A DNA stretch of 64,000 nt, taken from Nitrospirota bacterium. GTDB taxonomy: Bacteria; Nitrospirota; Thermodesulfovibrionia; UBA6902. The stretch lies in assembly GCA_016214845.1 (NCBI GenBank), contig JACRMS010000008.1, positions 1-64,000 of the forward strand, read 5' to 3'. The notes under the pieces were generated by a model. The model was not told the DNA's origin. It saw nothing but the letters and a program-made list of their open reading frames with translations, and searched no databases. Positions 1 to 64,000 of this stretch are shown here, piece by piece. Positions within the stretch are counted from its first letter, which is position 1, and every line of letters begins with the position of its first letter. Made by a program: the position numbers and the translations under genes.

Positions 1-48
1 CTTCTTCCACTCCTTCTGGCTCAGCATGATAATGTCCTTTCGTGTCAC
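1..48 (-). CDS. Transposase, N-terminal fragment (runs off the window)
   Basis: On the minus strand a GTG at 48 follows a strong Shine-Dalgarno, TAAGGAGGT (52-60 complement). It opens a frame reading (M)TRKDIIMLSQKEWKK to the window edge, so only 16 codons are visible. This N-terminus matches my memory of ISNCY-family transposases, which continue with a helix-turn-helix and a DDE integrase core; none of that is visible here. An internal ATG at 27 is a possible alternative start, but the ribosome binding site favours the GTG. Confidence 0.55.
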   Translation of the reverse strand, partial: MTRKDIIMLSQKEWKK

Positions 49-92
49 CGTACCTCCTTATTGAAAAGAAGGCAGTTTAGCATCTTAAATCC

Positions 93-134
93 GGACATTC
101 TTATTTTGGTTGTTTAGGACATTATCATTTTGGT
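93..134. repeat. Two direct repeats in the IS end
   Basis: GGACATTCTTATTTTGGT (93-110) and GGACATTATCATTTTGGT (117-134) are 16/18 identical and start 24 bases apart. They sit between the transposase start and the presumed element end, the usual place for transposase-binding repeats. Confidence 0.6.
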
Positions 135-140
135 ATTACA

Positions 141-621
141 GTAGTGTTGCATGTAAAAAACCGGCTTTGGGACAGTTATTATAAGAGAGGTTGGATCGTT
201 CAGCTATATCCAAAATATTTATTAATTTATCATCTACACCGCTCCCGTCACATTACTCGTTTGATTCCTCAGCAGTTTTTGATTGTATGGAAATTACTGC
301 ACTAATGATGAGAACATATATCAAATCGACAATACATGTCACTAAGCAAGATTACCCTGTATGGAATTTCCTTCATAAAAAGCATTGTTCATCTTGCTGA
401 AAAGATTGAAATTCAGATAGTTAGTAAAAAATATATTATTGGTATGTTTGTTGCTTGGAATGTAATTCAACGTTTCAGAGAAATGATAATTGTTATTTTC
501 AAGATATTTGATAAAATACTGTTGAATTTTTTTGCGAAAATTGTAATTGAAATCACTGTTACTGTCATTAATTAATTTTAAGATAGGATTGATGAACAAA
601 ATAGAAACAAAGGAGAAAATT
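141..621. other. Intergenic region without a convincing gene
   Basis: About 480 AT-rich bases lie between the IS end and the lipoprotein gene. Open frames here are short and have no ribosome binding site or recognisable protein. The promoter of the downstream plus-strand genes should lie here, but I see no strong sigma-70 or sigma-54 match. Confidence 0.5.
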
Positions 622-1014
622 ATGTTAAAGAAAAACTTCTTGATATATCTTCTCATTCCACTAATACTGCTGGCAATAACAGGTTGTGGCAGTGGAGGTA
701 GCGGTGGCGGCGGCAATAGTAGCAGTAATAGCAACGGCAGTGAAAGTTCACAACCCAACGCTTTAACCGGATCAATATCAATTGCGTGGTCCGCTCCTGA
801 TACAAACACCGATAATCTTGCCGGATACAAAGTTTATTACGGCCAAGGTACCGGGAATTATACTAACTCGGTTGACATAGGTAACAACACCGAAGCCGCT
901 ATAAGCGGACTGACTCCTGGCACTTGGTGCTTTACAACAACCGCTTATGACTCTTCGGGGAATGAAAGCGAACATTCCAATGAAGCGTGTACGGAGATTA
1001 CAGCAAGCAGTTAA
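622..1014 (+). CDS. Small lipoprotein with one fibronectin type III domain
   Basis: This 130-residue protein starts with a lipoprotein signal: a hydrophobic stretch followed by a lipobox ending ITGC near residue 21. A Gly/Ser/Asn-rich linker follows. The rest, from about residue 50, is a single Fn3-like domain with the pattern IAWSAP, NLAGYKVYYG, LTPGTWCFTTTAYD and NESEHSNEA. I chose the ATG at 622 because AAAGGAG lies just upstream and the signal begins there; the open frame extends further upstream without support. It is expected on the outer membrane facing the cell surface, with a binding or structural role. It lies 47 bases before another Fn3 protein, so the two are probably co-transcribed. 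The exact role is unknown. Confidence 0.8.
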   Translation: MLKKNFLIYLLIPLILLAITGCGSGGSGGGGNSSSNSNGSESSQPNALTGSISIAWSAPDTNTDNLAGYKVYYGQGTGNYTNSVDIGNNTEAAISGLTPGTWCFTTTAYDSSGNESEHSNEACTEITASS

Positions 1015-1061
1015 TGATAACAGATAAAAATTTCATATTACATAATAATGAGGTGAAGACT

Positions 1062-3683
1062 ATGACAACAAAAAATGAAACAAAAAAAAAGATGAGCTAT
1101 AAAATATTGTTTTATGTCCTGGCAACTGCGATATTTTTCACGGCTTTCAATGCGTCAGCAGCACAAGCCAGCCCTGTTATTCATTATGCCAGCGCCAAGA
1201 ACGGACCAGTATCAGGGTGGGAAGGCTCATCTACCAAGGGAGCAGCAATCACTATATGGGGAGACAACTTTGGCGATATAAGAAGTGGAAATACTCTAAC
1301 TGTGTGCGGAGTGACATTAAATCAAGATGCTGATTTTGCGGAATGGGGCGCTATTGCTCAACCGAAAACAGCAAAGAATGCAAAAAGAATAACTTTTTGG
1401 CTCAAGTCAAGCATGCTGAATGGAAGCGGAATAACCGTTAATGTTAATGGAGCAAGCAGCGATACTTATCCATTTAGTTGTGATAATACTGGAAACATAC
1501 GGTTCATAAGCCCCATGGGTTCCGATTCCAGTGATGGAAAAACAAAAGCAACTGCCTGGAAAACATTAGAGACAGTTGTTAACCGGATGAAACCCGGAGA
1601 CTTTCTCTATCTTACAGGCGGTACGCACCAAACAGGAAGGGTTGGTATCGGTTCTCAATATGCCGTTGATGATTGGTATCCGGGGACTGACGCTGAAAGA
1701 ATCACAATGACAAGCTTTCCCGGAGAAGAGGCGATAGTAAAAGATGAAATAGACGCTAAATCTTCTTATTGGTCTTTTGCCAGAATTACTTTTGAGGGTC
1801 CGGGCAATAATTTTTACGGACCGCTTGAAATGGGCGATAGAACCGGATATAGCTCTTCGATAAATCCACACGGGGTTTCTTCCGGAATTAATTCAATCGG
1901 CAATGAATTCAGGGGAACAATGTGGCTGGCTATGGAAGCCTATGGCAATAATTTTGTCATACAAGGCAATTATGTAAAATTCACTCCTGATACAACGGCA
2001 CCAAGCGGTCATGCGTACTCACTCTATATGTGTTCCGGATTAAACAGAACTATTAAGGATAATGAGATTTATGGAGGCGCCACTTGGCTGATGCATTATT
2101 ACGATGAATCCAGAGTGGCAGGAGAAGCAGGCAAGGCAGTTTCAGGCATAATTGAAGGCAATATATTTGATGCAACCAATAATGGCGGGATAGGATTAAG
2201 AGGGGCTATCATATTTGAAGTAATTAATAATGCAAGCACCGGTATACCGATAGATTTTCAAAGTATGATTGTCAGAAATAACATTTTCTATACCAGAGAT
2301 AACGGCTTGATAGACCCCGGATTTGCCATGGTTTATATGAGAGCGAACGTCAAGAATGTTAAAATTTACAACAATGTCTTTTATAACATGAATCAGAATG
2401 CGATTCGGGGAGACTCTTCTACTGCGTCGAATATAGAAGTCAAGAATAATATTTTTTCAAACATAAGCGGAACAGGCAATTATGATATCAACATACACTC
2501 TTGGCCAAGCAATCCGGTTAATGTTGTTGCAGACCAGAATCTTTTTGCTGCCAGTCCCAAATTATATGATATAATTGACAGCCATCAAATAGTGGGTGAT
2601 CCTAAATTTTCATCCTTATCCACTTATGATTTCCATCTCCAATCCACAAGTCCAGCAATCGATTCAGGATTGTCACTTGCCGAAGTAGCAACAGATTTTG
2701 ACGGCAATCTCCGTCCCATGGACGGCGACAATGATGGAACAGCCAAGTATGACATCGGCGCGTATGAATATACCGGAACTTACACCCCTCCCGCGCCGGA
2801 CACGCAAGCCCCAACCGTTCCGACTAGTCTTACAGCAACACCGATATCATCAACGCAAATCAATATCTCATGGAACTCATCCACTGATAATGTCGGAGTA
2901 ACAGGATACAAGATATACAAAAATGGTTCACAGATTGCAACCACCACCTCAACCAGCTATTCATCCACAGGACTCGGCCCTTCAACCGCATATAACTTCA
3001 CAGTAGAAGCTTATGATGCCGCCGGAAACTCGGCTCTGTCAGCGCCTGTCTCGGCAACCACCCAAGCAGGGGCTGACACCCAGGCTCCGACCGTTCCTTC
3101 GGGACTAACAGCAACGGCATTATCTCCTACGCAAATCAATCTTTCGTGGAGTGTATCTACTGACAATGTGGGCGTTGCAGGATACAAAATTTTCAGGAAT
3201 GGCCTCCAAGTAGCGACCTCAAATTCGCTTACCTACTCCGACACAGGGCTCATTGCATCCACCTCTTATACTTATAAGATAAGGGCATATGATGCCTCTG
3301 GTAACATATCGGCAGACTCAACATCTGCTTCGGCAAATACACCCGCTTCTCCTGATACTCAGGCACCTTTTATTCCTTCGGGTGTGACGGCAGTAGCAAC
3401 ATCATCTTCTCAGATTAGCCTTTCCTGGAACGCCACCACTGACAATGTAGGCGTTACAGGATACAGTATTTACAGAAACGGTTCTCTAATTGCAACCTCA
3501 ACCTCAACCGTATATGCCGACACGGGACTCTCTCCGTCAACCTTTTATACATACTCAATAAAAGCTTACGATGCTGTTGGCAATGTATCGGCAGGGTCAT
3601 CATCTGCTTCTGCTACAACGCAGAATGTGATTGTAGACCATACCCCGCCCTCGCCTCCTCGCAATCTTCGCTTTGTACAATAG
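1062..3683 (+). CDS. Secreted right-handed beta-helix protein with tandem Fn3 domains
   Basis: An 873-residue secreted protein. A signal peptide spans about residues 1-35, with a hydrophobic core and an ASA-AQA cleavage region. An IPT/TIG-like N-terminal part follows (about 38-140). From about 145 to 572 there is a parallel beta-helix region that starts SPMGSDSSDGKTKATAWKTL and ends with the DIGAYEY motif typical of choice-of-anchor Q/pectate-lyase-like proteins. Three Fn3 repeats follow (about 580-671, 672-764, 765-858), each opening D-T-Q-A-P. A fourth opening, DHTPPSPPRNL, stops after 15 residues. The ATG at 1062 follows GAGGTGAAG and begins the signal peptide. Beta-helix proteins of this sort bind or cleave polysaccharides, so action on the neighbouring EPS is plausible, but I identify no catalytic residues. 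Confidence 0.8.
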   Translation: MTTKNETKKKMSYKILFYVLATAIFFTAFNASAAQASPVIHYASAKNGPVSGWEGSSTKGAAITIWGDNFGDIRSGNTLTVCGVTLNQDADFAEWGAIAQPKTAKNAKRITFWLKSSMLNGSGITVNVNGASSDTYPFSCDNTGNIRFISPMGSDSSDGKTKATAWKTLETVVNRMKPGDFLYLTGGTHQTGRVGIGSQYAVDDWYPGTDAERITMTSFPGEEAIVKDEIDAKSSYWSFARITFEGPGNNFYGPLEMGDRTGYSSSINPHGVSSGINSIGNEFRGTMWLAMEAYGNNFVIQGNYVKFTPDTTAPSGHAYSLYMCSGLNRTIKDNEIYGGATWLMHYYDESRVAGEAGKAVSGIIEGNIFDATNNGGIGLRGAIIFEVINNASTGIPIDFQSMIVRNNIFYTRDNGLIDPGFAMVYMRANVKNVKIYNNVFYNMNQNAIRGDSSTASNIEVKNNIFSNISGTGNYDINIHSWPSNPVNVVADQNLFAASPKLYDIIDSHQIVGDPKFSSLSTYDFHLQSTSPAIDSGLSLAEVATDFDGNLRPMDGDNDGTAKYDIGAYEYTGTYTPPAPDTQAPTVPTSLTATPISSTQINISWNSSTDNVGVTGYKIYKNGSQIATTTSTSYSSTGLGPSTAYNFTVEAYDAAGNSALSAPVSATTQAGADTQAPTVPSGLTATALSPTQINLSWSVSTDNVGVAGYKIFRNGLQVATSNSLTYSDTGLIASTSYTYKIRAYDASGNISADSTSASANTPASPDTQAPFIPSGVTAVATSSSQISLSWNATTDNVGVTGYSIYRNGSLIATSTSTVYADTGLSPSTFYTYSIKAYDAVGNVSAGSSSASATTQNVIVDHTPPSPPRNLRFVQ
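2799..3680 (+). repeat. Three and a bit Fn3-coding repeats of about 276-282 bases
   Basis: The codons for the linker Asp start at 2799, 3075, 3354 and 3636, giving unit lengths of 276, 279 and 282 bases. Each unit encodes a similar Fn3 domain with a D-N-V-G-V-(T/A)-G-Y motif. The fourth unit is cut off by the stop codon after 15 residues. Confidence 0.75.
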
Positions 3684-3686
3684 TAG

Positions 3687-3729
3687 AAAAAGCCCCTCGC
3701 TTCCTTGTACAGAAAGCGAGGGGCTTTTT
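3687..3729. terminator. Strong rho-independent terminator, bidirectional
   Basis: AAAAAGCCCCTCGCTT (3687-3702) pairs with AAGCGAGGGGCTTTTT (3714-3729) around an 11-base loop. The perfect GC-rich stem is flanked by A and T runs, so it can end transcription both from the beta-helix gene (plus) and from the radical SAM gene and EPS array arriving on the minus strand. Confidence 0.92.
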
Positions 3730-3788
3730 ATTGAAATGCTCTATAATCGTAAGAGACGGCACTATGCTGTGGGAATTCCAACTCCAAA

Positions 3789-4778
3789 CTATCTATAGAC
3801 TCTATAGATGCGATACATATCTGAGGTTGACTTTTCAATTTTGTATGTAAAATTGCCACCGGTTCCTCCAATACCAGGATTGTCACAAACAGAACAAATG
3901 TCAATCTTTTCTCTCTTCCCCTCCACCAAGGAATTACGAATATTACTATATTCCTTATTTGACCATAATTGATAAATTGTTTCATTGCCTAAAATAGTTC
4001 CTATTTTGTGCTTATACATGACATCATTACAGCAAATTGTCAAATCCCCCCAAGGATTAACATTAATTTGTTCGAATGGAAACAAGCAAAACCATCTCTT
4101 GCTACTATTAAGGGGACGATTATTAGGAGAATTCCCACCTCTATTGTGCATCACTTCGTTCTTGTATCGCATTGATATGTCAATATCAATTGCATCCTTA
4201 TACTTAGAACTACGAAAATCGTCAACAAACTTTCTTATTGAAGGAATAAATTTATTTTTATCATTGTAATTGTTTATTCCAATCTGATTCATACCAGCTT
4301 GAATTAATTGTTCAACAATTTTCATATTGATTAATATGCCGTTAGTTAGAATTCGGATAGAGGCTTTAGGAATCTTCGTCCTGAAAAAAGCAACTATTTC
4401 TGGTAACCTCTTATCTATAAGAGGTTCATTATTATTAAATAATGATAAGACACCATCAAAGGAACAGCTTTGTAATTCACTACCTAATCTTGATATGACT
4501 TCCCAATCGGCCTCTTTATATTCCCTCTTTCTCAGGCGTCTATTCATTGGACAGAAGGAACAATCGTTATTGCAAATAGATACGGTTTCAAACTGTACGT
4601 GATAAAATAGAGGAGGTTCTTTTTTTTGAAATGCTGGAGTCAAAATATCTTGCAATTCATGTCTTACAAGATGATCTCTTTTTTTTATATGGTGCAGTCT
4701 TTCCAGCAGCCTTTTCGACCATGTTCTGGTGTTTAAATACCACTTAAAATACGGTTGCTTATTTATCGTCAATCCCAT
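3789..4778 (-). CDS. Radical SAM/SPASM domain protein
   Basis: A 329-residue radical SAM enzyme. The iron-sulfur/SAM motif CNNDCSFC (CX3CX2C) spans residues 69-76 and is followed by a TIM-barrel-like region. The C-terminal SPASM-type region has cysteines in CLFPFEQ, ICCND and CSVCDN, probably binding auxiliary iron-sulfur clusters. The ATG at 4778 follows GGGAGGG at good spacing. Such proteins in EPS loci may modify sugars, lipids or peptides; the substrate here is unknown. It is the last minus-strand gene before the terminator and is separated from the main array by a 345-base gap, so it may have its own promoter. A second radical SAM/SPASM gene lies at 23040-24170. Confidence 0.85.
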   Translation of the reverse strand: MGLTINKQPYFKWYLNTRTWSKRLLERLHHIKKRDHLVRHELQDILTPAFQKKEPPLFYHVQFETVSICNNDCSFCPMNRRLRKREYKEADWEVISRLGSELQSCSFDGVLSLFNNNEPLIDKRLPEIVAFFRTKIPKASIRILTNGILINMKIVEQLIQAGMNQIGINNYNDKNKFIPSIRKFVDDFRSSKYKDAIDIDISMRYKNEVMHNRGGNSPNNRPLNSSKRWFCLFPFEQINVNPWGDLTICCNDVMYKHKIGTILGNETIYQLWSNKEYSNIRNSLVEGKREKIDICSVCDNPGIGGTGGNFTYKIEKSTSDMYRIYRVYR

Positions 4779-5123
4779 TTTTCCCTCCCCTGCCAGTCAA
4801 TCTGCTATTACAGCAAGTTCTTCGCTACAAGGCAGTGTATGTTTTCAGTATGTAAAAAGTCTTGAACTTTTTCTTTTCTTAACAACAGGTGCCAAGGTTC
4901 TCGAAGGTGTTTGATTCGGAAGATGCACTCATAGACACGGCAACGACTCCTTTGCAAAGTACACGGCAGCTTTTTTTGTGATATGCCCACCCCAACTTCA
5001 CTCCTGCTAACTCCATCTCGATTTCCGTCATCTACTTATGCGTCATGTCGGTATTCATTTTTTCATCTAACATCAATTTGTCAATGTCTAATTTGATAGA
5101 CTTTAAAATATTTCATCCGGTTG
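4779..5123. other. 345-base gap without a supported gene
   Basis: Short frames occur on both strands, for example 60 codons at 4808-4990 on the minus strand and a 50-codon minus frame beginning MTEIEMELAGVKLGW. None has a convincing ribosome binding site or family resemblance. It could hold the promoter of the 3789-4778 gene or decayed coding sequence. I see no hairpin that would clearly end the long array at 5124. Confidence 0.45.
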
Positions 5124-6236
5124 TTATCGCTTGCTTTGGGAATATAATAACATATACTTCCCCGCCATTGTATCAGATGTAAAATTATCTCGGAGTCTCC
5201 TATATGCTGCTTGTCTTAATTTTTCTGCTGTTGCACGATCATTAATCAATCTTAAAATTGAATGTCTTAATTCATCTATTTCTTTCGGTCTTACTAATAT
5301 ACCGGTTTCATCGTGTGTAATCACCTTTGGCACAGCCCCAACCCTTGTAGCGATGACCGGCTTTTTAGCTGCCATAGCTTCAAGAAGCACCATAGGCAGC
5401 CCCTCTTTTATGGAAGGTAAGACAAAGATATCCATCATAGAGAGCATCTCCGGGATATCTTTCCTGTAGCCTGCAAAAATAACATTGCTACTTATGCCCA
5501 GAGTATTTGCCATACTCTCAAGCTCATTCCTTAAAAGCCCGTCCCCAATGATAAGAAATTTTACCGCCTTATGTGTTTCAAGGATTTCCCTGGCAGCCTT
5601 GAGCAAATAGATATGCCCCTTTTCATGTCCCAGACTTCCTATTGTCCCTATGACGGTCTCATGCTCTTTGATCCCGAATTCCTTCCTGATATTAACCGGA
5701 TAAACTTTTCCATTGAACCTGTCAAGGTCAATGCCGTTATCGATAATGCGGATTTTTCTTTCAGGGATCTTGTATCTCAGCATGTCCTTTTTAACATCCT
5801 CCGAGACAGCCACGATCCTGTCAAAATACCGGATAAGCAGGCTGTCAATAAAGCAATAAACTTTCAGTTTCCAGTGTGCTGTCAGCCAATTATGATTCGT
5901 TGTGACAAGTGGGATTTTCCCTCTTGATGCGAGCAATCCGAAAAAGTTGGATTTGTACCCATGACAATGGATGATATCAACTCTGTTCTCTTTAATATAT
6001 TTTCTGATTAATGAAACCAGACTAAAATCAAATTGCCCTTTGCATGGAAATATAACGGTGTCAATACCGGAGGCATTCGCTTCTTCTGCAACCTCGACAT
6101 GCGGGTTATTCGAGTTTCTTATGACTCCTGCTATCGGGCAGCAACTCTCAAATTTCTTCAGGCCTTTTGACAACTCAAGAAGCACCCTTTCAGCTCCGAA
6201 TAATCCGCTGCTGCTGATTAGATGAAGGATACGCAT
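5124..6236 (-). CDS. Glycosyltransferase family 4 protein
   Basis: A 370-residue GT-B fold glycosyltransferase. The N-terminal acceptor domain opens MRILHLISSSGLFGAERVLL, with the glycine-rich turn after the first strand. The C-terminal nucleotide-sugar domain has IGTIGSLGHEKGH and the EX7E-like segment KEGLPMVLLEAMAAKKPVIAT near residues 280-300. It should transfer a sugar from a nucleotide donor to the growing lipid-linked EPS unit on the cytoplasmic face of the membrane; donor and acceptor cannot be told from sequence. It is the distal gene of the continuous minus-strand array and lies 40 bases after the sugar transferase gene. The start has only a weak ribosome binding site. Confidence 0.85.
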   Translation of the reverse strand: MRILHLISSSGLFGAERVLLELSKGLKKFESCCPIAGVIRNSNNPHVEVAEEANASGIDTVIFPCKGQFDFSLVSLIRKYIKENRVDIIHCHGYKSNFFGLLASRGKIPLVTTNHNWLTAHWKLKVYCFIDSLLIRYFDRIVAVSEDVKKDMLRYKIPERKIRIIDNGIDLDRFNGKVYPVNIRKEFGIKEHETVIGTIGSLGHEKGHIYLLKAAREILETHKAVKFLIIGDGLLRNELESMANTLGISSNVIFAGYRKDIPEMLSMMDIFVLPSIKEGLPMVLLEAMAAKKPVIATRVGAVPKVITHDETGILVRPKEIDELRHSILRLINDRATAEKLRQAAYRRLRDNFTSDTMAGKYMLLYSQSKR

Positions 6237-6276
6237 ATTTGTTGTATCTGTTGTGAAAATCTGAACTGCAGCTTTA

Positions 6277-6894
6277 TTAATCGGACAGCCGGGCGGTTTT
6301 ATCAGCAGGAAATATAATTTTAAAGATGGTAAGCAGTATAAGCCTCAAATCATAAAAGAAGGAAGACTTTGCAACGTATTTCTTAGCAAGCTTCAACTTC
6401 TCAGGCAATAACACTGACTTATAATATTCCTCCGGATTGTCCTGATTTTGCAGGACACCTTCTTCGTCCCTGTAAACAATTGAAGAAATATCGGTTATGC
6501 CGGGTCTAACACGTAGAATGTCATTGTAATCATCTTTATACAAATCCACATACTTTTTGACTTCCGGCCTTGGCCCGACAAAACTCATTTCTCCTTTCAG
6601 AACATTTATAAGCTGCGGCAGCTCGTCAATCTTTGTCTTCCTTAAAACCCAGCCTGATCTCGTGACCCTGGCATCCCCGCCTGCCGTAATTTGCAAACCT
6701 TTTTTATGTGCGTCATTTACCATACTCCTGAACTTATAAATGAAGAATGGCCTGAAATTCCTTCCCATCCTTTCCTGCTTGAAAAATACAGGACCGGGAC
6801 TGTCAAGCTTTATGAGGATTGCCATCACCATAAAAACGGGCAGCAACATGAGCAGGCCAATAAGTGAAAAGAAAATGTCAAAAAGACGCTTCAT
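6277..6894 (-). CDS. Initiating sugar-phosphate transferase (bacterial sugar transferase, PglC/WcaJ C-terminal type)
   Basis: This 205-residue protein matches the compact phosphoglycosyl transferase core. One N-terminal hydrophobic re-entrant segment (about residues 5-28) is followed by the signature LDSPGPVFFKQERMGRNFRPFFIYKFRSM (about 31-59) and a catalytic-core segment ending VGPRPE. Members move a sugar-1-phosphate from a UDP-sugar onto undecaprenyl phosphate and so start the repeat unit. It lacks the multi-pass N-terminal half of WcaJ/WbaP. Its ATG overlaps the aminotransferase stop (ATGA at 6891-6894), implying translational coupling. That pairing is familiar from pathways using amino- or diacetamido-sugars. 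Confidence 0.88.
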   Translation of the reverse strand: MKRLFDIFFSLIGLLMLLPVFMVMAILIKLDSPGPVFFKQERMGRNFRPFFIYKFRSMVNDAHKKGLQITAGGDARVTRSGWVLRKTKIDELPQLINVLKGEMSFVGPRPEVKKYVDLYKDDYNDILRVRPGITDISSIVYRDEEGVLQNQDNPEEYYKSVLLPEKLKLAKKYVAKSSFFYDLRLILLTIFKIIFPADKTARLSD

Positions 6895-8102
6895 TTCCCA
6901 AATTTTTTTATTACTGAAATAACCGCCTCAATGACCCTTTCCACATCGCCGTCAGTCATCTTCGGATATATCGGAAGGGAAATGATCCTCTGAAAAGTTT
7001 CATATGCCACTGGAAAGTCTTCAGGTTTATATCCATATGTATCCCGATAGTACGGGTGGATGTGAAGGGGAATAAAGTGCACTGATGTGCCGATTCCCCT
7101 GTCCTTCAACTCTTCAATAAAGCGTCCCCTGTCTATTGTCAAACATTCGAGATTGAGTTTGATCACATACAAATGCCAGCTATGTTGTGTTCCGGCGGGA
7201 GTCGCCAGAAGCGAAGTTAAAGATGAAAAAGGGATTTCGATCTCGGTCAGATTCATGAATGCCTCGCTATACATACCGGCAATTTTTTTCCGCCTGTCCC
7301 ACATTCTGTCAGTCTTTCTTAATTGGCCTATGCCGAGGGCTGCGGCTACATCGGTCAGATTATATTTAAACCCGGGTGCAATTATTTCGTAATACCAATT
7401 CCCTTCCGCGGTGTATCTCTTCCACGCGTCCCTGCTTATACCGTGCATGCTCATGATCCTCATTCTCTCCGCCCATTCATCATTGTCAGTTGTGATCATG
7501 CCGCCTTCCCCCGTAGTAAGATTCTTTGTAGCGTAAAAACTGAAGCATGTTATATCGCCAATAGTCCCTATCATACGGTCCTTATAAAAAGCAGGCAAGA
7601 CATGCGCCGCATCTTCTATCACCTTCAGATTGTATTTTTCGGCCAGCTCCATAATGGTGTCCATTTCACATGGATATCCTGCGTAGTGAACGGGAATAAT
7701 GGCCTTAGGCAGCGACAAGGGGCGAGATAAAAGGGGTGAAAGATATGCCTCTATCTTTTCGGTATCAATATTCATAGTCACAGGATCTATATCGATAAAA
7801 ACAGGCCTGGCCTTGAAGTAACGGATAACCTCAGCGGTGGCCGCAAAGGTCATCGGCGTTGTGATAATCTCGTCTCCTTCCTTGATCCCTATTGCTTCAA
7901 GCGCAAGATGAAGTGCCGCCGTGCAGGAGTTGACAGCTATGGCATGTTTGCATCCGATATATTCTGAAAACTCCTTTTCAAACTGTTTTACCTTAGGCCC
8001 GGTAGTAATCCAGCAGGATTTCAACGCTTCGATAATCGCTTCTATCTCATCTTCTTCAATAAGCGGCAATGAAAAAGGCAGATATTTTACACTTGTTTTC
8101 AT
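6891..8102 (-). CDS. DegT/DnrJ/EryC1/StrS family sugar aminotransferase
   Basis: A 403-residue PLP-dependent aminotransferase acting on nucleotide-linked keto-sugars. The PLP lysine is in FYATKNLTTGEGG (about Lys193). SCTAALHLAL and the IEDAAH motif (Asp binding the pyridine nitrogen) are present. I start at the ATG at 8102 because AAGGAG lies just upstream and this avoids overlap with the formyltransferase; the frame stays open 15 codons further. A short extra segment (LSPLLSRPLSLPK) lies between otherwise conserved strands. It probably acts on the 4-keto sugar made by the dehydratase at 28400-30316. The neighbouring formyltransferase could then formylate the amine. Confidence 0.9.
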   Translation of the reverse strand: MKTSVKYLPFSLPLIEEDEIEAIIEALKSCWITTGPKVKQFEKEFSEYIGCKHAIAVNSCTAALHLALEAIGIKEGDEIITTPMTFAATAEVIRYFKARPVFIDIDPVTMNIDTEKIEAYLSPLLSRPLSLPKAIIPVHYAGYPCEMDTIMELAEKYNLKVIEDAAHVLPAFYKDRMIGTIGDITCFSFYATKNLTTGEGGMITTDNDEWAERMRIMSMHGISRDAWKRYTAEGNWYYEIIAPGFKYNLTDVAAALGIGQLRKTDRMWDRRKKIAGMYSEAFMNLTEIEIPFSSLTSLLATPAGTQHSWHLYVIKLNLECLTIDRGRFIEELKDRGIGTSVHFIPLHIHPYYRDTYGYKPEDFPVAYETFQRIISLPIYPKMTDGDVERVIEAVISVIKKFGK

Positions 8103-8121
8103 AGATACTGTCTCCTTGTCT

Positions 8122-8904
8122 TTATCTGAATTGTCTTCCGTACTCAAGGAACCGCCCCACAGCCTCCTGGTCCGGCCAGCCGTAGTAGCTTCCTCTTGTC
8201 ATATCAATTGGATATGTCCTGACTTCGCCTTCCGCAATCATGGCGATACCGTCAACAACAATTTCTGCCCCTATTCTTTTGGACCGCCTTATGACTGCAT
8301 CAAGCGTGTCATCAGAGCGAACAGAATACTTCCTTTGTATTAAAACGTCTCCGGCGTCTATCTTTTCATTTACAAAAAAAAGCGTGACACCGGCCTCCTT
8401 TTCATTATTGGCAAGGACCCAAAACGAAGGCATGACTCCGCGGTAGTCCGGCAGTAAGGAGCCGTGCAGATTAAGACATCCCTTCGGGGGCAGTCCAATG
8501 AGGTCTTTTTTGAAAATCTGGGGGCATGAAACGGAAATTATCAGATCGGTATTCCAATCCTTTAACCGTTGAAGATTCTGCCTGCTGTTTACATCAAGCT
8601 CCTGCAAATACGGTATGCGATATTTTTCTAATATCGAGCTTAGGGAATAAAATCTTCCGTTCTTTCTCCCGGAGAGGAGATTCATCAACTTGTAATAAAT
8701 GACATTACAGGACATTGCGGCAGTTTCTTTTAACCCGAAAGTTTTCGCATACCGAATGGCCAGTGACGCGCTTGTGGTATTCTTATAAACAGGCGGCACT
8801 ATTATCACCTTTACCTCATGCTTCGGGTCTATGCTGTCAAGAACATACTTGTAAAAATCCGGCAGATAAAAGGGTTCGTCCGGACTCAAGAAAACTATAC
8901 GCAT
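8122..8904 (-). CDS. Formyltransferase-family protein (ArnA/Fmt-like), probably sugar N-formyltransferase
   Basis: A 260-residue protein with the formyltransferase catalytic signature: Asn145, His147 and the SLLPDYRG loop (NLHGSLLPDYRG, 145-156), and the catalytic Asp in KIDAGDVL (Asp183). Relatives move a formyl group from N10-formyltetrahydrofolate to an amino group. Because the gene lies directly before a sugar aminotransferase, an amino-sugar substrate is more likely than methionyl-tRNA; the protein also lacks the C-terminal tRNA-binding domain of Fmt. The first 60 residues are less typical. It overlaps the preceding deacetylase gene by 10 bases. Confidence 0.82.
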   Translation of the reverse strand: MRIVFLSPDEPFYLPDFYKYVLDSIDPKHEVKVIIVPPVYKNTTSASLAIRYAKTFGLKETAAMSCNVIYYKLMNLLSGRKNGRFYSLSSILEKYRIPYLQELDVNSRQNLQRLKDWNTDLIISVSCPQIFKKDLIGLPPKGCLNLHGSLLPDYRGVMPSFWVLANNEKEAGVTLFFVNEKIDAGDVLIQRKYSVRSDDTLDAVIRRSKRIGAEIVVDGIAMIAEGEVRTYPIDMTRGSYYGWPDQEAVGRFLEYGRQFR

Positions 8905-9746
8905 GTTTCCGCCTCCTTCTTTTTCAGTCTGTTCAGCACATCTGACATTGTTCCAAAAGTACCCGACTCAAGAAGCCTTGAAACTTTTCCCCGAAAACCA
9001 TGCCGCCCTATTCCCTGATGTAATCGTCTATACATGGGAATACGCTTCATGCTTTGCTTCCACTCACCGGGATTAAATTCATAAGGATGACAATATATTA
9101 TAAAGGGCAGTCTCTGAACTTCCAGTCTCTTCCTGCTCATCTCCAGAAACCAGAATGGAAACAGGCGGAAATAGCCTCCGCCTCCAACTGGTATTCTCAA
9201 CCCGTTAGGACGGGATAACTCATAAACGCTGACCGGAAGCTCCTCTATATTCCCGGAAGGAGTTTTAAACAAACTGTATCCCCGCTCAAAACCGCTGATG
9301 CCGTATCTTTTTGTTCTTAACGGGAAGATGGATGAATCATATCTTATTCCACATTCGCACATAACTTCAAAGGCCCAGAAGGATTTTGCATCAATTGAAA
9401 AATCAGGCGCCCTGAAACCGGTAACAGCTATTCCTGTTATGTCCTCGATGTATTTGCTGGTCTCCATAAGCTCACGTTTAAACTCATTGTGTGACATCTT
9501 ATTAACAGGACGATGCGAAAAACCATGTGATTGGATTTCATGCCCCTTACCATGAATCTCCTTTATCAGGAAAGGGAATTCTCTGGCGACCATCCCCTGG
9601 ACAAAGAAAGTGCCACGGACATTATGCCTTGAGAGAAAATCAAGCACAACGCGGGTATTGTGAAGGCAGATATCGCTGATTGGAGCGTTAAGATCATGGG
9701 ATGATTGATACCAGTCCTCAACGTCAATGGAAAAGGCATTTAACAT
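8895..9746 (-). CDS. Polysaccharide deacetylase of the PEP-CTERM locus type (TIGR03006-like)
   Basis: A 283-residue NodB-homology deacetylase. The first motif, FSIDVEDWYQ, starts at residue 5 and supplies the catalytic Asp and metal Asp. The metal-binding HEIQSHGFSHR (SHGFSH) and GFRAPDFS follow. These motifs in this order are characteristic of the deacetylase found in exosortase-linked EPS loci. I chose the ATG at 9746 because family members begin a few residues before the DVED motif. The frame stays open to 9824, but that would overlap the upstream glycosyltransferase and adds a non-homologous 26 residues. No strong Shine-Dalgarno is seen. There is no signal peptide, so the site of action is unclear. 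Confidence 0.87.
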   Translation of the reverse strand: MLNAFSIDVEDWYQSSHDLNAPISDICLHNTRVVLDFLSRHNVRGTFFVQGMVAREFPFLIKEIHGKGHEIQSHGFSHRPVNKMSHNEFKRELMETSKYIEDITGIAVTGFRAPDFSIDAKSFWAFEVMCECGIRYDSSIFPLRTKRYGISGFERGYSLFKTPSGNIEELPVSVYELSRPNGLRIPVGGGGYFRLFPFWFLEMSRKRLEVQRLPFIIYCHPYEFNPGEWKQSMKRIPMYRRLHQGIGRHGFRGKVSRLLESGTFGTMSDVLNRLKKKEAETCV

Positions 9747-9777
9747 CGATGTGGTGATGGAATCAGAGAAGCCATAA

Positions 9778-10797
9778 TTATCTGCTGAGTGATTCAACAA
9801 CCTTAGGTTTAATACGAACCGCATTGCTTATCAGAGCAGTAATGAAACCTGCGCCGAATCCAAAATGTATAGAGACGATTGCGAGCATAACCCCGGGCAG
9901 CAGCTTCATTTTCTCAAAGAAGGTCAGCCTTAACGATTCCAGCAATATTAACGAAACATATCCACCGGCATATAAGAAAAACGCCCCAAGGACAAATTTA
10001 TTCAACACAGCTGTTACACCCAATAAAGCAAACCCGGCAACAAGGACTGCCGGAACAAAGTGCCTCAATGAAAGCTGAGCGGGATGTTTTTTCATGATCG
10101 CAACCTTCCAGTAGCCGTACTGCATGAATTGCTTAAAAAGCTGCCTGAATTTATTCCGAGGAAAGTACTGGATCTTTATCCTCCCAGACTGAATGATTTT
10201 TCCGCCTGATTTCCGCAGTCTGAAGGAAAGCTCGTCGTCCTGGTTTCTTACCATAGACTCATCATACATCCCGACTTCAATTAGCCTGCTTCTTCGAAAG
10301 CATCCCCCGTAAACCGCATCTGTCTCCCCTGCGAAATCCCCCCTGTCACGCAGCGCCCCGCCCATTGTAATGCGGCTCCGGTATGCGGCGGCTACACATT
10401 GCTGAACATAAGTATTTCCAAGAGGGATAAGAACGCCTCCCACATTATCAGCCCCGGTCTCTTCACTCAGCTTTATTAAATCTTTCAAATAATTTTTCGG
10501 ATGTAAACACCTGACATCAGTCCGCACAATATATTCGCCTTTTGCCTGCGTAATGCCGAGATTCATTGCGTGCGGCACAGTCCTTTCTGGATTGTCCAGT
10601 ATAACAAGCGTCGGATATTGCTCCTGAAGTTTCAAAAGAATATCCCTTGTACCGTCATCACTCATTCCGTCCACAATCATTACTTCAAAATCACCTTCAG
10701 GTTTCTCAAAGCCAAAAACATTCCTAATGCAGGCTTCAATATTCTTGACTTCATTGCGGCAGGGAATTAATACGGAGACTTTCTTGTTACTATCCAT
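9778..10797 (-). CDS. Family 2 glycosyltransferase with C-terminal membrane segments (ExoA-like)
   Basis: A 339-residue inverting GT-A enzyme. VSVLIPCRNEVKNIEACI and the donor-binding MIVDGMSDDGTRD lie in the first 60 residues. RTDVRC takes the DXD position (about 114), and NQDDELSFRLRK is the acceptor-side ED motif. The last 100 residues have about three hydrophobic segments, as in ExoA-type enzymes that elongate lipid-linked oligosaccharides at the inner membrane. The stop lies 31 bases before the deacetylase start, and the start directly abuts the preceding gene. Sugar specificity cannot be read from sequence. Confidence 0.87.
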   Translation of the reverse strand: MDSNKKVSVLIPCRNEVKNIEACIRNVFGFEKPEGDFEVMIVDGMSDDGTRDILLKLQEQYPTLVILDNPERTVPHAMNLGITQAKGEYIVRTDVRCLHPKNYLKDLIKLSEETGADNVGGVLIPLGNTYVQQCVAAAYRSRITMGGALRDRGDFAGETDAVYGGCFRRSRLIEVGMYDESMVRNQDDELSFRLRKSGGKIIQSGRIKIQYFPRNKFRQLFKQFMQYGYWKVAIMKKHPAQLSLRHFVPAVLVAGFALLGVTAVLNKFVLGAFFLYAGGYVSLILLESLRLTFFEKMKLLPGVMLAIVSIHFGFGAGFITALISNAVRIKPKVVESLSR

Positions 10798-12033
10798 TCA
10801 GAAATCTTTCGCATTTGTTTTGCTTTGGAGCTTCTTGTCATAGCAGCTATAACTATCATCTACATGTTGAGCTATTAACTTCCAACTATATTTTTGTTCA
10901 ATAAGATGTCTGGCGTTTTGTCCAAGCTTAATTAAACAATCTTCATTCCGCAATAACCATACAACTCTTTTCGCAAATTCTTCAGGGCTGTCGGCAATCA
11001 AGATATTTTTTCCATTTTCAACAATGATTCCTTCAGCACCAATTGAAGTGGTTACGACAGCTTTAGCTTGAGCCATAGCATTTATTACTTTTATCTTTGT
11101 CCCACTTCCACTTCTTATTGGAGCGACAAATATAGAAGCACTTTGTACAATATTTCTTATGTCTTCTACAAACCCCAATATTTTTATATTAGGATCATGC
11201 ATAGCCTTTTCTTGTAGCAAATTAGTAGGCGATTTTCCAATAAATTCTATCGTCACTTTTGGTACTTCTTGCTTAAGAATAGGCCAAATGTCACGCAAAA
11301 AGAAATCTACTGCGTCTGCATTATAATGTCCAGCCATCCCTCCTACCCATACTAAATGGTTTTTTTTAATCTTTCCTGGCAAAGGCTTAAAATAGTCAAT
11401 ATCAACGCCATTAGGAATTACTGTAAAATTATCGACTTTGCATAATTTAAGCAAATGCATTTTATCCTCTTCAGAAACTACTATGCATCTGTTAAATAAT
11501 GGGCACGTTTTCCTTTCATAATTCATTAGTTTCAAGTATTGATAATATAAAAACGATTTAATTAAAAAGTTCTGCTCTGTTTTCATCCAACGATATAACC
11601 TTAAATACTCCACATTATGATTAGTTAATATTGTCGGAATATTATTAATAATTTCTTTGACATAACTTGCTAATGCAAGCATATCAATATGAACTAATTC
11701 TATGTTGTATTTAGATAGAATTTCTTTTAGTTTCACCTTTGCTTCAGGAACAAGATATCTTTCTGATACCAATGGGTGCTTAGAAAATAAATTTTTCCCA
11801 ACCTGCAATAAGAAATGAAAATTGTAGCCTGTTTTAGGAATAAGATAACTATCTACAGTTTCGCATAATTCTTTAATGTTCCTTGAATAGTTAAGTTCCT
11901 TCTTATGCTGGGCAAATCCAATAAAATAGATTTTATTCTTCTCAGCTAATATCTTTAATATATTATAAGTCCTTATATGGTGGCCACCAACCGGGGGATA
12001 AGGATTTTCAGTTGATATAAATAAAATATTCAA
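10798..12033 (-). CDS. Glycosyltransferase, GT4-like (exosortase A-associated, TIGR03087-like)
   Basis: A 411-residue GT-B glycosyltransferase. The N-terminus MNILFISTENPYPPVGGHHIRTYN is typical of the Stp1-type transferases of exosortase A loci. The C-terminal domain contains HLVWVGGMAGHYNADAV, ILGFVEDI and the donor-site segment IRSGSGTKIKVINAMAQAKAVVTT. The start codon is TTG; it overlaps the TGA of the upstream deacetylase in a TTGA junction (12030-12033), with AGGATAGAGGG just before it. The base composition is noticeably more AT-rich than the genes at 5124-10797, as is the whole stretch to about 18180. Confidence 0.82.
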   Translation of the reverse strand: MNILFISTENPYPPVGGHHIRTYNILKILAEKNKIYFIGFAQHKKELNYSRNIKELCETVDSYLIPKTGYNFHFLLQVGKNLFSKHPLVSERYLVPEAKVKLKEILSKYNIELVHIDMLALASYVKEIINNIPTILTNHNVEYLRLYRWMKTEQNFLIKSFLYYQYLKLMNYERKTCPLFNRCIVVSEEDKMHLLKLCKVDNFTVIPNGVDIDYFKPLPGKIKKNHLVWVGGMAGHYNADAVDFFLRDIWPILKQEVPKVTIEFIGKSPTNLLQEKAMHDPNIKILGFVEDIRNIVQSASIFVAPIRSGSGTKIKVINAMAQAKAVVTTSIGAEGIIVENGKNILIADSPEEFAKRVVWLLRNEDCLIKLGQNARHLIEQKYSWKLIAQHVDDSYSCYDKKLQSKTNAKDF

Positions 12034-12836
12034 CCCTCTATCCTGATTCTGTTAAAAAATCTATATATTCTTCTATACCTACCCAAACCTATTGCTTTCT
12101 TAATACTACTTTTGAAGCAATTACACATGATAATTCCAAGTCGGCTATTAGATTCTTGGCTGATTAAGTTACCGAACGTCTTCAAGCTATGGCTATCTTT
12201 TATTGGGATTCTCCCCAGTTGAAATGGTATTTCATCATATTGCTTCTTATTGAAATCTGATGTTAAAATTGCCTTGTAACCAACTTCTTTTGCTATCTTT
12301 ATAACATTATCGTTATAACTTCCGAAAGGTAAGCTTAAGTATCTTACAACCTCCCCAACTTTTTCTTCTATGATCTCTTTAGATTTTGATAATTCATAAT
12401 AAATTTCTCTATCACCAATCTCTCCAAGCATAGGATGGGTCATTGTATGTGATTGAACTAAATGTCCACACTTGTGAATTTCATTTATTTGATTCCAACT
12501 CATGTATCGAGCTTTCTCAATGTACTCGACAGTTACGAAGAAAGTTGCTTTAAAATTAAGCTCTTGAAGAATTGGTAACGCAAAGCGATAGTTTCCGATA
12601 AGTCCATCATCGAATGTAATTACTATAGGATTAATAATGTCATCTTTTTCAAATAAGATACTTTCTAAGGGACAAACACTAAATCCATTATCACGAATGA
12701 AGTTAAGTTGTTCCGTAAATTGGGAGGTCGATAGCGAATAAGCTGGATCAATCCTTCTAAGTTTTTTGCCCCTTTCTGGTTCATCAGTCACTTCATGATA
12801 CATCAAGATTCTGCAATCTTTATTTTTCCCTGTCAT
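12030..12836 (-). CDS. NodB-type polysaccharide deacetylase
   Basis: A 268-residue carbohydrate esterase family 4-like protein. ILMYHEV opens the fold, PIVITFDDGLIGNY carries the catalytic and metal aspartates (about residues 70-84), HLVQSHTMTHP supplies the metal histidines, and LSLPFGSYND follows. Such enzymes remove N- or O-acetyl groups from sugars. There is no signal peptide, so it may work on cytoplasmic lipid-linked intermediates or be exported in an unrecognised way. It is the second of at least three deacetylase-type proteins in this array. Its TGA overlaps the TTG start of the next glycosyltransferase. Confidence 0.87.
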   Translation of the reverse strand: MTGKNKDCRILMYHEVTDEPERGKKLRRIDPAYSLSTSQFTEQLNFIRDNGFSVCPLESILFEKDDIINPIVITFDDGLIGNYRFALPILQELNFKATFFVTVEYIEKARYMSWNQINEIHKCGHLVQSHTMTHPMLGEIGDREIYYELSKSKEIIEEKVGEVVRYLSLPFGSYNDNVIKIAKEVGYKAILTSDFNKKQYDEIPFQLGRIPIKDSHSLKTFGNLISQESNSRLGIIMCNCFKSSIKKAIGLGRYRRIYRFFNRIRIEG

Positions 12837-12848
12837 GTTTTTTAGAGC

Positions 12849-14180
12849 CTATCTATTATCTTGAATATGTGAGATAAAATATTTCAACTTTCCTGACCTT
12901 CCAGGTTCTATGTTAGGAACAATATCAAATTGAATCTTTATAGAATTCCCCAAGACATCTTCTAATTGTTGCTTATATTTTCTGCTCATCTCAACTGTAA
13001 AATCATTTGATTTTACAATCTTTACAATCAATTCATCTTTCCTATTCTGAATCCCTTGAAACTGCTTAACCCCTCTTTTGAATGTATATGCAAGTATTGC
13101 ATCGTAAACATGTTTATTTTCAGGAGTAATGATGTAGCTATCTTCTCGACCCTTCAGTTTGCTTAAAATCGGAAACCCTATTCCGCAGTCACAGGGAGCG
13201 TCTGATAATTCTCCCATGTCTCCAACCTTATATCTAATTAACGGATTATATTTATTATTTAATTCAGTAATCACAATCTCTTTTGCTTTATGAGGTTGAT
13301 CGGAATCAACCGTTTCAACAAATAGATGGTCAGAATTAACATGAAGTTTACCATGAAGACATTCAAAAGCTATTACACCAACTTCGGTCGCACCATATTC
13401 GTTGGCCACCTTACATTTGAAGGTATTCTCTATGAGTTCTCTTTGGAAATCATGCAGAATTTCACCGGTTGTGATAATTACAGATAGATCTATTTTCTTA
13501 AATAGAATATTTTTCTCACTTAACCATTGAGCAAATTTATATATCAAAGATGGATAACCACAAAAATATTTTGGTCGGAATCTCTCAATTTTATCTGCAA
13601 ACTGTGAAAAACTCCTGTCATCAAGCGCAAAAGCTGACAATCTAATCCTATTAATCATAAAATCCTTCAGTTTCTCGACTATATAATTACGGGGGCTGAG
13701 AGGTACCCCCCAGAAACGAGCCTGCTTGTCTCCTATATTTAATCCGTATTGCCCGTAGCAGCGGAACATTACTGCCCTAATATATGCGCTCTTTTCAATA
13801 TCTTTTATGACTATTAAAGGATTACCAGATGAGCCACTGGTAGAGTCTTTGCTAATTCTTTTTCTTTGTCTGTGATTAACCAATTGGTCATAATTATTTT
13901 GTATATCTTGCTTATTTAATAATGGGATTTTTTTTAAATCGAAAGGCAATGACAGATTCTTAATATCTATACCGGCATCATGAAATCTGTTACGATAAAA
14001 AGGGATTTCCTGATAACTGGTTTGTAGCGTATTGTTCAATTTGGCGAGTTGGAGTTTTCTTATTTCGTGACGAGGTAGATAAGGAATATGAGCAATATCT
14101 TTATGAAATTTGGAGATAGTTTCACCTCTTAACCGTTCAATAATGCTAAAAAATATTTTTTGGGCAATCCATTCATTCAT
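12849..14180 (-). CDS. CapK/phenylacetate-CoA ligase-like adenylate-forming enzyme
   Basis: A 443-residue member of the AMP-binding superfamily in its PaaK/CapK form. The nucleotide loop TSGSSGNP lies at residues 114-121, and NEYGATEVGV is the adenylate-binding motif. The C-terminal part includes GREDSYI and GKLKYF, near where the catalytic lysine of PaaK-type enzymes is expected. The family activates carboxylic acids as acyl-adenylates or CoA esters. In capsule loci CapK-like proteins are thought to help attach acyl or amino-acid groups to the polymer, but this is not well established. It lies 12 bases upstream of the deacetylase and 61 bases after the polymerase-like gene. Confidence 0.8.
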   Translation of the reverse strand: MNEWIAQKIFFSIIERLRGETISKFHKDIAHIPYLPRHEIRKLQLAKLNNTLQTSYQEIPFYRNRFHDAGIDIKNLSLPFDLKKIPLLNKQDIQNNYDQLVNHRQRKRISKDSTSGSSGNPLIVIKDIEKSAYIRAVMFRCYGQYGLNIGDKQARFWGVPLSPRNYIVEKLKDFMINRIRLSAFALDDRSFSQFADKIERFRPKYFCGYPSLIYKFAQWLSEKNILFKKIDLSVIITTGEILHDFQRELIENTFKCKVANEYGATEVGVIAFECLHGKLHVNSDHLFVETVDSDQPHKAKEIVITELNNKYNPLIRYKVGDMGELSDAPCDCGIGFPILSKLKGREDSYIITPENKHVYDAILAYTFKRGVKQFQGIQNRKDELIVKIVKSNDFTVEMSRKYKQQLEDVLGNSIKIQFDIVPNIEPGRSGKLKYFISHIQDNR

Positions 14181-14241
14181 AACGCATTATACGATATTGC
14201 ATTTTTCAGAAGTGCTTATGTCTGTTTCAAAGAAAGCGCAA

Positions 14242-15558
14242 TTATAGGGTAGCGGCCTTCTCTTCTTCTATATTAATCTGATTTGTCTTAACAACCAAAC
14301 CCAAAAGAATCCAGAAATATCCCATAACATTTAGATATGACCATCTATCGCCAAAAAGATTAGAAACAAGGCATGCAATAATCATCCCGACAAATCCTAT
14401 ACCCATACCTCTTAGAAAATTATCTTTCGAACTCATGTATAATGCCCATCCTTTCTTAATGCCTAAGTAAAAAATATAGAGGAATAACGTAAGGCCGACA
14501 ATTCCTTGCTCCAAGAGTATTTCAACATATCCATTATGAACATTCCTCCTCGACTTTTCACCGGATGTCTTAAATCCTAAATATTGAGAGCTGCCGAAAC
14601 CTACTCCTGTCAATGGATTAACAATTATTTCTTCCAACGCTTGCGACCACAATTCAAGCCTGCTTGATGATGATGCATCAACTCCTTCTTCAGTTTTTGT
14701 CATCTCAAGCCGTTCTACAACAGCATCGGGAAGAACAGTGTTCCAGCTTACCAGAAGTATTAGCAATAACAACAACACAATTCTGTTTTTAGTTAACCCA
14801 AGGAACAAAAGTCCTGCCAAGACGGCAGCATATCCACCCCTTGAATAGAGATATAAGATGCAATACGTATTAAACATTATCAAGCACCAAAGAACTATTT
14901 TCACAAATGTTCTGTCAATTACCAACAAGATACCCATAAATAATATTGTTACCTGTGCATAGAAAGCAGCAAATTCATTAGGTCCGAGATAGCTGAAAGT
15001 CACACCTACATCTCTTTTATCCTCAGAAAAAGATTCGTGACCAACCCATTTTTGATTCTGATAAAAATTTTGGTCCATTATAAAAATTGTAAGCACCATT
15101 ATCCCAATAACAATCATTATTTGCTTCTTGTTTGTAATTGTATTTATTGCAATGAAATATAAGAACTGTAACCTGATAAAGTTCTTCCAAAGGGCTAACT
15201 GTGGATTGTCAAGCGTAATTGGATAAGGTAATCCCAACTTGAAGCTTCCCACCCAAAGAGCAGAATATGTTAAAGGGATCATCAGGAACACATATTTATT
15301 GATTTTCTTCTCATCTTCTGTTGCTGTAAAATTCTTTTTCTGAATAAGTATCTTTATTAATATTGCCGCAAATAGAATATCCAGCATATCCTTTCCGAAA
15401 GGAAATTCAATAAATCTTTCCATTAAATTCTGCAGCGGGATCAACATAGTCAGCAAATACAGTCCGTAGACAGCATTACGAAACAGGACTATTACACCTA
15501 CGATCATGCATACAATGTATGCAAGAAAAGGTATATATTGACTAAGTCCTAACCCCAT
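14242..15558 (-). CDS. O-antigen ligase/polymerase-like membrane protein (Wzy-like)
   Basis: A 438-residue protein with about ten or more transmembrane segments. A large periplasmic loop precedes the motif NPLTGVGFGSS and the downstream VHNGYVEILLEQGIVGL, which is the Wzy_C/O-antigen ligase signature. In an EPS locus with Wzx and Wzz it is the best candidate polymerase joining flipped repeat units in the periplasm; a ligase role is possible. It overlaps the Wzx gene end by 10 bases, so the two are probably translated together. No clear Shine-Dalgarno is seen. Confidence 0.87.
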   Translation of the reverse strand: MGLGLSQYIPFLAYIVCMIVGVIVLFRNAVYGLYLLTMLIPLQNLMERFIEFPFGKDMLDILFAAILIKILIQKKNFTATEDEKKINKYVFLMIPLTYSALWVGSFKLGLPYPITLDNPQLALWKNFIRLQFLYFIAINTITNKKQIMIVIGIMVLTIFIMDQNFYQNQKWVGHESFSEDKRDVGVTFSYLGPNEFAAFYAQVTILFMGILLVIDRTFVKIVLWCLIMFNTYCILYLYSRGGYAAVLAGLLFLGLTKNRIVLLLLLILLVSWNTVLPDAVVERLEMTKTEEGVDASSSSRLELWSQALEEIIVNPLTGVGFGSSQYLGFKTSGEKSRRNVHNGYVEILLEQGIVGLTLFLYIFYLGIKKGWALYMSSKDNFLRGMGIGFVGMIIACLVSNLFGDRWSYLNVMGYFWILLGLVVKTNQINIEEEKAATL

Positions 15559-17057
15559 AAATAATGTTTAATTTTTAAGACGCTTTTATTAGAAGCTATA
15601 TAGCTTTTACTCCTTATAGCTGCATTTCTAATATCAGAATCGATAAATAATAACACTAATAAATAAAATGAACTTCCAATAATAACCTTCACAATGATGT
15701 CAATAACAGTCATTCCCTGATTGTAAAAGTCCATAACGTATATCATTAAAGACGATATGATTATATATTTTATGACCCCGAAAAAATTTATTTTTACGGT
15801 TAAAAAATTTGATGCCTTATAAGCAACAGCCGCAACTAACAATATGTATGAAATTAAAGTCGCAATTGCCGCGCCTAGAATACCAAGCCAAGGAACCATG
15901 AAAATATTAAGCAGGATGTTAGCTAACGCAGCAGCCACTGAAAGTTTCATAAGAATGTTTGTTTTCTTCTGGATATGTATGCCAGCACTACAAATTGGCA
16001 TTAATCCAAAAATAAGATAAGAAGCGCTCACATACGGCATAATAATATAAGCATCTTGATATTTTGAAGTTGCCAGAAGAGTAACTAACCCTTTACCCAA
16101 GTAACTAATTCCAAAAATAATTGGTATGCCAATCATAAAAAAATAATGTAATGTTTTTGTTAAAAAAGCTTCTGTTTTTTCACGGCCATCATTGCTCCAC
16201 ATTTGTAAATATAACGGAACGATAGCAAGCCAAAGAGGGCGATACAAAAATCCAAGACAATATTGCGCTGCATTATATCCTGCCGAATAAATTGCAACAC
16301 TTTCGGTTCCTTTAAAAAAAAGGATTAAGTATCTATCACTAATCGATAAAGCATCATTAGACAATTCTAACCAAATTAAGGGGAACCCATACTTTATAGT
16401 TTCCTTAAGGAATTCAGAATTGAAATTGCTTAAATTAATCACCTTACCTTCTCTCCGGATCAAAAAATAGATAATGAGTGATATTACTAATATTTGTGAT
16501 AATATTTGCCCAATAAACAGTCCGTACAATCCAAATGAAAACATTACAACAAAAACGAAGGCGAAACTCAATTCCCCATATCTGCTGAGAATACCAAATA
16601 TATTATGCATCGTTATTAACTGTTTCGCTCGATAAAAATTCAAAAATGTTTCATATAATGCTCCCAAGAAACCGGCTAACACAGCTAACATTAAATATTT
16701 CACCCAGGTCGGATTTAAAACATTTTTTGATAATACTAGGATTATACTCATAACCAGTAACGTAATTACACCACTAACGAAAAATGCTCCCAACACAAAT
16801 GTTGAATAATATGTGTTGCGTTTTTCCTCCGTAGCATGATATTCATAATGATATCTGACAATAGACTGCTGATTCCCAAACTTTAAAAAGGCAGTTAGAA
16901 AAGTTATTGTTATCGTTATAGTTGAAAACATCCCATAATCTGAAGTAGTTAATATCCTTGTCCATAAGGGGAAAGATATAAATCCGGCCAGCATGACGAT
17001 TATGTTGCCTACTAAATAATTAGATGATTGAGAAAATAATTTCTTTACTGAATTCAT
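15549..17057 (-). CDS. Wzx-like polysaccharide flippase (MOP superfamily)
   Basis: A 502-residue membrane protein with roughly 12-14 hydrophobic segments. The N-terminus, with SSNYLVGNIIVMLAGFISFPLWTRILTTSDYG, is the standard opening of Wzx/RfbX proteins. IYSAGYNAAQYCLGFLYRPLW and the late pattern GILGAAIATLISY also fit the family. It should flip the undecaprenyl-linked repeat unit across the inner membrane. Its ATG overlaps the stop of the 17054-18181 gene (ATGA), and its own end overlaps the polymerase-like gene: three coupled cistrons. Confidence 0.9.
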   Translation of the reverse strand: MNSVKKLFSQSSNYLVGNIIVMLAGFISFPLWTRILTTSDYGMFSTITITITFLTAFLKFGNQQSIVRYHYEYHATEEKRNTYYSTFVLGAFFVSGVITLLVMSIILVLSKNVLNPTWVKYLMLAVLAGFLGALYETFLNFYRAKQLITMHNIFGILSRYGELSFAFVFVVMFSFGLYGLFIGQILSQILVISLIIYFLIRREGKVINLSNFNSEFLKETIKYGFPLIWLELSNDALSISDRYLILFFKGTESVAIYSAGYNAAQYCLGFLYRPLWLAIVPLYLQMWSNDGREKTEAFLTKTLHYFFMIGIPIIFGISYLGKGLVTLLATSKYQDAYIIMPYVSASYLIFGLMPICSAGIHIQKKTNILMKLSVAAALANILLNIFMVPWLGILGAAIATLISYILLVAAVAYKASNFLTVKINFFGVIKYIIISSLMIYVMDFYNQGMTVIDIIVKVIIGSSFYLLVLLFIDSDIRNAAIRSKSYIASNKSVLKIKHYLWG

Positions 17058-18181
17058 TTGGACATGAATTGGTAATTTTTTCTGTTCAGATATGGCTTAA
17101 TAATAAAGTCCCTATAATGGTTCGGATTCCCGGATTCCCCTGCCTCCGCAGCTTTTATAATGTTGTATGCTTCCCGCGCAGTAACATAATGCAGTTTATA
17201 CTTCTTCCCGTCATTATATTTTGTTCCTAAATAGTTATGCATGCTATCTACAGATGGACCCAATAATGTATCTAAATCTTCATTTACACATCCATGAGTG
17301 AAAAGTTTGACGAATATCCAATCGGGGCGGCCTGGTATATGAATATTTGTATCAATCCATAAATCTACCCGTGACTCTGTAGGTTGACGTATAAGCCTTA
17401 TCTCTCCATGTTCCACCATCGGGTGCCATTTAAATCTCCAATCTTCCCAGTCAATCCGCAATGGACCGGGAATCATCATCAATCCGCCGTTAGTTGAATT
17501 TCCGACTGCAACATCAATACCGGTATCAAATGACTTGGGCTTACAAGGGTCGTCTATCGCATAATAGATTTTATTGATTTTCTTAGTTCGCGCGTACCTG
17601 TTTTGCGCTGGTAAGCCAAAATCAGCATAACAGCCTGTTTTCAGGAGAATTGATATTTCATCATTTACCCCACATGTACCATCGCAGTTATCCAAAGCCC
17701 ATTTCCCATGAATGAACCCATATGTATTCTCCTCCTCGGTTCTTAAGGCACCGATTGTATTATATTTTCTAACAGCATCTTTTATTATCGCTTCAAGACT
17801 TTCACTTGTGTCGTTTTTATGATGAAGATGCAGTTCTATTTCTCCATATCCTTTATAAACAAGCATTGAGAGTTCCCTCAGATGTTCCATATTCATGTAA
17901 TCATACGGGTAAAACCATGTATGCTGAGGATGTTTCCCGTCGGAATCCTTATGCTTGGACGCAAGCATCGGGTATTCAGCCATCCATCTTTTCATACCAA
18001 CATCATCAGTAACGCGAATCCCATGCAATCTATCAATCTTAGGCTCAAAGTGATCAACAAACAAGACCATTATATGGATAGTGCCAATGTCGTCTTGCAC
18101 CGGCTTATGCTCGAATAAAGCCCATTGGGCATAGTTCATAATCCAGTCTTTTTCAGCCCATATTTTAGATATTATATTCAT
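17054..18181 (-). CDS. Uncharacterised protein of an EPS locus, possibly a divergent deacetylase-fold enzyme
   Basis: I do not recognise this 375-residue protein. It has no signal peptide or membrane segment. Early on it carries VLFVDHFEPK, later GYGEIELHLHHKND (an HXHH cluster), YGFIHGKWALDN, a pair of cysteines in CDGTCGV, and FVKLFTHGC near the end. The order Asp-containing strand, then HLHH, then FIHG resembles the metal and catalytic positions of NodB/GH38-like (beta/alpha)7 barrels, so a metal-dependent hydrolase or deacetylase on polysaccharide is my best guess. The start is an ATG at 18181 right after AAGGAGTG; a GTG one codon earlier is possible. It is translationally coupled to Wzx (ATGA) and lies 6 bases after the sulfatase-like gene, so it belongs to the assembly set. 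Confidence 0.7.
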   Translation of the reverse strand: MNIISKIWAEKDWIMNYAQWALFEHKPVQDDIGTIHIMVLFVDHFEPKIDRLHGIRVTDDVGMKRWMAEYPMLASKHKDSDGKHPQHTWFYPYDYMNMEHLRELSMLVYKGYGEIELHLHHKNDTSESLEAIIKDAVRKYNTIGALRTEEENTYGFIHGKWALDNCDGTCGVNDEISILLKTGCYADFGLPAQNRYARTKKINKIYYAIDDPCKPKSFDTGIDVAVGNSTNGGLMMIPGPLRIDWEDWRFKWHPMVEHGEIRLIRQPTESRVDLWIDTNIHIPGRPDWIFVKLFTHGCVNEDLDTLLGPSVDSMHNYLGTKYNDGKKYKLHYVTAREAYNIIKAAEAGESGNPNHYRDFIIKPYLNRKNYQFMSK

Positions 18182-18187
18182 CACTCC

Positions 18188-19591
18188 TTACATATAACCC
18201 AGAGCTTTAAGATTTTTTGCTATCTCATCATCTATGGCGATACTTTCTGTCTCTGCAATTTCCTTCCCTGTCATTTTCCTGCTTAACAACTCGGATTGAA
18301 AAATTTCTCTTACTTTTTGATGTATATTAATATCTTCAATCTTGTTCTCGCCGTCTGAGATATCATACAGTTCTTCCGTACCGTCGGACCTCATGATATA
18401 TTTGTATTGTTTATCCTGAATCGCGGACATCTGAATTTTGAATTTGCCGAGATCAATATCTTTTTCAGCGATTTCAGATTTCTCCAGAATAAAATATGGT
18501 ATCCTTCCTTCCCATTCGGCAAAGACATATTCATGGTGTCTGACTTCATTTTCTTTATCGCAAACAAGGCTGACCCCGGAGCCGTTGTATGCTGCGACAT
18601 CAGTTAAACCTGCAATCTCCATAACAGTTGGAAATATGTCAACAAGCTGTGTATATTCAGTGACTTCCTTGATACGCTCCGTGCCTCCGGGATATTTAAT
18701 AATTAACGGTATGTGCAATACTTCCTTATGAAGACTGGCTACATGAGACCACATTCCATGTTCTCCGAAATGCTCGCCGTGGTCCGCGGTAATGATGAGC
18801 ATTGTATCATCATATATCCTATTCTCTTTCAATATATTTACTACTTCGCCTATCTTGCCGTCGATATATGCTATCTCTCCGTCATAGAGACCTTTCAGAT
18901 ATTCTATCTCTTCAGAAGTCGCATGCAGGTCTTCAACATAACAGATTAAAGGGTTGTTAGCGATCTTGTTTATTTTGTCCATATCGACTTTTCTATCAGG
19001 TATGTTCAAGAATTTGTTTTTAAAAGACCTTGGCGGGCTTAGCGGATTATGGGCTTCAATATAGTGAAGGAATGCATAAAAGGGTTTCCCCTTGTTTATC
19101 CGCTGTTCCAGCCAGTTCCTAACAAGCTCATTTGTTCTTTTTGCCCCCATATCCAGATGCCCGAGTTTTTTCTTAATTCTCCATGTTATGCCTCTAATAA
19201 TCCTCTCTATGATCGTCTTAGAGCAGATCCCTTTCCAGACCTCTTCAAATACATCGTGCCCTTTATGAAAACCTACCAATTCGCCGACCTGACTGTTGCT
19301 GACGAATCCCGCCGTCTGATACCCGTTCTCCTTTAACACCGTTGCAATTGTGGGGATTTGATCTGCCAGCCGCCTGTCATCATAAACGCCGTGCTCATGC
19401 AAATAAAGTCCGGTCAGCATAGATGCATGTCCTGGAGGTGTCCATACGCCTGTTGAATAATTCTGCCGGTAGATTGTTCCTTCGCTTGCCAGTTTATCAA
19501 TGTTTGGAGTTGTTGGCCTTGAGTAGCCGTAGCAAGACAAATGATCGGCACGAAGAGTATCAATAGAGATGAGAATGATATTGGGTTTCAT
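18188..19591 (-). CDS. Sulfatase-superfamily protein with Thr at the formylglycine position
   Basis: A 467-residue alkaline phosphatase/sulfatase fold protein. NIILISIDTLRADHLSCYGY gives the first metal Asp (Asp11). The active-site segment is WTPPGHASMLTG (50-61): aligned with the C/S-X-P-X-R sulfatase motif, the nucleophile position is Thr51 and the Arg is His. IITADHGEHFGEHGMWSH supplies later metal ligands. Formylglycine can be made only from Cys or Ser, so this should not be a classical sulfatase. Thr is the nucleophile in phosphoethanolamine and phosphoglycerol transferases and many phosphodiesterases of this fold. No signal peptide or membrane anchor is seen. It probably adds or removes a phosphate- or sulfate-type group on the EPS. 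Confidence 0.82.
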   Translation of the reverse strand: MKPNIILISIDTLRADHLSCYGYSRPTTPNIDKLASEGTIYRQNYSTGVWTPPGHASMLTGLYLHEHGVYDDRRLADQIPTIATVLKENGYQTAGFVSNSQVGELVGFHKGHDVFEEVWKGICSKTIIERIIRGITWRIKKKLGHLDMGAKRTNELVRNWLEQRINKGKPFYAFLHYIEAHNPLSPPRSFKNKFLNIPDRKVDMDKINKIANNPLICYVEDLHATSEEIEYLKGLYDGEIAYIDGKIGEVVNILKENRIYDDTMLIITADHGEHFGEHGMWSHVASLHKEVLHIPLIIKYPGGTERIKEVTEYTQLVDIFPTVMEIAGLTDVAAYNGSGVSLVCDKENEVRHHEYVFAEWEGRIPYFILEKSEIAEKDIDLGKFKIQMSAIQDKQYKYIMRSDGTEELYDISDGENKIEDINIHQKVREIFQSELLSRKMTGKEIAETESIAIDDEIAKNLKALGYM

Positions 19592-19606
19592 TGATTTTGC
19601 CTAATG

Positions 19607-21862
19607 TTATCTGCTTAAAACTTCCTTATACAATTTCTCATGATTTTTGATCATCATCTCAACAGAAAAAGTTTCTTCTGTCCTATTTCTCGCGGCCTTT
19701 CCCATTGCTTCACGCAATCCCGGATTGTAATAGAGTTTTAAAATAGCGTCCGCAAGGCACTGCGGGTCATCAGGGGGGATGATAAAGCCTGTTTCATTGT
19801 GAATTACAGCTTCCGCGTTACCGCCTACATCAGTAGCTATTACCGGCTTACCCAGTGCCATCGCTTCAAGTATGGCATTTGAAAATCCTTCGTTGCTGTT
19901 AGGCACAAGGCAAAAAACATCCATCTGCTGCACATATGCCTTAACGTCGTCAACATAGCCCGCAAATTTTACAATGTCCTCCAATTTATTTCTCTTGCAA
20001 TAATCTTCAAAATATCTTCTTGTCGGTCCGTCTCCAAGAAGAATAACCTTTAGATTCCGTATAAACGGGCCAATACTCTTTACTGCCTCGAAAAAAACGT
20101 GATATGCCTTCTCCGGCCTGAAAATGGCAGCCTTCCCTATAACAAAATCATCCTCTGTTAGCCTTAAGTCGTTCCTTATCTCGTTAAAGGAGTGATTGCC
20201 GTTCCGGCTGAATTTTTCCAGGTCCACACCGTTGTAGATCGTGGTCATCCTGCTTTTGGAAACGCCTTCATCATGGCTAACTCGTTCTCCAACCTTATTG
20301 CAAACCATAATGTATCGGTCGATAAACCGGTTCATAATTTTATTGAGCATAATCTGTCTCGGCTTTTTTAGGTCTCCGATATCCCGCCTGCTTGAAATTA
20401 TCTTTGGAACGCCAAGCAGTTTTGATATAAAGACACCATACGTATCCGACATAAAGTGAAACGTTTGAACAATATCTATCCTGCTTTTTTTTATAGCTAC
20501 TGCCAGTTGAAAAGCCTTGATAAGCGCCTTCAATGAATAAATCCTGCTCAAATTAATATTCCTGACGCCAACTCCGTTTCTCAACATTTCCTGCTGTATC
20601 CTGCCGAATTTCCCCTGAAAAAAATACACATGGCAGTTAAACCTGCTCTTGTCAAGTCTTGTTACGAGGCTTGTAAGATGTCTCTCCGTGCCGGCTCCTG
20701 TTTCAAGCTGATCAATCATGTAGAGTATGTTTATCTTCTTCTCGTCCCCCTTTTCTCCTACCCCTTCGTAGAGCCTCCTCTTAGGGAGATGGAGAATATT
20801 CTCGATCTGGACCGCGAAAACAGCAGTAGAGAAAGCCAGTAACAGCTTCGACCTTATATCATTCGATACGCACATTCTATTCAGCATGAACAGGTCGTCT
20901 CCGTGTTTGTTAACGCCATCGTTCAGAGTAACTCCGCATATAAATCCGTTCTCTTTGACGATTTCCTTCACATCATCTGTAATATCTTTACGTGAGCCGT
21001 ATGGATAAGCAAATGTTTTTATCTCCTTATTGAGTCTCTGCTGAAGGATGATTTTTGATCCGGATATTTCACTATGAGCTTCGCTGCAAGAGATTCTTGA
21101 CAGCGAATGGTGAAACATCGTGTGAGCGCCGAATTCTATTCTGCTGTCCCGGCTCATCTCCAGGATGTCATTCCACTTAAGTATGTCGTCACGCAATTCA
21201 GGAGCCTGGAAGTCAACTCTCAACTGTTTAAATATAAATTCCAAAAGCTCTTTTCTCTTTTGAGTGGTTAATCCTTTGCTGAAATCGTTAATTTCGCGCA
21301 TTGCGTCTTCTTTCAGAAAAAGGGATTTGATCGAATACTTCCCGATGTTCCATACGGTAAGATCAAGTTCTTTGCAAGCAGTTTTGCTGAAGGCATAAAT
21401 GAGCGCATCAATAAACAAAGGGTATCCTTTTTCCAGAGGATCGCCTGCAAGGAAAATGTTAACTGGTATATCGTATTTTTTAACTATCGGGAAAACATCG
21501 GTATAGAAACTTTTATATACATCATCAAAAGTAATAACGACGGTATTATCAGGAACCGGCAAATTATTCTTTAGCAGGCTTATGGCATCAACAAGTGAAA
21601 TTATATTGTATTTAGCTTTAATTAAATATTTAATCTGTTTGTAGAAAACGCGGGGGGGAATATGCAGGTTTAGAAATGGCTTATCGGAGATATCATGATA
21701 AGCGAGAATCCTTATGGCATTCTTTTTGTCGGCGGATTTATTCCTCAAATATCTTGCTAACCTTACCATTCCGGTGTAATACAGCGCTATGCTGATTAAC
21801 AAACGGACGGTAAATTTAAGATTTAACATCAGCCTCTGTCTGTAAATCTTCAGGGGGCTCAT
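19607..21862 (-). CDS. Fusion protein: NodB-type polysaccharide deacetylase plus GT4 glycosyltransferase
   Basis: This 751-residue protein has two full domains. After a short N-terminal hydrophobic segment (about 15-35), residues 50-340 form a deacetylase with ILAYHDI, VVITFDDVYKSFY (Asp113/Asp114), GAHTMFHHSLS (the metal histidines) and FAYPYGS. From about 377 to the end lies a GT-B glycosyltransferase starting INILYMIDQLETGAGTERHL, with FRPEKAYHVFFEAV and SNEGFSNAILEAMALGKPVIATDVGGNAEAV. The second domain is closely similar to the separate glycosyltransferase encoded just upstream (21859-23016), so a tandem duplication and fusion is likely. The ATG overlaps the stop of that gene (ATGA). The protein would couple deacetylation and sugar transfer on one intermediate. 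Confidence 0.87.
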   Translation of the reverse strand: MSPLKIYRQRLMLNLKFTVRLLISIALYYTGMVRLARYLRNKSADKKNAIRILAYHDISDKPFLNLHIPPRVFYKQIKYLIKAKYNIISLVDAISLLKNNLPVPDNTVVITFDDVYKSFYTDVFPIVKKYDIPVNIFLAGDPLEKGYPLFIDALIYAFSKTACKELDLTVWNIGKYSIKSLFLKEDAMREINDFSKGLTTQKRKELLEFIFKQLRVDFQAPELRDDILKWNDILEMSRDSRIEFGAHTMFHHSLSRISCSEAHSEISGSKIILQQRLNKEIKTFAYPYGSRKDITDDVKEIVKENGFICGVTLNDGVNKHGDDLFMLNRMCVSNDIRSKLLLAFSTAVFAVQIENILHLPKRRLYEGVGEKGDEKKINILYMIDQLETGAGTERHLTSLVTRLDKSRFNCHVYFFQGKFGRIQQEMLRNGVGVRNINLSRIYSLKALIKAFQLAVAIKKSRIDIVQTFHFMSDTYGVFISKLLGVPKIISSRRDIGDLKKPRQIMLNKIMNRFIDRYIMVCNKVGERVSHDEGVSKSRMTTIYNGVDLEKFSRNGNHSFNEIRNDLRLTEDDFVIGKAAIFRPEKAYHVFFEAVKSIGPFIRNLKVILLGDGPTRRYFEDYCKRNKLEDIVKFAGYVDDVKAYVQQMDVFCLVPNSNEGFSNAILEAMALGKPVIATDVGGNAEAVIHNETGFIIPPDDPQCLADAILKLYYNPGLREAMGKAARNRTEETFSVEMMIKNHEKLYKEVLSR

Positions 21863-23016
21863 GTTGTACCGTTGAAAATCCCCCTGTAAAAGCGCTCGTG
21901 ATTCATTATCATTTTTTCCATGCTGAATAACAGCTCGGCCCTCTCCCTGCTTTTCCTGCCCATATCCATTCTTACTGAAGGATTGCGGTAAAGATACGTT
22001 ATTGCAGCGGTCAATTTTCCCGGATCAAGCGGCGGTATCACTATACCGTTTTCACCGTCTTTTACAGCTTCCGCATTGCCGCCCATGTCCGTGACAATCA
22101 ACGGTTTACCCATCGCCATCTTTTCAAGAACGGCGTTTGAAAAGCCTTCGTTGCTTCCGGGCACAAGGCATGCCACGTCCATGACTGAGATATACTCCCT
22201 CACGTCCTTCACCGGGCCTGTAAAAACAACTTTCTCCGTTAATCCACGGTCCCTGCAGTAGTTCTTGAAAGTCCCAAGCTGGGGGCCCTGGCCAACTGCT
22301 ATAGCCCTTAAGTGCTCAATGGAACCCTGTGCGTTTTCAACAGCCTTAAAAAAAACATCATAATTCTTTTCAGGACGGAAATGAGCCACCGTGCCAACGA
22401 CAAAATCATCGGAGGAGAAACCAAGTTTTCTCCTCGAAGTCGCGACAAGTTCCGAATCCGCAATTTTATATTTCCCCAGATCGACCCCGTTATAGATAGT
22501 TTTCTGTTTTCCCGCCGGGATGTTTTCATCAGTCGATATTCTTTCTCCGACCGCATCACATACTGTAATAAATTTTTCAATGCATTTATTAACTATTCTG
22601 TTTATAAAAATATGACGCGCCTTTTTTGTGTCCCCTATATCTCTACGGCTGGAGATAATATGCTTAACACCAAATAATCTTGAAAAAAAAGTCCCGTATG
22701 TGTCTGATACAAAATGAAATGTTTGAACAAGATCAATGTGGTTTTCTTTTATTATTCGTCCTATCTTAAGTGCCTGCAAGATTGCATACGGAGAATAACA
22801 TCTCTCAACTGGGATATAGTAAACAGGAATTCCCGCGGCTGTTATTTTGTCTGTAAATGTGCGATTAAGCTTGAAAGCAACAATGAAACACTTAAATCTA
22901 TCTCTGTTTAGATTCCTGACAAGATGATATAAGTGGTTCTCCGTCCCTCCTTTGCCGCATAGGGTATCTATGATGAATAGAATATTTATTTTTCTTATTT
23001 CTTTCACACGGCACAC
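21859..23016 (-). CDS. GT4 glycosyltransferase, paralogue of the fused domain at 19607
   Basis: A 385-residue GT-B glycosyltransferase. INILFIIDTLCGKGGTENHLYHLV is the acceptor-side start. LVQTFHFVSDTYGTFFSRLFGV and IISSRRDIGDTKKARHI are almost the same in the C-terminal domain of the neighbouring fusion protein. The donor site has FRPEKNYDVFFKAV and SNEGFSNAVLEKMAMGKPLIVTDMGGNAEAV. The start is GTG at 23016, with another in-frame GTG three codons on; neither has a strong ribosome binding site. The two paralogues probably add similar sugars or successive residues of the same repeat. Confidence 0.87.
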   Translation of the reverse strand: MCRVKEIRKINILFIIDTLCGKGGTENHLYHLVRNLNRDRFKCFIVAFKLNRTFTDKITAAGIPVYYIPVERCYSPYAILQALKIGRIIKENHIDLVQTFHFVSDTYGTFFSRLFGVKHIISSRRDIGDTKKARHIFINRIVNKCIEKFITVCDAVGERISTDENIPAGKQKTIYNGVDLGKYKIADSELVATSRRKLGFSSDDFVVGTVAHFRPEKNYDVFFKAVENAQGSIEHLRAIAVGQGPQLGTFKNYCRDRGLTEKVVFTGPVKDVREYISVMDVACLVPGSNEGFSNAVLEKMAMGKPLIVTDMGGNAEAVKDGENGIVIPPLDPGKLTAAITYLYRNPSVRMDMGRKSRERAELLFSMEKMIMNHERFYRGIFNGTT

Positions 23017-23039
23017 TAATCAAGTATTGTATTCAAGTT

Positions 23040-24170
23040 CTAAATATAGCGTTCTCGTAACCTCAAATAATAGTATCTCAGGGTCTCAAATGCCGATGGA
23101 TGATATAATGGCAGGTTACAATTCTGGCATATCGAAATCTTTTTTGCTTGCTGAAGTTTAATAAATTCTCTGTGCATGGCATTACCCCAAATATCTTCCA
23201 AGTCATTTTCAAGTAGATTGCCTATTACATATGATTTGTAAAATGGACAGGGTACCACATCACCATTCGGGTTGATTGTCACCAGCATAGTTGCAACATG
23301 ACAACTCTTGAAGCCGTAAATACTTTCTACAAAGGTGACATCTCTTGCCAGGTCAACATCCCTGAAATTAACATAGACTTTAGTTCCGTATTTTTTTATT
23401 TCACTGATGATCTTTTTAAATTCTTCATATTGTTCTTTCTCCAGTAAATGTGATTTTTGTTCAGAAGAGACAAAGAATGGGTCAGGACTATAACCATTTA
23501 TTACCGAATATTTCATGTTCTCATTTTTGAACTCAACCAGGTTTCTTGGATAAATACAGTCTATTGGATAGTTCTCAAAATATCTTATTAAGTCAGGAAT
23601 ACTTCTGTAATTCATGTTCGAAATTGTGGTTATGATCATAACCTTCGGATAGCAGGACTTTCTTTTAGCCTTCTCTTCAAAAAGAATATTCAGGGTATTC
23701 ATGGTTCTCTTAAAAGTTCCTTCTACTCCCCTTATGCAGTCATGTTTTTCTGCAATGTCGTCTACAGATAAATATATTGAGTAAAGTCCAGCCTCTATCA
23801 GATTAATTACGGTCTCCCTGTCGCACAAATTCCCATTTGTCGGCAAATAAGTTTTTATATCATGCTTGTTGCAATTGCGGATAATTTCAAAGATTGCATC
23901 CTTTCTCAGTAATGCATCTCCTCCAAAAATCTCAAATGATCTAATACCGTATTTTTTTAGTTTTGAAAGTACAAGTATCCACTCTTCTTTATTTAGTTCA
24001 TCGCATCTGCTATTGTCCCGATTCCTTTTCCAAATATTACATGTTTTGCATTGACTGGTACAACGGTAGGTCAGGAAACCTAAAGAATCTGTGGCCCTCA
24101 CCCTAAAATGGCTGTATTCTATTCTTGCAGCTTCCATGGTCTCGCCGTAAATGTGGATGAGTTGTTTCAC
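23040..24170 (-). CDS. Radical SAM/SPASM domain protein
   Basis: A 376-residue radical SAM protein with CTSQCKTC (CX3CX2C) at residues 37-44 in the typical context FLTYRCTSQCKTCNIWKR. SAM-binding features follow in FEIFGGDALLRKD and LPTNGNLCD. The C-terminal SPASM region has CHVATMLVTINPNGDVVPCPFYKS, GNLLENDLEDIW and ICQNCNLP. It could modify a sugar, lipid or protein partner; I cannot name the substrate. It lies 11 bases from the methyltransferase gene. Together with that gene and the DUF362 gene it forms a tightly spaced sub-block of unusual enzymes inside the EPS array. Confidence 0.85.
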   Translation of the reverse strand: MKQLIHIYGETMEAARIEYSHFRVRATDSLGFLTYRCTSQCKTCNIWKRNRDNSRCDELNKEEWILVLSKLKKYGIRSFEIFGGDALLRKDAIFEIIRNCNKHDIKTYLPTNGNLCDRETVINLIEAGLYSIYLSVDDIAEKHDCIRGVEGTFKRTMNTLNILFEEKAKRKSCYPKVMIITTISNMNYRSIPDLIRYFENYPIDCIYPRNLVEFKNENMKYSVINGYSPDPFFVSSEQKSHLLEKEQYEEFKKIISEIKKYGTKVYVNFRDVDLARDVTFVESIYGFKSCHVATMLVTINPNGDVVPCPFYKSYVIGNLLENDLEDIWGNAMHREFIKLQQAKKISICQNCNLPLYHPSAFETLRYYYLRLRERYI

Positions 24171-24181
24171 GATTGAGTCAG

Positions 24182-25201
24182 CTATTTTTGCAATGATAAG
24201 AGCCAGATATTTCCAAGAAATGAGTTCAAAAAAGACCGGGATAGAATATTTTCAATCAATCGTCTTAAATGATGGTTTCTGACTCTTGATACCTTGGGCA
24301 AATAGCAATTAATCCCACGCAGATCAAGCACTTCAAAATTATCCTTGAAATGTCTCAATAATTCTTCAGATGTAAAACATTCATAGTAAATTTTATCAGC
24401 ATGGAACCCTTTTTTTTGGAATTCCTTTTGCCATCTCTTCTCTAAGCTATAATTATAAACTGTCAAAACGGCCTGCCCCTCAGCCCTGAGTATTCTTTTT
24501 AGCTCTTTGACAAATTCCTGCTGCTCTTCATGCCCTGGGACATGTTCAAAGACCTGCGCGCTTAGTACATATGATGTTGCTTCATCGATAACTGGCAATC
24601 TGCACACATCTCCTTTAACCAGTAGTATGTCAGTCTTTATCTTGTCCCTAAGCAATTCTAAAGATTTTACTGAGAAATCCATTGCTATATAACTATCTAC
24701 CTTCCCAGCAAACTCTTCAGTAATTCTTCCAGTGCCGCATCCGAGCTCTACAATCAGGGAGTTGTAAGGCGGACTTAGCAAGCGGATAAAATGATTCTTT
24801 TCTGTCAAGTCATGAAACTCTGAGCCGAACTTGTGATATATAGAAGCCTGCTCATCTCTCATATCCATTTCGCTCTTTTTAAGTTCGGAATCCCTGTCAG
24901 CTCTGTTTTGTTTTGTTATACTGCTTGAAGTCATATTGTTGTATTTATCCAAATTAAACATATCGCCATATTGCGACAGAAATTTTTGCCTATCCTCCTT
25001 AATCAAGTTGTCTGGCAGCATAATCAAGATACCATCTTCGATTGGATACCATCTCTTGCATACATTACAAAGCATAACTCCATTAGTAATATTAGAGCTA
25101 TTTTTATCTTCAACGTGACATATGTTCCCGTCGCAGTTCTTCACGTACATCGGAGTTGCATTGCAAAAACACTTTAAAAATTTAAGATATCTTGTATTCA
25201 T
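24182..25201 (-). CDS. SAM-dependent methyltransferase with N-terminal Trm112-like zinc segment
   Basis: A 339-residue protein. Residues 1-65 look like a Trm112/zinc-ribbon segment, with cysteines at 11, 13, 45 and 48 in CFC and CNVCKRWYPIEDGILIMLP. Residues about 140-300 form a class I methyltransferase: LIVELGCGTGRITEEF is motif I, YIAMDFSVKSLELL the acidic loop, and YVLSAQVFEHVPGHEEQQEFVKELKRILRAEGQAVLTV the later motifs. It probably methylates a sugar or lipid-linked intermediate. It lies 6 bases downstream of the DUF362 gene and 11 upstream of the radical SAM gene, hence co-transcribed. Confidence 0.85.
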   Translation of the reverse strand: MNTRYLKFLKCFCNATPMYVKNCDGNICHVEDKNSSNITNGVMLCNVCKRWYPIEDGILIMLPDNLIKEDRQKFLSQYGDMFNLDKYNNMTSSSITKQNRADRDSELKKSEMDMRDEQASIYHKFGSEFHDLTEKNHFIRLLSPPYNSLIVELGCGTGRITEEFAGKVDSYIAMDFSVKSLELLRDKIKTDILLVKGDVCRLPVIDEATSYVLSAQVFEHVPGHEEQQEFVKELKRILRAEGQAVLTVYNYSLEKRWQKEFQKKGFHADKIYYECFTSEELLRHFKDNFEVLDLRGINCYLPKVSRVRNHHLRRLIENILSRSFLNSFLGNIWLLSLQK

Positions 25202-25207
25202 TTAATG

Positions 25208-26233
25208 TTAGAGATTAATAGCAGTCTTATCAATTTTCTCAGTGGCATTGTTGCCTAATCCCATACGGGCAGCTTGATCAATGAATACAGGTTTTGGTGA
25301 GACTGGGGCAAGACCGTGTGCCTTCCTGCTCGCTTCAATATACTCCCAGCCTGTATAATCGACTGCCACTGGATCATCTGAAATGATGATTTTATTAGGT
25401 GCGTCAATGTACTTTTGATCTCTTCCGTTAACCCATTTATATCCTGCAAAAATTGCATCCATAACGATCAAACGGGTTTTTTCACGAATATACGGCAAAC
25501 TGTTCAAAAACGGCAAATAAGTCATAATATCCTCATGGTGATCATACGGATTATCTATGGACCCATAATGATTCTTCATGCTCAAGCTTACTCCTGAATA
25601 ACCATCCAAAGCTTTTAATACAGGCACATTAATCAAATAATCGCAATGATATTTTTCAACAGTAAAGAAATTTATTCCTGTAAGAAGTACTGCTAAGCGA
25701 TTAAAAAAGAACCTGTGATACCCCCCAAAATCCTGTACCGTTCCAACTTTGACACCGGCTCCTTTATTTTTTATAAAGCCTGCATACTCGAAAGCGTTAT
25801 CCCTTTTATCGTAAATTATAATGTTGTCAGGAGTAACGCCTCGAAGAATCAGACCGTCTACGATAGGTTTTACAACTTTAGCTTTTGTATATATGCTTGT
25901 AATCTGACAATTAATTTTTATTGCAATCTTCTTATTCCGGTCAGGAATTATCACCGACCACGCCTCTTTAAGATCTTTCTTTCGGGTAAATTCTTTTATC
26001 CCCTCGTTGACCATTAGCCTAACAATCTCGCCATTAAGATTTTTGTTGTCCCTTCCATCCGTTCCATCGGTTGCCTCCTGATGAAAGACCGTTACAAGCC
26101 TGCTCCGCTTCCTATTCTTCTCTGTAATACTAACTGAACTTGAAGCAAAAACATGAGAAAAAACACCTTCGCAGGCTAATATCAAAGAACTGATTAGAAA
26201 TTCTCGACGCTTAAGCTTCCTGATAAATTCCAT
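25208..26233 (-). CDS. DUF362 domain protein with a twin-arginine-like signal
   Basis: A 341-residue protein. The N-terminus KLKRREFLISSLILACEGVFSHVFASS resembles a Tat signal (R9-R10 then E-F-L and a hydrophobic core), suggesting export in folded form or membrane anchoring. The body matches DUF362: KIAIKINCQITS, PDNIIIYDKRDNAFEYAGF, YLINVPVLKALDGYSGVSLSMKNHYGSIDNPYDHHE and PNKIIISDDPVAVDYTGWEYI. The ferredoxin-type cysteine clusters found in some DUF362 proteins are absent. The function of the family is unsettled. Its presence inside an EPS operon beside radical SAM and methyltransferase genes suggests a part in surface polymer or lipid modification. Confidence 0.8.
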   Translation of the reverse strand: MEFIRKLKRREFLISSLILACEGVFSHVFASSSVSITEKNRKRSRLVTVFHQEATDGTDGRDNKNLNGEIVRLMVNEGIKEFTRKKDLKEAWSVIIPDRNKKIAIKINCQITSIYTKAKVVKPIVDGLILRGVTPDNIIIYDKRDNAFEYAGFIKNKGAGVKVGTVQDFGGYHRFFFNRLAVLLTGINFFTVEKYHCDYLINVPVLKALDGYSGVSLSMKNHYGSIDNPYDHHEDIMTYLPFLNSLPYIREKTRLIVMDAIFAGYKWVNGRDQKYIDAPNKIIISDDPVAVDYTGWEYIEASRKAHGLAPVSPKPVFIDQAARMGLGNNATEKIDKTAINL

Positions 26234-26315
26234 AAAATAGAGTCAGGTACACCAGCGAAAAAATCCGGATAGTCGCCTTCACATTCCGTTTTGTGAATGT
26301 GAAATATATATTATA

Positions 26316-26954
26316 TTAAACAACCCCATCAACCTGTTGAATTAATTTTCCAGGGTCCTTTGTAGTCCACGAAATCCCTGCTATGTGGTAGTATGCAATC
26401 ATCTCCTGCCGTTTAAATCCTAATTTCCCGTGCATTGATTCCGATGCCTTATTCCATGGAGGGATGTGCGCCCAAATTGATTTGTAACCTTTATGTCTCA
26501 AATAATTACATATACTGCCGAGCAAAAAGGCCCCATAATTACGGCCTCTGTATTCAGGACTTATGAAGATATCGTATGTAAAGGCAATACGTTCAGGCAG
26601 TCTATAAATCCTTTTGTAATCTTCAATATACACAAAAGAATAACCGGTCTTGTTATATCCGATAATTTTATCCTTATGTCTTAAGCCGGTGAACAGATGT
26701 CCTTCCTGTAGTCCAGTAATTAGCTCCATAGGGTAATAGTATCCATAATCCCTTATATACTGTATTGTTTTTTCTTTATTATCAAAATCGACATGAATAT
26801 TCTCATCAACAATGATTTCTTTCTTTTCTTTAGACAAATCGGCCTTGTACCAATACGCCCTGTTCGTATGGTATAGAAAATAAAAGGACTTATTGAGCCC
26901 CCTCCGGAAGACCTGAGTTGTCCCGCCCTCTGCATAATTTTTTTTAAACTTCAA
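26316..26954 (-). CDS. GNAT-family acetyltransferase
   Basis: A 212-residue protein whose C-terminal half has the GNAT acetyl-CoA motif A: IAFTYDIFISPEYRGRNYGAFLLGSICNYLRHKGYKSIWAHI, followed by WNKASESMHGKLGFKRQEM. The N-terminal 70 residues are less typical. The start codon is TTG, overlapping the TGA of the FemAB-like gene (TTGA at 26951-26954); no other usable start lies nearby. In an EPS array it most likely acylates an amino sugar. Adjacent acyltransferase genes (FemAB-like here, GNAT at 30398) suggest several acyl decorations on the repeat unit. Confidence 0.8.
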   Translation of the reverse strand: MKFKKNYAEGGTTQVFRRGLNKSFYFLYHTNRAYWYKADLSKEKKEIIVDENIHVDFDNKEKTIQYIRDYGYYYPMELITGLQEGHLFTGLRHKDKIIGYNKTGYSFVYIEDYKRIYRLPERIAFTYDIFISPEYRGRNYGAFLLGSICNYLRHKGYKSIWAHIPPWNKASESMHGKLGFKRQEMIAYYHIAGISWTTKDPGKLIQQVDGVV

Positions 26955-28060
26955 GAACAGTGAAATATCTTGTCCCTCAGGCCCTTTAAAAGTTTGACAG
27001 GCTTCATTTCAAGAGAATACAGAAACCCCGAATAAAAAGTATTATTGAATATCCTCATGTTTTTATATTGCCTGATGTCCTTCGACCACTTCTTTTTGTA
27101 TTCATCCTGTGAGCCGCACATGTCATATTCATGCACACCTTTCTCAAACAGCGACCTGACAATCTCATAATCCAAATATGCCCCTGGAGAATAATTCTCA
27201 TAGTCAATATCGAATTCTGAAAGCAGCGCAGCGTTATTCCCTTTGTACTTTAGATGATATTCGTATGCAACCGGAACCCCGTCCTTATACATGCACCATA
27301 TCGACAGCCACTTTTTCCGCCGCGCCATCCAGGTCAATGCTTCGAAGAAATTCCGTCTGTTGCTCCGGTTAATAAAGGAAAGGCCTTTTTTATATTTCCA
27401 ACCCCTTTTGCTTACCGATATGATGTCGTCAAGATTCTCCGGGTTCTCAATCTCACTGACCGTAATGCTGCCAAGTTTTTTTATCCTGTTGCTGATATTC
27501 CTCAACGTCTTTCTCGATTTAGTTGAAACAGATTTAAAATACGTTTCCCAATCAGCGTCCGTCATAAGATAGGGAGAGCTCAGTCCATCCATGACAATAC
27601 ATTTTCTCCCGGCCCTGTCAACAGCCGCTCTTATTTCATGATAATCCTCATTGCAGAACATATTATTGCAAGAGATGATATCCCAGCCCGTCTCGTCTCT
27701 GAACAAAAAAGAAATTATTGCTCCGGCAATCTCATCTCCGTAATTTTTTTTTGTAATAAACCCAAATCCCGGAGAGTCATTGTTGCCCATGCATTCAATG
27801 TTTCTCACCGGAAATCCGCGGTAGGTGCTTTTACCCCGCATCAATGGCGCTATCCCCAGAATCTCGCCGCCCTTTTTAACCAGTATTACAAAAAGGCTTC
27901 TCTTTCCGCCAAAGGCTTCCCACCATACGGAGAACCATTCATGGGTAAGAAACACCTTATCGGCCCTTGATTGCTCAAGTAAAGAAGTCCACGGATCACG
28001 CAGTTTCCTGAATTCTTCAAAGTCCGTTATTACGTCTATGTTGAATTTTTCTCTTGTCAA
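26951..28060 (-). CDS. FemAB/BcsL(CelD)-type GNAT acyltransferase of an EPS locus
   Basis: A 369-residue double-GNAT-fold protein. VFLTHEWFSVWWEAFGGKRSLFVILVKKGGEILGIAPLM marks the N-terminal half, as in CelD/BcsL and exosortase-locus FemAB proteins (TIGR03019-like). The C-terminal half has YEYHLKYKGNNAALLSEFDIDYENYSPGAYLDYEIVRSLFEKGVHEYDMCGSQDEYKKKW, the acyl-donor side. Relatives use acyl-CoA or aminoacyl-tRNA to modify sugars or peptides. The start is TTG at 28060 with AAGGA about ten bases upstream. It is coupled to the next GNAT gene by a TTGA overlap. Why the locus needs several acyltransferases is unknown. Confidence 0.82.
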   Translation of the reverse strand: MTREKFNIDVITDFEEFRKLRDPWTSLLEQSRADKVFLTHEWFSVWWEAFGGKRSLFVILVKKGGEILGIAPLMRGKSTYRGFPVRNIECMGNNDSPGFGFITKKNYGDEIAGAIISFLFRDETGWDIISCNNMFCNEDYHEIRAAVDRAGRKCIVMDGLSSPYLMTDADWETYFKSVSTKSRKTLRNISNRIKKLGSITVSEIENPENLDDIISVSKRGWKYKKGLSFINRSNRRNFFEALTWMARRKKWLSIWCMYKDGVPVAYEYHLKYKGNNAALLSEFDIDYENYSPGAYLDYEIVRSLFEKGVHEYDMCGSQDEYKKKWSKDIRQYKNMRIFNNTFYSGFLYSLEMKPVKLLKGLRDKIFHCS

Positions 28061-28175
28061 AAAAAATAGTTCCTTGAGTTTTTCCAGGTAGCTTACAAGT
28101 GCAAATCATCAATGTTATTTAGCTTCATGCGGCATTCAACCCTCTACGAATGAAATGCCGCCTTAAAAAAAAGCT

Positions 28176-28349
28176 TCACACATCACTCTTCTCCGCTTCA
28201 TCAATAAGCATTATCGGGATATCATCCTCTATGCGGTACATGATGCAGCATTTGTCACAGATGAGCCTGTCTTCGGATTCTTTCAATCTGACATCTCCCT
28301 TGCATCTTGGGCAGGCAAGAATATCAAGCAGTTCTTTTCTAATGGCCAT
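28176..28349 (-). CDS. Trm112-like zinc-binding small protein
   Basis: A 57-residue protein, below common length cut-offs. It begins MAIRKELLDILACPRCKGDV and continues with LICDKCCIMYRIEDDIPIML. The CPRC and CDKC pairs (about residues 13-16 and 32-35) should bind one zinc. The order KELLDILACP, then the second Cys pair, then YRIEDDIPIML is the Trm112/YcaR family signature. The ATG at 28349 has an excellent ribosome binding site, TAAGGAGGA. Family members activate methyltransferases or act with lipid A and sugar enzymes. A methyltransferase with a related N-terminal segment lies at 24182-25201, a possible partner. Confidence 0.9.
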   Translation of the reverse strand: MAIRKELLDILACPRCKGDVRLKESEDRLICDKCCIMYRIEDDIPIMLIDEAEKSDV

Positions 28350-28399
28350 GCTTATCTCCTCCTTAGGGATTACCTTCCATCCTGTGTTCTATTATTTGC

Positions 28400-30316
28400 T
28401 TAGATATTACCGGGAAAAGCAATATGTTTATTTATTGCCGAGTTTTCCTCAATGTTAATGGTTGATTCAGGCACAAGCTCTTTCAATAGCTTTAAAATCT
28501 CTTTTACGTCACAGGCTGTCAGTGTATATTCTTCCATTTTTTTGCAGGTATCAAAAACCCTGGCGTAATCTTCTCTGCCTGTCTTAAGCATGGTGATTTT
28601 CTTATTATCAGTGGGCACTATGCCTTCACCCTTCCAGTAAAGCTCCTCGTACAGTTTCTCTCCGGGCCGAAGACCTGTAAAGACAATATCTATATCTGAG
28701 CCGGGTTCAAGCCCCGAACGTTTGATAAGGTCTTTTGCGAGTTCCGCAATTTTTATCGGTCTGCCCATGTCAAGCAGGAATATCTCCCCTCCCTTACCCA
28801 TAGCACCTGCCGTCATGACAAGCTGCACTGCCTCCGGAATCGACATGAAATACCGGGTTATGTCCGGATGCGTTACCGTTACCGGCCCGCCTTCATTTAT
28901 CTGTTTTTTGAACAAGGGTATGACACTGCCGTTACTGCCGATGACATTGCCGAATCTTACCGCGATAAACTTCGTATCGAATCTGCTGAGCCCCTGGATA
29001 ATCAACTCGCATATCCTTTTAGTGGTGCCCATGACATTGGCCGGATTAACTGCCTTGTCAGTCGAGATCAGCACGAATTTGTCCACGTTATTTGCGACCG
29101 CCAGTTTTGCAACGTTCAGCGTTCCGAATATGTTATTCCTGATCGCCTCTACCGGCTCCCGCTCCATCATCGGCACGTGCTTGTAAGCTGCCGCATGGTA
29201 TACAAGACTGACTTTATATGTCTTCAAAACCTTCTCGACTTTATCGCCGTCAAGGATATCGCCTATGATCGGTACAAACTTAACATGAGGAAAGGACTTC
29301 TTAAGCTCAATTTCAAGATCATACAGACTGTTTTCATAGCGGTCATAAAGAAGAAGAAGCCGTGGGGAAAGCTGAACGACCTGCCTGCATAATTCAGAAC
29401 CAATAGAGCCGCCGGCCCCGGTGACAAGCACCGCCTTGTCATTAATTTCTCCTCTCATTAATTTACTGTCTGATTCTCGGCTGAATCTCACCACCCTCCT
29501 GCCAAGCAACTCGTTAAATGCAACGTCTTTCAGTGGTCCGTTAAAATAATCGTCCTGTATCACTCTGCCGACTTCAGGCAATACCTTCACCTCCACATCT
29601 GAAGTTCTCGCTACTTCTTTAATACGGGCAATATCCTTATATTTCGCAGATGGCATTGCGATAATGACCTCGTCGATCTCAAACTTTTTTACAAGATGCG
29701 GTATGTCTTTTGTATGACCCAGTATGGGTATGCCGTGAACATACATTCCAAGCTTATACCCATCGTCATCGATAAAGCCTGAAACACGGATACCGAGTTC
29801 AGGATTTCCGGCAGCTTCCTTCACCAACAATATGCCTGCCTTTCCAGCCCCGGCAATAAGCACGTTCTTTGATATCTTTAATTTTCTTCCTTCCTTTATC
29901 TCGCTTAAATACCGGATACTGAACCTGCTGCCTCCAATAAGCAGGAGGGTCAGCATCATCTCCAGGATAAAGACCGTTCTCGGGTATTCCATAAGTCCAA
30001 GAACAAACACCATCGTTACAAGAAACAGGATTGATCCGGTTGCCGTAGCCTTGACCGTGTCTGTCAAGTCCTGCATGCTGACAAACTTCCATGAGCCTAA
30101 ATGAATTTTAAAGAAATAATTCGCAACCATCCGGCAAATCAGGAGGGAAGGCAGGGTCATGAAGAATATTTGAAGGTATTGCTTCGGGATGTTGAATTCA
30201 AAACGTATTGCAAAAGAGAGAAAATACGAAACTCCAACGATAAATAACTGGAAAATTAAAATTACGAAAAATCTATACGTAATGAAAAACCTGTTGTGCA
30301 AAATTCTACTAAACAT
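28400..30316 (-). CDS. Membrane-bound nucleotide-sugar 4,6-dehydratase (CapD/WbpM/FlaA1 family)
   Basis: A 638-residue protein with about four N-terminal transmembrane segments (first 130 residues), a first Rossmann-like domain (VLIAGAGKAGILLVKEA) and a catalytic SDR domain with VLVTGAGGSIGSELCRQ near residue 300. LISTDKAVNPANVMGTTKRICEL lies at the active site, where large members replace the usual Tyr, and LRPGEKLYEEL is conserved. It should convert UDP-GlcNAc (or similar) to the 4-keto-6-deoxy sugar that the aminotransferase at 6891 can use. I start at ATG 30316; a TTG two codons upstream has better spacing to the AAGGGGG ribosome binding site. Confidence 0.92.
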   Translation of the reverse strand: MFSRILHNRFFITYRFFVILIFQLFIVGVSYFLSFAIRFEFNIPKQYLQIFFMTLPSLLICRMVANYFFKIHLGSWKFVSMQDLTDTVKATATGSILFLVTMVFVLGLMEYPRTVFILEMMLTLLLIGGSRFSIRYLSEIKEGRKLKISKNVLIAGAGKAGILLVKEAAGNPELGIRVSGFIDDDGYKLGMYVHGIPILGHTKDIPHLVKKFEIDEVIIAMPSAKYKDIARIKEVARTSDVEVKVLPEVGRVIQDDYFNGPLKDVAFNELLGRRVVRFSRESDSKLMRGEINDKAVLVTGAGGSIGSELCRQVVQLSPRLLLLYDRYENSLYDLEIELKKSFPHVKFVPIIGDILDGDKVEKVLKTYKVSLVYHAAAYKHVPMMEREPVEAIRNNIFGTLNVAKLAVANNVDKFVLISTDKAVNPANVMGTTKRICELIIQGLSRFDTKFIAVRFGNVIGSNGSVIPLFKKQINEGGPVTVTHPDITRYFMSIPEAVQLVMTAGAMGKGGEIFLLDMGRPIKIAELAKDLIKRSGLEPGSDIDIVFTGLRPGEKLYEELYWKGEGIVPTDNKKITMLKTGREDYARVFDTCKKMEEYTLTACDVKEILKLLKELVPESTINIEENSAINKHIAFPGNI

Positions 30317-30397
30317 TTTCAATTATACCCCCTTAATTTTTGATTCACGCAAAACCAATGCCCTATCTTGTGTCATTACGGCCATTTAATAAAAAGC

Positions 30398-31408
30398 TTA
30401 AATATCCCGGTCTCCGGCAGTCAAAAAGACATTTTTATTTCTCAGGATGTCCTTGTAAAAATACAATATGTTGTGATCGGTCATCTCGCTCAGGAATCCG
30501 GCTTTTTTAAAATAAATATCCAACGCGCTGTTTTCAGCCATCATCAGGGAAACCGCGTCCAGCTTCATTTTCCCGCAATGCGCTGTGAAGGTCTCCAGCA
30601 TTTCCTCAAGATAACGATCAAAGCCCCTGCAAAAAAAATCATCAATGTAGGCAATATTATTTTCCATGTAATAAATCAGATAGCCTGCCAACTGCGATGA
30701 CACACGGTCTTCAATACAGAAAACACTGTAGGACTTGTACGGGCACTTCAGAAACCTCCACTTCAGATAGTCGAGATTTCTGCTGCCGCTGAAATCGAAC
30801 ACATCCTCTGCATACTCAAATATCTGAGCAACTCGCTCATCCAGGGAAGCAGCACAGCTCTGGCTCCCTTGATTTCCTTTGAGCCTGAAAGATTTCATTT
30901 TCAGATATAAGGCTGCGAAGGGGACTGCCGCATAAGCAGCAAGGGGATGAAACCTTCTCTTTAACACCTGCGCGGCATTCAATACTTTTAAATACCTGAC
31001 CATATTGGCAAGAACCTCGTAACCGGCGCGCATCTGCACCTTTTCAGCCGTCTTATTCGGAAAGCCGATCAGGATTTCCAGATCATCTGAATTTGCTATT
31101 GCCTTTTGCAATTTTATTGCGGAACCGAGCATGCGATACTCTCTCTTAACTGCGAAATCGGCAGTGACCCCCCCTCTCAGCTCGCGGCCCGCAAAATGAA
31201 ACTTCCTTGCTATAACAGCGCAAGATCCAAAGTATTGATGTTTCTCCATATCATTAATGAGATAAAGTTGCGCCTTCCCATCGGGGTTTTCTTCGTAAGA
31301 CCATTTGATTCTCTCTTCACCTATTTCCTGAAGTGAGCTTTTCCATATAGGTAACAGGATATCAGGATTATAGCCCCCCGTAATTTTCTCAATCTTGTAT
31401 TGGTGCAT
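30398..31408 (-). CDS. GNAT-family N-acetyltransferase-like protein
   Basis: A 336-residue protein of the GNAT superfamily, probably with two GNAT-like halves. RGGVTADFAVKREYRMLGSAIKLQKAIANSDDLEILIGFPNKTAEKVQMRAGYEVL in the first half reads as a motif A/B region. The second half includes YLKWRFLKCPYKSYSVFCIEDRVSSQLAGYLIYYMENNIAYIDDFF. Members are frequent in EPS loci, where they acylate amino sugars or lipids, but individual roles are unknown. It lies 26 bases after the amidotransferase-like gene. The ribosome binding site is weak. Confidence 0.75.
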   Translation of the reverse strand: MHQYKIEKITGGYNPDILLPIWKSSLQEIGEERIKWSYEENPDGKAQLYLINDMEKHQYFGSCAVIARKFHFAGRELRGGVTADFAVKREYRMLGSAIKLQKAIANSDDLEILIGFPNKTAEKVQMRAGYEVLANMVRYLKVLNAAQVLKRRFHPLAAYAAVPFAALYLKMKSFRLKGNQGSQSCAASLDERVAQIFEYAEDVFDFSGSRNLDYLKWRFLKCPYKSYSVFCIEDRVSSQLAGYLIYYMENNIAYIDDFFCRGFDRYLEEMLETFTAHCGKMKLDAVSLMMAENSALDIYFKKAGFLSEMTDHNILYFYKDILRNKNVFLTAGDRDI

Positions 31409-31434
31409 TATTTATTTTTCAGCAGTGCCGTTTA

Positions 31435-32442
31435 TCAAGTCGCTCCCAGCTTTTCCCTTGCGATCTCCGTTAGCCCTTTTCCCTGCTCCTGATATATCTT
31501 CCTTAAGCCTGCATCCCTGGTCATTACGCCTTCTCTTACCATATTGGCTATTTCCCATGCATAGGGATGGAATCCGTACTTTCTGATATGGACCTCATTG
31601 GCAAATGCGTTAAGTAGGCAGTTGGTTGAATTTGCGTCCGTGTCATCGGGAGCCCTCCAGGCGAACTTGCGGATTTCCGCCAGAATCATGTCCTCGTTGT
31701 AACGTTCCCAAGCCATTGGGTGAACATTATAAGGGAACTTCTCCGGCGCTGCATAATGTTTCTCCTGAAGAAAATACGCCCCGATTTCATTGCCGACAAC
31801 CTCTTTTAAGGGCTTTAAGACAACCTCTTGCGTGGACCGGATAAATGACGGGTTGGTTTTTATGACTGAGGCCTGCATCGGCGCTTGTCCGGGCGACCAG
31901 CCAAATCCTATCATGGGAATATCCTGTTCAATTGCCGTCTTAAGACAGATTGATTTTACCAGGCCAATGCATGACGTGCATATGGTGCTGGCTCTTTCCA
32001 GCGTCTTCCCCGGATACATCTCCCGTTCCGCCGCCGCTAAAAATATTCTCTTCAGTATTTCCCACTTCGGTTTAAAAAACATATGATCGATGCCGAGTTG
32101 GTCCGTTACCGCTTTGATATTAGCTACGGTTCTGTCAGATACAAATCCGTTATCAAAAGTCAGGGCAAGCACCCTCAAGCCGTATTTAACTTTGAGGAGA
32201 TACATAGTGTATGTAGAATCCTTGCCCCCGCTGTATGCCATCAGTATTTCGTAAGGACGCTGGTTATTATCGGTTTTGATATTTTTTAAAAGACCAAGAA
32301 ATTTCTGCTCGAATTTTTTCTTATCATCGGAAGATGTTAATTCCCTGCTGTTGTGCTTCATACAATGACTGCAAATTCCTTTATCATCAAATGAAAGGCC
32401 GGGGAACGTCTCCGGCAGTATGCATTTTGAACAGATTCTCAT
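31435..32442 (-). CDS. N-acetyl sugar amidotransferase-like PP-loop ATPase (WbuX/WbpG/PseA type)
   Basis: A 335-residue protein. A zinc-ribbon start with cysteines 4, 7, 24 and 27 (CSKCILPETFPGLSFDDKGICSHC) is followed by the PP-loop MAYSGGKDSTYTMYLL (from residue 68), LALTFDNGF, and a second Cys pair in ICTSCIG. WbpG/WbuX-like enzymes turn an acetamido group into an acetamidino group using ammonia. The known systems include glutaminase and cyclase-like partners (HisH- and HisF-like), which I do not see next to it. Here the ammonia source could be the amidotransferase at 35795 or an unlinked protein. Confidence 0.82.
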   Translation of the reverse strand: MRICSKCILPETFPGLSFDDKGICSHCMKHNSRELTSSDDKKKFEQKFLGLLKNIKTDNNQRPYEILMAYSGGKDSTYTMYLLKVKYGLRVLALTFDNGFVSDRTVANIKAVTDQLGIDHMFFKPKWEILKRIFLAAAEREMYPGKTLERASTICTSCIGLVKSICLKTAIEQDIPMIGFGWSPGQAPMQASVIKTNPSFIRSTQEVVLKPLKEVVGNEIGAYFLQEKHYAAPEKFPYNVHPMAWERYNEDMILAEIRKFAWRAPDDTDANSTNCLLNAFANEVHIRKYGFHPYAWEIANMVREGVMTRDAGLRKIYQEQGKGLTEIAREKLGAT

Positions 32443-32471
32443 CTCGGTCTTAGAGCTTTAAAGCCTCCGCC

Positions 32472-33110
32472 TTACATATCAAAAGGCAGGAATTCCCTCA
32501 GAAAGGGGTATATTTCTTCTGCAAATGTAATGGATCTGATTCCGGCTGAATCGATGTCGGAGCCGTTTAGCGGAGATGAAGATATTTTAATCAAGGCCGC
32601 ATTGGTCCTGAGATTAATAACTGCGCCAAGCCCGTTGAGGACCCGCTCTCTGAACCTGTCCGCTGTAGCCCCTTTGCCGGTTTGATACCAATATACAAGT
32701 GAGACCCCGTCACTCCCGTTCTTATAAACAGTCTCATTCACGGATATCCTTCCGCCTGCGACATCGATTGGGACCTGCTTTTCATTTTCGGGTTCCCACA
32801 GATAACCCGGATCGATATTATTCCCCGAAAAAACATTGGCGTTATGCCGGAACTTGCCCCAATATCCTATATACAAAAACAGTGTTTCGCCTTTGTCATT
32901 TAAATATTTTCTGTAAATATACTGGTCGGCAAAAGGAGGCAGGTTATCCGTATCAATTTTTATATCCTGTCCCTTCCATGCCCCGATATTGAGAGGGAAA
33001 AACCCGATATCCTTTTTTAAGGCTACAGGGGGAGCATACGGCATTTGCGAAACAAACAAGTGCGTTAAGCCAAGCAGAACAGCTATTACAATATATTTCT
33101 TTTTTCGCAC
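32472..33110 (-). CDS. epsI: EpsI domain protein, exosortase partner
   Basis: A 212-residue protein with one N-terminal membrane segment (about 5-24). The EpsI body carries FPLNIGAWKGQD, YLNDKGETLFLYIGYWGKFR, WEPENEKQVPIDVAGGRISVNETVYK and VSLVYWYQTGKGATADRFRERVLNGLGAVIN. In exosortase A proteins this domain is normally fused to the C-terminus of the transpeptidase-like membrane domain. Here it is a separate frame starting at GTG 33110 inside the exosortase gene, a 25-base overlap in the -1 frame. The periplasmic domain is thought to assist PEP-CTERM processing or EPS assembly. See the finding on the A6 run at the junction. Confidence 0.9.
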   Translation of the reverse strand: MRKKKYIVIAVLLGLTHLFVSQMPYAPPVALKKDIGFFPLNIGAWKGQDIKIDTDNLPPFADQYIYRKYLNDKGETLFLYIGYWGKFRHNANVFSGNNIDPGYLWEPENEKQVPIDVAGGRISVNETVYKNGSDGVSLVYWYQTGKGATADRFRERVLNGLGAVINLRTNAALIKISSSPLNGSDIDSAGIRSITFAEEIYPFLREFLPFDM

Positions 33111-33982
33111 TTTCTAAACGCGACCCCTATCGCAAATACAGAGAGCACCCCAAGTGGTGTGACGAGCGCCCAGGCATGCCTGTGAAAGCTCAAGGCCGCA
33201 GCCGCGTCATACCAATAAGAGATAATCCCTATAAAAGCAACCCTCAAAATATTTACCAATATTCCAAGCGGCACGGACACGCCGATAAAGACCATCCTGT
33301 ACAGGTATGACCCGAGGAATAAATATGCAAAACCGCTGCTGACAATAATTATTGCAATGGTCGTTTGTATCCCGCTGCAGGTCTCGTGGACCAGAAAAGA
33401 ACCTGAAGGCAGATTTATAACGTTTCCATCTAAAAAAACAGGGATGTTAAGGGAAGCTATAAGCACCGTTGAAAAATGGGCAATTATGTATTTCAGTTTT
33501 TCGGCCACAGCGCCGTACACGGGAGAAGGAATGGGCAGCATAAACAATAAAAACAGCGCAGGAACGAGCGTAATCTTAAAAATCTCTTTACCATAAAGGA
33601 AAAGAATGGATGCTGAGACAATGATGACAAAAGCGAAACCCTGAAGAAGGACCACGTACGTGAACTTACCGAGAATGAACATTATCAACCCGGCCAACAG
33701 CAGACCGAACCCGCTTTTTGAAAAAACGGTCTCCGGCGCATCCGCCAAGATTCTTTTTATACTGTGTCTCTGCATCCATATGAAATAAACTGAGAACATG
33801 GGGATCAAAAGAGCGGACGAGGCCTCCGGATCAGTGTTCCATTGAGTCTTTAATTCCATAACCACCGGATAAAATAAGGCTGCGGAGATACAAAAAATTA
33901 TGACCGATATTATGAGACTATATAGTTGCGCTGCAACTTTTACGGATTTCATAATGGATTGTGACGCTTCTTCCACGTTCAA
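33086..33982 (-). CDS. xrtA: Exosortase (EpsH/XrtA-type membrane transpeptidase-like)
   Basis: A 298-residue protein with about eight transmembrane segments. The catalytic triad is visible: Cys202 in VHETCSGIQTTIA, Arg247 in VNILRVAFIGI and His in LSFHRHAW (267 or 269). PSGSFLV precedes the Cys, as usual. Exosortases recognise the C-terminal PEP motif of exported proteins and are thought to cut and transfer them to a cell-surface partner. The start is TTG 33982 overlapping the ligase stop (TTGA); in-frame GTG and ATG follow at codons 3 and 11. The neighbouring amidotransferase, ACP and ligase identify it as the exosortase A system, although the EpsI domain is separate. Confidence 0.93.
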   Translation of the reverse strand: MNVEEASQSIMKSVKVAAQLYSLIISVIIFCISAALFYPVVMELKTQWNTDPEASSALLIPMFSVYFIWMQRHSIKRILADAPETVFSKSGFGLLLAGLIMFILGKFTYVVLLQGFAFVIIVSASILFLYGKEIFKITLVPALFLLFMLPIPSPVYGAVAEKLKYIIAHFSTVLIASLNIPVFLDGNVINLPSGSFLVHETCSGIQTTIAIIIVSSGFAYLFLGSYLYRMVFIGVSVPLGILVNILRVAFIGIISYWYDAAAALSFHRHAWALVTPLGVLSVFAIGVAFRKCEKRNIL

Positions 33983-35556
33983 AAAGATGCCGTTGCCTTG
34001 TTGTTTTTCTTCAGGAAAGTCTTTTCAAGCTTACCGGTGGAGGTTTTCGGCAGGGATGTCATTATCTCGATATATTGGGGAACCATGGCATTTTCAAGAT
34101 GCCGGGAACAGTGCAACAATATGTCTTCCTTAGTCAGCCCCGAATCCTTTTTCAAGACAATATAGGCCTTGACCGCTTCTCCCGATATTTCATCAGGAAC
34201 TCCGACAACAGCAGTCTCCAATATGCCTTCGAGGCTGTACAGGACATTCTCCACCTCCCTGGGACTAATCTTCTCCCCTTTACACTTTATTATGTCATCC
34301 TTCCGCGCGACAAAATAGAGATAACCTTCATCATCCATTCTGAAGAGGTCCCCTGTATAAAGAACCCTCTCCCCCGGGTATCTTCCTGGTTTGAGAAATT
34401 TCGACGTCTCTTCGGGCAGCTCCCAATAGCCGCACATAACACTCGTGCCCCTGACAACGAGTTCACCGGTTTCTCCGGGGCCGACTGTTTGACCATTTTC
34501 ATTTACAATATAAACTTCCTGATTGGGTATTGCCTTGCCAACGGATGCAGGCTTTCTATCGATCTCTCCCGGAGGGAGGAAGGAAACGCGCTTGCATTCC
34601 GTAAGCCCGTACATGGAAAAAAGCTTTGCCTGTGGGAATAATTTACGCAGTTTCCTTATGTGACTTACCGGTAGGGCTGACGCTGTGTTTGTGATGTACC
34701 GCAGGGAACCAAAATCACATTTCCCAATATTCTTAAGACCTAACAGTATTGCAAACAGTGTGGGAACTCCCGGGAGACCCGTGACCCTTTCCTTTATCAT
34801 GATATCTACCACCTGATATGGATATGTGAAGGTACTTTCGAGCACTACTGTGGCGCCTGTTTTAAAAGCCATCAATACTTGATAGAGGCCGTAATCGAAG
34901 GAAAGCGGCAGCACATTCAGAATGATGTCATCTTCATTGTTCTCAAGGTATGTTGTTATCGAATGCGCTGCGGAAACCATATTGAGATGCGAAAGCATTA
35001 CCCCCTTTGGAAAGCCTGTCGAGCCCGAGGTATATATTATCGAGGCGAGATCCATATCAATGCATTTTGAACTTACAGCGTCTTCCCTGCCGGAATTTAA
35101 AGCCTCTTCATATAAAAAGCACACCGGAGCTTTACTGCTTTGTAATTCAAAAGACTGATGCTGTCCCGTGATTATTATAGTTTCAAGAAAAGGACAGTGA
35201 AGGGCACGGACTGTTTCCGCCCTGCTTTCCTGAGTTAAAAGCGCACGCGCCCTGCTGTTGTTCATTATAAACTCAAGCTTCTCTGTCTTTGTCGTATGAT
35301 TTACTACCATGAATACGGCTCCTGCCTTTAATGCCGCAAAGATTGAAACTACAGCCTCCACCGAATTGTCCATGAAAACCGCAACCCTGTCGCCCCGCTC
35401 AATGCCCCTCTGCTGAAGAGAGACAGCAAGCTTGTCCGCCGCTGAATCAATCGCGGCATAAGTCAGTCTTTTTCCCTGGTGAACAAGCGCAGTCTTGTCA
35501 GGATATCTTTGAGCGCTGTATTCGAGGAAGTGATGCACCAGGGTGTGTCTGAACAT
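33979..35556 (-). CDS. Acyl-CoA ligase (AMP-forming), exosortase A-associated (TIGR03098-like)
   Basis: A 525-residue adenylate-forming enzyme. The phosphate loop IIYTSGSTGFPKG lies near residue 172, MYGLTECKRVSFL is the adenine-binding motif, YTGDLFRMDDEGYLYFV the ribose-binding motif, and SLPKTSTGKLEKTFL carries the C-terminal catalytic lysine. It should activate an acid as acyl-AMP and load it on CoA or on the ACP encoded immediately upstream (35560-35811, three bases apart). This ligase-ACP pair beside an asparagine synthase-like gene and the exosortase is the hallmark of exosortase A loci. The acid and the final acceptor are unknown. Confidence 0.93.
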   Translation of the reverse strand: MFRHTLVHHFLEYSAQRYPDKTALVHQGKRLTYAAIDSAADKLAVSLQQRGIERGDRVAVFMDNSVEAVVSIFAALKAGAVFMVVNHTTKTEKLEFIMNNSRARALLTQESRAETVRALHCPFLETIIITGQHQSFELQSSKAPVCFLYEEALNSGREDAVSSKCIDMDLASIIYTSGSTGFPKGVMLSHLNMVSAAHSITTYLENNEDDIILNVLPLSFDYGLYQVLMAFKTGATVVLESTFTYPYQVVDIMIKERVTGLPGVPTLFAILLGLKNIGKCDFGSLRYITNTASALPVSHIRKLRKLFPQAKLFSMYGLTECKRVSFLPPGEIDRKPASVGKAIPNQEVYIVNENGQTVGPGETGELVVRGTSVMCGYWELPEETSKFLKPGRYPGERVLYTGDLFRMDDEGYLYFVARKDDIIKCKGEKISPREVENVLYSLEGILETAVVGVPDEISGEAVKAYIVLKKDSGLTKEDILLHCSRHLENAMVPQYIEIMTSLPKTSTGKLEKTFLKKNNKATASF

Positions 35557-35559
35557 AAG

Positions 35560-35811
35560 TTAATTTCCGTTGCCTGCTTTTCTTGCAATAAAATCCGAAA
35601 GCTTGTCCACAGAGTCAAAGTTATCAGGTATCAGCTCCTCGTCATCCACAGAGACTCCATACCTTGTTTCAACAAAGGCAAGCAGCTCAAGCACGCCTGT
35701 GGAGTCAATCAATCCCCTCTCCAGAAAGGAGATATTATCTCCGAAGCCGTCGTCTTTCCCGTAAAGAAAGTTCTCTACGACAAAACCCCTGATCTCAGAC
35801 TTTAATCGCAT
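35560..35811 (-). CDS. Acyl carrier protein
   Basis: An 83-residue acyl carrier protein. The phosphopantetheine attachment Ser37 is in ERGLIDSTGVLELLAFVE, and the four-helix ACP pattern continues with DEELIPDNFDSVDKLSDFI. I start at ATG 35811 because GAGG lies nine bases upstream; the frame stays open 11 codons further. The start overlaps the end of the amidotransferase gene by 17 bases. It probably carries the acyl group made by the ligase that follows and passes it to an acyltransferase of the locus. Confidence 0.92.
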   Translation of the reverse strand: MRLKSEIRGFVVENFLYGKDDGFGDNISFLERGLIDSTGVLELLAFVETRYGVSVDDEELIPDNFDSVDKLSDFIARKAGNGN

Positions 35812-37774
35812 ATCTCTTGTCCTCCGCTGCTCTGTCTGCGGCACCTTTACTCTTCGAGTCGAAGTTGTCTATGAACATGTCATGTAAAAGCATTGTCGAG
35901 ATTACGCCGACAGCGGCCATGTTGTCCTTAAATCCAAGCGCCGCATTCTTCCTGCATTTATCTGCCAGAACAGAAACCGCCTTTGGATTGAAGTATCCGG
36001 CGCTTTGCAAGTTTCTCTCTGAAAGCAGCTCATCCAGATAGCAAGGAGTGTCACCGCTGAAAAAACTTTTTGCATCAGGAGCCATATACGGCTGCTTGGT
36101 CCTTTTAAGTGTTGACGCAGGCAGTAAGTCCTTCATGCTTTCCCTGAGTATGTATTTTTCTTTTAAGGCGTTCATCCTTATGTTCGGCGGCATCTTGCAG
36201 CATAGCCCAATCACCCTGTGATCAAGGAAAGGGAACCTGCCTTCCACCGAGTGCGCCATGGCCATCCTGTCGCCCTGCGAAGAAAGTATGTAACCCGGGA
36301 GAAGGGTTTTGCTCTCGATGTACTGGGACTTTGAAAGATAGTCATATTTGTAAACATCATCAGGCAACAATGACGACAGTTCATTCAGGCCGCTGTAATT
36401 CCCCAGGCTTTCTTTCATGGCATCAGAAAAAAACAGCTTTGTCTTTGAGGTGGTATTCCACCGTGGAAAATGAGAATAATATTCATCAGGATAGCCCGCT
36501 GTATCGGTTTTGAAAAACTCTTCGGCATATTGAACGGATTTAACCGGAGAATGGGCAAGGTAGGGATACAGCTTTTTGAGGATGAGCGGTCTGAATTTTG
36601 AGTCAGGAAACCGTTCCATAAATCTCCGCACTTTTGTCTCCTTGAATATATCGTAGCCTGCAAGGATTTCGTCAGCCCCCTCGCCCGTCAATACGACCTT
36701 GTAACCTTTCTCCCTGACAAGCCCCGACAGCAGATAAAGCGGCGCAGACGCTGTTCTTAAAACAGGCTTCTCCGTATGCCATATCACGTCAGGGAACACC
36801 CTGCCGATATCGGAATACGTGCATCTTATATCGCTGGGTACAGTGTCCAGGTATTCGATGATTTCACGCTGATACACTCTTTCGTCATAAGCCTCATCTT
36901 CAAAAGTCACGGAGAATGTCCTGAGAGAGGTATCCGAACTTTTTTTGATGAGCGCGGTAATCACTGAAGAGTCAAGTCCGCCACTCAGATATGCTCCGAC
37001 AGGCACATCCGCTCTCAGTTGAAGTCTTGTTGCGTCTGTCAATAGCTCCCTCAGCTCCTCTGCCCATTCTACCTCTGCCCTGACACGGCTGTCAGGGGTA
37101 AAATCCATGTCCCAGTATTTATTAAGCTTCCGGCTGCCTGCTTCAACCGTCATATAATGTCCTGCCGGGATCTCAAAAATATTTTTAAATGCAGTTCTCG
37201 GTGGGATAGTCATCCAGAAGGTGAATATTTGATCAAGCGCATAAGGGTCTATCTCTCTCTTCACTCGGCGATCCATAAACAATGCCTTTATCTCGGAGGC
37301 AAATATTACTTGGTCACCGGAAAATGTGTAAAACAGCGGCCTGATGCCAACCCTGTCCCTGGCCATAAAAAGTCTTCCGGTATTTTTATTCCAGATGGCA
37401 AACGCGAATTGTCCGTTAAGATGCTCAAGACAGTCTACGCCGTAATCCTCGTAAAGATGGACGATCACTTCTGTATCAGACTCCGTATAAAATTCATGTC
37501 CCCTTGCCAGCAAGTCTTTTCTGAGCTCCCTATAATTAAATATCTCACCATTAAAGGTTATCCAAATGCTTCGGTCCTCGTTATGGATAGGCTGCCCCCC
37601 CCCTGTAAGGTCAATTATACTCAGGCGCGCATGACCAAGGCCGGCTTCTTCGTCGCAGTAAAATCCTGCTCCGTCAGGACCGCGGTGATGCATGATAGCG
37701 ACCATTTTCTTTAAGGTAAGCATTGCCGACTCTTTATCGCCGTGTAGATTGAATATGCCTGCTATGCCGCACAT
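35795..37774 (-). CDS. Asparagine synthase-like amidotransferase, exosortase A-associated (TIGR03108-like)
   Basis: A 659-residue protein. The mature-type N-terminus MCGIAGIFN puts the glutaminase nucleophile at Cys2; MHHRGPDGAGFY and NGEIFNYRELR complete the Ntn glutaminase domain. The synthetase domain has the PP-loop VGAYLSGGLDSSVITALIKK and LTGEGADEILAGYD. These enzymes transfer glutamine ammonia to an activated carboxylate; the EPS-linked versions probably amidate uronic acids or an acyl group. The ATG at 37774 is fixed by the need for Cys2, although the frame is open 16 codons upstream. No strong ribosome binding site is seen. Two hairpins lie in the leader just upstream. Confidence 0.95.
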   Translation of the reverse strand: MCGIAGIFNLHGDKESAMLTLKKMVAIMHHRGPDGAGFYCDEEAGLGHARLSIIDLTGGGQPIHNEDRSIWITFNGEIFNYRELRKDLLARGHEFYTESDTEVIVHLYEDYGVDCLEHLNGQFAFAIWNKNTGRLFMARDRVGIRPLFYTFSGDQVIFASEIKALFMDRRVKREIDPYALDQIFTFWMTIPPRTAFKNIFEIPAGHYMTVEAGSRKLNKYWDMDFTPDSRVRAEVEWAEELRELLTDATRLQLRADVPVGAYLSGGLDSSVITALIKKSSDTSLRTFSVTFEDEAYDERVYQREIIEYLDTVPSDIRCTYSDIGRVFPDVIWHTEKPVLRTASAPLYLLSGLVREKGYKVVLTGEGADEILAGYDIFKETKVRRFMERFPDSKFRPLILKKLYPYLAHSPVKSVQYAEEFFKTDTAGYPDEYYSHFPRWNTTSKTKLFFSDAMKESLGNYSGLNELSSLLPDDVYKYDYLSKSQYIESKTLLPGYILSSQGDRMAMAHSVEGRFPFLDHRVIGLCCKMPPNIRMNALKEKYILRESMKDLLPASTLKRTKQPYMAPDAKSFFSGDTPCYLDELLSERNLQSAGYFNPKAVSVLADKCRKNAALGFKDNMAAVGVISTMLLHDMFIDNFDSKSKGAADRAAEDKRYAIKV

Positions 37775-37941
37775 TTGTTTAAATTCCCGGGAGTTCGGGC
37801 GGTGCTCCGCCCTCTCGGTCACATAATGGCTGTCCGAAGAGGTGTTGCAAAAATCTTAAGTGCCAGAACCCGGCGTACTGCCGGATATGCGCCAATACTT
37901 TTATAAATCAAACAGCATTAGCTGCAATGACATTGAAAGTA
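37775..37941 (-). other. 167-base intergenic leader with two hairpins
   Basis: Inside an otherwise tightly packed minus-strand array, this gap before the amidotransferase gene has two small perfect hairpins: GGGCGG-TGCT-CCGCCC (37797-37812) and CCGGC-GTACT-GCCGG (37870-37884). Neither is followed by a T run on the minus strand, so they are not plain terminators. They could stabilise mRNA ends or mark a processing site. Confidence 0.5.
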
Positions 37942-39153
37942 TTATTGGCTCTTTATTTTTTTATTCAAAAAGTGAATCGCGTCTTTTAATGATTCAACCT
38001 GGATGCCGAAACGATGGAATTCTTTTCTGGAGTAATTTTCGTTATCATCTTCCTGTTTATCATCTTTTTTTTCAACATTCAGAACAACCGGCATCCGCTC
38101 AAGTCTGGCCACTCTTTCAAGAAGCCCTGCCATAGCGCTTTCAGTAACACTTATAAGTTTGAGAATATCTTTCTCGACCTGAACCATTTTATTCGTCAGG
38201 GATACTATCTCGGAAAGATTATTTTTAACTGTTTCCTCAAGTTTAATTAGCCTTAAAGCAATATCTCCCGTAATCTTTGATAAATCAGAATCCACTTGTT
38301 TTTCTGACCCAGTAAAAACAACGGGGACCCGGGACTCGTTCCAATAATCACTCGACTCGAGGTCTTTTGTAACATCCCTGATAATGTCAGAAGTTACTTC
38401 TGTCTTTCCTTCAACAAAAGCGCTGAGCAGCGCAAAATCACACAAGATATTAATCAGCCTCGGAACACCTCTGCTAAATTGATGGATCAGTCTGATAATA
38501 TCTTCATCGCATCTTATGGCAGCAGGGTTCCCGGCTATAGCCAGGCGATGTTTGATATATCCTGACGTCTCCTCGATCGTCAGCGGGGAGATATGATAAC
38601 TGATGTTAATGCGCTGGCGTAACTGCAGCAGTTCCGGCAGCATCAGGGTCCTCTTCAGTTCAGGTTGTCCCACAAGTATTATCTGAAGCAGTTTTGATTT
38701 ATCAGTCTCGAGATTAGACAGTAATCTTACCTCCTCAAGAAGGTCCGGCGAAAGATTCTGGGCCTCATCAATCAACAATATCGGCTGTGTTTTTTTTGTG
38801 TATTGCTCAATGAGAAATCCGTTCAGTTCGCTCAATAATCTGGTTTTGCTTTTCCCTTCAATATCAAGCCCGAAATCTTCGTTAACCATTGATATAAGCT
38901 GCTCTGATGAAACCTTTGTATTATGTATTCTCGACAACTTTGCAGAACCGTCAAGATTTTTTATCAGGTTGCGGATAATTGTGGTCTTCCCGGATCCAAT
39001 TTCTCCGGTCAAAAGAATAAAACCGATCTTTTCCTTGATTCCATAATCGAGGTAAGTAATCGCTTTCTTATGAGTGGAACTCGGAAAAAGAAAATCCGGG
39101 TTAGGGACTAATTCAAAGGGTTTAAATTTAAGTGAAAAATGTTTTTCATACAT
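37942..39153 (-). CDS. PEP-CTERM/EPS locus secretion ATPase (ExeA-like, TIGR03015-like)
   Basis: A 403-residue AAA-type ATPase. The N-terminus MYEKHFSLKFKPFELVPNPDFLFPS is the family signature. Walker A is TGEIGSGKTT (residues 49-58), Walker B PILLIDEAQNL, and QLRQRINISYHISPL and FSRGVPRLINILCDFALL are also conserved. The last 140 residues are coiled-coil-rich, with charged repeats, and differ from other members. It resembles the type II secretion assembly ATPase ExeA and probably powers assembly of the envelope-spanning EPS export complex. It lies ten bases after the beta-barrel gene. Confidence 0.93.
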   Translation of the reverse strand: MYEKHFSLKFKPFELVPNPDFLFPSSTHKKAITYLDYGIKEKIGFILLTGEIGSGKTTIIRNLIKNLDGSAKLSRIHNTKVSSEQLISMVNEDFGLDIEGKSKTRLLSELNGFLIEQYTKKTQPILLIDEAQNLSPDLLEEVRLLSNLETDKSKLLQIILVGQPELKRTLMLPELLQLRQRINISYHISPLTIEETSGYIKHRLAIAGNPAAIRCDEDIIRLIHQFSRGVPRLINILCDFALLSAFVEGKTEVTSDIIRDVTKDLESSDYWNESRVPVVFTGSEKQVDSDLSKITGDIALRLIKLEETVKNNLSEIVSLTNKMVQVEKDILKLISVTESAMAGLLERVARLERMPVVLNVEKKDDKQEDDNENYSRKEFHRFGIQVESLKDAIHFLNKKIKSQ

Positions 39154-39162
39154 TTTAAAAAC

Positions 39163-40500
39163 CTAAAAAACTACTTTCGCCTCAAGCCAGACTATATTGT
39201 TATTAAAACCATTGGTTTCTATATTTGAATTTCTATAATTGTATCCGTACCCAATACTTGCAGTGACTTTCTGACTCAAGCTATAATTCAGACTATACCC
39301 TGCGCTATATAAGCGAACCCTTTCATCGTCAGGCAAAAACTTCTGTTTCTCCCATAAGCCACTTAATGTCCAGGATATCTTGTTAACTATTTTACCGTCA
39401 ATATCCACAGTAGCTCCCGTTATTTTATCTTCATTATCTGAATGGAGTTCTTTATCAACTGAATAGTAGGGATGAATTACAACCTTGAGTTTTTTCCCGG
39501 CCTTAATAAATAAATCAAACTGGTTTCTTTTCGTTACACTCTTTGTTATGGAATCTTTATTGGGAGTTGTGTAAAGTGGTATCTGAGAGAATTGCAACGT
39601 TTCAAAATCAATCTGTTTTAAATTCGGATCTGCGGTGGTAGCATTTGCTTCCGAGAGCGAATTGGTATATGAGCCCCCCAAGTAAGCGCCGCCCAGCACA
39701 TTGAAATAATAATCGGCCCCTATGTCCCAGAAGCTGGCCTTTTCAGTGGATGCGCGGGAAAAATCCAGGAAGGCTTTTCCAACCTCGCCCCAGATATGAA
39801 AATCGTGGGTTATCTGCTGCTTGATTGCGATCGAACCCTGGTGCCTGTCATAATCATCAGCTACTTGAGGACGATATGCAAGATAATCGTAATTCAGCGT
39901 TACAAAAGTTTTAGAAGGAAATATCTTTGTTATTGCAATAAAAGCAGAGTGACTATTTGAATTATCGCCTTCTTCAGCTTTATACCATATATTGGAATAG
40001 CGATATCCAATACGTGACAACAAGGAAGGGGACAAAGGATAATCAATATATGGTGAGATAGTAAAAATATTGCTGTCAGTCATATTCCTGAAAGCATTTT
40101 CTGTGACGAAGCTCCTCCTTACATCAATAGGAACCCTATCGTAGAAATCAGTAAGATTGATAAAAAAATGATCAAAGGGTTGAACTAAACTTTTAAGATC
40201 AACATGTTGAGTATCCCTGATACTTGTATCATTTAACTCGCTATGATTTCTGTAAAATCTAAGAGACAAACTGTAATCAAGACTAATGTCAACTGCTCTA
40301 TTAGGGTTGTATGTAAGCATAATACCAGGAGAGATATCAGTAATAAAATCCTCTTCCTTGCCGGATTTTGACAGGAATAAATTATCATTATACACTTCCT
40401 TAAGTTTTACACTTGGCGCTATAGAAACACCTGCAAATGACGACGATTCATATACTGCTAACAATGCTATAGCCATATAAAAACATGCTGCCTTCTTCAT
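39163..40500 (-). CDS. Outer-membrane beta-barrel protein of PEP-CTERM EPS loci (TIGR03016-like)
   Basis: A 445-residue outer-membrane protein. It has a signal peptide (residues 1-23, ending SSSFAG), many alternating amphipathic strands rich in Tyr and Ser, for example LTYNPNRAVDISLDYSLSLRFYRN and YGYNYRNSNIETNG, and a terminal aromatic residue in WLEAKVVF, as expected for BAM-inserted barrels. The family sits in nearly all exosortase A EPS loci. It is thought to form or assist the outer-membrane exit, possibly with the Wza-like protein, which here lacks a lipobox. The ATG overlaps the kinase stop (ATGA). Confidence 0.9.
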   Translation of the reverse strand: MKKAACFYMAIALLAVYESSSFAGVSIAPSVKLKEVYNDNLFLSKSGKEEDFITDISPGIMLTYNPNRAVDISLDYSLSLRFYRNHSELNDTSIRDTQHVDLKSLVQPFDHFFINLTDFYDRVPIDVRRSFVTENAFRNMTDSNIFTISPYIDYPLSPSLLSRIGYRYSNIWYKAEEGDNSNSHSAFIAITKIFPSKTFVTLNYDYLAYRPQVADDYDRHQGSIAIKQQITHDFHIWGEVGKAFLDFSRASTEKASFWDIGADYYFNVLGGAYLGGSYTNSLSEANATTADPNLKQIDFETLQFSQIPLYTTPNKDSITKSVTKRNQFDLFIKAGKKLKVVIHPYYSVDKELHSDNEDKITGATVDIDGKIVNKISWTLSGLWEKQKFLPDDERVRLYSAGYSLNYSLSQKVTASIGYGYNYRNSNIETNGFNNNIVWLEAKVVF

Positions 40501-41303
40501 TTCTTCTCCTGCTTTCTATGATTGTAATAATAGTAACGTGAATACTGTCCATCAAGGGTTTCCATACTTGCATTATTAAATACAACGCCTAATACTTTTA
40601 AATCCTTAATCAGATTCATTGCGTTTTCAATTGATCTTTTGTCTACACGGCCCTCTTTGACAACAAAAATTACTCCATCAACAGTCGACCCTATCGAAAT
40701 CGCGTCAGCAAAAGGCAGAATGGGCGGAGTGTCAATAATGACATATCTGTCCATATATCGATGTTTAATCTCTCTCATAAGCGCTTTCATCTTTCCAGAA
40801 GAAAGAAGTTCAACAGGATTTTCAACAGGATGACCCGCCGGGATCAATATCAGATTACTGATGCCTGTTTTAACCATTATTTCAGAAACATCCATATCAC
40901 GGGTAAGGTAATCGGAAAGCCCATTGTCGCATTTTATTCCAAGATAATGATGCACCATGGGTTTCCGCATGTCTGCATCAATAAGAAGAATAGAATGGTC
41001 AATCTCTTGTGCAAGCGTAATTGCAAGATTAATCGCGGTAAGTGTTTTCCCTTCAGTTTCGACAGAGCTGGTGATCATAATGGTATTGAGAAAATTTGCT
41101 TTTGTCTCTCTGATCAAGATTGACTTAAGCCTTCTATATTCTTCAGTAATTGGAGAATCAGGTTGAGTAATTGCTATAAGATGCTGATTACCAACTTTTA
41201 TTTGCGTAAAATTATGGATATTTTCTTGATGCGTGTTTCTCTTGTTACCCGATGATTCTCTGATCCTGCTCGCTTTTTCCAATGCTTCTTCAATTTTGCT
41301 CAT
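40497..41303 (-). CDS. BY-kinase: EPS-locus tyrosine autokinase (CpsD/EpsG-like)
   Basis: A 268-residue cytoplasmic bacterial tyrosine kinase. The modified Walker A, IMITSSVETEGKTLTAINLA (about 76-93), and Walker A-prime, ILLIDADMRKPMVH (about 105-118), are followed by YVIIDTPPILPFADA (Walker B). The C-terminal tail has a Tyr cluster (RYYYYNHRKQEKK) that would be autophosphorylated. In EPS systems the kinase and the Wzz-like protein encoded immediately upstream (41346-42902) control chain length and export. An ATGA overlap joins it to the beta-barrel gene. Confidence 0.93.
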   Translation of the reverse strand: MSKIEEALEKASRIRESSGNKRNTHQENIHNFTQIKVGNQHLIAITQPDSPITEEYRRLKSILIRETKANFLNTIMITSSVETEGKTLTAINLAITLAQEIDHSILLIDADMRKPMVHHYLGIKCDNGLSDYLTRDMDVSEIMVKTGISNLILIPAGHPVENPVELLSSGKMKALMREIKHRYMDRYVIIDTPPILPFADAISIGSTVDGVIFVVKEGRVDKRSIENAMNLIKDLKVLGVVFNNASMETLDGQYSRYYYYNHRKQEKK

Positions 41304-41345
41304 GTGTTTTCCTCTCGGCTTCCCGGAATCTCAGTTCCGGCACCT

Positions 41346-42902
41346 TTATAAAAATCTCTTTACTACCTCTTTAATAAAGAGAATACCGATAACTGAAAGA
41401 TACGCAACAGACACTGCGTAAACTTTTCGATCTATTATCTTCTCTTTATTTATTTCCTCGTCAGTAATAATCCTGGGGATTACAGCAAGCACCGGCGCTT
41501 TTAATAATGTTTTCAATTCATCAACAGTCTTTATTGAATGATCGATATTATCAAGCAACAAAACAACGCCAAAGCCGCTGGCAATTCCTGCAACAATTCC
41601 AAAGAGTATCATCAACACCCTGTTAGGGCTTTCGGGCTTTGTTGGAAGGATGGCCGGGTCGACTATCCGAAAATTTTCTGTCTTGTCCTGAATCTCCATC
41701 TGCTTTGAGACTTCACTCTGACCAAGCTTTAAAACAAGTTCCTCATCAATCTTTTTATATGAATCTCTCTCTCTTTCAAAATCAGCAAGGTTTTTCTTTT
41801 CAACTGGAATATTTCTAAGATATTCCTTTTTTGATTCTATAATCGCATTTACATTTCTCTCTTTTGCTGAAAGAGCTGCGAGTTCAACAGTTATATTCCC
41901 AAGTTCTTCTTTCAGCTTCTGATGGAGAGGGTTCAGAGTTGTCATCTCTGTTGAGCCACCCTGCACGCCTTCTGTATCCGAATTTGAGGATTTATTTTGT
42001 AATTGCCTGTTTAATGTTTCAATCTCTGCCTTGACCTTAATGACTTCCGGATAATTTTCCGTATATTTAACGAGCAATTCATTTAATTTATTTTGAAGCA
42101 TAAGCAGTCTATCATTTACAGAATCTCCCTTAAGCCTTCCCATCATTGCTACCGTATATGGCTTCTCCTCCTTGAGTTGCTTTTCGATTAAACTTTTTTT
42201 CGCTTCCGATTCAGCCTTTTGGGTTTTGATCGACTCAAGGTTTTCCTGCGCACTCTTAATAGCCCCAACAATTGAAGCTTCATCCACCGCTACGAAAATA
42301 TCCTTGCTCCTCCTAAAGTTCATAATTTTTTCTTCTATGGCATCCAATTTGTCCTTGAAATATTTTCTCTGATCCCCTATGAACCTGTTGGCTTCGTAAG
42401 ACTCATCCCGTTTTGCTGACGTATTCTCCTCAACAAACCGTCTCACAAGTGTATTGACATAGTCTCTTGCGAGCTTTGGGTTTTTATTTCTATAGGTGAC
42501 AGAAAACCAGTCTGTTCCTTTACCCCCTTTGTTGACCATTTTAATTACTGTCTTTTCCTGAAGGTCTTTAACGAGTTTTTCCAACTCTGCAGGATTTTCT
42601 TTATTAACATTAAACTCAAGTTCATCAATGACCTTCATGAGAAGATTTCTACTCGTCATGGTATATGACATGACTCTGATCCTGTCCTCAATATCAGGGG
42701 TAACTGTTATGTTCTTTACGAATTTGTCAATAATATTTCGCTCTATAAAGACCGTACTTTGCGCCTCGTATACGTCTGGCAGCAAATAGCTTCCCCAAAC
42801 TATGATTGAGAGACAAAGCATTGAGACAGCTATAAACAGATACCTTCGACTAACAACCAGTCGCCAGTATTGCTTAACATCAAATTGCACTGTGTCATTC
42901 AT
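41346..42902 (-). CDS. Chain-length determinant (Wzz/GumC-like, TIGR03007-like)
   Basis: A 518-residue polysaccharide co-polymerase. The N-terminal Wzz region has the first transmembrane segment at about residues 19-38 and VYEAQSTVFIER. A long coiled-coil periplasmic domain follows (about 170-400, rich in Lys, Glu and Gln). A proline-rich segment PAILPTKPESPNRVLMILFGIVAG leads into the second membrane segment near 425-450, and a short cytoplasmic tail ends with another hydrophobic stretch. It should set the length of the EPS and couple the polymerase to export. The kinase is separate here, as in Gram-positive-type arrangements. Confidence 0.93.
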   Translation of the reverse strand: MNDTVQFDVKQYWRLVVSRRYLFIAVSMLCLSIIVWGSYLLPDVYEAQSTVFIERNIIDKFVKNITVTPDIEDRIRVMSYTMTSRNLLMKVIDELEFNVNKENPAELEKLVKDLQEKTVIKMVNKGGKGTDWFSVTYRNKNPKLARDYVNTLVRRFVEENTSAKRDESYEANRFIGDQRKYFKDKLDAIEEKIMNFRRSKDIFVAVDEASIVGAIKSAQENLESIKTQKAESEAKKSLIEKQLKEEKPYTVAMMGRLKGDSVNDRLLMLQNKLNELLVKYTENYPEVIKVKAEIETLNRQLQNKSSNSDTEGVQGGSTEMTTLNPLHQKLKEELGNITVELAALSAKERNVNAIIESKKEYLRNIPVEKKNLADFERERDSYKKIDEELVLKLGQSEVSKQMEIQDKTENFRIVDPAILPTKPESPNRVLMILFGIVAGIASGFGVVLLLDNIDHSIKTVDELKTLLKAPVLAVIPRIITDEEINKEKIIDRKVYAVSVAYLSVIGILFIKEVVKRFL

Positions 42903-42943
42903 ATGTTCACTTCTCCGGGTTAATATTTTGAAATAATTTCAAT

Positions 42944-43744
42944 CTAAAACAAACTTTCTTTAACTACAATAAAATCGCCTGGCAAAAGCGCCGCATTCTG
43001 GCTTAAATCACCCTTCATTAAATCTTTTGCCTTAATAGATATTTTCCCCCGCTCACCATTCTCTTTCTTTCTTAGAATTTCCACGTCATTTTCTTTTGCA
43101 AATTCCGTGAATCCGCCAACAGACAGGACAGCATCCAGGATTGTCAGTCCTTCCCTGTAGGGTATTGCACCAGGTTTTACAACAGCGCCAACGATATTGA
43201 TCCGATTTTCGAAATTGTCAGGAATAAATACCATGTCATCCGGCTCAAGAACTATATCCTGGCTAAAATCGCCTTTTTCAAACAAATGGTAAAACCCTGT
43301 CTTTATCTTTTTGCTATCCCTGACCAGATATGCGTTTACCAAATCTGCATTGTCTAAGGAACCCAATTGCGAGAGAAACTCAAGAAGGGTTGTTTCCCGG
43401 GTAAGTGTTCTTACCCCTGAAGGAACGCCTTTTCCAAAGACAAATATCCGATAATTGGTCATGGCAGTAACAATTACAGTGACAATGGGGGTCTTTATCA
43501 CTTTGGTCATTTCTTTTTCAAGAACTCCGGTCAGTTCTTTCGGTGTCATGCCTGCGGCCTTTATTTCGCCTAATGCAGGAAGCGCTATTTTCCCATCAGG
43601 TCTTACAGTGGTAACAAGACTAAGCTCCGGGCTTCCCCATACGGATATTTGAAGAGAATCTCCACCTCCGATAACATAGTCCTTCGCAAAAACATTAAAT
43701 GATATCAGTAAAAAAAATACTGTAGCAAATATAGTCTTCTTCAC
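42944..43744 (-). CDS. Polysaccharide export protein (Wza-like, TIGR03027-like)
   Basis: A 266-residue secreted protein with a signal peptide ending NVFAKD and no lipobox cysteine. The poly-export domain has YVIGGGDSLQISVWGSPELSLVTTVRPDGKIALPALGEIKAAGMTPKELT. Two SLBB-like segments follow (about 105-165 and 180-235). It would form the periplasmic/outer-membrane channel for the EPS. The start is GTG at 43744 behind an excellent AGGAGGG. It lies 118 bases after the TPR lipoprotein gene with no terminator in between. Confidence 0.92.
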   Translation of the reverse strand: MKKTIFATVFFLLISFNVFAKDYVIGGGDSLQISVWGSPELSLVTTVRPDGKIALPALGEIKAAGMTPKELTGVLEKEMTKVIKTPIVTVIVTAMTNYRIFVFGKGVPSGVRTLTRETTLLEFLSQLGSLDNADLVNAYLVRDSKKIKTGFYHLFEKGDFSQDIVLEPDDMVFIPDNFENRINIVGAVVKPGAIPYREGLTILDAVLSVGGFTEFAKENDVEILRKKENGERGKISIKAKDLMKGDLSQNAALLPGDFIVVKESLF

Positions 43745-43862
43745 ACGCCCTCCTGTCTCTTTGTATTCGGAGAAAATTGGAATAACTTTAATTTATTCTT
43801 CTCTTTTTTCCCAAGGACAAAAGCAAATTTATTAGTTATGAGATTAGAATTCTTCAACCCTG

Positions 43863-46625
43863 TCACTTCTTCATCGCCTCTAAGGTTTTTTGGGCGTTCT
43901 CCTGTTCACTAAAAGGAGTCTGACGCCCAAGACGAATGGAGTTTTTAAGTTGCTCCTCGGCTTTGTCCTCCATCCCCTTTTTCAAATACGATAGGGCCAA
44001 ATGATACCGTACAGTGGGATCTGCGGGAAGATAATATGTGGCTTCTATGAAATACTTTATAGCATCATCATAGTTGCCCTTATTATAAAGCGTCCACCCA
44101 AGTGTATCTGTTATGCTTCCATCCTTGGGCATTACTTCTTTTGCCTTTTTAGCAAATTCTACAGCCTTTTCGACCGGGCCGTAGCCTTCCACATACAGGT
44201 ATGCAAGATTGTTTAAAGCAGGCGCATTGTTCGGGGAAAGCTCCAATAGTTTTTTGTATTTTTCAACTGCGCTGTTTTTATTCCCCATCTGTTCAAGGAC
44301 GGTTGCCTGAAGAAAATATACAGGCAGGTATTGAGGGGTTGCTTTTTCGATTTCATTAAAAGTCTCAAGCGCCTTTGGAAGATCATTATTAGACATGTAT
44401 GTTCTGCCCAAGGCCACTTTTATTTCTGTGCTGTCTGGCTTTATCTCCTGGGCCTTTTTAATAGAACTTATAGCGTTCTTGAACTGACGGCTTTCTGTAT
44501 ACACCAGGGCCAGTATCATATAACTTAATTCTTTCTTCGGATTTAAGGCGATAATTTCTCTCGCAGTCTTTTCTGCAGACGCAAAATCTTTTTTCCTTAA
44601 GTAGAGATTGGTTATTCCTCCCATAATATCTACCCTGTTAGGCTCTTTTGCCAGCAGCCCCTTCAGCTCTGCAATCGCTTTATCATAATCGCCCATTGCA
44701 GCATAGACGCTTGCGGTCCTTCCCGTGCCGAGAGCGGGAGCGCTGTCCTTTAAATCTTTGTATAAAGAAAGCGCTTCATTATAATTCTTCTCTGACATAT
44801 ATAAACGTCCCATCATCTCACGGGCCTGGACATTTTTGGGATCAATGCTTCTTGCCTCTTCAAGCTCTTTGGCTGCCTGTTTGGTGTCTCTTTTCCTCTG
44901 ATAATATCCTGCAAGCGACAGATAAGCTTCTACTTTGCCGCTCTCTTTTGCCCTGCTGTAATAAGAAAGCGCCTCTTTGTCATTCTTGTCCGACTCCATA
45001 ATCTTTGCCAGCATCAGCAGCGCAGTGACGTTGTTTTTGTCTATGTCGAGCACCTTATTGTATTTTTTTATTGCGCTTTTCTTTTCACCATTGTTCATAT
45101 CCACAAGCGCGGAATTAAAATAAGGCAGGAGGAACTTCGGGTTAGAAGATATAGCCTTTTCAAAATTCTGCTTTGCATTTCCATCATCTTTTGCCTCGTG
45201 ATATGCAATGCCGATAATGTTGTAAAGTATCGCGTCATTTGTATTCCCCTTTAAACCTTCCTTGAGCGTATTAACAGCATCCTGATACTTCTTGTTCTTG
45301 ACATAATATTTGGCAAGCATGATCCTGCTGTTCAACAGGTCAGGCGCAATCCTAACTGCACTGATAAACTCCTTCTCGGCCTTTTGCGCATCACCAGACA
45401 ATAAATTAAATGCGCCTTTCTTTATATAAGCATCAACAAGCCCCGGATTAAGCGCAATTGCCCTGTCAAATTCCTCTGTCGCTAAGTCCGCTTTATCCAG
45501 GGCCGCATAAGCGCTTCCGAGGATATTATGTGCAAAAGCGTTTTTCTCATCCATCTCCAAGACCTTCTTCGTCTCTCTTTCCGCATCCTCTGCCCTGCCT
45601 CTCTTCAGGTGAGTTACCGCAAGCATCAAACGGGGCTGAATCATGGTCTTTCTCATATCAATTACCTTTTGGAATTCGCTTGTCGCTTGTTCCAAATTCC
45701 CTTTTTCAGCATAAGAAAGACCCATATAGTAATATGCCCCGGGAATTGGGGCCTTCTTTACGGCTTGCTGCAGTGAAACCAATGCGTCGTCTATATTACG
45801 CTCGTTATAAAATATGAGCCCTTTTAAATAAGAGGTCTCAGGGCTTTCTTTAGTTAATTTTTCCATCTGCCCGGCTAACTCTTTAGCTTTTTCAATCTTA
45901 TTGATCTGCAGGTAGGTTAATCCAAGCTCCAGTTTTGCATTAACATCCGCAGGATACATACCGACTAATTTCTGATATGTGTCTATCACATCATCAGTCT
46001 TGCCCTGTTTCTGCTTTATCCTTGCAAGGCTATAGAGCGCTCTTTTATTCTTGCTGTCGGAATTTAGGGCTTCTTTTAATAGAGATTCCGCGTGGTCAAT
46101 CTTGTTGTCCGCAAAATAAACGTCCGCAAGAACCACCTTTGACGACACACTGTCAGGGGAAATCTTGAGCGCTTTAAATAGAAGCTCCTCAGCTTTTGCA
46201 TAGTCTTTCTTTGCGGAATAAACGGCAGCAGCGACTTCATATGCCTCAGGGTTGTCCGAGACCTTGCTCAAGTACAGGTTTATCTCCTTAACAGCGTCCT
46301 CTGTCTTCGAGGAGTATGTGTAGACTCTTGCGAGGGCTATATGGGCTGTGTCGAAAGACGGGTTTAATCTCAGCACCTTCATCAGCTCACGCTCCGCTGC
46401 TTCATATTTACCCTGCCCTATATAAGCCAGTCCAAGTTGATACCTCGCCTCAAAATAATTCTGGTCCTTTTCAATTGCCTTTTTTAAGACTACTATGGCC
46501 CCGTTTGAGTTTCCGCCTTTAAGAAGCTTGACGCCTTTTTCATAATATTGCTGCTTGCTCAAATCCTTACTGCAACCTGCAAACAACGCCGCAACCAAAA
46601 CCGTCAAAACTATTATCTTACGCAA
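43863..46625 (-). CDS. prsT: PEP-CTERM system TPR-repeat lipoprotein PrsT (TIGR02917-like)
   Basis: A 920-residue lipoprotein. The signal MRKIIVLTVLVAALFAGCSK has its lipobox Cys at residue 18. The rest is about 24 tetratricopeptide repeats, with A-x-Y-x-LG and NPx-DA patterns recurring every 34 residues. PrsT-type proteins are found in exosortase A loci and probably scaffold the polymerisation and export machinery in the periplasm, as AlgK or BcsC do. The start is TTG at 46625 with GGGGG eight bases upstream; it overlaps the end of the pseudo-receiver gene by eight bases. The two genes share the sigma-54 promoter at 47044. Confidence 0.93.
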   Translation of the reverse strand: MRKIIVLTVLVAALFAGCSKDLSKQQYYEKGVKLLKGGNSNGAIVVLKKAIEKDQNYFEARYQLGLAYIGQGKYEAAERELMKVLRLNPSFDTAHIALARVYTYSSKTEDAVKEINLYLSKVSDNPEAYEVAAAVYSAKKDYAKAEELLFKALKISPDSVSSKVVLADVYFADNKIDHAESLLKEALNSDSKNKRALYSLARIKQKQGKTDDVIDTYQKLVGMYPADVNAKLELGLTYLQINKIEKAKELAGQMEKLTKESPETSYLKGLIFYNERNIDDALVSLQQAVKKAPIPGAYYYMGLSYAEKGNLEQATSEFQKVIDMRKTMIQPRLMLAVTHLKRGRAEDAERETKKVLEMDEKNAFAHNILGSAYAALDKADLATEEFDRAIALNPGLVDAYIKKGAFNLLSGDAQKAEKEFISAVRIAPDLLNSRIMLAKYYVKNKKYQDAVNTLKEGLKGNTNDAILYNIIGIAYHEAKDDGNAKQNFEKAISSNPKFLLPYFNSALVDMNNGEKKSAIKKYNKVLDIDKNNVTALLMLAKIMESDKNDKEALSYYSRAKESGKVEAYLSLAGYYQRKRDTKQAAKELEEARSIDPKNVQAREMMGRLYMSEKNYNEALSLYKDLKDSAPALGTGRTASVYAAMGDYDKAIAELKGLLAKEPNRVDIMGGITNLYLRKKDFASAEKTAREIIALNPKKELSYMILALVYTESRQFKNAISSIKKAQEIKPDSTEIKVALGRTYMSNNDLPKALETFNEIEKATPQYLPVYFLQATVLEQMGNKNSAVEKYKKLLELSPNNAPALNNLAYLYVEGYGPVEKAVEFAKKAKEVMPKDGSITDTLGWTLYNKGNYDDAIKYFIEATYYLPADPTVRYHLALSYLKKGMEDKAEEQLKNSIRLGRQTPFSEQENAQKTLEAMKK

Positions 46626-46998
46626 TTATGTTTCCCCCTGATATGTTCAAGTAACCGTTTATAATTCCGCAAACTATATATTTGAATCTTTCAAAATCGA
46701 GCGGCTTTACCAGGCAGATTGAGTTTTTGATGCGCTTCATTACTTCCAGCAAATCGCTGTTCAACTCATCTGACAGCACAATGGTAGGGATGTCCTTAAT
46801 CAACTTAGATTTCAGAAAAGGCAGAGCATATGGATAGCTCGAAACAATTAACGAAATGCCGTTTGCAGAGACAAACTTCGCAGCTTCTTCCGAAGAGATG
46901 GCAAGTGTTGTTTGATATCCTTCATCATTCAATATGGCGGAGCATACTTTTGAGAAGCCGTTTTCATCTAAAATCAATATCTTTTTCGCGTTAGACAT
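46618..46998 (-). CDS. Receiver-like protein without a phospho-acceptor (pseudo-receiver)
   Basis: A 126-residue stand-alone receiver-fold protein. KKILILDENGF gives the acidic pair (Asp11, Glu12), TIVLSDE the Thr/Ser position and CLVKPLDFERF the conserved Lys-Pro. Where receivers carry the phosphorylated Asp (pattern DLIVSDYxMP), it reads SLIVSSYPYALPF, so the acceptor is replaced by Ser and no nearby Asp can serve. It probably signals by protein contact rather than phosphorylation. It is the first gene behind the sigma-54 promoter at 47044, with AGGA just before the ATG, and is coupled to prsT, so it may adjust assembly of the export complex or feed back on the two-component system. Confidence 0.82.
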   Translation of the reverse strand: MSNAKKILILDENGFSKVCSAILNDEGYQTTLAISSEEAAKFVSANGISLIVSSYPYALPFLKSKLIKDIPTIVLSDELNSDLLEVMKRIKNSICLVKPLDFERFKYIVCGIINGYLNISGGNIIA

Positions 46999-47043
46999 TT
47001 AATCCTGTTTTAGAGTTGAAACTTAAAAATGCATTGCTAAGAT

Positions 47044-47059
47044 TGCAATTATAGTGCCA
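47044..47059 (-). promoter_or_regulatory. Sigma-54 (RpoN) promoter for the pseudo-receiver/prsT operon
   Basis: On the minus strand TGGCACTATAATTGCA matches the -24/-12 consensus TGGCAC-N5-TTGCW exactly, with GG-N10-GC spacing. Transcription would start near 47033, about 35 bases before the ATG at 46998. The next gene upstream on the same strand encodes an NtrC-type activator, the kind sigma-54 needs. Confidence 0.88.
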
Positions 47060-47191
47060 CTGCATGCATTTCAATTTTTTTAAAATGAAACTGCGTTGTA
47101 ACTGTTTAGATTATCTTATTTTATTTTCTAAGAAATGAGCTGAATTGATCTTCTGCGTGAGGATATTTTTATGACGTGAAAGCCAGACGAT

Positions 47192-47304
47192 TGTATCCAA
47201 AAGAAACAATAATTGCCAGGTCAGCTTAAAAAGTCCTTAAAAATCATTAGGTCAAAAAATATTTCAAAACTGTATCCTTTGGATACAAAAATTGAGTGGA
47301 TACA
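47192..47304. promoter_or_regulatory. Candidate upstream activator sites (inverted repeat plus half-sites)
   Basis: A perfect inverted repeat TGTATCC-TTT-GGATACA lies at 47271-47287. Single copies lie nearby: TGTATCC at 47192-47198 and GGATACA at 47298-47304. They sit 135-270 bases upstream of the predicted start at 47033, the usual distance for sigma-54 enhancer sites. The likely binder is the NtrC-type protein encoded at 47351-48742, whose coding end borders this region. Confidence 0.65.
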
Positions 47305-47350
47305 CAAGCAGGATTTAATATTGAGCAGTTATTCTGACTTCAGATAAAAG

Positions 47351-48742
47351 TTATGAGAAGGGCTGCTCTGCCTTTGAAGATACGACCTTGCCGTCTGCCT
47401 GTTTCAGCTTGCTGTAAAGTGCCTTCCTGGTTATGCCGAGCGCCTTTGCGGCCTTTGATTTATTTCCGTTGAAGGCATTAACAGCTTTGATAACTGTCTC
47501 CATCTGAAGCTCTTTGAGAGGCTTTAATGCAGCTATATGCGCGCCGTCATGTCTTGCTTCTTTTCTGATCTCAGCCGAAATATCTCTTGTGCCTATTGTC
47601 TCTCTTTTGGTCAGCACAACAGCCCTCTCTATGGCATTTTCAAGCTCCCTCAGGTTTCCGGGCCAGCTATAATTAAGAAAGATTTTCATAACTTCAGGCG
47701 ATACGGAAGTAACATGCTTGTTCTCGCGCTGAGCGAATTTGTCTATGAAATGCGTTACGAGAAGGGGAATATCGCTTTTCCTGTCACGTAAGGGCGGCAG
47801 CTTGATCTGCACCACATTTAAACGGTAATAAAGGTCGGCCCTGAACTTTTTAAGCTTCACCTCTTTTGCCAGATCACGGTTTGTCGAGGCAACCAGGCGT
47901 ATGTCGATCTTTATCCTTTTGCTTCCGCCGATGCGCTCTATTTCCTTCTCCTGAATGGCCCGCAATATCTTCGCCTGTAACGAAAGCTCCAGTTCTCCGA
48001 TTTCGTCAAGGAACAATGTGCCGGTGCTTGCCTCTTCAAATTTCCCAACCCTCTTTGAGACGGCCCCGGTAAAGGCCCCTTTCTCATAGCCGAAAAACTC
48101 CGCCTCAAGAAGTTCACGCGGCACGGCAGCGCAGTTGACCGCTATGAAAGGCCTGTAGTGCCTGTGACTGGTGTAATGTATCGCCCTTGCAAGCAGCTCC
48201 TTTCCCGTCCCTGTCTCGCCTAATATAAGCACATTGCTTGATGAGTCTTTAATATTCTCGACCATCCTGAACACATTATCCATGCCCGGGCTTTTGCCGA
48301 TAATGCTTGAAAATCTGTACGTGGATTCAAGCTGGCTGCGGAGATTGGCGATCTCATTTTTGAGTCTTTTCTGTTCAACGGCCTTCGACAGTATTGCCTT
48401 AAGCTTGACGTAGTCAGGCGGTTTTATAAAATAGAAAAAAGCGCCCTCTGTCATCGCGGTCACAGCGGAATCAACCGACCCGAAGGCCGTTAAAAAAATC
48501 ACCGGTACATCGGGATGGTTTGCTTTTAAATGGTTAAAAAGATATAACCCGTCCTTGCCCGGCATCTTGAGGTCTGTAACGACTGCGTCAATATTTTCAA
48601 CGGAGGTGATCTCTATAGCTTTATCGACTCCGTCTGCCTGATAGACATTATATGAAGCCTCCCCGAGAATAGCGGACAGGACCCTCAGTGCGTTCGGTTC
48701 GTCGTCAACCAGGAGTATGTTTGCGTTATGTTTTTTTTCCAC
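47351..48742 (-). CDS. prsR: NtrC-type sigma-54-dependent response regulator (PrsR-like)
   Basis: A 463-residue activator with three domains. The receiver (residues 1-125) has the acidic pair in ILLVDDEP, phospho-Asp in VVTDLKMPG and Lys in YFIKPPD. The AAA+ domain (about 145-385) has Walker [10 protein letters not shown], the sigma-54 contact loop [11 protein letters not shown], Walker [11 protein letters not shown] and the arginine-finger region. The Fis-type helix-turn-helix at the C-terminus contains [24 protein letters not shown]. The start is GTG at 48742. The kinase gene lies 18 bases upstream. PrsR proteins regulate EPS and PEP-CTERM genes with RpoN in floc-forming bacteria; the symbol rests on context and resemblance. 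Confidence 0.9.
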
Positions 48743-48760
48743 AGGTATCCCTATATTTTT

Positions 48761-49795
48761 TCACTTCTCTTTGCGCACCACAGCTTCAAGAGGATTTACC
48801 GGAAGAAATATTTTAAATATGGTCCCCTTCCCCCTGACGCTCTCCCACAGAAGCTTTCCGTTATGGGCTTTTATGATCTCACGCGAAAGGAAAATACCGA
48901 ACCCCCTCTCATTTCTTTCAGGCTTATTTGAAAGCTCTCCAAGCTTATTAAGTTTTCTTCCCGGAATACCTTTGCCCGTATCGGAAATCTCTATTACGGC
49001 ATAATCAATGTCTTTTTCCCATCCCGAAGAAGTCTTTATGTCAATTGAACCGCCTTTGGGCATCGCCTCAATAGCGTTATTTATAATATTAAACAAAGCC
49101 TGTTCTATCTGAAATGCGTCCGCGGACACAAGCGGCAGATCTGAGAGGTCGTGCGAGATTGCAATGTTCTGAATTTCAGAGCGGGGCTTGATCATAGCGA
49201 TAATAGTTTTCAGAATATCGTTGGGGTTTATCGGGGCAAATCTCAATTCGCCTCTTGCGGCGCTGAGAAAATTTGAGACAAAATTATCAAGCCGGTTGAT
49301 CTCATCGTTGATTATGGTGCTGAATTCAAGGAGGGTCTTTTCATGCCCGTATTTTTCACTCAGGTAAACAACCGCGCCCTTTATAGCATTTAACGGATTT
49401 CTTACGCCATGTGCAAGGGATGACGCCATTTTTCCTATCGCGATCATCTGCTCATCGGAATCCGACAGGTGCCTGCTCAGCGGGCATCTGCCCGAAATAT
49501 TGTCAAGCACAACTGAAACTTCTTTGACCTTCCCGTTTCCATCTTTTACAGGACATAGCCGGACATCATATGAAATATTTGAGCCTATCAAGCAGATATG
49601 CCTGCTGGCCTTTATGTGTCTTTTCCTGCCGTCGCCAAAAACAAGCTCTATCTTGTCCTGCAATCGCGGGAATACATCGTTTACTTTTTCTCCAATGATG
49701 TTTTCAGCCTGTTTGCGGCCCAGTTTTTCAATATCGGAGTTCCATGACTTTATTGTAAAAGCACTATCGACGCTGAAATTGCATTTACCTCTCAT
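48761..49795 (-). CDS. NtrB-like sensor histidine kinase with PAS domain
   Basis: A 344-residue soluble kinase. A PAS-like sensor (about 1-110) has FTIKSWNSDIEKLGRKQAENIIG. The H-box SSLAHGVRNPLNAIKGAVVYL is near residue 130. The catalytic domain has INNAIEAMPKGG (N box), EISDTGKGIPG (G1) and RGFGIFLSREII (G2). No transmembrane segment is present, so the signal is cytoplasmic. It should phosphorylate the NtrC-type regulator encoded 18 bases downstream. PrsK kinases of other exosortase A loci carry many membrane segments plus GAF; this one differs, so I do not call it PrsK. Confidence 0.88.
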   Translation of the reverse strand: MRGKCNFSVDSAFTIKSWNSDIEKLGRKQAENIIGEKVNDVFPRLQDKIELVFGDGRKRHIKASRHICLIGSNISYDVRLCPVKDGNGKVKEVSVVLDNISGRCPLSRHLSDSDEQMIAIGKMASSLAHGVRNPLNAIKGAVVYLSEKYGHEKTLLEFSTIINDEINRLDNFVSNFLSAARGELRFAPINPNDILKTIIAMIKPRSEIQNIAISHDLSDLPLVSADAFQIEQALFNIINNAIEAMPKGGSIDIKTSSGWEKDIDYAVIEISDTGKGIPGRKLNKLGELSNKPERNERGFGIFLSREIIKAHNGKLLWESVRGKGTIFKIFLPVNPLEAVVRKEK

Positions 49796-49871
49796 AACCT
49801 GATCCGTTTTGTATGCTTGAATCCTTCGATAAAATTATAGCGTATCCTGCAATGTTCTCAAGCAAAAAATC

Positions 49872-50636
49872 CTATATGCCTTTTTTAAACTCTTCCAGTA
49901 ACTCAGGATACTCTTCCGACATCCCCATCTCCAGCTTATTTATGTCTGCCAGATAAGGCGTCCTGATGCCGTGATAATCGACCGGGTCGCCGATTGCCTC
50001 AAACTTTAATCCGAACTTATTGAGCAGCAGCACGATTCCCTTTGTCATTATCGCGTACCAATAATTGATATGCCTTCGTTTGCTCTCCTGGTATATGGCT
50101 TTGTACAAACTGATAATAAGCTCATGCCTGACGCGTCTTTCGTTGTTTGATGAACCTGCGCGTTGGGCCGGTTGTCTTTTATGCCTGTCCTCAAATCTTC
50201 TGGAATAAGACTTATTATTGGGCGAGTATTGATAAGTCGGATATGTAAAACTGCCGATGCTCCTTCTTTCCTCATCCGGACCGTATATGAACTTGTCCTC
50301 GGCCCTTCTCCTGTAATCTCTGTGTATTACCAGCCTTGAAATTTCAGCAATCGCCTCCCTTGGAAGTTCATCTTTGTTGATGTCCAGTTCACAGTATCTT
50401 TCAATCGGGAAGCCTTCCGCTGAATCCATTATCAACCTTACCCCACCGACGATTTTTTGCGCCGGGTCTTTAGCGGCAAAATGTATGGCTTTATCATCAT
50501 AGCTGTCTGTCAAGGTCCCGCTTGAATGGTCTTCCGGTTTTTCAAAACCCCATTCCAAGCAGTATACCTTATACCTCAGCCTGTAGATATCCGCTAATTC
50601 TTTTTCCGCTGAAACAATTTTAACTGCAAATGACAT
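49872..50636 (-). CDS. PEP-CTERM/exosortase-associated acyltransferase (FeeM/LuxI-like fold, TIGR03694-like)
   Basis: A 254-residue protein related to N-acyl amino acid synthases and autoinducer synthases. IYRLRYKVYCLEWGFE (about 16-31) is the N-terminal signature of the fold. KIVGGVRLIMDSAEGFPIERYCEL and AIAEISRLVIHRDYRRR follow, then YWYAIMTKGIVLLLNKFGLKFEAIG. It contains a variable, basic, low-complexity insert (about 118-160). I start at ATG 50636 because GAGGAAA lies upstream; the frame is open five codons further from a TTG. In exosortase loci it may attach acyl groups from an ACP; the ACP and ligase at 33979-35811 are candidate suppliers. It is transcribed divergently from the PEP-CTERM gene. 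Confidence 0.87.
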   Translation of the reverse strand: MSFAVKIVSAEKELADIYRLRYKVYCLEWGFEKPEDHSSGTLTDSYDDKAIHFAAKDPAQKIVGGVRLIMDSAEGFPIERYCELDINKDELPREAIAEISRLVIHRDYRRRAEDKFIYGPDEERRSIGSFTYPTYQYSPNNKSYSRRFEDRHKRQPAQRAGSSNNERRVRHELIISLYKAIYQESKRRHINYWYAIMTKGIVLLLNKFGLKFEAIGDPVDYHGIRTPYLADINKLEMGMSEEYPELLEEFKKGI

Positions 50637-50930
50637 AAAAATTTTCCTCAAACAAGTTGGGATAAGACATCAGGCAAAATTTTAAAGCTTTCAATAAATT
50701 GTATCTTGATTTGCTTCGCCAACCCCCGGGATAATATCTTTCCAAGGATAACATATTATATGTGACAGTACAAAATTTGCACACCTTGACACAGTGCCAA
50801 CTGTATTATATTTAATACGGACTGCTTTTCTTTGCACTTTAGTACAGCTAATATGCAATAATTTTTTTACGTTGAAAATCAAATGGTTCTTGTATAAAAC
50901 TCATTACTTCGACAGTTAATTTGTTTAACA
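50637..50930. promoter_or_regulatory. AT-rich divergent regulatory region with palindromes
   Basis: No gene is seen. Two inverted repeats stand out: ACATATTATATGT (50751-50763, perfect) and GTATTA-TATT-TAATAC (50803-50818). A TGTATCT (50700-50706) resembles the TGTATCC half-site of the 47271 repeat. The region lies 110-230 bases upstream of the sigma-54 promoter at 50931, where enhancer sites are expected, and also upstream of the acyltransferase gene. Confidence 0.45.
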
Positions 50931-50946
50931 TGGCACATGAATTGCT
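50931..50946 (+). promoter_or_regulatory. Sigma-54 (RpoN) promoter for the PEP-CTERM gene
   Basis: TGGCACATGAATTGCT matches TGGCAC-N5-TTGCW exactly, with GG-N10-GC spacing. Transcription would start near 50957, leaving a leader of about 295 bases before the PEP-CTERM start at 51252. It is the second perfect sigma-54 match in the locus, facing away from the regulator genes. Confidence 0.87.
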
Positions 50947-51251
50947 TTATTGAAAAAATAAAACTTTTTGAGGGGATAATGTCGCTTGACAAATTTTTAT
51001 CCGATAGCGTTTAATAACTCAATAAAATTCGGGGGACATAATATGAAGGGCTTGCGGTTAATCCATTATCAATCTTACTAACATCTTTTAGCACAATACA
51101 GTAGCGCTGTCAGATTATTAAAGTTTTGGCAGATTCAATAAGGGGGGGCATGGAAATGAAAAACATATTTTATTAGCTCGGCATCAATCTAACACTACCA
51201 TCAATTTTTAACATTTACTATTCTATGACTCAAAGAAAGGCAGGGACAAGC
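50947..51251 (+). other. Long leader of the PEP-CTERM gene with two tiny ORFs
   Basis: The leader holds two short frames, each preceded by a G-rich ribosome binding site. ATG 51043 to stop 51081 (12 codons, MKGLRLIHYQSY) has GGGGG seven bases upstream. ATG 51150 to stop 51176 (8 codons, MEMKNIFY) lies beside a G7 run at 51142-51148; its second ATG at 51156 is spaced seven bases from that run. They may be leader peptides or remains of a duplicated gene start. I recognise no riboswitch class. Confidence 0.4.
50986..51015 (+). promoter_or_regulatory. Possible sigma-70 promoter
   Basis: TTGACA (50986-50991) and TTTAAT (51010-51015) are separated by 18 bases. The match is good, but AT-rich DNA gives such matches by chance. 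If real, it would give a second start inside the leader. Confidence 0.35.
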
Positions 51252-51881
51252 ATGAAAAAACTTTTTACTCTTTTAGCTGTAACAATATTGGTTTCCGCAT
51301 TTGCCATTCATGCAGATGCAGTTGTTGCAATCAATTTCGACGATGTTTCAAACCTTACCATGATTGATAATCAGTATTCAGCCTTTGGCGTGATATTTTC
51401 AACTTACGGAGCTGCGGGATACAGCGATGGGCACGCCTATGCAAGAAACAGCTCTTTAAGCGCATCAAACCCTAACGTTATTGGCGGGAATAGGTCCGGG
51501 TACACGTATTTAAATGACACCTATATTACAGGCCGGGCGGATTTTTCAGCCCCGGCAAACAATGTTGAAATATGGGCCAAACCTTTCAGCACCGATAACC
51601 TTCTTGCCTGGATGAAGGCTTACGATGCAAACGGCAATCTGCTTGACACCTTCAATATTAGCGGTTCGGTGCAAGGAGAAGCCTTTCTTCTAAGTATAAC
51701 GCGTCCTGACTATGATATATCAAGAGTTGAATTCAGCGGGGCAAGCAAGAGAGTCACCTTTGATAATTTCTCGGTCAACGTTGCGCCGGAGCCGGTAAGC
51801 TCCATTCTTTTTATGACCGGGGGGGCAATTTTGGGTGTCAGGCGTTATTTCAAAAAGAAGAGGTCGGGAACCAGCGCTTGA
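51252..51881 (+). CDS. PEP-CTERM sorting domain protein
   Basis: A 209-residue exported protein and the only clear exosortase substrate in the window. A Sec signal peptide covers residues 1-22 (ending IHADA). The middle is a beta-rich domain with INFDDVSN and VSVNVAP-flanking strands, resembling the jelly-roll/PEP-CTERM domain proteins. The C-terminus has the PEP motif at 179-181 (APEPVSS), a hydrophobic helix and the basic tail RRYFKKKR. I start at ATG 51252, which follows AGGGACAAG; the frame is open nine codons further. It should be processed by the exosortase at 33086. Expression is probably under sigma-54 control. It is followed by a strong terminator. Confidence 0.93.
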   Translation: MKKLFTLLAVTILVSAFAIHADAVVAINFDDVSNLTMIDNQYSAFGVIFSTYGAAGYSDGHAYARNSSLSASNPNVIGGNRSGYTYLNDTYITGRADFSAPANNVEIWAKPFSTDNLLAWMKAYDANGNLLDTFNISGSVQGEAFLLSITRPDYDISRVEFSGASKRVTFDNFSVNVAPEPVSSILFMTGGAILGVRRYFKKKRSGTSA

Positions 51882-51892
51882 TAGAATAAAAG

Positions 51893-51925
51893 CAGCAGGG
51901 GCGTTTCATAATAAAGCCCCTGCTG
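51893..51925. terminator. Bidirectional rho-independent terminator between the PEP-CTERM gene and rfbD
   Basis: CAGCAGGGGC (51893-51902) pairs with GCCCCTGCTG (51916-51925). On the plus strand the stem is followed by TTATC. On the minus strand it is followed by CTTTTATTC, so it also serves the end of the rhamnose operon, where rfbD stops at 51929. Confidence 0.85.
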
Positions 51926-51928
51926 TTA

Positions 51929-52753
51929 TCAACTTAAATAAGTCTTCAGCGCCTCTTTCCAGTGTCTCAATTCTTTTATGCCCTCAAGTTTGAGCATGGT
52001 ATTTCCAAGCACGGAAAAGGAAGGCCTTTTAGCGGGTCTTTTAAATTTATCGGAAGTAGTTGGATTGATCTTCTTGTTGATGCCTTTTATATTTGCTATC
52101 TCGACTGCGAATTCATGCCACGAACAATGTGATGAATTCGTTACATGGTATATGCCGTAACCCCGGCCGATAAGTTCCCTGAGTTTCATCGCAAGGTCAT
52201 ATGTGTAAGTAGGAGAGCCGAGTTGATCATTGACCACATCTATCTCGTCCCTTGCCGATAAAAGTTTTATTATCGTATCGACAAAATTCCTGCCGTTCCT
52301 GCCGAAAAGCCACGAGGTCCTTACAATATAAAATCTGTTTGTCAGCGATGTTACAAATTGTTCGCCTAAAAGTTTTGAGAGTCCGTACTTGTTAACCGGA
52401 TTAGGCTTGTCCCATTCGTTATAAGGCTCCCCTTTTGTGCCGTCAAAGACATAATCCGAGCTGATGTAAATTACGGGGCATTTAATCTCTTCACACGCTA
52501 TAGTTATGTTCCTGGCCCCGATGCCATTTACAAGATACGCCTTCTCAGGATCGAGTTCGCTTCCATCCACATCAGTGAAAGCCGCTGCATGGAACAAATA
52601 ATCGGGTTTTGCATCACGAATCGCCGTAACGGATTTATCGAGACTGGTGATGTCCAATTCGATGCGCGTAAATGGGAGCAGTTCGACGTCTGTAAAAACA
52701 TTCTTAATATCATAGCCCAGCATCCCGCTTGCGCCGGTGAAAGCGACCTTCAC
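51929..52753 (-). CDS. rfbD: dTDP-4-dehydrorhamnose reductase
   Basis: A 274-residue SDR-type reductase, the last enzyme of dTDP-L-rhamnose synthesis. VAFTGASGMLGYDI is the nucleotide loop, FHAAAFTDVDGSE the conserved segment, VIYISSDYVFDGTKGEPYNEWDKPNPVNKYGLSKLLGEQ the Ser-Tyr-Lys catalytic region, and VRTSWLFGRNGRNFV follows. It is a normal length for RmlD. The GTG start overlaps the rfbB TGA (GTGA at 52750-52753). The operon order is rfbA, rfbC, rfbB, rfbD. Its rhamnose is a likely sugar of the EPS or LPS. Confidence 0.95.
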   Translation of the reverse strand: MKVAFTGASGMLGYDIKNVFTDVELLPFTRIELDITSLDKSVTAIRDAKPDYLFHAAAFTDVDGSELDPEKAYLVNGIGARNITIACEEIKCPVIYISSDYVFDGTKGEPYNEWDKPNPVNKYGLSKLLGEQFVTSLTNRFYIVRTSWLFGRNGRNFVDTIIKLLSARDEIDVVNDQLGSPTYTYDLAMKLRELIGRGYGIYHVTNSSHCSWHEFAVEIANIKGINKKINPTTSDKFKRPAKRPSFSVLGNTMLKLEGIKELRHWKEALKTYLS

Positions 52754-53775
52754 TTTTTCATCCTCTCACCGTATTGAGCGTCATAGTACTGCATGTATTC
52801 TTTTGAATTGATCCTCTGCCACCATTGCTTATTTGAAATATACCACTCAATTGTTTTTGATATCCCATCCTCAAAATTCATCTGAGGCTTCCAGCCTAAC
52901 TGCCGCTCGATCTTTGAAGGATCAATCGCGTATCTCCTGTCATGTCCCTGTCTGTCTTTGACAAATGTTATCAGGCTTAAAAGTTCATCTTCATTTTGGT
53001 CCAGCCGCACAGCAAGTTTCTTGAGCAACAATTTAATAATTTCTATATTCGGCATTTCATTCCGTGAGCCTATGTTAAAAACTTCGCCATATCTGGCGCT
53101 GTAAAGCACTGCATCTACTGCCCTGCAATGGTCTGAAACATAAATCCAGTCCCTGACATTCATGCCGTCCCCGTAAACAGGTATAGGCTTTCTGTTAAGC
53201 GCGTTAATAATCACAAGCGGAATAAGTTTCTCAGGAAATTGATATGGCCCGTAATTATTTGAACACCTTGTTATCATCGCCCTGATTTTAAAGGTTTCAA
53301 CATACGCCCTCACAAGCATGTCGGAAGAAGCCTTGCTTGCGGCATAAGGGCTGTTGGGCTGAAGGGGCGAGTCTTCATTGAAAAATCCTTTTTCCGTAGA
53401 ACCGTAAACCTCGTCAGTCGAGACGTGCAGGAAGATGCAGTCCCTCTGCCTCGCTATCTCAAGAAGATTATGGGTCCCCATGATATTTGTCTGCAGGAAG
53501 GGAGAGGCATCAAGTATGCTTCTGTCGACATGGCTCTCTGCGGCAAAATTTACGACAGCATCAAATGTCAGGCTTTCAATAATCTTTCTGTCACAGATGT
53601 CCCCTTTGACAAAAAAATAGTTGGGAGAGGATTCCACGTCAGTCAGGTTTTCAAGATTGCCGGCATAGGTCAGGTTGTCAATATTGATTACCTGATAGTC
53701 TGGATGGGCAGACAAAACATGTCTGATATAATTTGATCCTATAAATCCCGCGCCGCCTGTGACGAGCAGTTTCAT
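52750..53775 (-). CDS. rfbB: dTDP-glucose 4,6-dehydratase
   Basis: A 341-residue extended SDR enzyme, the second step of dTDP-rhamnose synthesis. LLVTGGAGFIGSNYIRH is the NAD loop, FAAESHVDRSI and HVSTDEVYGS carry the active-site Ser/Thr and Asp-Glu, and SPYAASKASSDMLVRAY has the Tyr-Lys pair. TRCSNNYGPYQFPEKLIPLVI binds substrate. The ATG overlaps the rfbC stop (ATGA). It makes dTDP-4-keto-6-deoxyglucose, also a possible branch point to other sugars in this locus. Confidence 0.96.
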   Translation of the reverse strand: MKLLVTGGAGFIGSNYIRHVLSAHPDYQVINIDNLTYAGNLENLTDVESSPNYFFVKGDICDRKIIESLTFDAVVNFAAESHVDRSILDASPFLQTNIMGTHNLLEIARQRDCIFLHVSTDEVYGSTEKGFFNEDSPLQPNSPYAASKASSDMLVRAYVETFKIRAMITRCSNNYGPYQFPEKLIPLVIINALNRKPIPVYGDGMNVRDWIYVSDHCRAVDAVLYSARYGEVFNIGSRNEMPNIEIIKLLLKKLAVRLDQNEDELLSLITFVKDRQGHDRRYAIDPSKIERQLGWKPQMNFEDGISKTIEWYISNKQWWQRINSKEYMQYYDAQYGERMKK

Positions 53776-54212
53776 TCGTTCATCCTGAACGGGGATAAAG
53801 GATCTTCTTCATATCTTACTTCATCCACCGGTTCTTTCTTCCCCCATCCTTTATAAAGTCTGTCAGGAAGATTTATTACAATGCCTTCACCGTCTCCGGT
53901 GTTCCTATAAGCGTGTACTATTCCAGGCGGGACAATTACAACTGTGGGAACATCTGTATCTATCGTCTTGCTTTCCCGATAAGTGGCGGATGTTTTTCTG
54001 TTGTCCCACAAATATACCCTGAACCTGCCGATGAAGCAAAAGACATCTGTCTGTTCTTTATGCTCATGGGGCCCTCTGACAAGTCCGGGATTTGTCATCG
54101 ATAAATATGACATCACCGGCTTGATCTCGGACTCATCTTCCCTGATTATCTCACCAAGCCAGCCGCGGTTATCTTTAAAAAGTGACAGTTCCTTAATTAG
54201 AAGACCTTCCAC
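53772..54212 (-). CDS. rfbC: dTDP-4-dehydrorhamnose 3,5-epimerase-like cupin (short form)
   Basis: A 146-residue RmlC-type cupin, shorter than the usual 180. DNRGWLGEIIRED, MTNPGLVRGPHEHKEQTDVFCFIGRF (with the expected catalytic His region), VVIVPPGIVHAYRNTG and INLPDRLYKG are conserved. The start is GTG at 54212, six bases after GAGG and one base after the rfbA stop; a TTG at 54224 is the alternative. The neighbouring rfbA, rfbB and rfbD genes support an epimerase role. The short length and altered catalytic segment leave open that it is another 3- or 3,4-isomerase of the same cupin family. Confidence 0.82.
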   Translation of the reverse strand: MEGLLIKELSLFKDNRGWLGEIIREDESEIKPVMSYLSMTNPGLVRGPHEHKEQTDVFCFIGRFRVYLWDNRKTSATYRESKTIDTDVPTVVIVPPGIVHAYRNTGDGEGIVINLPDRLYKGWGKKEPVDEVRYEEDPLSPFRMNE

Positions 54213-54213
54213 C

Positions 54214-55281
54214 TTATACCTCAACTACCGAATCATCGCCCAACATCAGTCTCAACGCTTTATAAGTTGCCCTGTTCTCAACGATTTTCACCCTGCGGCC
54301 GATAAGGCTTTCTTCCAGTCTTTCTATATTTCTCAGCTCGCTTTCATTCATTATTACTGAATGTTCGACCGAAGACTTAATAATACGCACATTGTTCCCT
54401 ATGCTTGTATGAGGGCCGATGAAAGAGCTTTCAATCACGGTATCTTCGCCTATCACAACAGGACCTCTTATCGTGCTGTCTTTAATTATTGAACCCTTGC
54501 CGATTGCAACCCTGCCGAGGAGCCTGCTTGTGTTATCTACGGTGCCGTTAATTTTACCCTTCAGCCATTCATCCAGGACGGTCGCGTTTGCCGTAAGCAT
54601 GTCGTCTTTCTTCCCGGTATCCAGCCACCACATATCAAGCACGAAACTCTCGACATTGCAACCCATATTAATCAACTCCTGAATGGCGTCCGTTATTTCA
54701 AGCTCTCCCCTTTTTGAAGGTTTAATTATTTCAATAGCATCGTGTATCCTCGGAGAGAAAATATATATGCCCACAAGTGCGAAATTTGACGGAGGTGTTT
54801 CCGGCTTTTCTATTAAGCGCAGGACCTTCCCTTCTTTTGAAATATCTGCAACACCAAACTGGCTGGGGTTGTCCACTTCTTTAAGCAGAATAAGCGCTTC
54901 AGGCTTATTCTTATTAAATTCATTAACGAACTTATCTATCCCGCTGCCTATAAGGTTGTCACCAAGATACATTACAAAAGATGACCCGGCAAGAAAAGCT
55001 CTCGCCGTTTTAATAGCGTGAGCGAGTCCGCCAGGCACATCCTGAGTTATATATTGTATGCTTACATCCCAGCGGCTTCCGTCACCTACCGTGTCTTTTA
55101 TCTCTTGTCCTGTCTCAGGTGAAATAATAATCCCGATGTCTTTTATCCCTACCAGGGCTATGTTTTCTATGCAGTAAAAAAGGATTGGTTTATTAGCTAC
55201 AGGCACAAGCTGTTTAGCGCCTGAATAAGTCAGCGGTCTTAATCTTGTGCCCCTCCCTCCACTCAGAATAATTGCTTTCAT
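54214..55281 (-). CDS. rfbA: Glucose-1-phosphate thymidylyltransferase, long form
   Basis: A 355-residue nucleotidyltransferase. The N-terminal GT-A-like domain starts MKAIILSGGRGTRLRPLTYSGAKQLVPVANKPI. YLGDNLI supplies metal and sugar contacts. The C-terminal 110 residues form a left-handed beta-helix (hexapeptide-like GPVVIGEDTVIESSFIGPHTSIGNNV), as in StrD-type long enzymes rather than the 290-residue RmlA. It joins dTTP and glucose-1-phosphate to give dTDP-glucose. It is the first gene of the rhamnose operon; the leader to 55574 is AT-rich. Confidence 0.9.
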   Translation of the reverse strand: MKAIILSGGRGTRLRPLTYSGAKQLVPVANKPILFYCIENIALVGIKDIGIIISPETGQEIKDTVGDGSRWDVSIQYITQDVPGGLAHAIKTARAFLAGSSFVMYLGDNLIGSGIDKFVNEFNKNKPEALILLKEVDNPSQFGVADISKEGKVLRLIEKPETPPSNFALVGIYIFSPRIHDAIEIIKPSKRGELEITDAIQELINMGCNVESFVLDMWWLDTGKKDDMLTANATVLDEWLKGKINGTVDNTSRLLGRVAIGKGSIIKDSTIRGPVVIGEDTVIESSFIGPHTSIGNNVRIIKSSVEHSVIMNESELRNIERLEESLIGRRVKIVENRATYKALRLMLGDDSVVEV

Positions 55282-55493
55282 GGGTTTATATATTAACTAA
55301 AATGTGCTATAACTTCAAATTAGATGCTAACAATTTTATCGAGTGCTAACATTCAATGACTGTACGAAATAACCGTTTTAAAATGTAAAGCTGTCCGACA
55401 CAATTTATTTAAATACTATCGCAATGTAAGGAAATCCGACTTTTAATAAACAATTTTAGAATTCGTTTTTTGATTTTTCAAGAAGTTACAAAG

Positions 55494-55509
55494 TGGAAAG
55501 AAACTTGCA
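55494..55509 (+). promoter_or_regulatory. Likely sigma-54 promoter of the GAF/HD-GYP-like gene
   Basis: TGGAAAGAAACTTGCA has the invariant GG-N10-GC spacing and a perfect TTGCA, but differs from TGGCAC at the -24 box after the GG. The start would be near 55520, about 55 bases before the ATG at 55575. Confidence 0.6.
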
Positions 55510-55574
55510 ACCAGTATACTTAGATTGGACTATTCATTCTTTAATAACTTATAACTATCAATAAAGATGAATAC

Positions 55575-57830
55575 ATGGCGGAAAAAAATAATCACGAATC
55601 AAGGCTTGCGATCATAAATGAAATTATCGGCGTAGTGACCTCAACCGAAAATGTAGATTCCATCACAAATCTCATACTTGACCTTGCCCTCAGCTATACG
55701 AAAGCCCTTAATGGTTCTATTTTATTGTCAAACGGAAACGGCACGTTAGTCGTTAAGGCCTCTAAGGGCATAAACCATGAGGTCATCCCTACTATAAAAA
55801 TAAAATTGGGTGAAGATATCTGTGGCAGGGTTGCAAAAGAAAAACTTCCCGTATTGGTGAAAGACTTAAAAACCGATGAGAGGTTCAGAAAAAAAAGCGA
55901 CGGCAAATATAAAACAGGGTCATTCATTTCATGCCCTATTATAATTCATGACAAGCCGTTTGGTGTTATTAATATAACCGATAAAACAGACGGCACCCCT
56001 TTTACGGAAGATGAATTTTATTTAATCAATATCCTTGCTTCTCAAACAGCCGTCTCGCTGCAATATGCCGGCCTGATGAATGAACTGCGGTTAAAGACCT
56101 CAGAGGTGGATGAAAGAAACAAGGTGCTTATTGATTCCGACAGGTTAAAGAGCGAATTTGTTGCGACAATGTCTCACGAATTCAGGACCCCGCTGAATTC
56201 GATCACAGGTGCTGTATATTACCTCAAAGAAAAAAGGGCACAGGAAGCAGAGCGAAACGAATTCATCAATATAATATCCGACGAGACAAACAGGCTGATA
56301 AACCTCCTTACCGGGCTTCTCAACTTTTCCGTACTCGAAAAAGAAAGGCCCTTCCTTAACCAAAAGGTTTTGAGTTTCAAAGTTATTATTGAAGAGGTGA
56401 TTACATCAAAGATCGTTAAAGACATCCTGGCGCAAAATAACATCTCAATCAAAGCATCGTGTCCTGATTCCCTCCCCGATATCATCGGAGATAAGATACG
56501 CCTGATCCAGTCACTTATACATCTTATTGACGGCATTACAAGGTATACGGCAGCGGGAGACACAATTGATCTGAAGGTAACAGGCAAAGACTCTACTGTA
56601 GATGTAGAATTATTTATTAAGGGGAGGAAAATCCCTGATACTGAGCTGCCGTTTCTTTTTGATGAACGTTCCATCTGGACAGAGGTTTATGAAATTAAAA
56701 ATAAACTTAAGTTTTATCTTTCCCAAAAAACCATAGGGCTTCATAAGGGCGCCCTGTCAGTAATTAATGCACCTGCTGGAATTACCGTACACATCACTTT
56801 TCCAAGAAGCGTGCAGGAATACAGCTCCGCTGAGATTAACGAACTGGCGAAGCTGTTCCTGTCGTTTACTGCTGAAACAATGAACCTTAACAAATGTTCT
56901 CTTATGCTTTACGACGAAATGACCGGAGAGCTGATGATCAGGAGCACTATCGGCTTTGACGAGGACATTATAAGGGAAACCAGGACCAGGCCGGAAGATA
57001 ATATCGCAGGGCGGGTTGCCGCTGAAAATAAACCTTTACTGATTGAAGACATTGAAACTCTTCCAAAGCCCGGGGGGGGAAGCGCGGCGCAATATAATAC
57101 AAAATCTCTCCTCTGTCTTCCTGTCACAATTGACGGCAAGGTAATCGGAGTTTTAAATCTCAATAATAAAGTAAGCGGCAAACCCTTTAACAAAAAAGAC
57201 CTTTACTTCGCATCCACTTTAACAGACCGTTTTGCGCAAATTATTAAAAAATTAAAGAGCGGCAAAATCAGTGATGCGGGGTTTAAACGAATAACCGGAA
57301 GTATGGAGAACCTCCATAACGCAGCGAAACAATACGGGAAGAAAACCGGGGAAACAGCGGACCTCATTTTAAAATTAATGCAGAACATGAAATGCAGCGA
57401 GGATGAAATAAGATTGGCGATCTATGTTTCATCGCTATATGATCTGGGACTGACGCAATTGGATGAAACTATCCTCAGGAAACCTGGAGGGCTTTCTCAT
57501 TTTGAACAGCGGCTCATAAAGACCCATCCATTCCCTGTAGTCGGATTGCTTGAGCCTATTGAGACAGACAAAACAGTCAAAGAGGGCATCCTTCATCACC
57601 ACGAAAGATATGACGGCTCCGGCTATCCTGACGGATTGAAGGGCGACGTCATCCCTTTCATGGCAAGGGTGCTTGCCGTGGTGGACTCATACACTGCGAT
57701 GACATCAGACAGGCCTTACAGAAAAGCCTTCAATAAAAAAGACGCCCTGGAGCAAATCAAGTCAGGGGCCGGCACACAGTTTGACCCTCAGGTCGTATAT
57801 TCATTCACCCGGATAGTACACACAACATAA
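55575..57830 (+). CDS. GAF - histidine kinase-like - GAF - HD-GYP-like signalling protein with degenerate catalytic sites
   Basis: A 751-residue cytoplasmic protein. GAF domain 1 (about 15-165) precedes a HisKA region with FVATMSHEFRTPLNSITG (His201). The ATPase domain (about 260-415) is poor: the N box reads LIDGITRYT instead of NAIKYT, and there is no DxGxG (G1) and no G2 box. GAF 2 spans about 420-570. The C-terminal HD-GYP-like domain has HHHERYDGSGYPDGLKG (about 675) and ALVDSYTAMTSDRPYR, but its HD pair is YD (Tyr621-Asp622) in SSLYDLGLTQLDE. It is therefore unlikely to be a normal kinase or c-di-GMP phosphodiesterase; a sensor or scaffold is more likely. A sigma-54-like promoter lies upstream. 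Confidence 0.82.
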   Translation: MAEKNNHESRLAIINEIIGVVTSTENVDSITNLILDLALSYTKALNGSILLSNGNGTLVVKASKGINHEVIPTIKIKLGEDICGRVAKEKLPVLVKDLKTDERFRKKSDGKYKTGSFISCPIIIHDKPFGVINITDKTDGTPFTEDEFYLINILASQTAVSLQYAGLMNELRLKTSEVDERNKVLIDSDRLKSEFVATMSHEFRTPLNSITGAVYYLKEKRAQEAERNEFINIISDETNRLINLLTGLLNFSVLEKERPFLNQKVLSFKVIIEEVITSKIVKDILAQNNISIKASCPDSLPDIIGDKIRLIQSLIHLIDGITRYTAAGDTIDLKVTGKDSTVDVELFIKGRKIPDTELPFLFDERSIWTEVYEIKNKLKFYLSQKTIGLHKGALSVINAPAGITVHITFPRSVQEYSSAEINELAKLFLSFTAETMNLNKCSLMLYDEMTGELMIRSTIGFDEDIIRETRTRPEDNIAGRVAAENKPLLIEDIETLPKPGGGSAAQYNTKSLLCLPVTIDGKVIGVLNLNNKVSGKPFNKKDLYFASTLTDRFAQIIKKLKSGKISDAGFKRITGSMENLHNAAKQYGKKTGETADLILKLMQNMKCSEDEIRLAIYVSSLYDLGLTQLDETILRKPGGLSHFEQRLIKTHPFPVVGLLEPIETDKTVKEGILHHHERYDGSGYPDGLKGDVIPFMARVLAVVDSYTAMTSDRPYRKAFNKKDALEQIKSGAGTQFDPQVVYSFTRIVHTT

Positions 57831-57947
57831 ATTACCCTCAGTAATGGTCCATTTTCATACCTGTAATCCCAAAAGCAGTCAATATTTTGTATACTATGAT
57901 AAATTTAAAACGCTCTTATATTCAGGCAGGTAATTTTTATTTTCAAA

Positions 57948-58835
57948 ATGAATCTTGATCTCTATTTAAAAGAAAAGAAACGGCTCGTAGATAATTTTCT
58001 CAAAAAATATATTGCTTCCAAAAAAAAGCAGAAGGATTGTCCGGAACAACTCAGCGAGGCAATGGACTACTCTTTGCTGGCGGGCGGAAAAAGGATAAGG
58101 CCCGTCTTGGCAATATCAAGTTATGCGGCAGTTGGAGGGAGATCAAATAATATTCTGCCGGTAGCATCTTCCATCGAATTAATCCATACATATTCATTAA
58201 TACATGACGACCTGCCTGCCATGGACAATGATGATTTCAGAAGAAATAAACCTACGGCGCACAAAACCTTCGGCGAAGCTACCGCCATACTTGCAGGCGA
58301 TGCGCTGCTTACAGACGCCTTTAACATTATTTCCAATACTGACGCGGACCCGGAGAAACTTATAAGAGTAATCCGGGAACTCTCATACGCCAGCGGCCCG
58401 GAAGGCATGGTGGGAGGGCAGACCGTAGACATCCTTCTTGAAGGCAAAAAGGTGAAAAAGGACGACATCGTATATATTCATACACATAAGACAGGGGCGC
58501 TCATCAGGGGTTCTGTCCGCATCGGCGCTATAATGGCCGGGTCCTCTCCGGAAAAACTCGCGGCCCTGACGGAATACGGGGAAAAGACAGGGCTTGCATT
58601 TCAGGTTGTGGATGATATCCTTGATATTACAGGCACGAAAGAAGAGCTGGGCAAGACAGCCGGTGCTGATAAGGCAAAAGGCAAGAATACATATCCATCA
58701 GCCTTCGGAATAAAAAAATCACGGGCGATCGCAGAACGGCTTGTAAATGACTCCGTTAAGGCGTTAAAATGCTTTGACAGCAAGGCAGACCCATTGAGGG
58801 AGATCGCAGGATATATTTTATCAAGAAGGAATTAA
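57948..58835 (+). CDS. ispA: Farnesyl/geranylgeranyl diphosphate synthase
   Basis: A 295-residue trans-prenyltransferase. The first Asp-rich motif is HDDLPAMDNDDFRRNKPTAHK (about 87), the second VVDDILDITGT (about 222), and SLLAGGKRIRPVL is the conserved start of the helix bundle. Its length and the residues before the first motif fit IspA-type enzymes making C15 or C20 diphosphates from isopentenyl diphosphate. It lies three bases upstream of dxs and feeds the undecaprenyl and quinone pathways, including the lipid carrier for the EPS. Confidence 0.93.
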   Translation: MNLDLYLKEKKRLVDNFLKKYIASKKKQKDCPEQLSEAMDYSLLAGGKRIRPVLAISSYAAVGGRSNNILPVASSIELIHTYSLIHDDLPAMDNDDFRRNKPTAHKTFGEATAILAGDALLTDAFNIISNTDADPEKLIRVIRELSYASGPEGMVGGQTVDILLEGKKVKKDDIVYIHTHKTGALIRGSVRIGAIMAGSSPEKLAALTEYGEKTGLAFQVVDDILDITGTKEELGKTAGADKAKGKNTYPSAFGIKKSRAIAERLVNDSVKALKCFDSKADPLREIAGYILSRRN

Positions 58836-58838
58836 TGC

Positions 58839-60728
58839 ATGTTAATAGAAAAAATAAAATCTCCGGAAGACGTCAAAAAACTCTCAGCAGCCGAATTAAC
58901 TGAGCTTGCGGACGAGCTGCGAGAAATAATCATCGGGACGGTGGCGACCAACGGCGGACATCTCGCGTCAAACCTCGGCGCAATTGATCTCACCATAGCC
59001 CTTCATTATGTTTTTAATTCTCCGTCAGACAAGATAATCTGGGATGTCGGGCACCAGTCTTACGCGCACAAACTGCTGACCGGCAGATATAACTCTTTCT
59101 CAAGCATCAGGCAATACGGCGGCATTTCCGGATTTCCCAGGAGAACGGAAAGCCCGCATGACGCCTTTGGCACGGGCCACAGCTCAACTTCAATATCCGC
59201 AGCGCTCGGCATAGCCGTGGCAAGAGACCAGAAAAAGGAAAAGTTCAAGGTTGCGGCAGTTATCGGCGACGGCGCAATGACCGCGGGCCTCGCTTTTGAA
59301 GGGCTGAACCACGCGGGACATTTAAAGAAAGACCTTATCGTCATTCTGAATGACAACGAGATGTCCATCTCTCCCAATGTAGGCGCACTTTCCGCTTATC
59401 TCCGCAGGATAATGATGGGGGACTTATATACGAAATTCAAGAAGGAAACCAAACAGTTTTTAGAGCGCATCCCGACGTTCGGGGAGCCTGTATTAAAAAT
59501 AGCGCAAAAGGCGGAAGACACGGTCAAAGGGTTCTTTGTTCCCGGCCTTCTCTTTGAAGAATTGGGGTTTGAATACGTCGGCCCCGTTGACGGCCATAAG
59601 ATAGATTCACTTATTGAGACCCTGGAAAGATTCAGAGATTTTCCGGGGCCTGTCCTGATACACGCGATCACGAAAAAAGGGAAAGGCTATGAGCCCGCGG
59701 AGAAGAATCCCGGAATTTTTCACGGAGTCGGCCCGTTTGATATAGAAACAGGCGAGCTGCGTTCTTCAGGCAAAAAATCATACAGCGATATCTTCGGTGA
59801 TTGTCTCGTAAGGCTCGCAAAAGATGACAGCCGCATTGTAGCGATAACCGCCGCGATGACGGAAGGCACGGGACTTTCGGAATTTGTGAATAATTTTCCG
59901 AAGAGATTTTATGACGTGGGCATTGCCGAGCCTCATGCCGCAACCTTTGCCGCTGGACTTGCAACCCAGGGGCTAAAGCCTGTCGTGGCAATTTATTCGA
60001 CCTTCCTGCAAAGGGCTTATGATGAAATTATCCATGATGTGTGCCTGCAAAACCTGCCTGTGGTTTTTGCGATTGACAGAAGCGGCATAGTTGGAGACGA
60101 CGGCCCTACACACAACGGCTCGTTTGATATATCATTCCTGAGGCATATTCCCAATCTGATCGTCATGGCCCCGAAAGACGGTCATGAACTGCAATGCATG
60201 TTAAAGACCGCGTTGTCCCTCGACGGCCCCAGCGCAATAAGATATCCGAGGGGAGCGGCAATCGAAGATCAGGGGCATGATGATTTAAAGACTATTCCAA
60301 TAGGCAAAGCAGAAGTTTTGACAGATGGGGACGATATCCTGATCATAGCCATAGGCAGCACAGTAACTCCAGCCGAGGCCTCCGCGCAGCTTCTTGCAGA
60401 GGCCGGTGTCCACGCGTGTGTGGTCAATGCAAGATTCGTAAAGCCTCTGGATACTGATTTAATTTTCCGCCTTGCAAAAAATATCAAACATGTCCTTACA
60501 GTCGAGGAGAACGCGGTCGCCGGCGGCTTCGGAAGCGCTGTGCTGGAAGAGCTTTCCCTGTCCGACATTGAGGGACTGAAAATTAAACTGTTAGGCCTCC
60601 CCGATGCTTTTATCGAACACGGCTCGCAGGGTTTGTTAAGAAAAAAACTCGGACTCGATGCGGAAGGCATCGCAAGAGAAGCCCTTGCGCTGATCGGCGA
60701 CAAGAGAAAAATTTCAAAACAGGGTTAA
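58839..60728 (+). CDS. dxs: 1-deoxy-D-xylulose-5-phosphate synthase
   Basis: A 629-residue thiamine diphosphate enzyme, the first step of the MEP pathway for isoprenoids. IIWDVGHQSYAHKLLTGR, GTGHSSTSISAALG, VIGDGAMTAGLAFEGLNHAG (ThDP-binding GDG) and ILNDNEMSISPNVG lie in the first half. The second half has YDVGIAEPHAATFAAGLA and FAIDRSGIVGDDGPTHNGSFDISFLRHIPN. The length is normal. AAGGA lies ahead of the ATG. It joins ispA and tlyA in one operon, a common bacterial order. Confidence 0.97.
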   Translation: MLIEKIKSPEDVKKLSAAELTELADELREIIIGTVATNGGHLASNLGAIDLTIALHYVFNSPSDKIIWDVGHQSYAHKLLTGRYNSFSSIRQYGGISGFPRRTESPHDAFGTGHSSTSISAALGIAVARDQKKEKFKVAAVIGDGAMTAGLAFEGLNHAGHLKKDLIVILNDNEMSISPNVGALSAYLRRIMMGDLYTKFKKETKQFLERIPTFGEPVLKIAQKAEDTVKGFFVPGLLFEELGFEYVGPVDGHKIDSLIETLERFRDFPGPVLIHAITKKGKGYEPAEKNPGIFHGVGPFDIETGELRSSGKKSYSDIFGDCLVRLAKDDSRIVAITAAMTEGTGLSEFVNNFPKRFYDVGIAEPHAATFAAGLATQGLKPVVAIYSTFLQRAYDEIIHDVCLQNLPVVFAIDRSGIVGDDGPTHNGSFDISFLRHIPNLIVMAPKDGHELQCMLKTALSLDGPSAIRYPRGAAIEDQGHDDLKTIPIGKAEVLTDGDDILIIAIGSTVTPAEASAQLLAEAGVHACVVNARFVKPLDTDLIFRLAKNIKHVLTVEENAVAGGFGSAVLEELSLSDIEGLKIKLLGLPDAFIEHGSQGLLRKKLGLDAEGIAREALALIGDKRKISKQG

Positions 60729-60758
60729 CTTCAAAATCCTGTCCATTCTATTTTTCCA

Positions 60759-61535
60759 ATGAAAAAAATCCGGCTCGACCAATTGCTGTTTGACAAAGGC
60801 CTTGTTGAAAGCAGGGAGAAGGCAAAGGCGCTTATCCTTGAAGGCAATGTCCGTGTAAACGGCCTTGTCGTTGATAAGGCAGGCGCGCTGATAAACCCTG
60901 ACGATGCATTGGCGTTAGAAAATAAAATACCCTACGTAAGCCGCGGCGGGTTAAAGCTCAAACACGCGATAGACACTTTCGGCATAGATGTGAAAGACAA
61001 AACAGCAATGGACGCCGGCGCATCAACAGGGGGATTCACTGACTGCCTGCTCCAGCATGGCGCAAAAAAAGTTTACGCAATAGATGTCGGGTACGGACAA
61101 TTGGACTGGCGGCTGAGAAACGATCCGCGCGTTATTTTGCTTGAGAAAACAAATATCAGATATCTCGAAGAGATAGTCAGAAGCCAGAAGTCAGAAGTCA
61201 GAAGTCAGCGCATGGAAGAACTTATGGAAAACAGAATCGATATCGCGACCATTGATGTCTCTTTCATTTCTCTTCTGAAAGTCATACCGCCAGTTATGAA
61301 GTTTCTAAAACCATCCGGCGAAATAATCGCCCTGATAAAGCCGCAGTTCGAGGTAGGCAGAAAAGACGTCGGCAAAGGGGTTGTGAAGGATGAAGGCAAA
61401 CGGCTTGAGGTTGTAGAAAACATAAAGAGCGAATCAGAAAAAATGGGGCTTGATGTAAAAGGAGTAACCGCTTCCCCGATCAAGGGGCCAAAAGGAAATG
61501 TGGAGTATCTTATATATCTGAAGAAAAAAACATAA
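60759..61535 (+). CDS. tlyA: TlyA-type 23S/16S rRNA 2'-O-methyltransferase
   Basis: A 258-residue protein. An S4 RNA-binding domain (residues 1-60) has KIRLDQLLFDKGLVESREKAKALILEGNVRVNG. The methyltransferase domain has YVSRGGLKLKHAID, AMDAGASTGGFTDCLLQHGAKKVYAIDVG (SAM motif) and IATIDVSFISLLKVIP with the catalytic Lys-Asp-Lys-Glu-type residues. Between NIRYLE and IDIATIDVSFIS it carries about a dozen extra residues (EIVRSQKSEVRSQRMEELM), encoded by a 7-base tandem repeat at 61175-61208. It should modify rRNA; hemolysin annotations of this family are usually misleading. Confidence 0.93.
   Translation: MKKIRLDQLLFDKGLVESREKAKALILEGNVRVNGLVVDKAGALINPDDALALENKIPYVSRGGLKLKHAIDTFGIDVKDKTAMDAGASTGGFTDCLLQHGAKKVYAIDVGYGQLDWRLRNDPRVILLEKTNIRYLEEIVRSQKSEVRSQRMEELMENRIDIATIDVSFISLLKVIPPVMKFLKPSGEIIALIKPQFEVGRKDVGKGVVKDEGKRLEVVENIKSESEKMGLDVKGVTASPIKGPKGNVEYLIYLKKKT
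61175..61208 (+). repeat. Heptamer tandem repeat inside tlyA
   Basis: AGTCAGA is repeated nearly five times (61175-61208, one copy reads AGCCAGA). The reading frame shifts through the unit, giving the residues VRSQKSEVRSQ, which are absent from other TlyA proteins I recall. It looks like an in-frame expansion at a surface loop. Confidence 0.85.
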
Positions 61536-61549
61536 CAGGCAGCGCACAA

Positions 61550-62149
61550 TTACCAGCCGCGAAAAAGCCATCTCTTCCAGTCCCAGAAGTGTATGACCCT
61601 TTGCGTAAAATCAACATCTGCGACCCTTGTTGCGAGGTCCCGCAGTTCGGCCCTGTTTTCCTCTATTTTCAGGTCCTGAACTTTTTCGAGGCCGCCGTCG
61701 GCAATGAAATGCCTTATCTTCTCAAGCTCCCCGCCGTCAAGCCACACCCCGTGTTTCCTGCACTCGTCAATTATCACGCCTGATATCTGGCCGAAGTTCT
61801 TCCTGTTCATCAATTTCCCGCACCTGACGCACGGCACATATTCAACCGTATCTATTGCGGGGCCTTTTTGATATTCATCTTTGAAGTTCTCGTTACGGTA
61901 GACATCAGACTCTCTGGTTGAGCGGTGAAATTCTACCTTATCAAGCCACAGCCCCCCGCATTGCGTACAGAGGTCATATTCCTCGCCGTCTTTTCCAATC
62001 AGCTTTAGATCGACTTTGCAGCGCGGGCACACCGGAGGAGCAGGCCTGATATCTTCACCGTTCTGCCCGCCGCAAAGAGGGCAGGTTGTGTATTTCACGT
62101 TTATATTTTTCCCGCAGTGGGCGCAGCACTTTGTCTTATTTTCTGTCAT
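61550..62149 (-). CDS. Zinc-ribbon protein with two zf-TFIIB-like domains
   Basis: A 199-residue protein with several Cys pairs. CCAHCGKNINVKYTTCPLCGGQ is an N-terminal zinc ribbon. CPRCKVDLKLIGKDGEEYDLCTQCGGLWLDKVEFHR and CVRCGKLMNRKNFGQISGVIIDECRKHGVWLDGGELEKI are two zf-TFIIB-like units with the GLWLD/GVWLD motif. The C-terminus is charged and ends WDWKRWLFRGW. The function is unknown; the family is widespread in environmental bacteria. The second ATG (62149) is preferred because AGGTG lies seven bases ahead. Confidence 0.82.
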   Translation of the reverse strand: MTENKTKCCAHCGKNINVKYTTCPLCGGQNGEDIRPAPPVCPRCKVDLKLIGKDGEEYDLCTQCGGLWLDKVEFHRSTRESDVYRNENFKDEYQKGPAIDTVEYVPCVRCGKLMNRKNFGQISGVIIDECRKHGVWLDGGELEKIRHFIADGGLEKVQDLKIEENRAELRDLATRVADVDFTQRVIHFWDWKRWLFRGW

Positions 62150-62242
62150 CGGCATTCACCTGTATTTAATTCGAATTTTGTTTGAAATTTCTTGAGTCCG
62201 GGAAAAGAGAACAGGACGAGGTTTTTTGAAGGTTAAAAACAA

Positions 62243-62275
62243 CTGGATTCCGGCTTAAAGACTGCCAGAATGACA
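62243..62275. repeat. Possible REP-like intergenic element
   Basis: CTGGATTCCGGCTTAAAG and GACTGCCAGAATGACAGAC form an imperfect palindrome (GGC...GCC) resembling the CTGGATTCC...GAATGACA repeats scattered between genes in some Nitrospirota and Deltaproteobacteria. Only one copy is visible here, so the assignment is tentative. Confidence 0.35.
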
Positions 62276-62314
62276 GACAAACAGCGCGTCTAATCAGGCA
62301 CTACTTATAAAGAA

Positions 62315-62980
62315 TCAAACCATATTTTCGCTCATGGCCTGGCGAATTGCGAACATCAGCAGCTCATGATAGTTCCTGAAATTCATTTTCCGTTTGATAT
62401 GGTCAATGTATGTCTCTATGGTTTTAACGCTGAGATTTAATTTTGCCGAGATCTGCTGTGTCTTCATTCCGAAGCCGATCAACTGAAACACCTCAAGCTC
62501 GCGGTTGCTGAGACACGCAACAGGAGAACTTTGGACCTCAAACTGGTTGGGAGCCAACTTGTTTATAATATTTTTCTGTATTTTTTCACTTACGTATATT
62601 TCTCCATTCAGGATGGCCCTTATTGCCGATATAACTTTTTCAGGGGCCTCGGTCTTCATAATATATCCATTGGCGCCTGCCCTGAGACAGCGCTCTGCAT
62701 ATGCGGATTCATCATGCATGGAAAAGACCAGAATCAAGATTAACGGATGAAGATTTCGTAAATCCTCCATAAGCCGGAGCCCGCTGCCCTGTCCAAGAGA
62801 AATATCAAGGACCGCGATATCAGGCTGGAGCTCTTCAATTCCCTGTATCGCACCTTTATAGTCACAGGCTTCGCCGCAAACAATAAATCCCGTCTCTTTA
62901 TCAATAAACTGCGCAAGCCCCTGGCGCAGTAAGGGATGGTCGTCAACTATAAATATTTTATGCTTTGATCCCTGTTTCAC
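62315..62980 (-). CDS. NarL/LuxR-family response regulator
   Basis: A 221-residue regulator. The receiver (about 5-125) has IFIVDDHPLLRQGL, the phospho-Asp in IAVLDISLGQGSG and Lys in GYIMKTEAPEK. The LuxR helix-turn-helix (about 155-215) has LSNRELEVFQLIGFGMKTQQISAKLNLSVKTIETYIDHIKRKMN. No kinase gene is adjacent in the window. The gene starts directly after the stop of the Cys-rich protein gene (62981), so the two are co-transcribed. Confidence 0.92.
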   Translation of the reverse strand: MKQGSKHKIFIVDDHPLLRQGLAQFIDKETGFIVCGEACDYKGAIQGIEELQPDIAVLDISLGQGSGLRLMEDLRNLHPLILILVFSMHDESAYAERCLRAGANGYIMKTEAPEKVISAIRAILNGEIYVSEKIQKNIINKLAPNQFEVQSSPVACLSNRELEVFQLIGFGMKTQQISAKLNLSVKTIETYIDHIKRKMNFRNYHELLMFAIRQAMSENMV

Positions 62981-63256
62981 TTATACCCTGTAAATTCTAT
63001 AAATTTCTTTTCTGACAGGACAATTGCAAGTACTGGAATAACCAAAAGACATCGAGTAATTACAAAGACTGCTGTTGGATGGCTTTATAAAAATAATCTT
63101 GTTATTAATGCCTTCCTCGATTTCGCAAAGGCATTCTTTTTCACCCTGCAGACAGGAAAAATTCATCTGGCATTTATCTGCCTTAGTTAACGTGTCTGCG
63201 CTGACTTTAAATTCCGCTCTGTTTCGGCTGCTATGTGTCCCTGTATTCTCTTCCAT
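62981..63256 (-). CDS. Small cysteine-rich protein of unknown function
   Basis: A 91-residue soluble protein. The start is ATG 63256 behind a GGGGGG ribosome binding site; the frame is open 14 codons further. The C-terminal 60 residues carry eight cysteines in the pattern CQMNFSCLQGEKECLCEI, LCNYSMSFGYSSTCNCPVRKEIYRIY. I have the impression of similar small proteins in Nitrospirota and related anaerobes, where the CxCPVRxEIY ending recurs, but no function is known to me. The spacing suggests zinc or iron-sulfur binding. It is encoded between two response regulator genes. Confidence 0.7.
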   Translation of the reverse strand: MEENTGTHSSRNRAEFKVSADTLTKADKCQMNFSCLQGEKECLCEIEEGINNKIIFIKPSNSSLCNYSMSFGYSSTCNCPVRKEIYRIYRV

Positions 63257-63355
63257 AATTGCCCCCCTTTGCAGTAGCCCGGCATGTACTCTTAACAAAC
63301 ATGCAATGGCATACTGACAAGCTATATGATATTAGCGGAACAGCCCGATAAAATC

Positions 63356-63375
63356 ACCTGTCCGAAAGGACAGGT
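63356..63375. terminator. Perfect GAAA-loop hairpin
   Basis: ACCTGTCC-GAAA-GGACAGGT forms an eight-base perfect stem with a GNRA-type loop. On the minus strand it is followed by GATTTTATC, so it may be a weak terminator for the response regulator gene that ends at 63410, or an operator. Confidence 0.5.
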
Positions 63376-63409
63376 ATGGTTTTGGCGTGGTTAGGAAAGT
63401 GGATGAGGG

Positions 63410-63988
63410 CTACCGGGGGGCGATTATGCCTTTTTCGATTGCGATCGCTACTGCCTGAGCCCTGTTTACAGCGTTGAGTTTTTGCATGATGTTATTGATG
63501 TGGAATTTCACAGTCCGTGCGCTTATATTGAGGATCAGAGAGATGTCGTCTGAATTCTTTCCCTCTATCAGCCAGTTAAGCACTTCCTGCTCCCGCACTG
63601 AAATACCGTGGGCATTACTGCTGCTCTGGCGGATAAGGACAGCTTCTTTGATAATTGTTGTTATCTCATTATTCCTGATGGGCTTGGTAATATAATCAAG
63701 CGCGCCCAGTTTTATCGCCTGCACAGCGTCCTTTATTTCCCCGTATCCGGTCAGCATGATCACTACTGCGTTCTTGTTTGCCTTCTTGATCTCCTTCAGC
63801 ACTTCCATCCCGTCAATCCCCGGAAGCCTGATGTCTAACAAAATTATCCCCGGCGAATGTGCGCTGAATTCTTTCAGGGCCTGGATGCCGTCACTCGCGG
63901 CAATGGCTTCACATCCCTGAAAGGCTACAATATCCGAAAGGAGCATTCGCATCTCCCGGTCATCGTCAATGATCAGTATTTTTTCCAT
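63410..63988 (-). CDS. FixJ/LuxR-type response regulator
   Basis: A 192-residue regulator. The receiver has ILIIDDDREMRMLLSD, phospho-Asp in ILLDIRLPGIDG and Lys in YITKPIRN. The C-terminal HTH reads SVREQEVLNWLIEGKNSDDISLILNISARTVKFHINNIMQKLNAVNRAQAVAIA. This is the FixJ-like short-linker form. It is the second LuxR-type regulator here, with a Cys-rich protein in between. The start lies 12 bases from the window edge; its control region and any kinase are outside the window. Confidence 0.92.
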   Translation of the reverse strand: MEKILIIDDDREMRMLLSDIVAFQGCEAIAASDGIQALKEFSAHSPGIILLDIRLPGIDGMEVLKEIKKANKNAVVIMLTGYGEIKDAVQAIKLGALDYITKPIRNNEITTIIKEAVLIRQSSSNAHGISVREQEVLNWLIEGKNSDDISLILNISARTVKFHINNIMQKLNAVNRAQAVAIAIEKGIIAPR

Positions 63989-64000
63989 ATCCTGACATAC

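Follow-up and report, generated by a model that had tools for sequence, protein, structure and literature searches.

The region between the genes for an NtrC-family activator and a predicted pseudo-receiver in the 64,000-nt window (the whole stretch of Nitrospirota DNA analyzed here) appears to comprise the enhancer and the promoter of a pseudo-receiver–prsT–XrtA exopolysaccharide operon, a reading to which we assign a probability of about 0.8 on the strength of conserved sequences, gene order, and spacing. The 17-bp sites and the sigma-54 promoter in this region, together with the adjoining regulator gene, most likely form a dedicated on-switch of a surface-polysaccharide cluster. The original prediction, made from this DNA alone, that the sites, promoter, NtrC-type activator, pseudo-receiver, and prsT constitute a sigma-54 control unit is borne out by the conservation of this arrangement in relatives.

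The promoter is located on the minus strand at 47045-47059, where the element TGGCACTATAATTGC matches TGGCACtataaTTGC with 0 mismatches, GG and GC being present at the correct spacing; nearly all relatives of the sigma-54 type have a -24/-12 element at the same place. As predicted, this exact match lies ahead of the pseudo-receiver and prsT, separated by 46 bp from the pseudo-receiver gene, which starts at 46998; judging from its position, transcription would be expected to start near 47033. Farther upstream, and likewise as predicted, the perfect inverted repeat TGTATCC-N3-GGATACA (site 1, 47271-47287; TGTATCCTTTGGATACA, 0 mismatches) adjoins the activator gene (47351-48742, minus strand), which ends 63 bp away. 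Site 1 is identical or nearly identical in relatives; given its 14 fixed bases, simple arithmetic yields an expectation of about 0.0005 perfect copies per 64 kb, and a search of the 3.4-Mb assembly identified no other perfect copy. At a distance of 79 bp is a degenerate 17-bp site with two mismatches, TGTTTCTTTTGGATACA (site 2, 47192-47208, minus strand), which is kept as one unit in relatives, forming a conserved block of aligned columns. Of the two additional TGTATCC half-sites originally proposed, the one at 47192-47198 is thus part of a full second site, and the other (47298-47304, minus strand) is a half-site only, which recurs solely in the closest sibling (L011) and is probably not essential. 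A scan of this region in the relatives revealed no conserved dyad other than the 17-mers. The suggestion that the operator might be new is upheld insofar as no published description of TGTWTCC-N3-GGAWACA was found in the part of the literature on TGTATCC and GGATACA that was surveyed, but many EBP motifs have the same TGT-N11-ACA frame (PMC4641369).

The activator combines a receiver, a sigma-54 AAA+ domain, and a Fis-type HTH (PF00072, PF00158, PF02954), with both GAFTGA and the acceptor Asp present, and accordingly belongs to the NtrC-family EBPs. The adjacent gene, also adjacent in relatives, encodes a histidine kinase (48761-49795, minus strand; PF00512, PF02518) that contains no hydrophobic, membrane-spanning segment (maximum 19-residue mean 1.06) and is the probable partner of the activator; upstream of it, and part of the gene order kept in relatives, is a PEP-CTERM/exosortase acyltransferase gene (49872-50651, minus strand; TIGR03694, 184 bits, cut-off 112). 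On the other side, the first gene behind the promoter (46618-46998, minus strand) encodes a protein whose AlphaFold model (pLDDT 85.2) matches receiver folds in the PDB and whose aligned relatives lack Asp where receiver strand 3 ends (SSYPY or similar), so that the product is classified as a pseudo-receiver, with a predicted receiver fold and the acceptor Asp missing. This gene overlaps by 8 bp with prsT, which encodes the TPR lipoprotein of the XrtA/PEP-CTERM system (43863-46625, minus strand; TIGR02917, 597.5 bits, cut-off 312.2), and the next genes of the probable operon, both on the minus strand and above the respective cut-offs, encode an XrtA export protein (42944-43744; TIGR03027) and a chain-length determinant (41346-42902; TIGR03007). 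In the mechanism we propose, the kinase would phosphorylate the receiver of the activator, and, by analogy with how NtrC-family activators are known to work, activator dimers would bind both 17-bp sites, which precede the expected start by approximately 165 and 245 bp, and would then assemble and open the sigma-54 polymerase at the -24/-12 element.

The pseudo-receiver was chosen as the search anchor for relatives because it is short and specific. Each of 14 other loci, the nearest belonging to the same genus and the most distant to the same class, has up to three 17-mers, and at least one, together with a -24/-12 element upstream of the pseudo-receiver gene; at most of these loci, the two sites are separated by 69-81 bp. 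In a second collection, consisting of contigs labelled Geobacteraceae, Deltaproteobacteria, Nitrospirae, or unnamed bacterium, two or three copies are typically accompanied by a promoter near -30 to -45. Of the 396 Nitrospirota genomes covered by a phylum-wide search, 34 contained the pseudo-receiver gene, and the search provided a test set of 24 loci picked without regard to the motif, which is nearly but not wholly independent (L184 resembles the earlier L085, and L190 resembles L090). Sites with at most one mismatch to TGTWTCC-N3-GGAWACA were found at 15 of these 24 loci (shuffle mean 0.02), and sites with at most two mismatches at 21 (shuffle mean 0.13). A perfect site is present at all five loci whose labels name another phylum or a distant group. 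Overall, 73 sites, ending in GATACA or GAAACA and located 71-251 nt from the -24 element, were identified upstream of the pseudo-receiver at 45 distinct loci, 36 of which have a good promoter by our own simple weighting score, with the threshold chosen by eye. When 230 genomes were searched with a tandem pair of sites as the sole DNA pattern, six matched, five of these at this locus, and the two new ones correspond to L086 and L087. At two loci (L193 and L198), the pseudo-receiver gene is present and the sites are absent, which counts against our preferred explanation.

Relatives share the gene order acyltransferase–kinase–activator–sites–pseudo-receiver–prsT, and the unit extending from the kinase and activator through the sites and the -24/-12 element to the pseudo-receiver and prsT is found throughout Nitrospirota as well as in MAGs with the labels Geobacteraceae and Deltaproteobacteria; close relatives among the compared loci are not independent, and several are MAGs of uncertain binning. 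Lack of conservation of the repeat had been named beforehand as the refuting outcome; when this was tested, the repeat turned out to be clearly conserved. Given that the same arrangement persists in very distant bacteria, the unit is real and old. A contig in an Acidobacteria-labelled genome has the same sites, at the same positions, as a Thermodesulfovibrionia MAG contig (L080/L081), a likeness that is probably due to a binning error.

The extent of control is a separate matter. The original prediction envisaged a master switch of a 43-kb array, and the 36 ORFs between 3789 and 46998 are indeed all on the minus strand, but position links the promoter to no more than the first transcription unit. 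The array is interrupted by gaps of 61-345 bp, and the prediction is not supported for the entire 43 kb; in one 339-bp gap that was scanned, no minus-strand sigma-70-like promoter was detected. The position of the promoter gives good support for control of the pseudo-receiver and prsT, and control of these two together with the following XrtA genes is likely.

The proposed connection to sigma-54 control of PEP-CTERM genes is not supported: the operator was found upstream of none of the 13 PEP-CTERM genes examined in this genome, which are therefore rejected as its targets, and the activator falls below the PrsR cut-off (see below). Three PEP-CTERM genes in this genome, including 51225-51881 in the window, have a good -24/-12 element without the operator. 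The element facing the latter gene is the second perfect one (50931-50945, plus strand), 294 bp before the first ATG; it has no 17-mer operator and is kept in the closest sibling (L052, 11142). Very short open frames, such as MEMKNIFY followed by a stop, occur in the long leader of this gene (51010-51224, plus strand) and are also present in the sibling; a regulatory role of the leader is possible.

A genome-wide operator regulon was rejected as well, the relaxed pattern yielding three forward matches in this genome against two control matches; of the forward matches, one is a site already described for this locus, and its partner is another. The sites thus seem to serve mainly this one locus. 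Recurrence of the motif at other EPS promoters, which was sought as support, is not seen elsewhere in this genome but is seen in one relative, G389, where three operator copies and two divergent -24/-12 elements are located between an XrtA export gene (pepcterm_export) and a TIGR03016-like gene (L205:1382-1517), likely a second target. In another genome (G040, L142-L149), TGTTTCCCCTGGAAACA is identical at three intergenic places, mostly without a sigma-54 element. Given that no pseudo-receiver was found in G040 and no strong -24/-12 element faces a gene at these places, this sequence was set aside as probably unrelated; it is perhaps a site of another regulator or a repeat.

The Nitrospirota family f15 is represented by six loci (L195-L197, L199-L201), at which the region between the genes has shrunk to 91-140 bp. 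By our promoter score, none of the six has a good -24/-12 element, but they retain a site of the type TGTTTCCATTGTAAACA, and this persistence of the operator speaks for our preferred explanation. Three of the six activators have a changed GAFTGA loop (GAFAGS, DAFLEA, KD--TGA), whereas the loop is intact in the other three, and the latter members, which keep GAFTGA with no detectable -24/-12 element, count against our preferred explanation. The pattern fits gradual uncoupling from sigma-54 with the operator kept, in a small number of loci where a weak promoter may be missed. If so, f15 would be a natural case of an activator leaving sigma-54 while retaining its DNA site.

Several other readings of the region were weighed. 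A chance match of both consensus patterns can practically be dismissed: the window contains no more -24/-12 matches with at most one mismatch than shuffles do (4 observed vs. 3.35 expected), but both position and sequence are conserved over 45 loci, and this comparison already refutes chance. An RNA hairpin, such as an intrinsic terminator, at the end of the kinase-activator transcript would suit a palindrome located 63 bp past the activator stop codon, from which a short hairpin could form ahead of a T-rich sequence. The fold of the region, however, is no better than those of shuffles (z -0.55), the two or three copies per locus are widely spaced, and the halves do not covary: complementarity at position 4 is observed in 28 cases, with 29.0 expected under independence (73 sites, 45 loci), the invariance of the outer bases being due in part to site selection, in which up to two mismatches were allowed. 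Because the half-sites vary independently, the palindrome is better explained as a protein operator, and the hairpin reading, which is very improbable, was rejected for the absence of covariation. Somewhat less improbable, but still unlikely, is that the 17-mers bind another activator or repressor encoded elsewhere and the adjacent activator uses other DNA. In its favor, the TGT-N11-ACA frame is generic and occurs in several EBP motifs (PMC4641369); in addition, this genome has no second target, so that the pairing of activator and operator rests on adjacency, which counts against our preferred explanation. Against this possibility, the sites and the activator co-occur across distant bacteria, with the activator gene adjoining in nearly all loci long enough to judge and its recognition region, GNKSKAA..LGI(T/S)RK, almost invariant; a paralogous pseudo-receiver without an activator (L079) has neither a good site nor a promoter; 17-bp dyads suit Fis-type dimers; and there is no further conserved dyad in the region.

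The unit might also be the published PrsK-PrsR system with a diverged motif, which shares with it the setting (PEP-CTERM, XrtA, prsT), the protein architecture, and the combination of a 17-bp site with a -24/-12 element. We consider this quite improbable. The activator scores 398.4 bits on TIGR02915 (PrsR), and five distant relatives of it score 379-410, all below the cut-off of 502.6. This genome has 21 full or near-full matches, each of which likewise stays below the cut-off, whereas a positive control, the protein encoded beside the exosortase gene on the Nitratidesulfovibrio plasmid, reaches 585.4. The recognition helix also differs, SRPTFYDLL in the plasmid EBP vs. TRKALYSKL in the window activator, the two proteins being 38% identical. 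The kinase, without the membrane segments of PrsK, matches TIGR02916 in its catalytic part only (55.6 bits), far from the more than 300 bits expected of that transmembrane kinase, and the sites are not at PEP-CTERM genes in this genome. By the curated cut-off, the activator is not PrsR. A broader proposal, which we regard as an even bet, is that a non-PrsR EBP clade with the operator TGTWTCC-N3-GGAWACA and the pseudo-receiver as first target runs XrtA loci, with one Nitrospirota family uncoupling from sigma-54 (promoter lost and GAFTGA altered in some members) while holding the operator. The control unit favored here would provide a candidate operator for an uncharacterised activator that, in bacteria most of which are uncultured, is encoded next to XrtA exopolysaccharide loci, and would extend sigma-54 control of XrtA/PEP-CTERM exopolysaccharide loci beyond PrsR.

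Among known systems, the closest comparison is PrsK-PrsR of Proteobacteria, for which Haft et al. 2006 (PMC1569441) described two motifs ahead of PEP-CTERM genes; motif 1 is 17 nt long, ends in TTTACA, and is about 63 nt from motif 2. As in that system, a response-regulator EBP with a Fis-type HTH is encoded alongside a kinase, with prsT nearby, and a 17-nt site is combined with a sigma-54 element. A Nitratidesulfovibrio plasmid stood in, in part, for a proteobacterial set in the comparison. Unlike motif 1 in its published description, the sites here precede the pseudo-receiver and prsT rather than PEP-CTERM genes, conform to TGTWTCC-N3-GGAWACA at variable distances from the -24 element, and no 17-nt motif ending in TTTACA precedes the target; furthermore, the activator is below the PrsR cut-off, and the kinase is not membrane-bound. 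DVUA0057 of Desulfovibrio vulgaris, assigned by in vitro binding and prediction to plasmid exopolysaccharide and biofilm operons (PMC4641369), is similarly a sigma-54 EBP tied to exopolysaccharide loci, but the Nitratidesulfovibrio plasmid EBP, probably its counterpart, is a true PrsR by score. Similarly, in Aquincola tertiaricarbonis, the PEP-CTERM gene pepA lies beside prsT and has a mapped RpoN-dependent start behind TGGCAC, but the prsT transcript there seemed unaffected by disruption of rpoN1 (PMC9850573), a result that counts against our preferred explanation; here, the -24/-12 element faces the pseudo-receiver and prsT.
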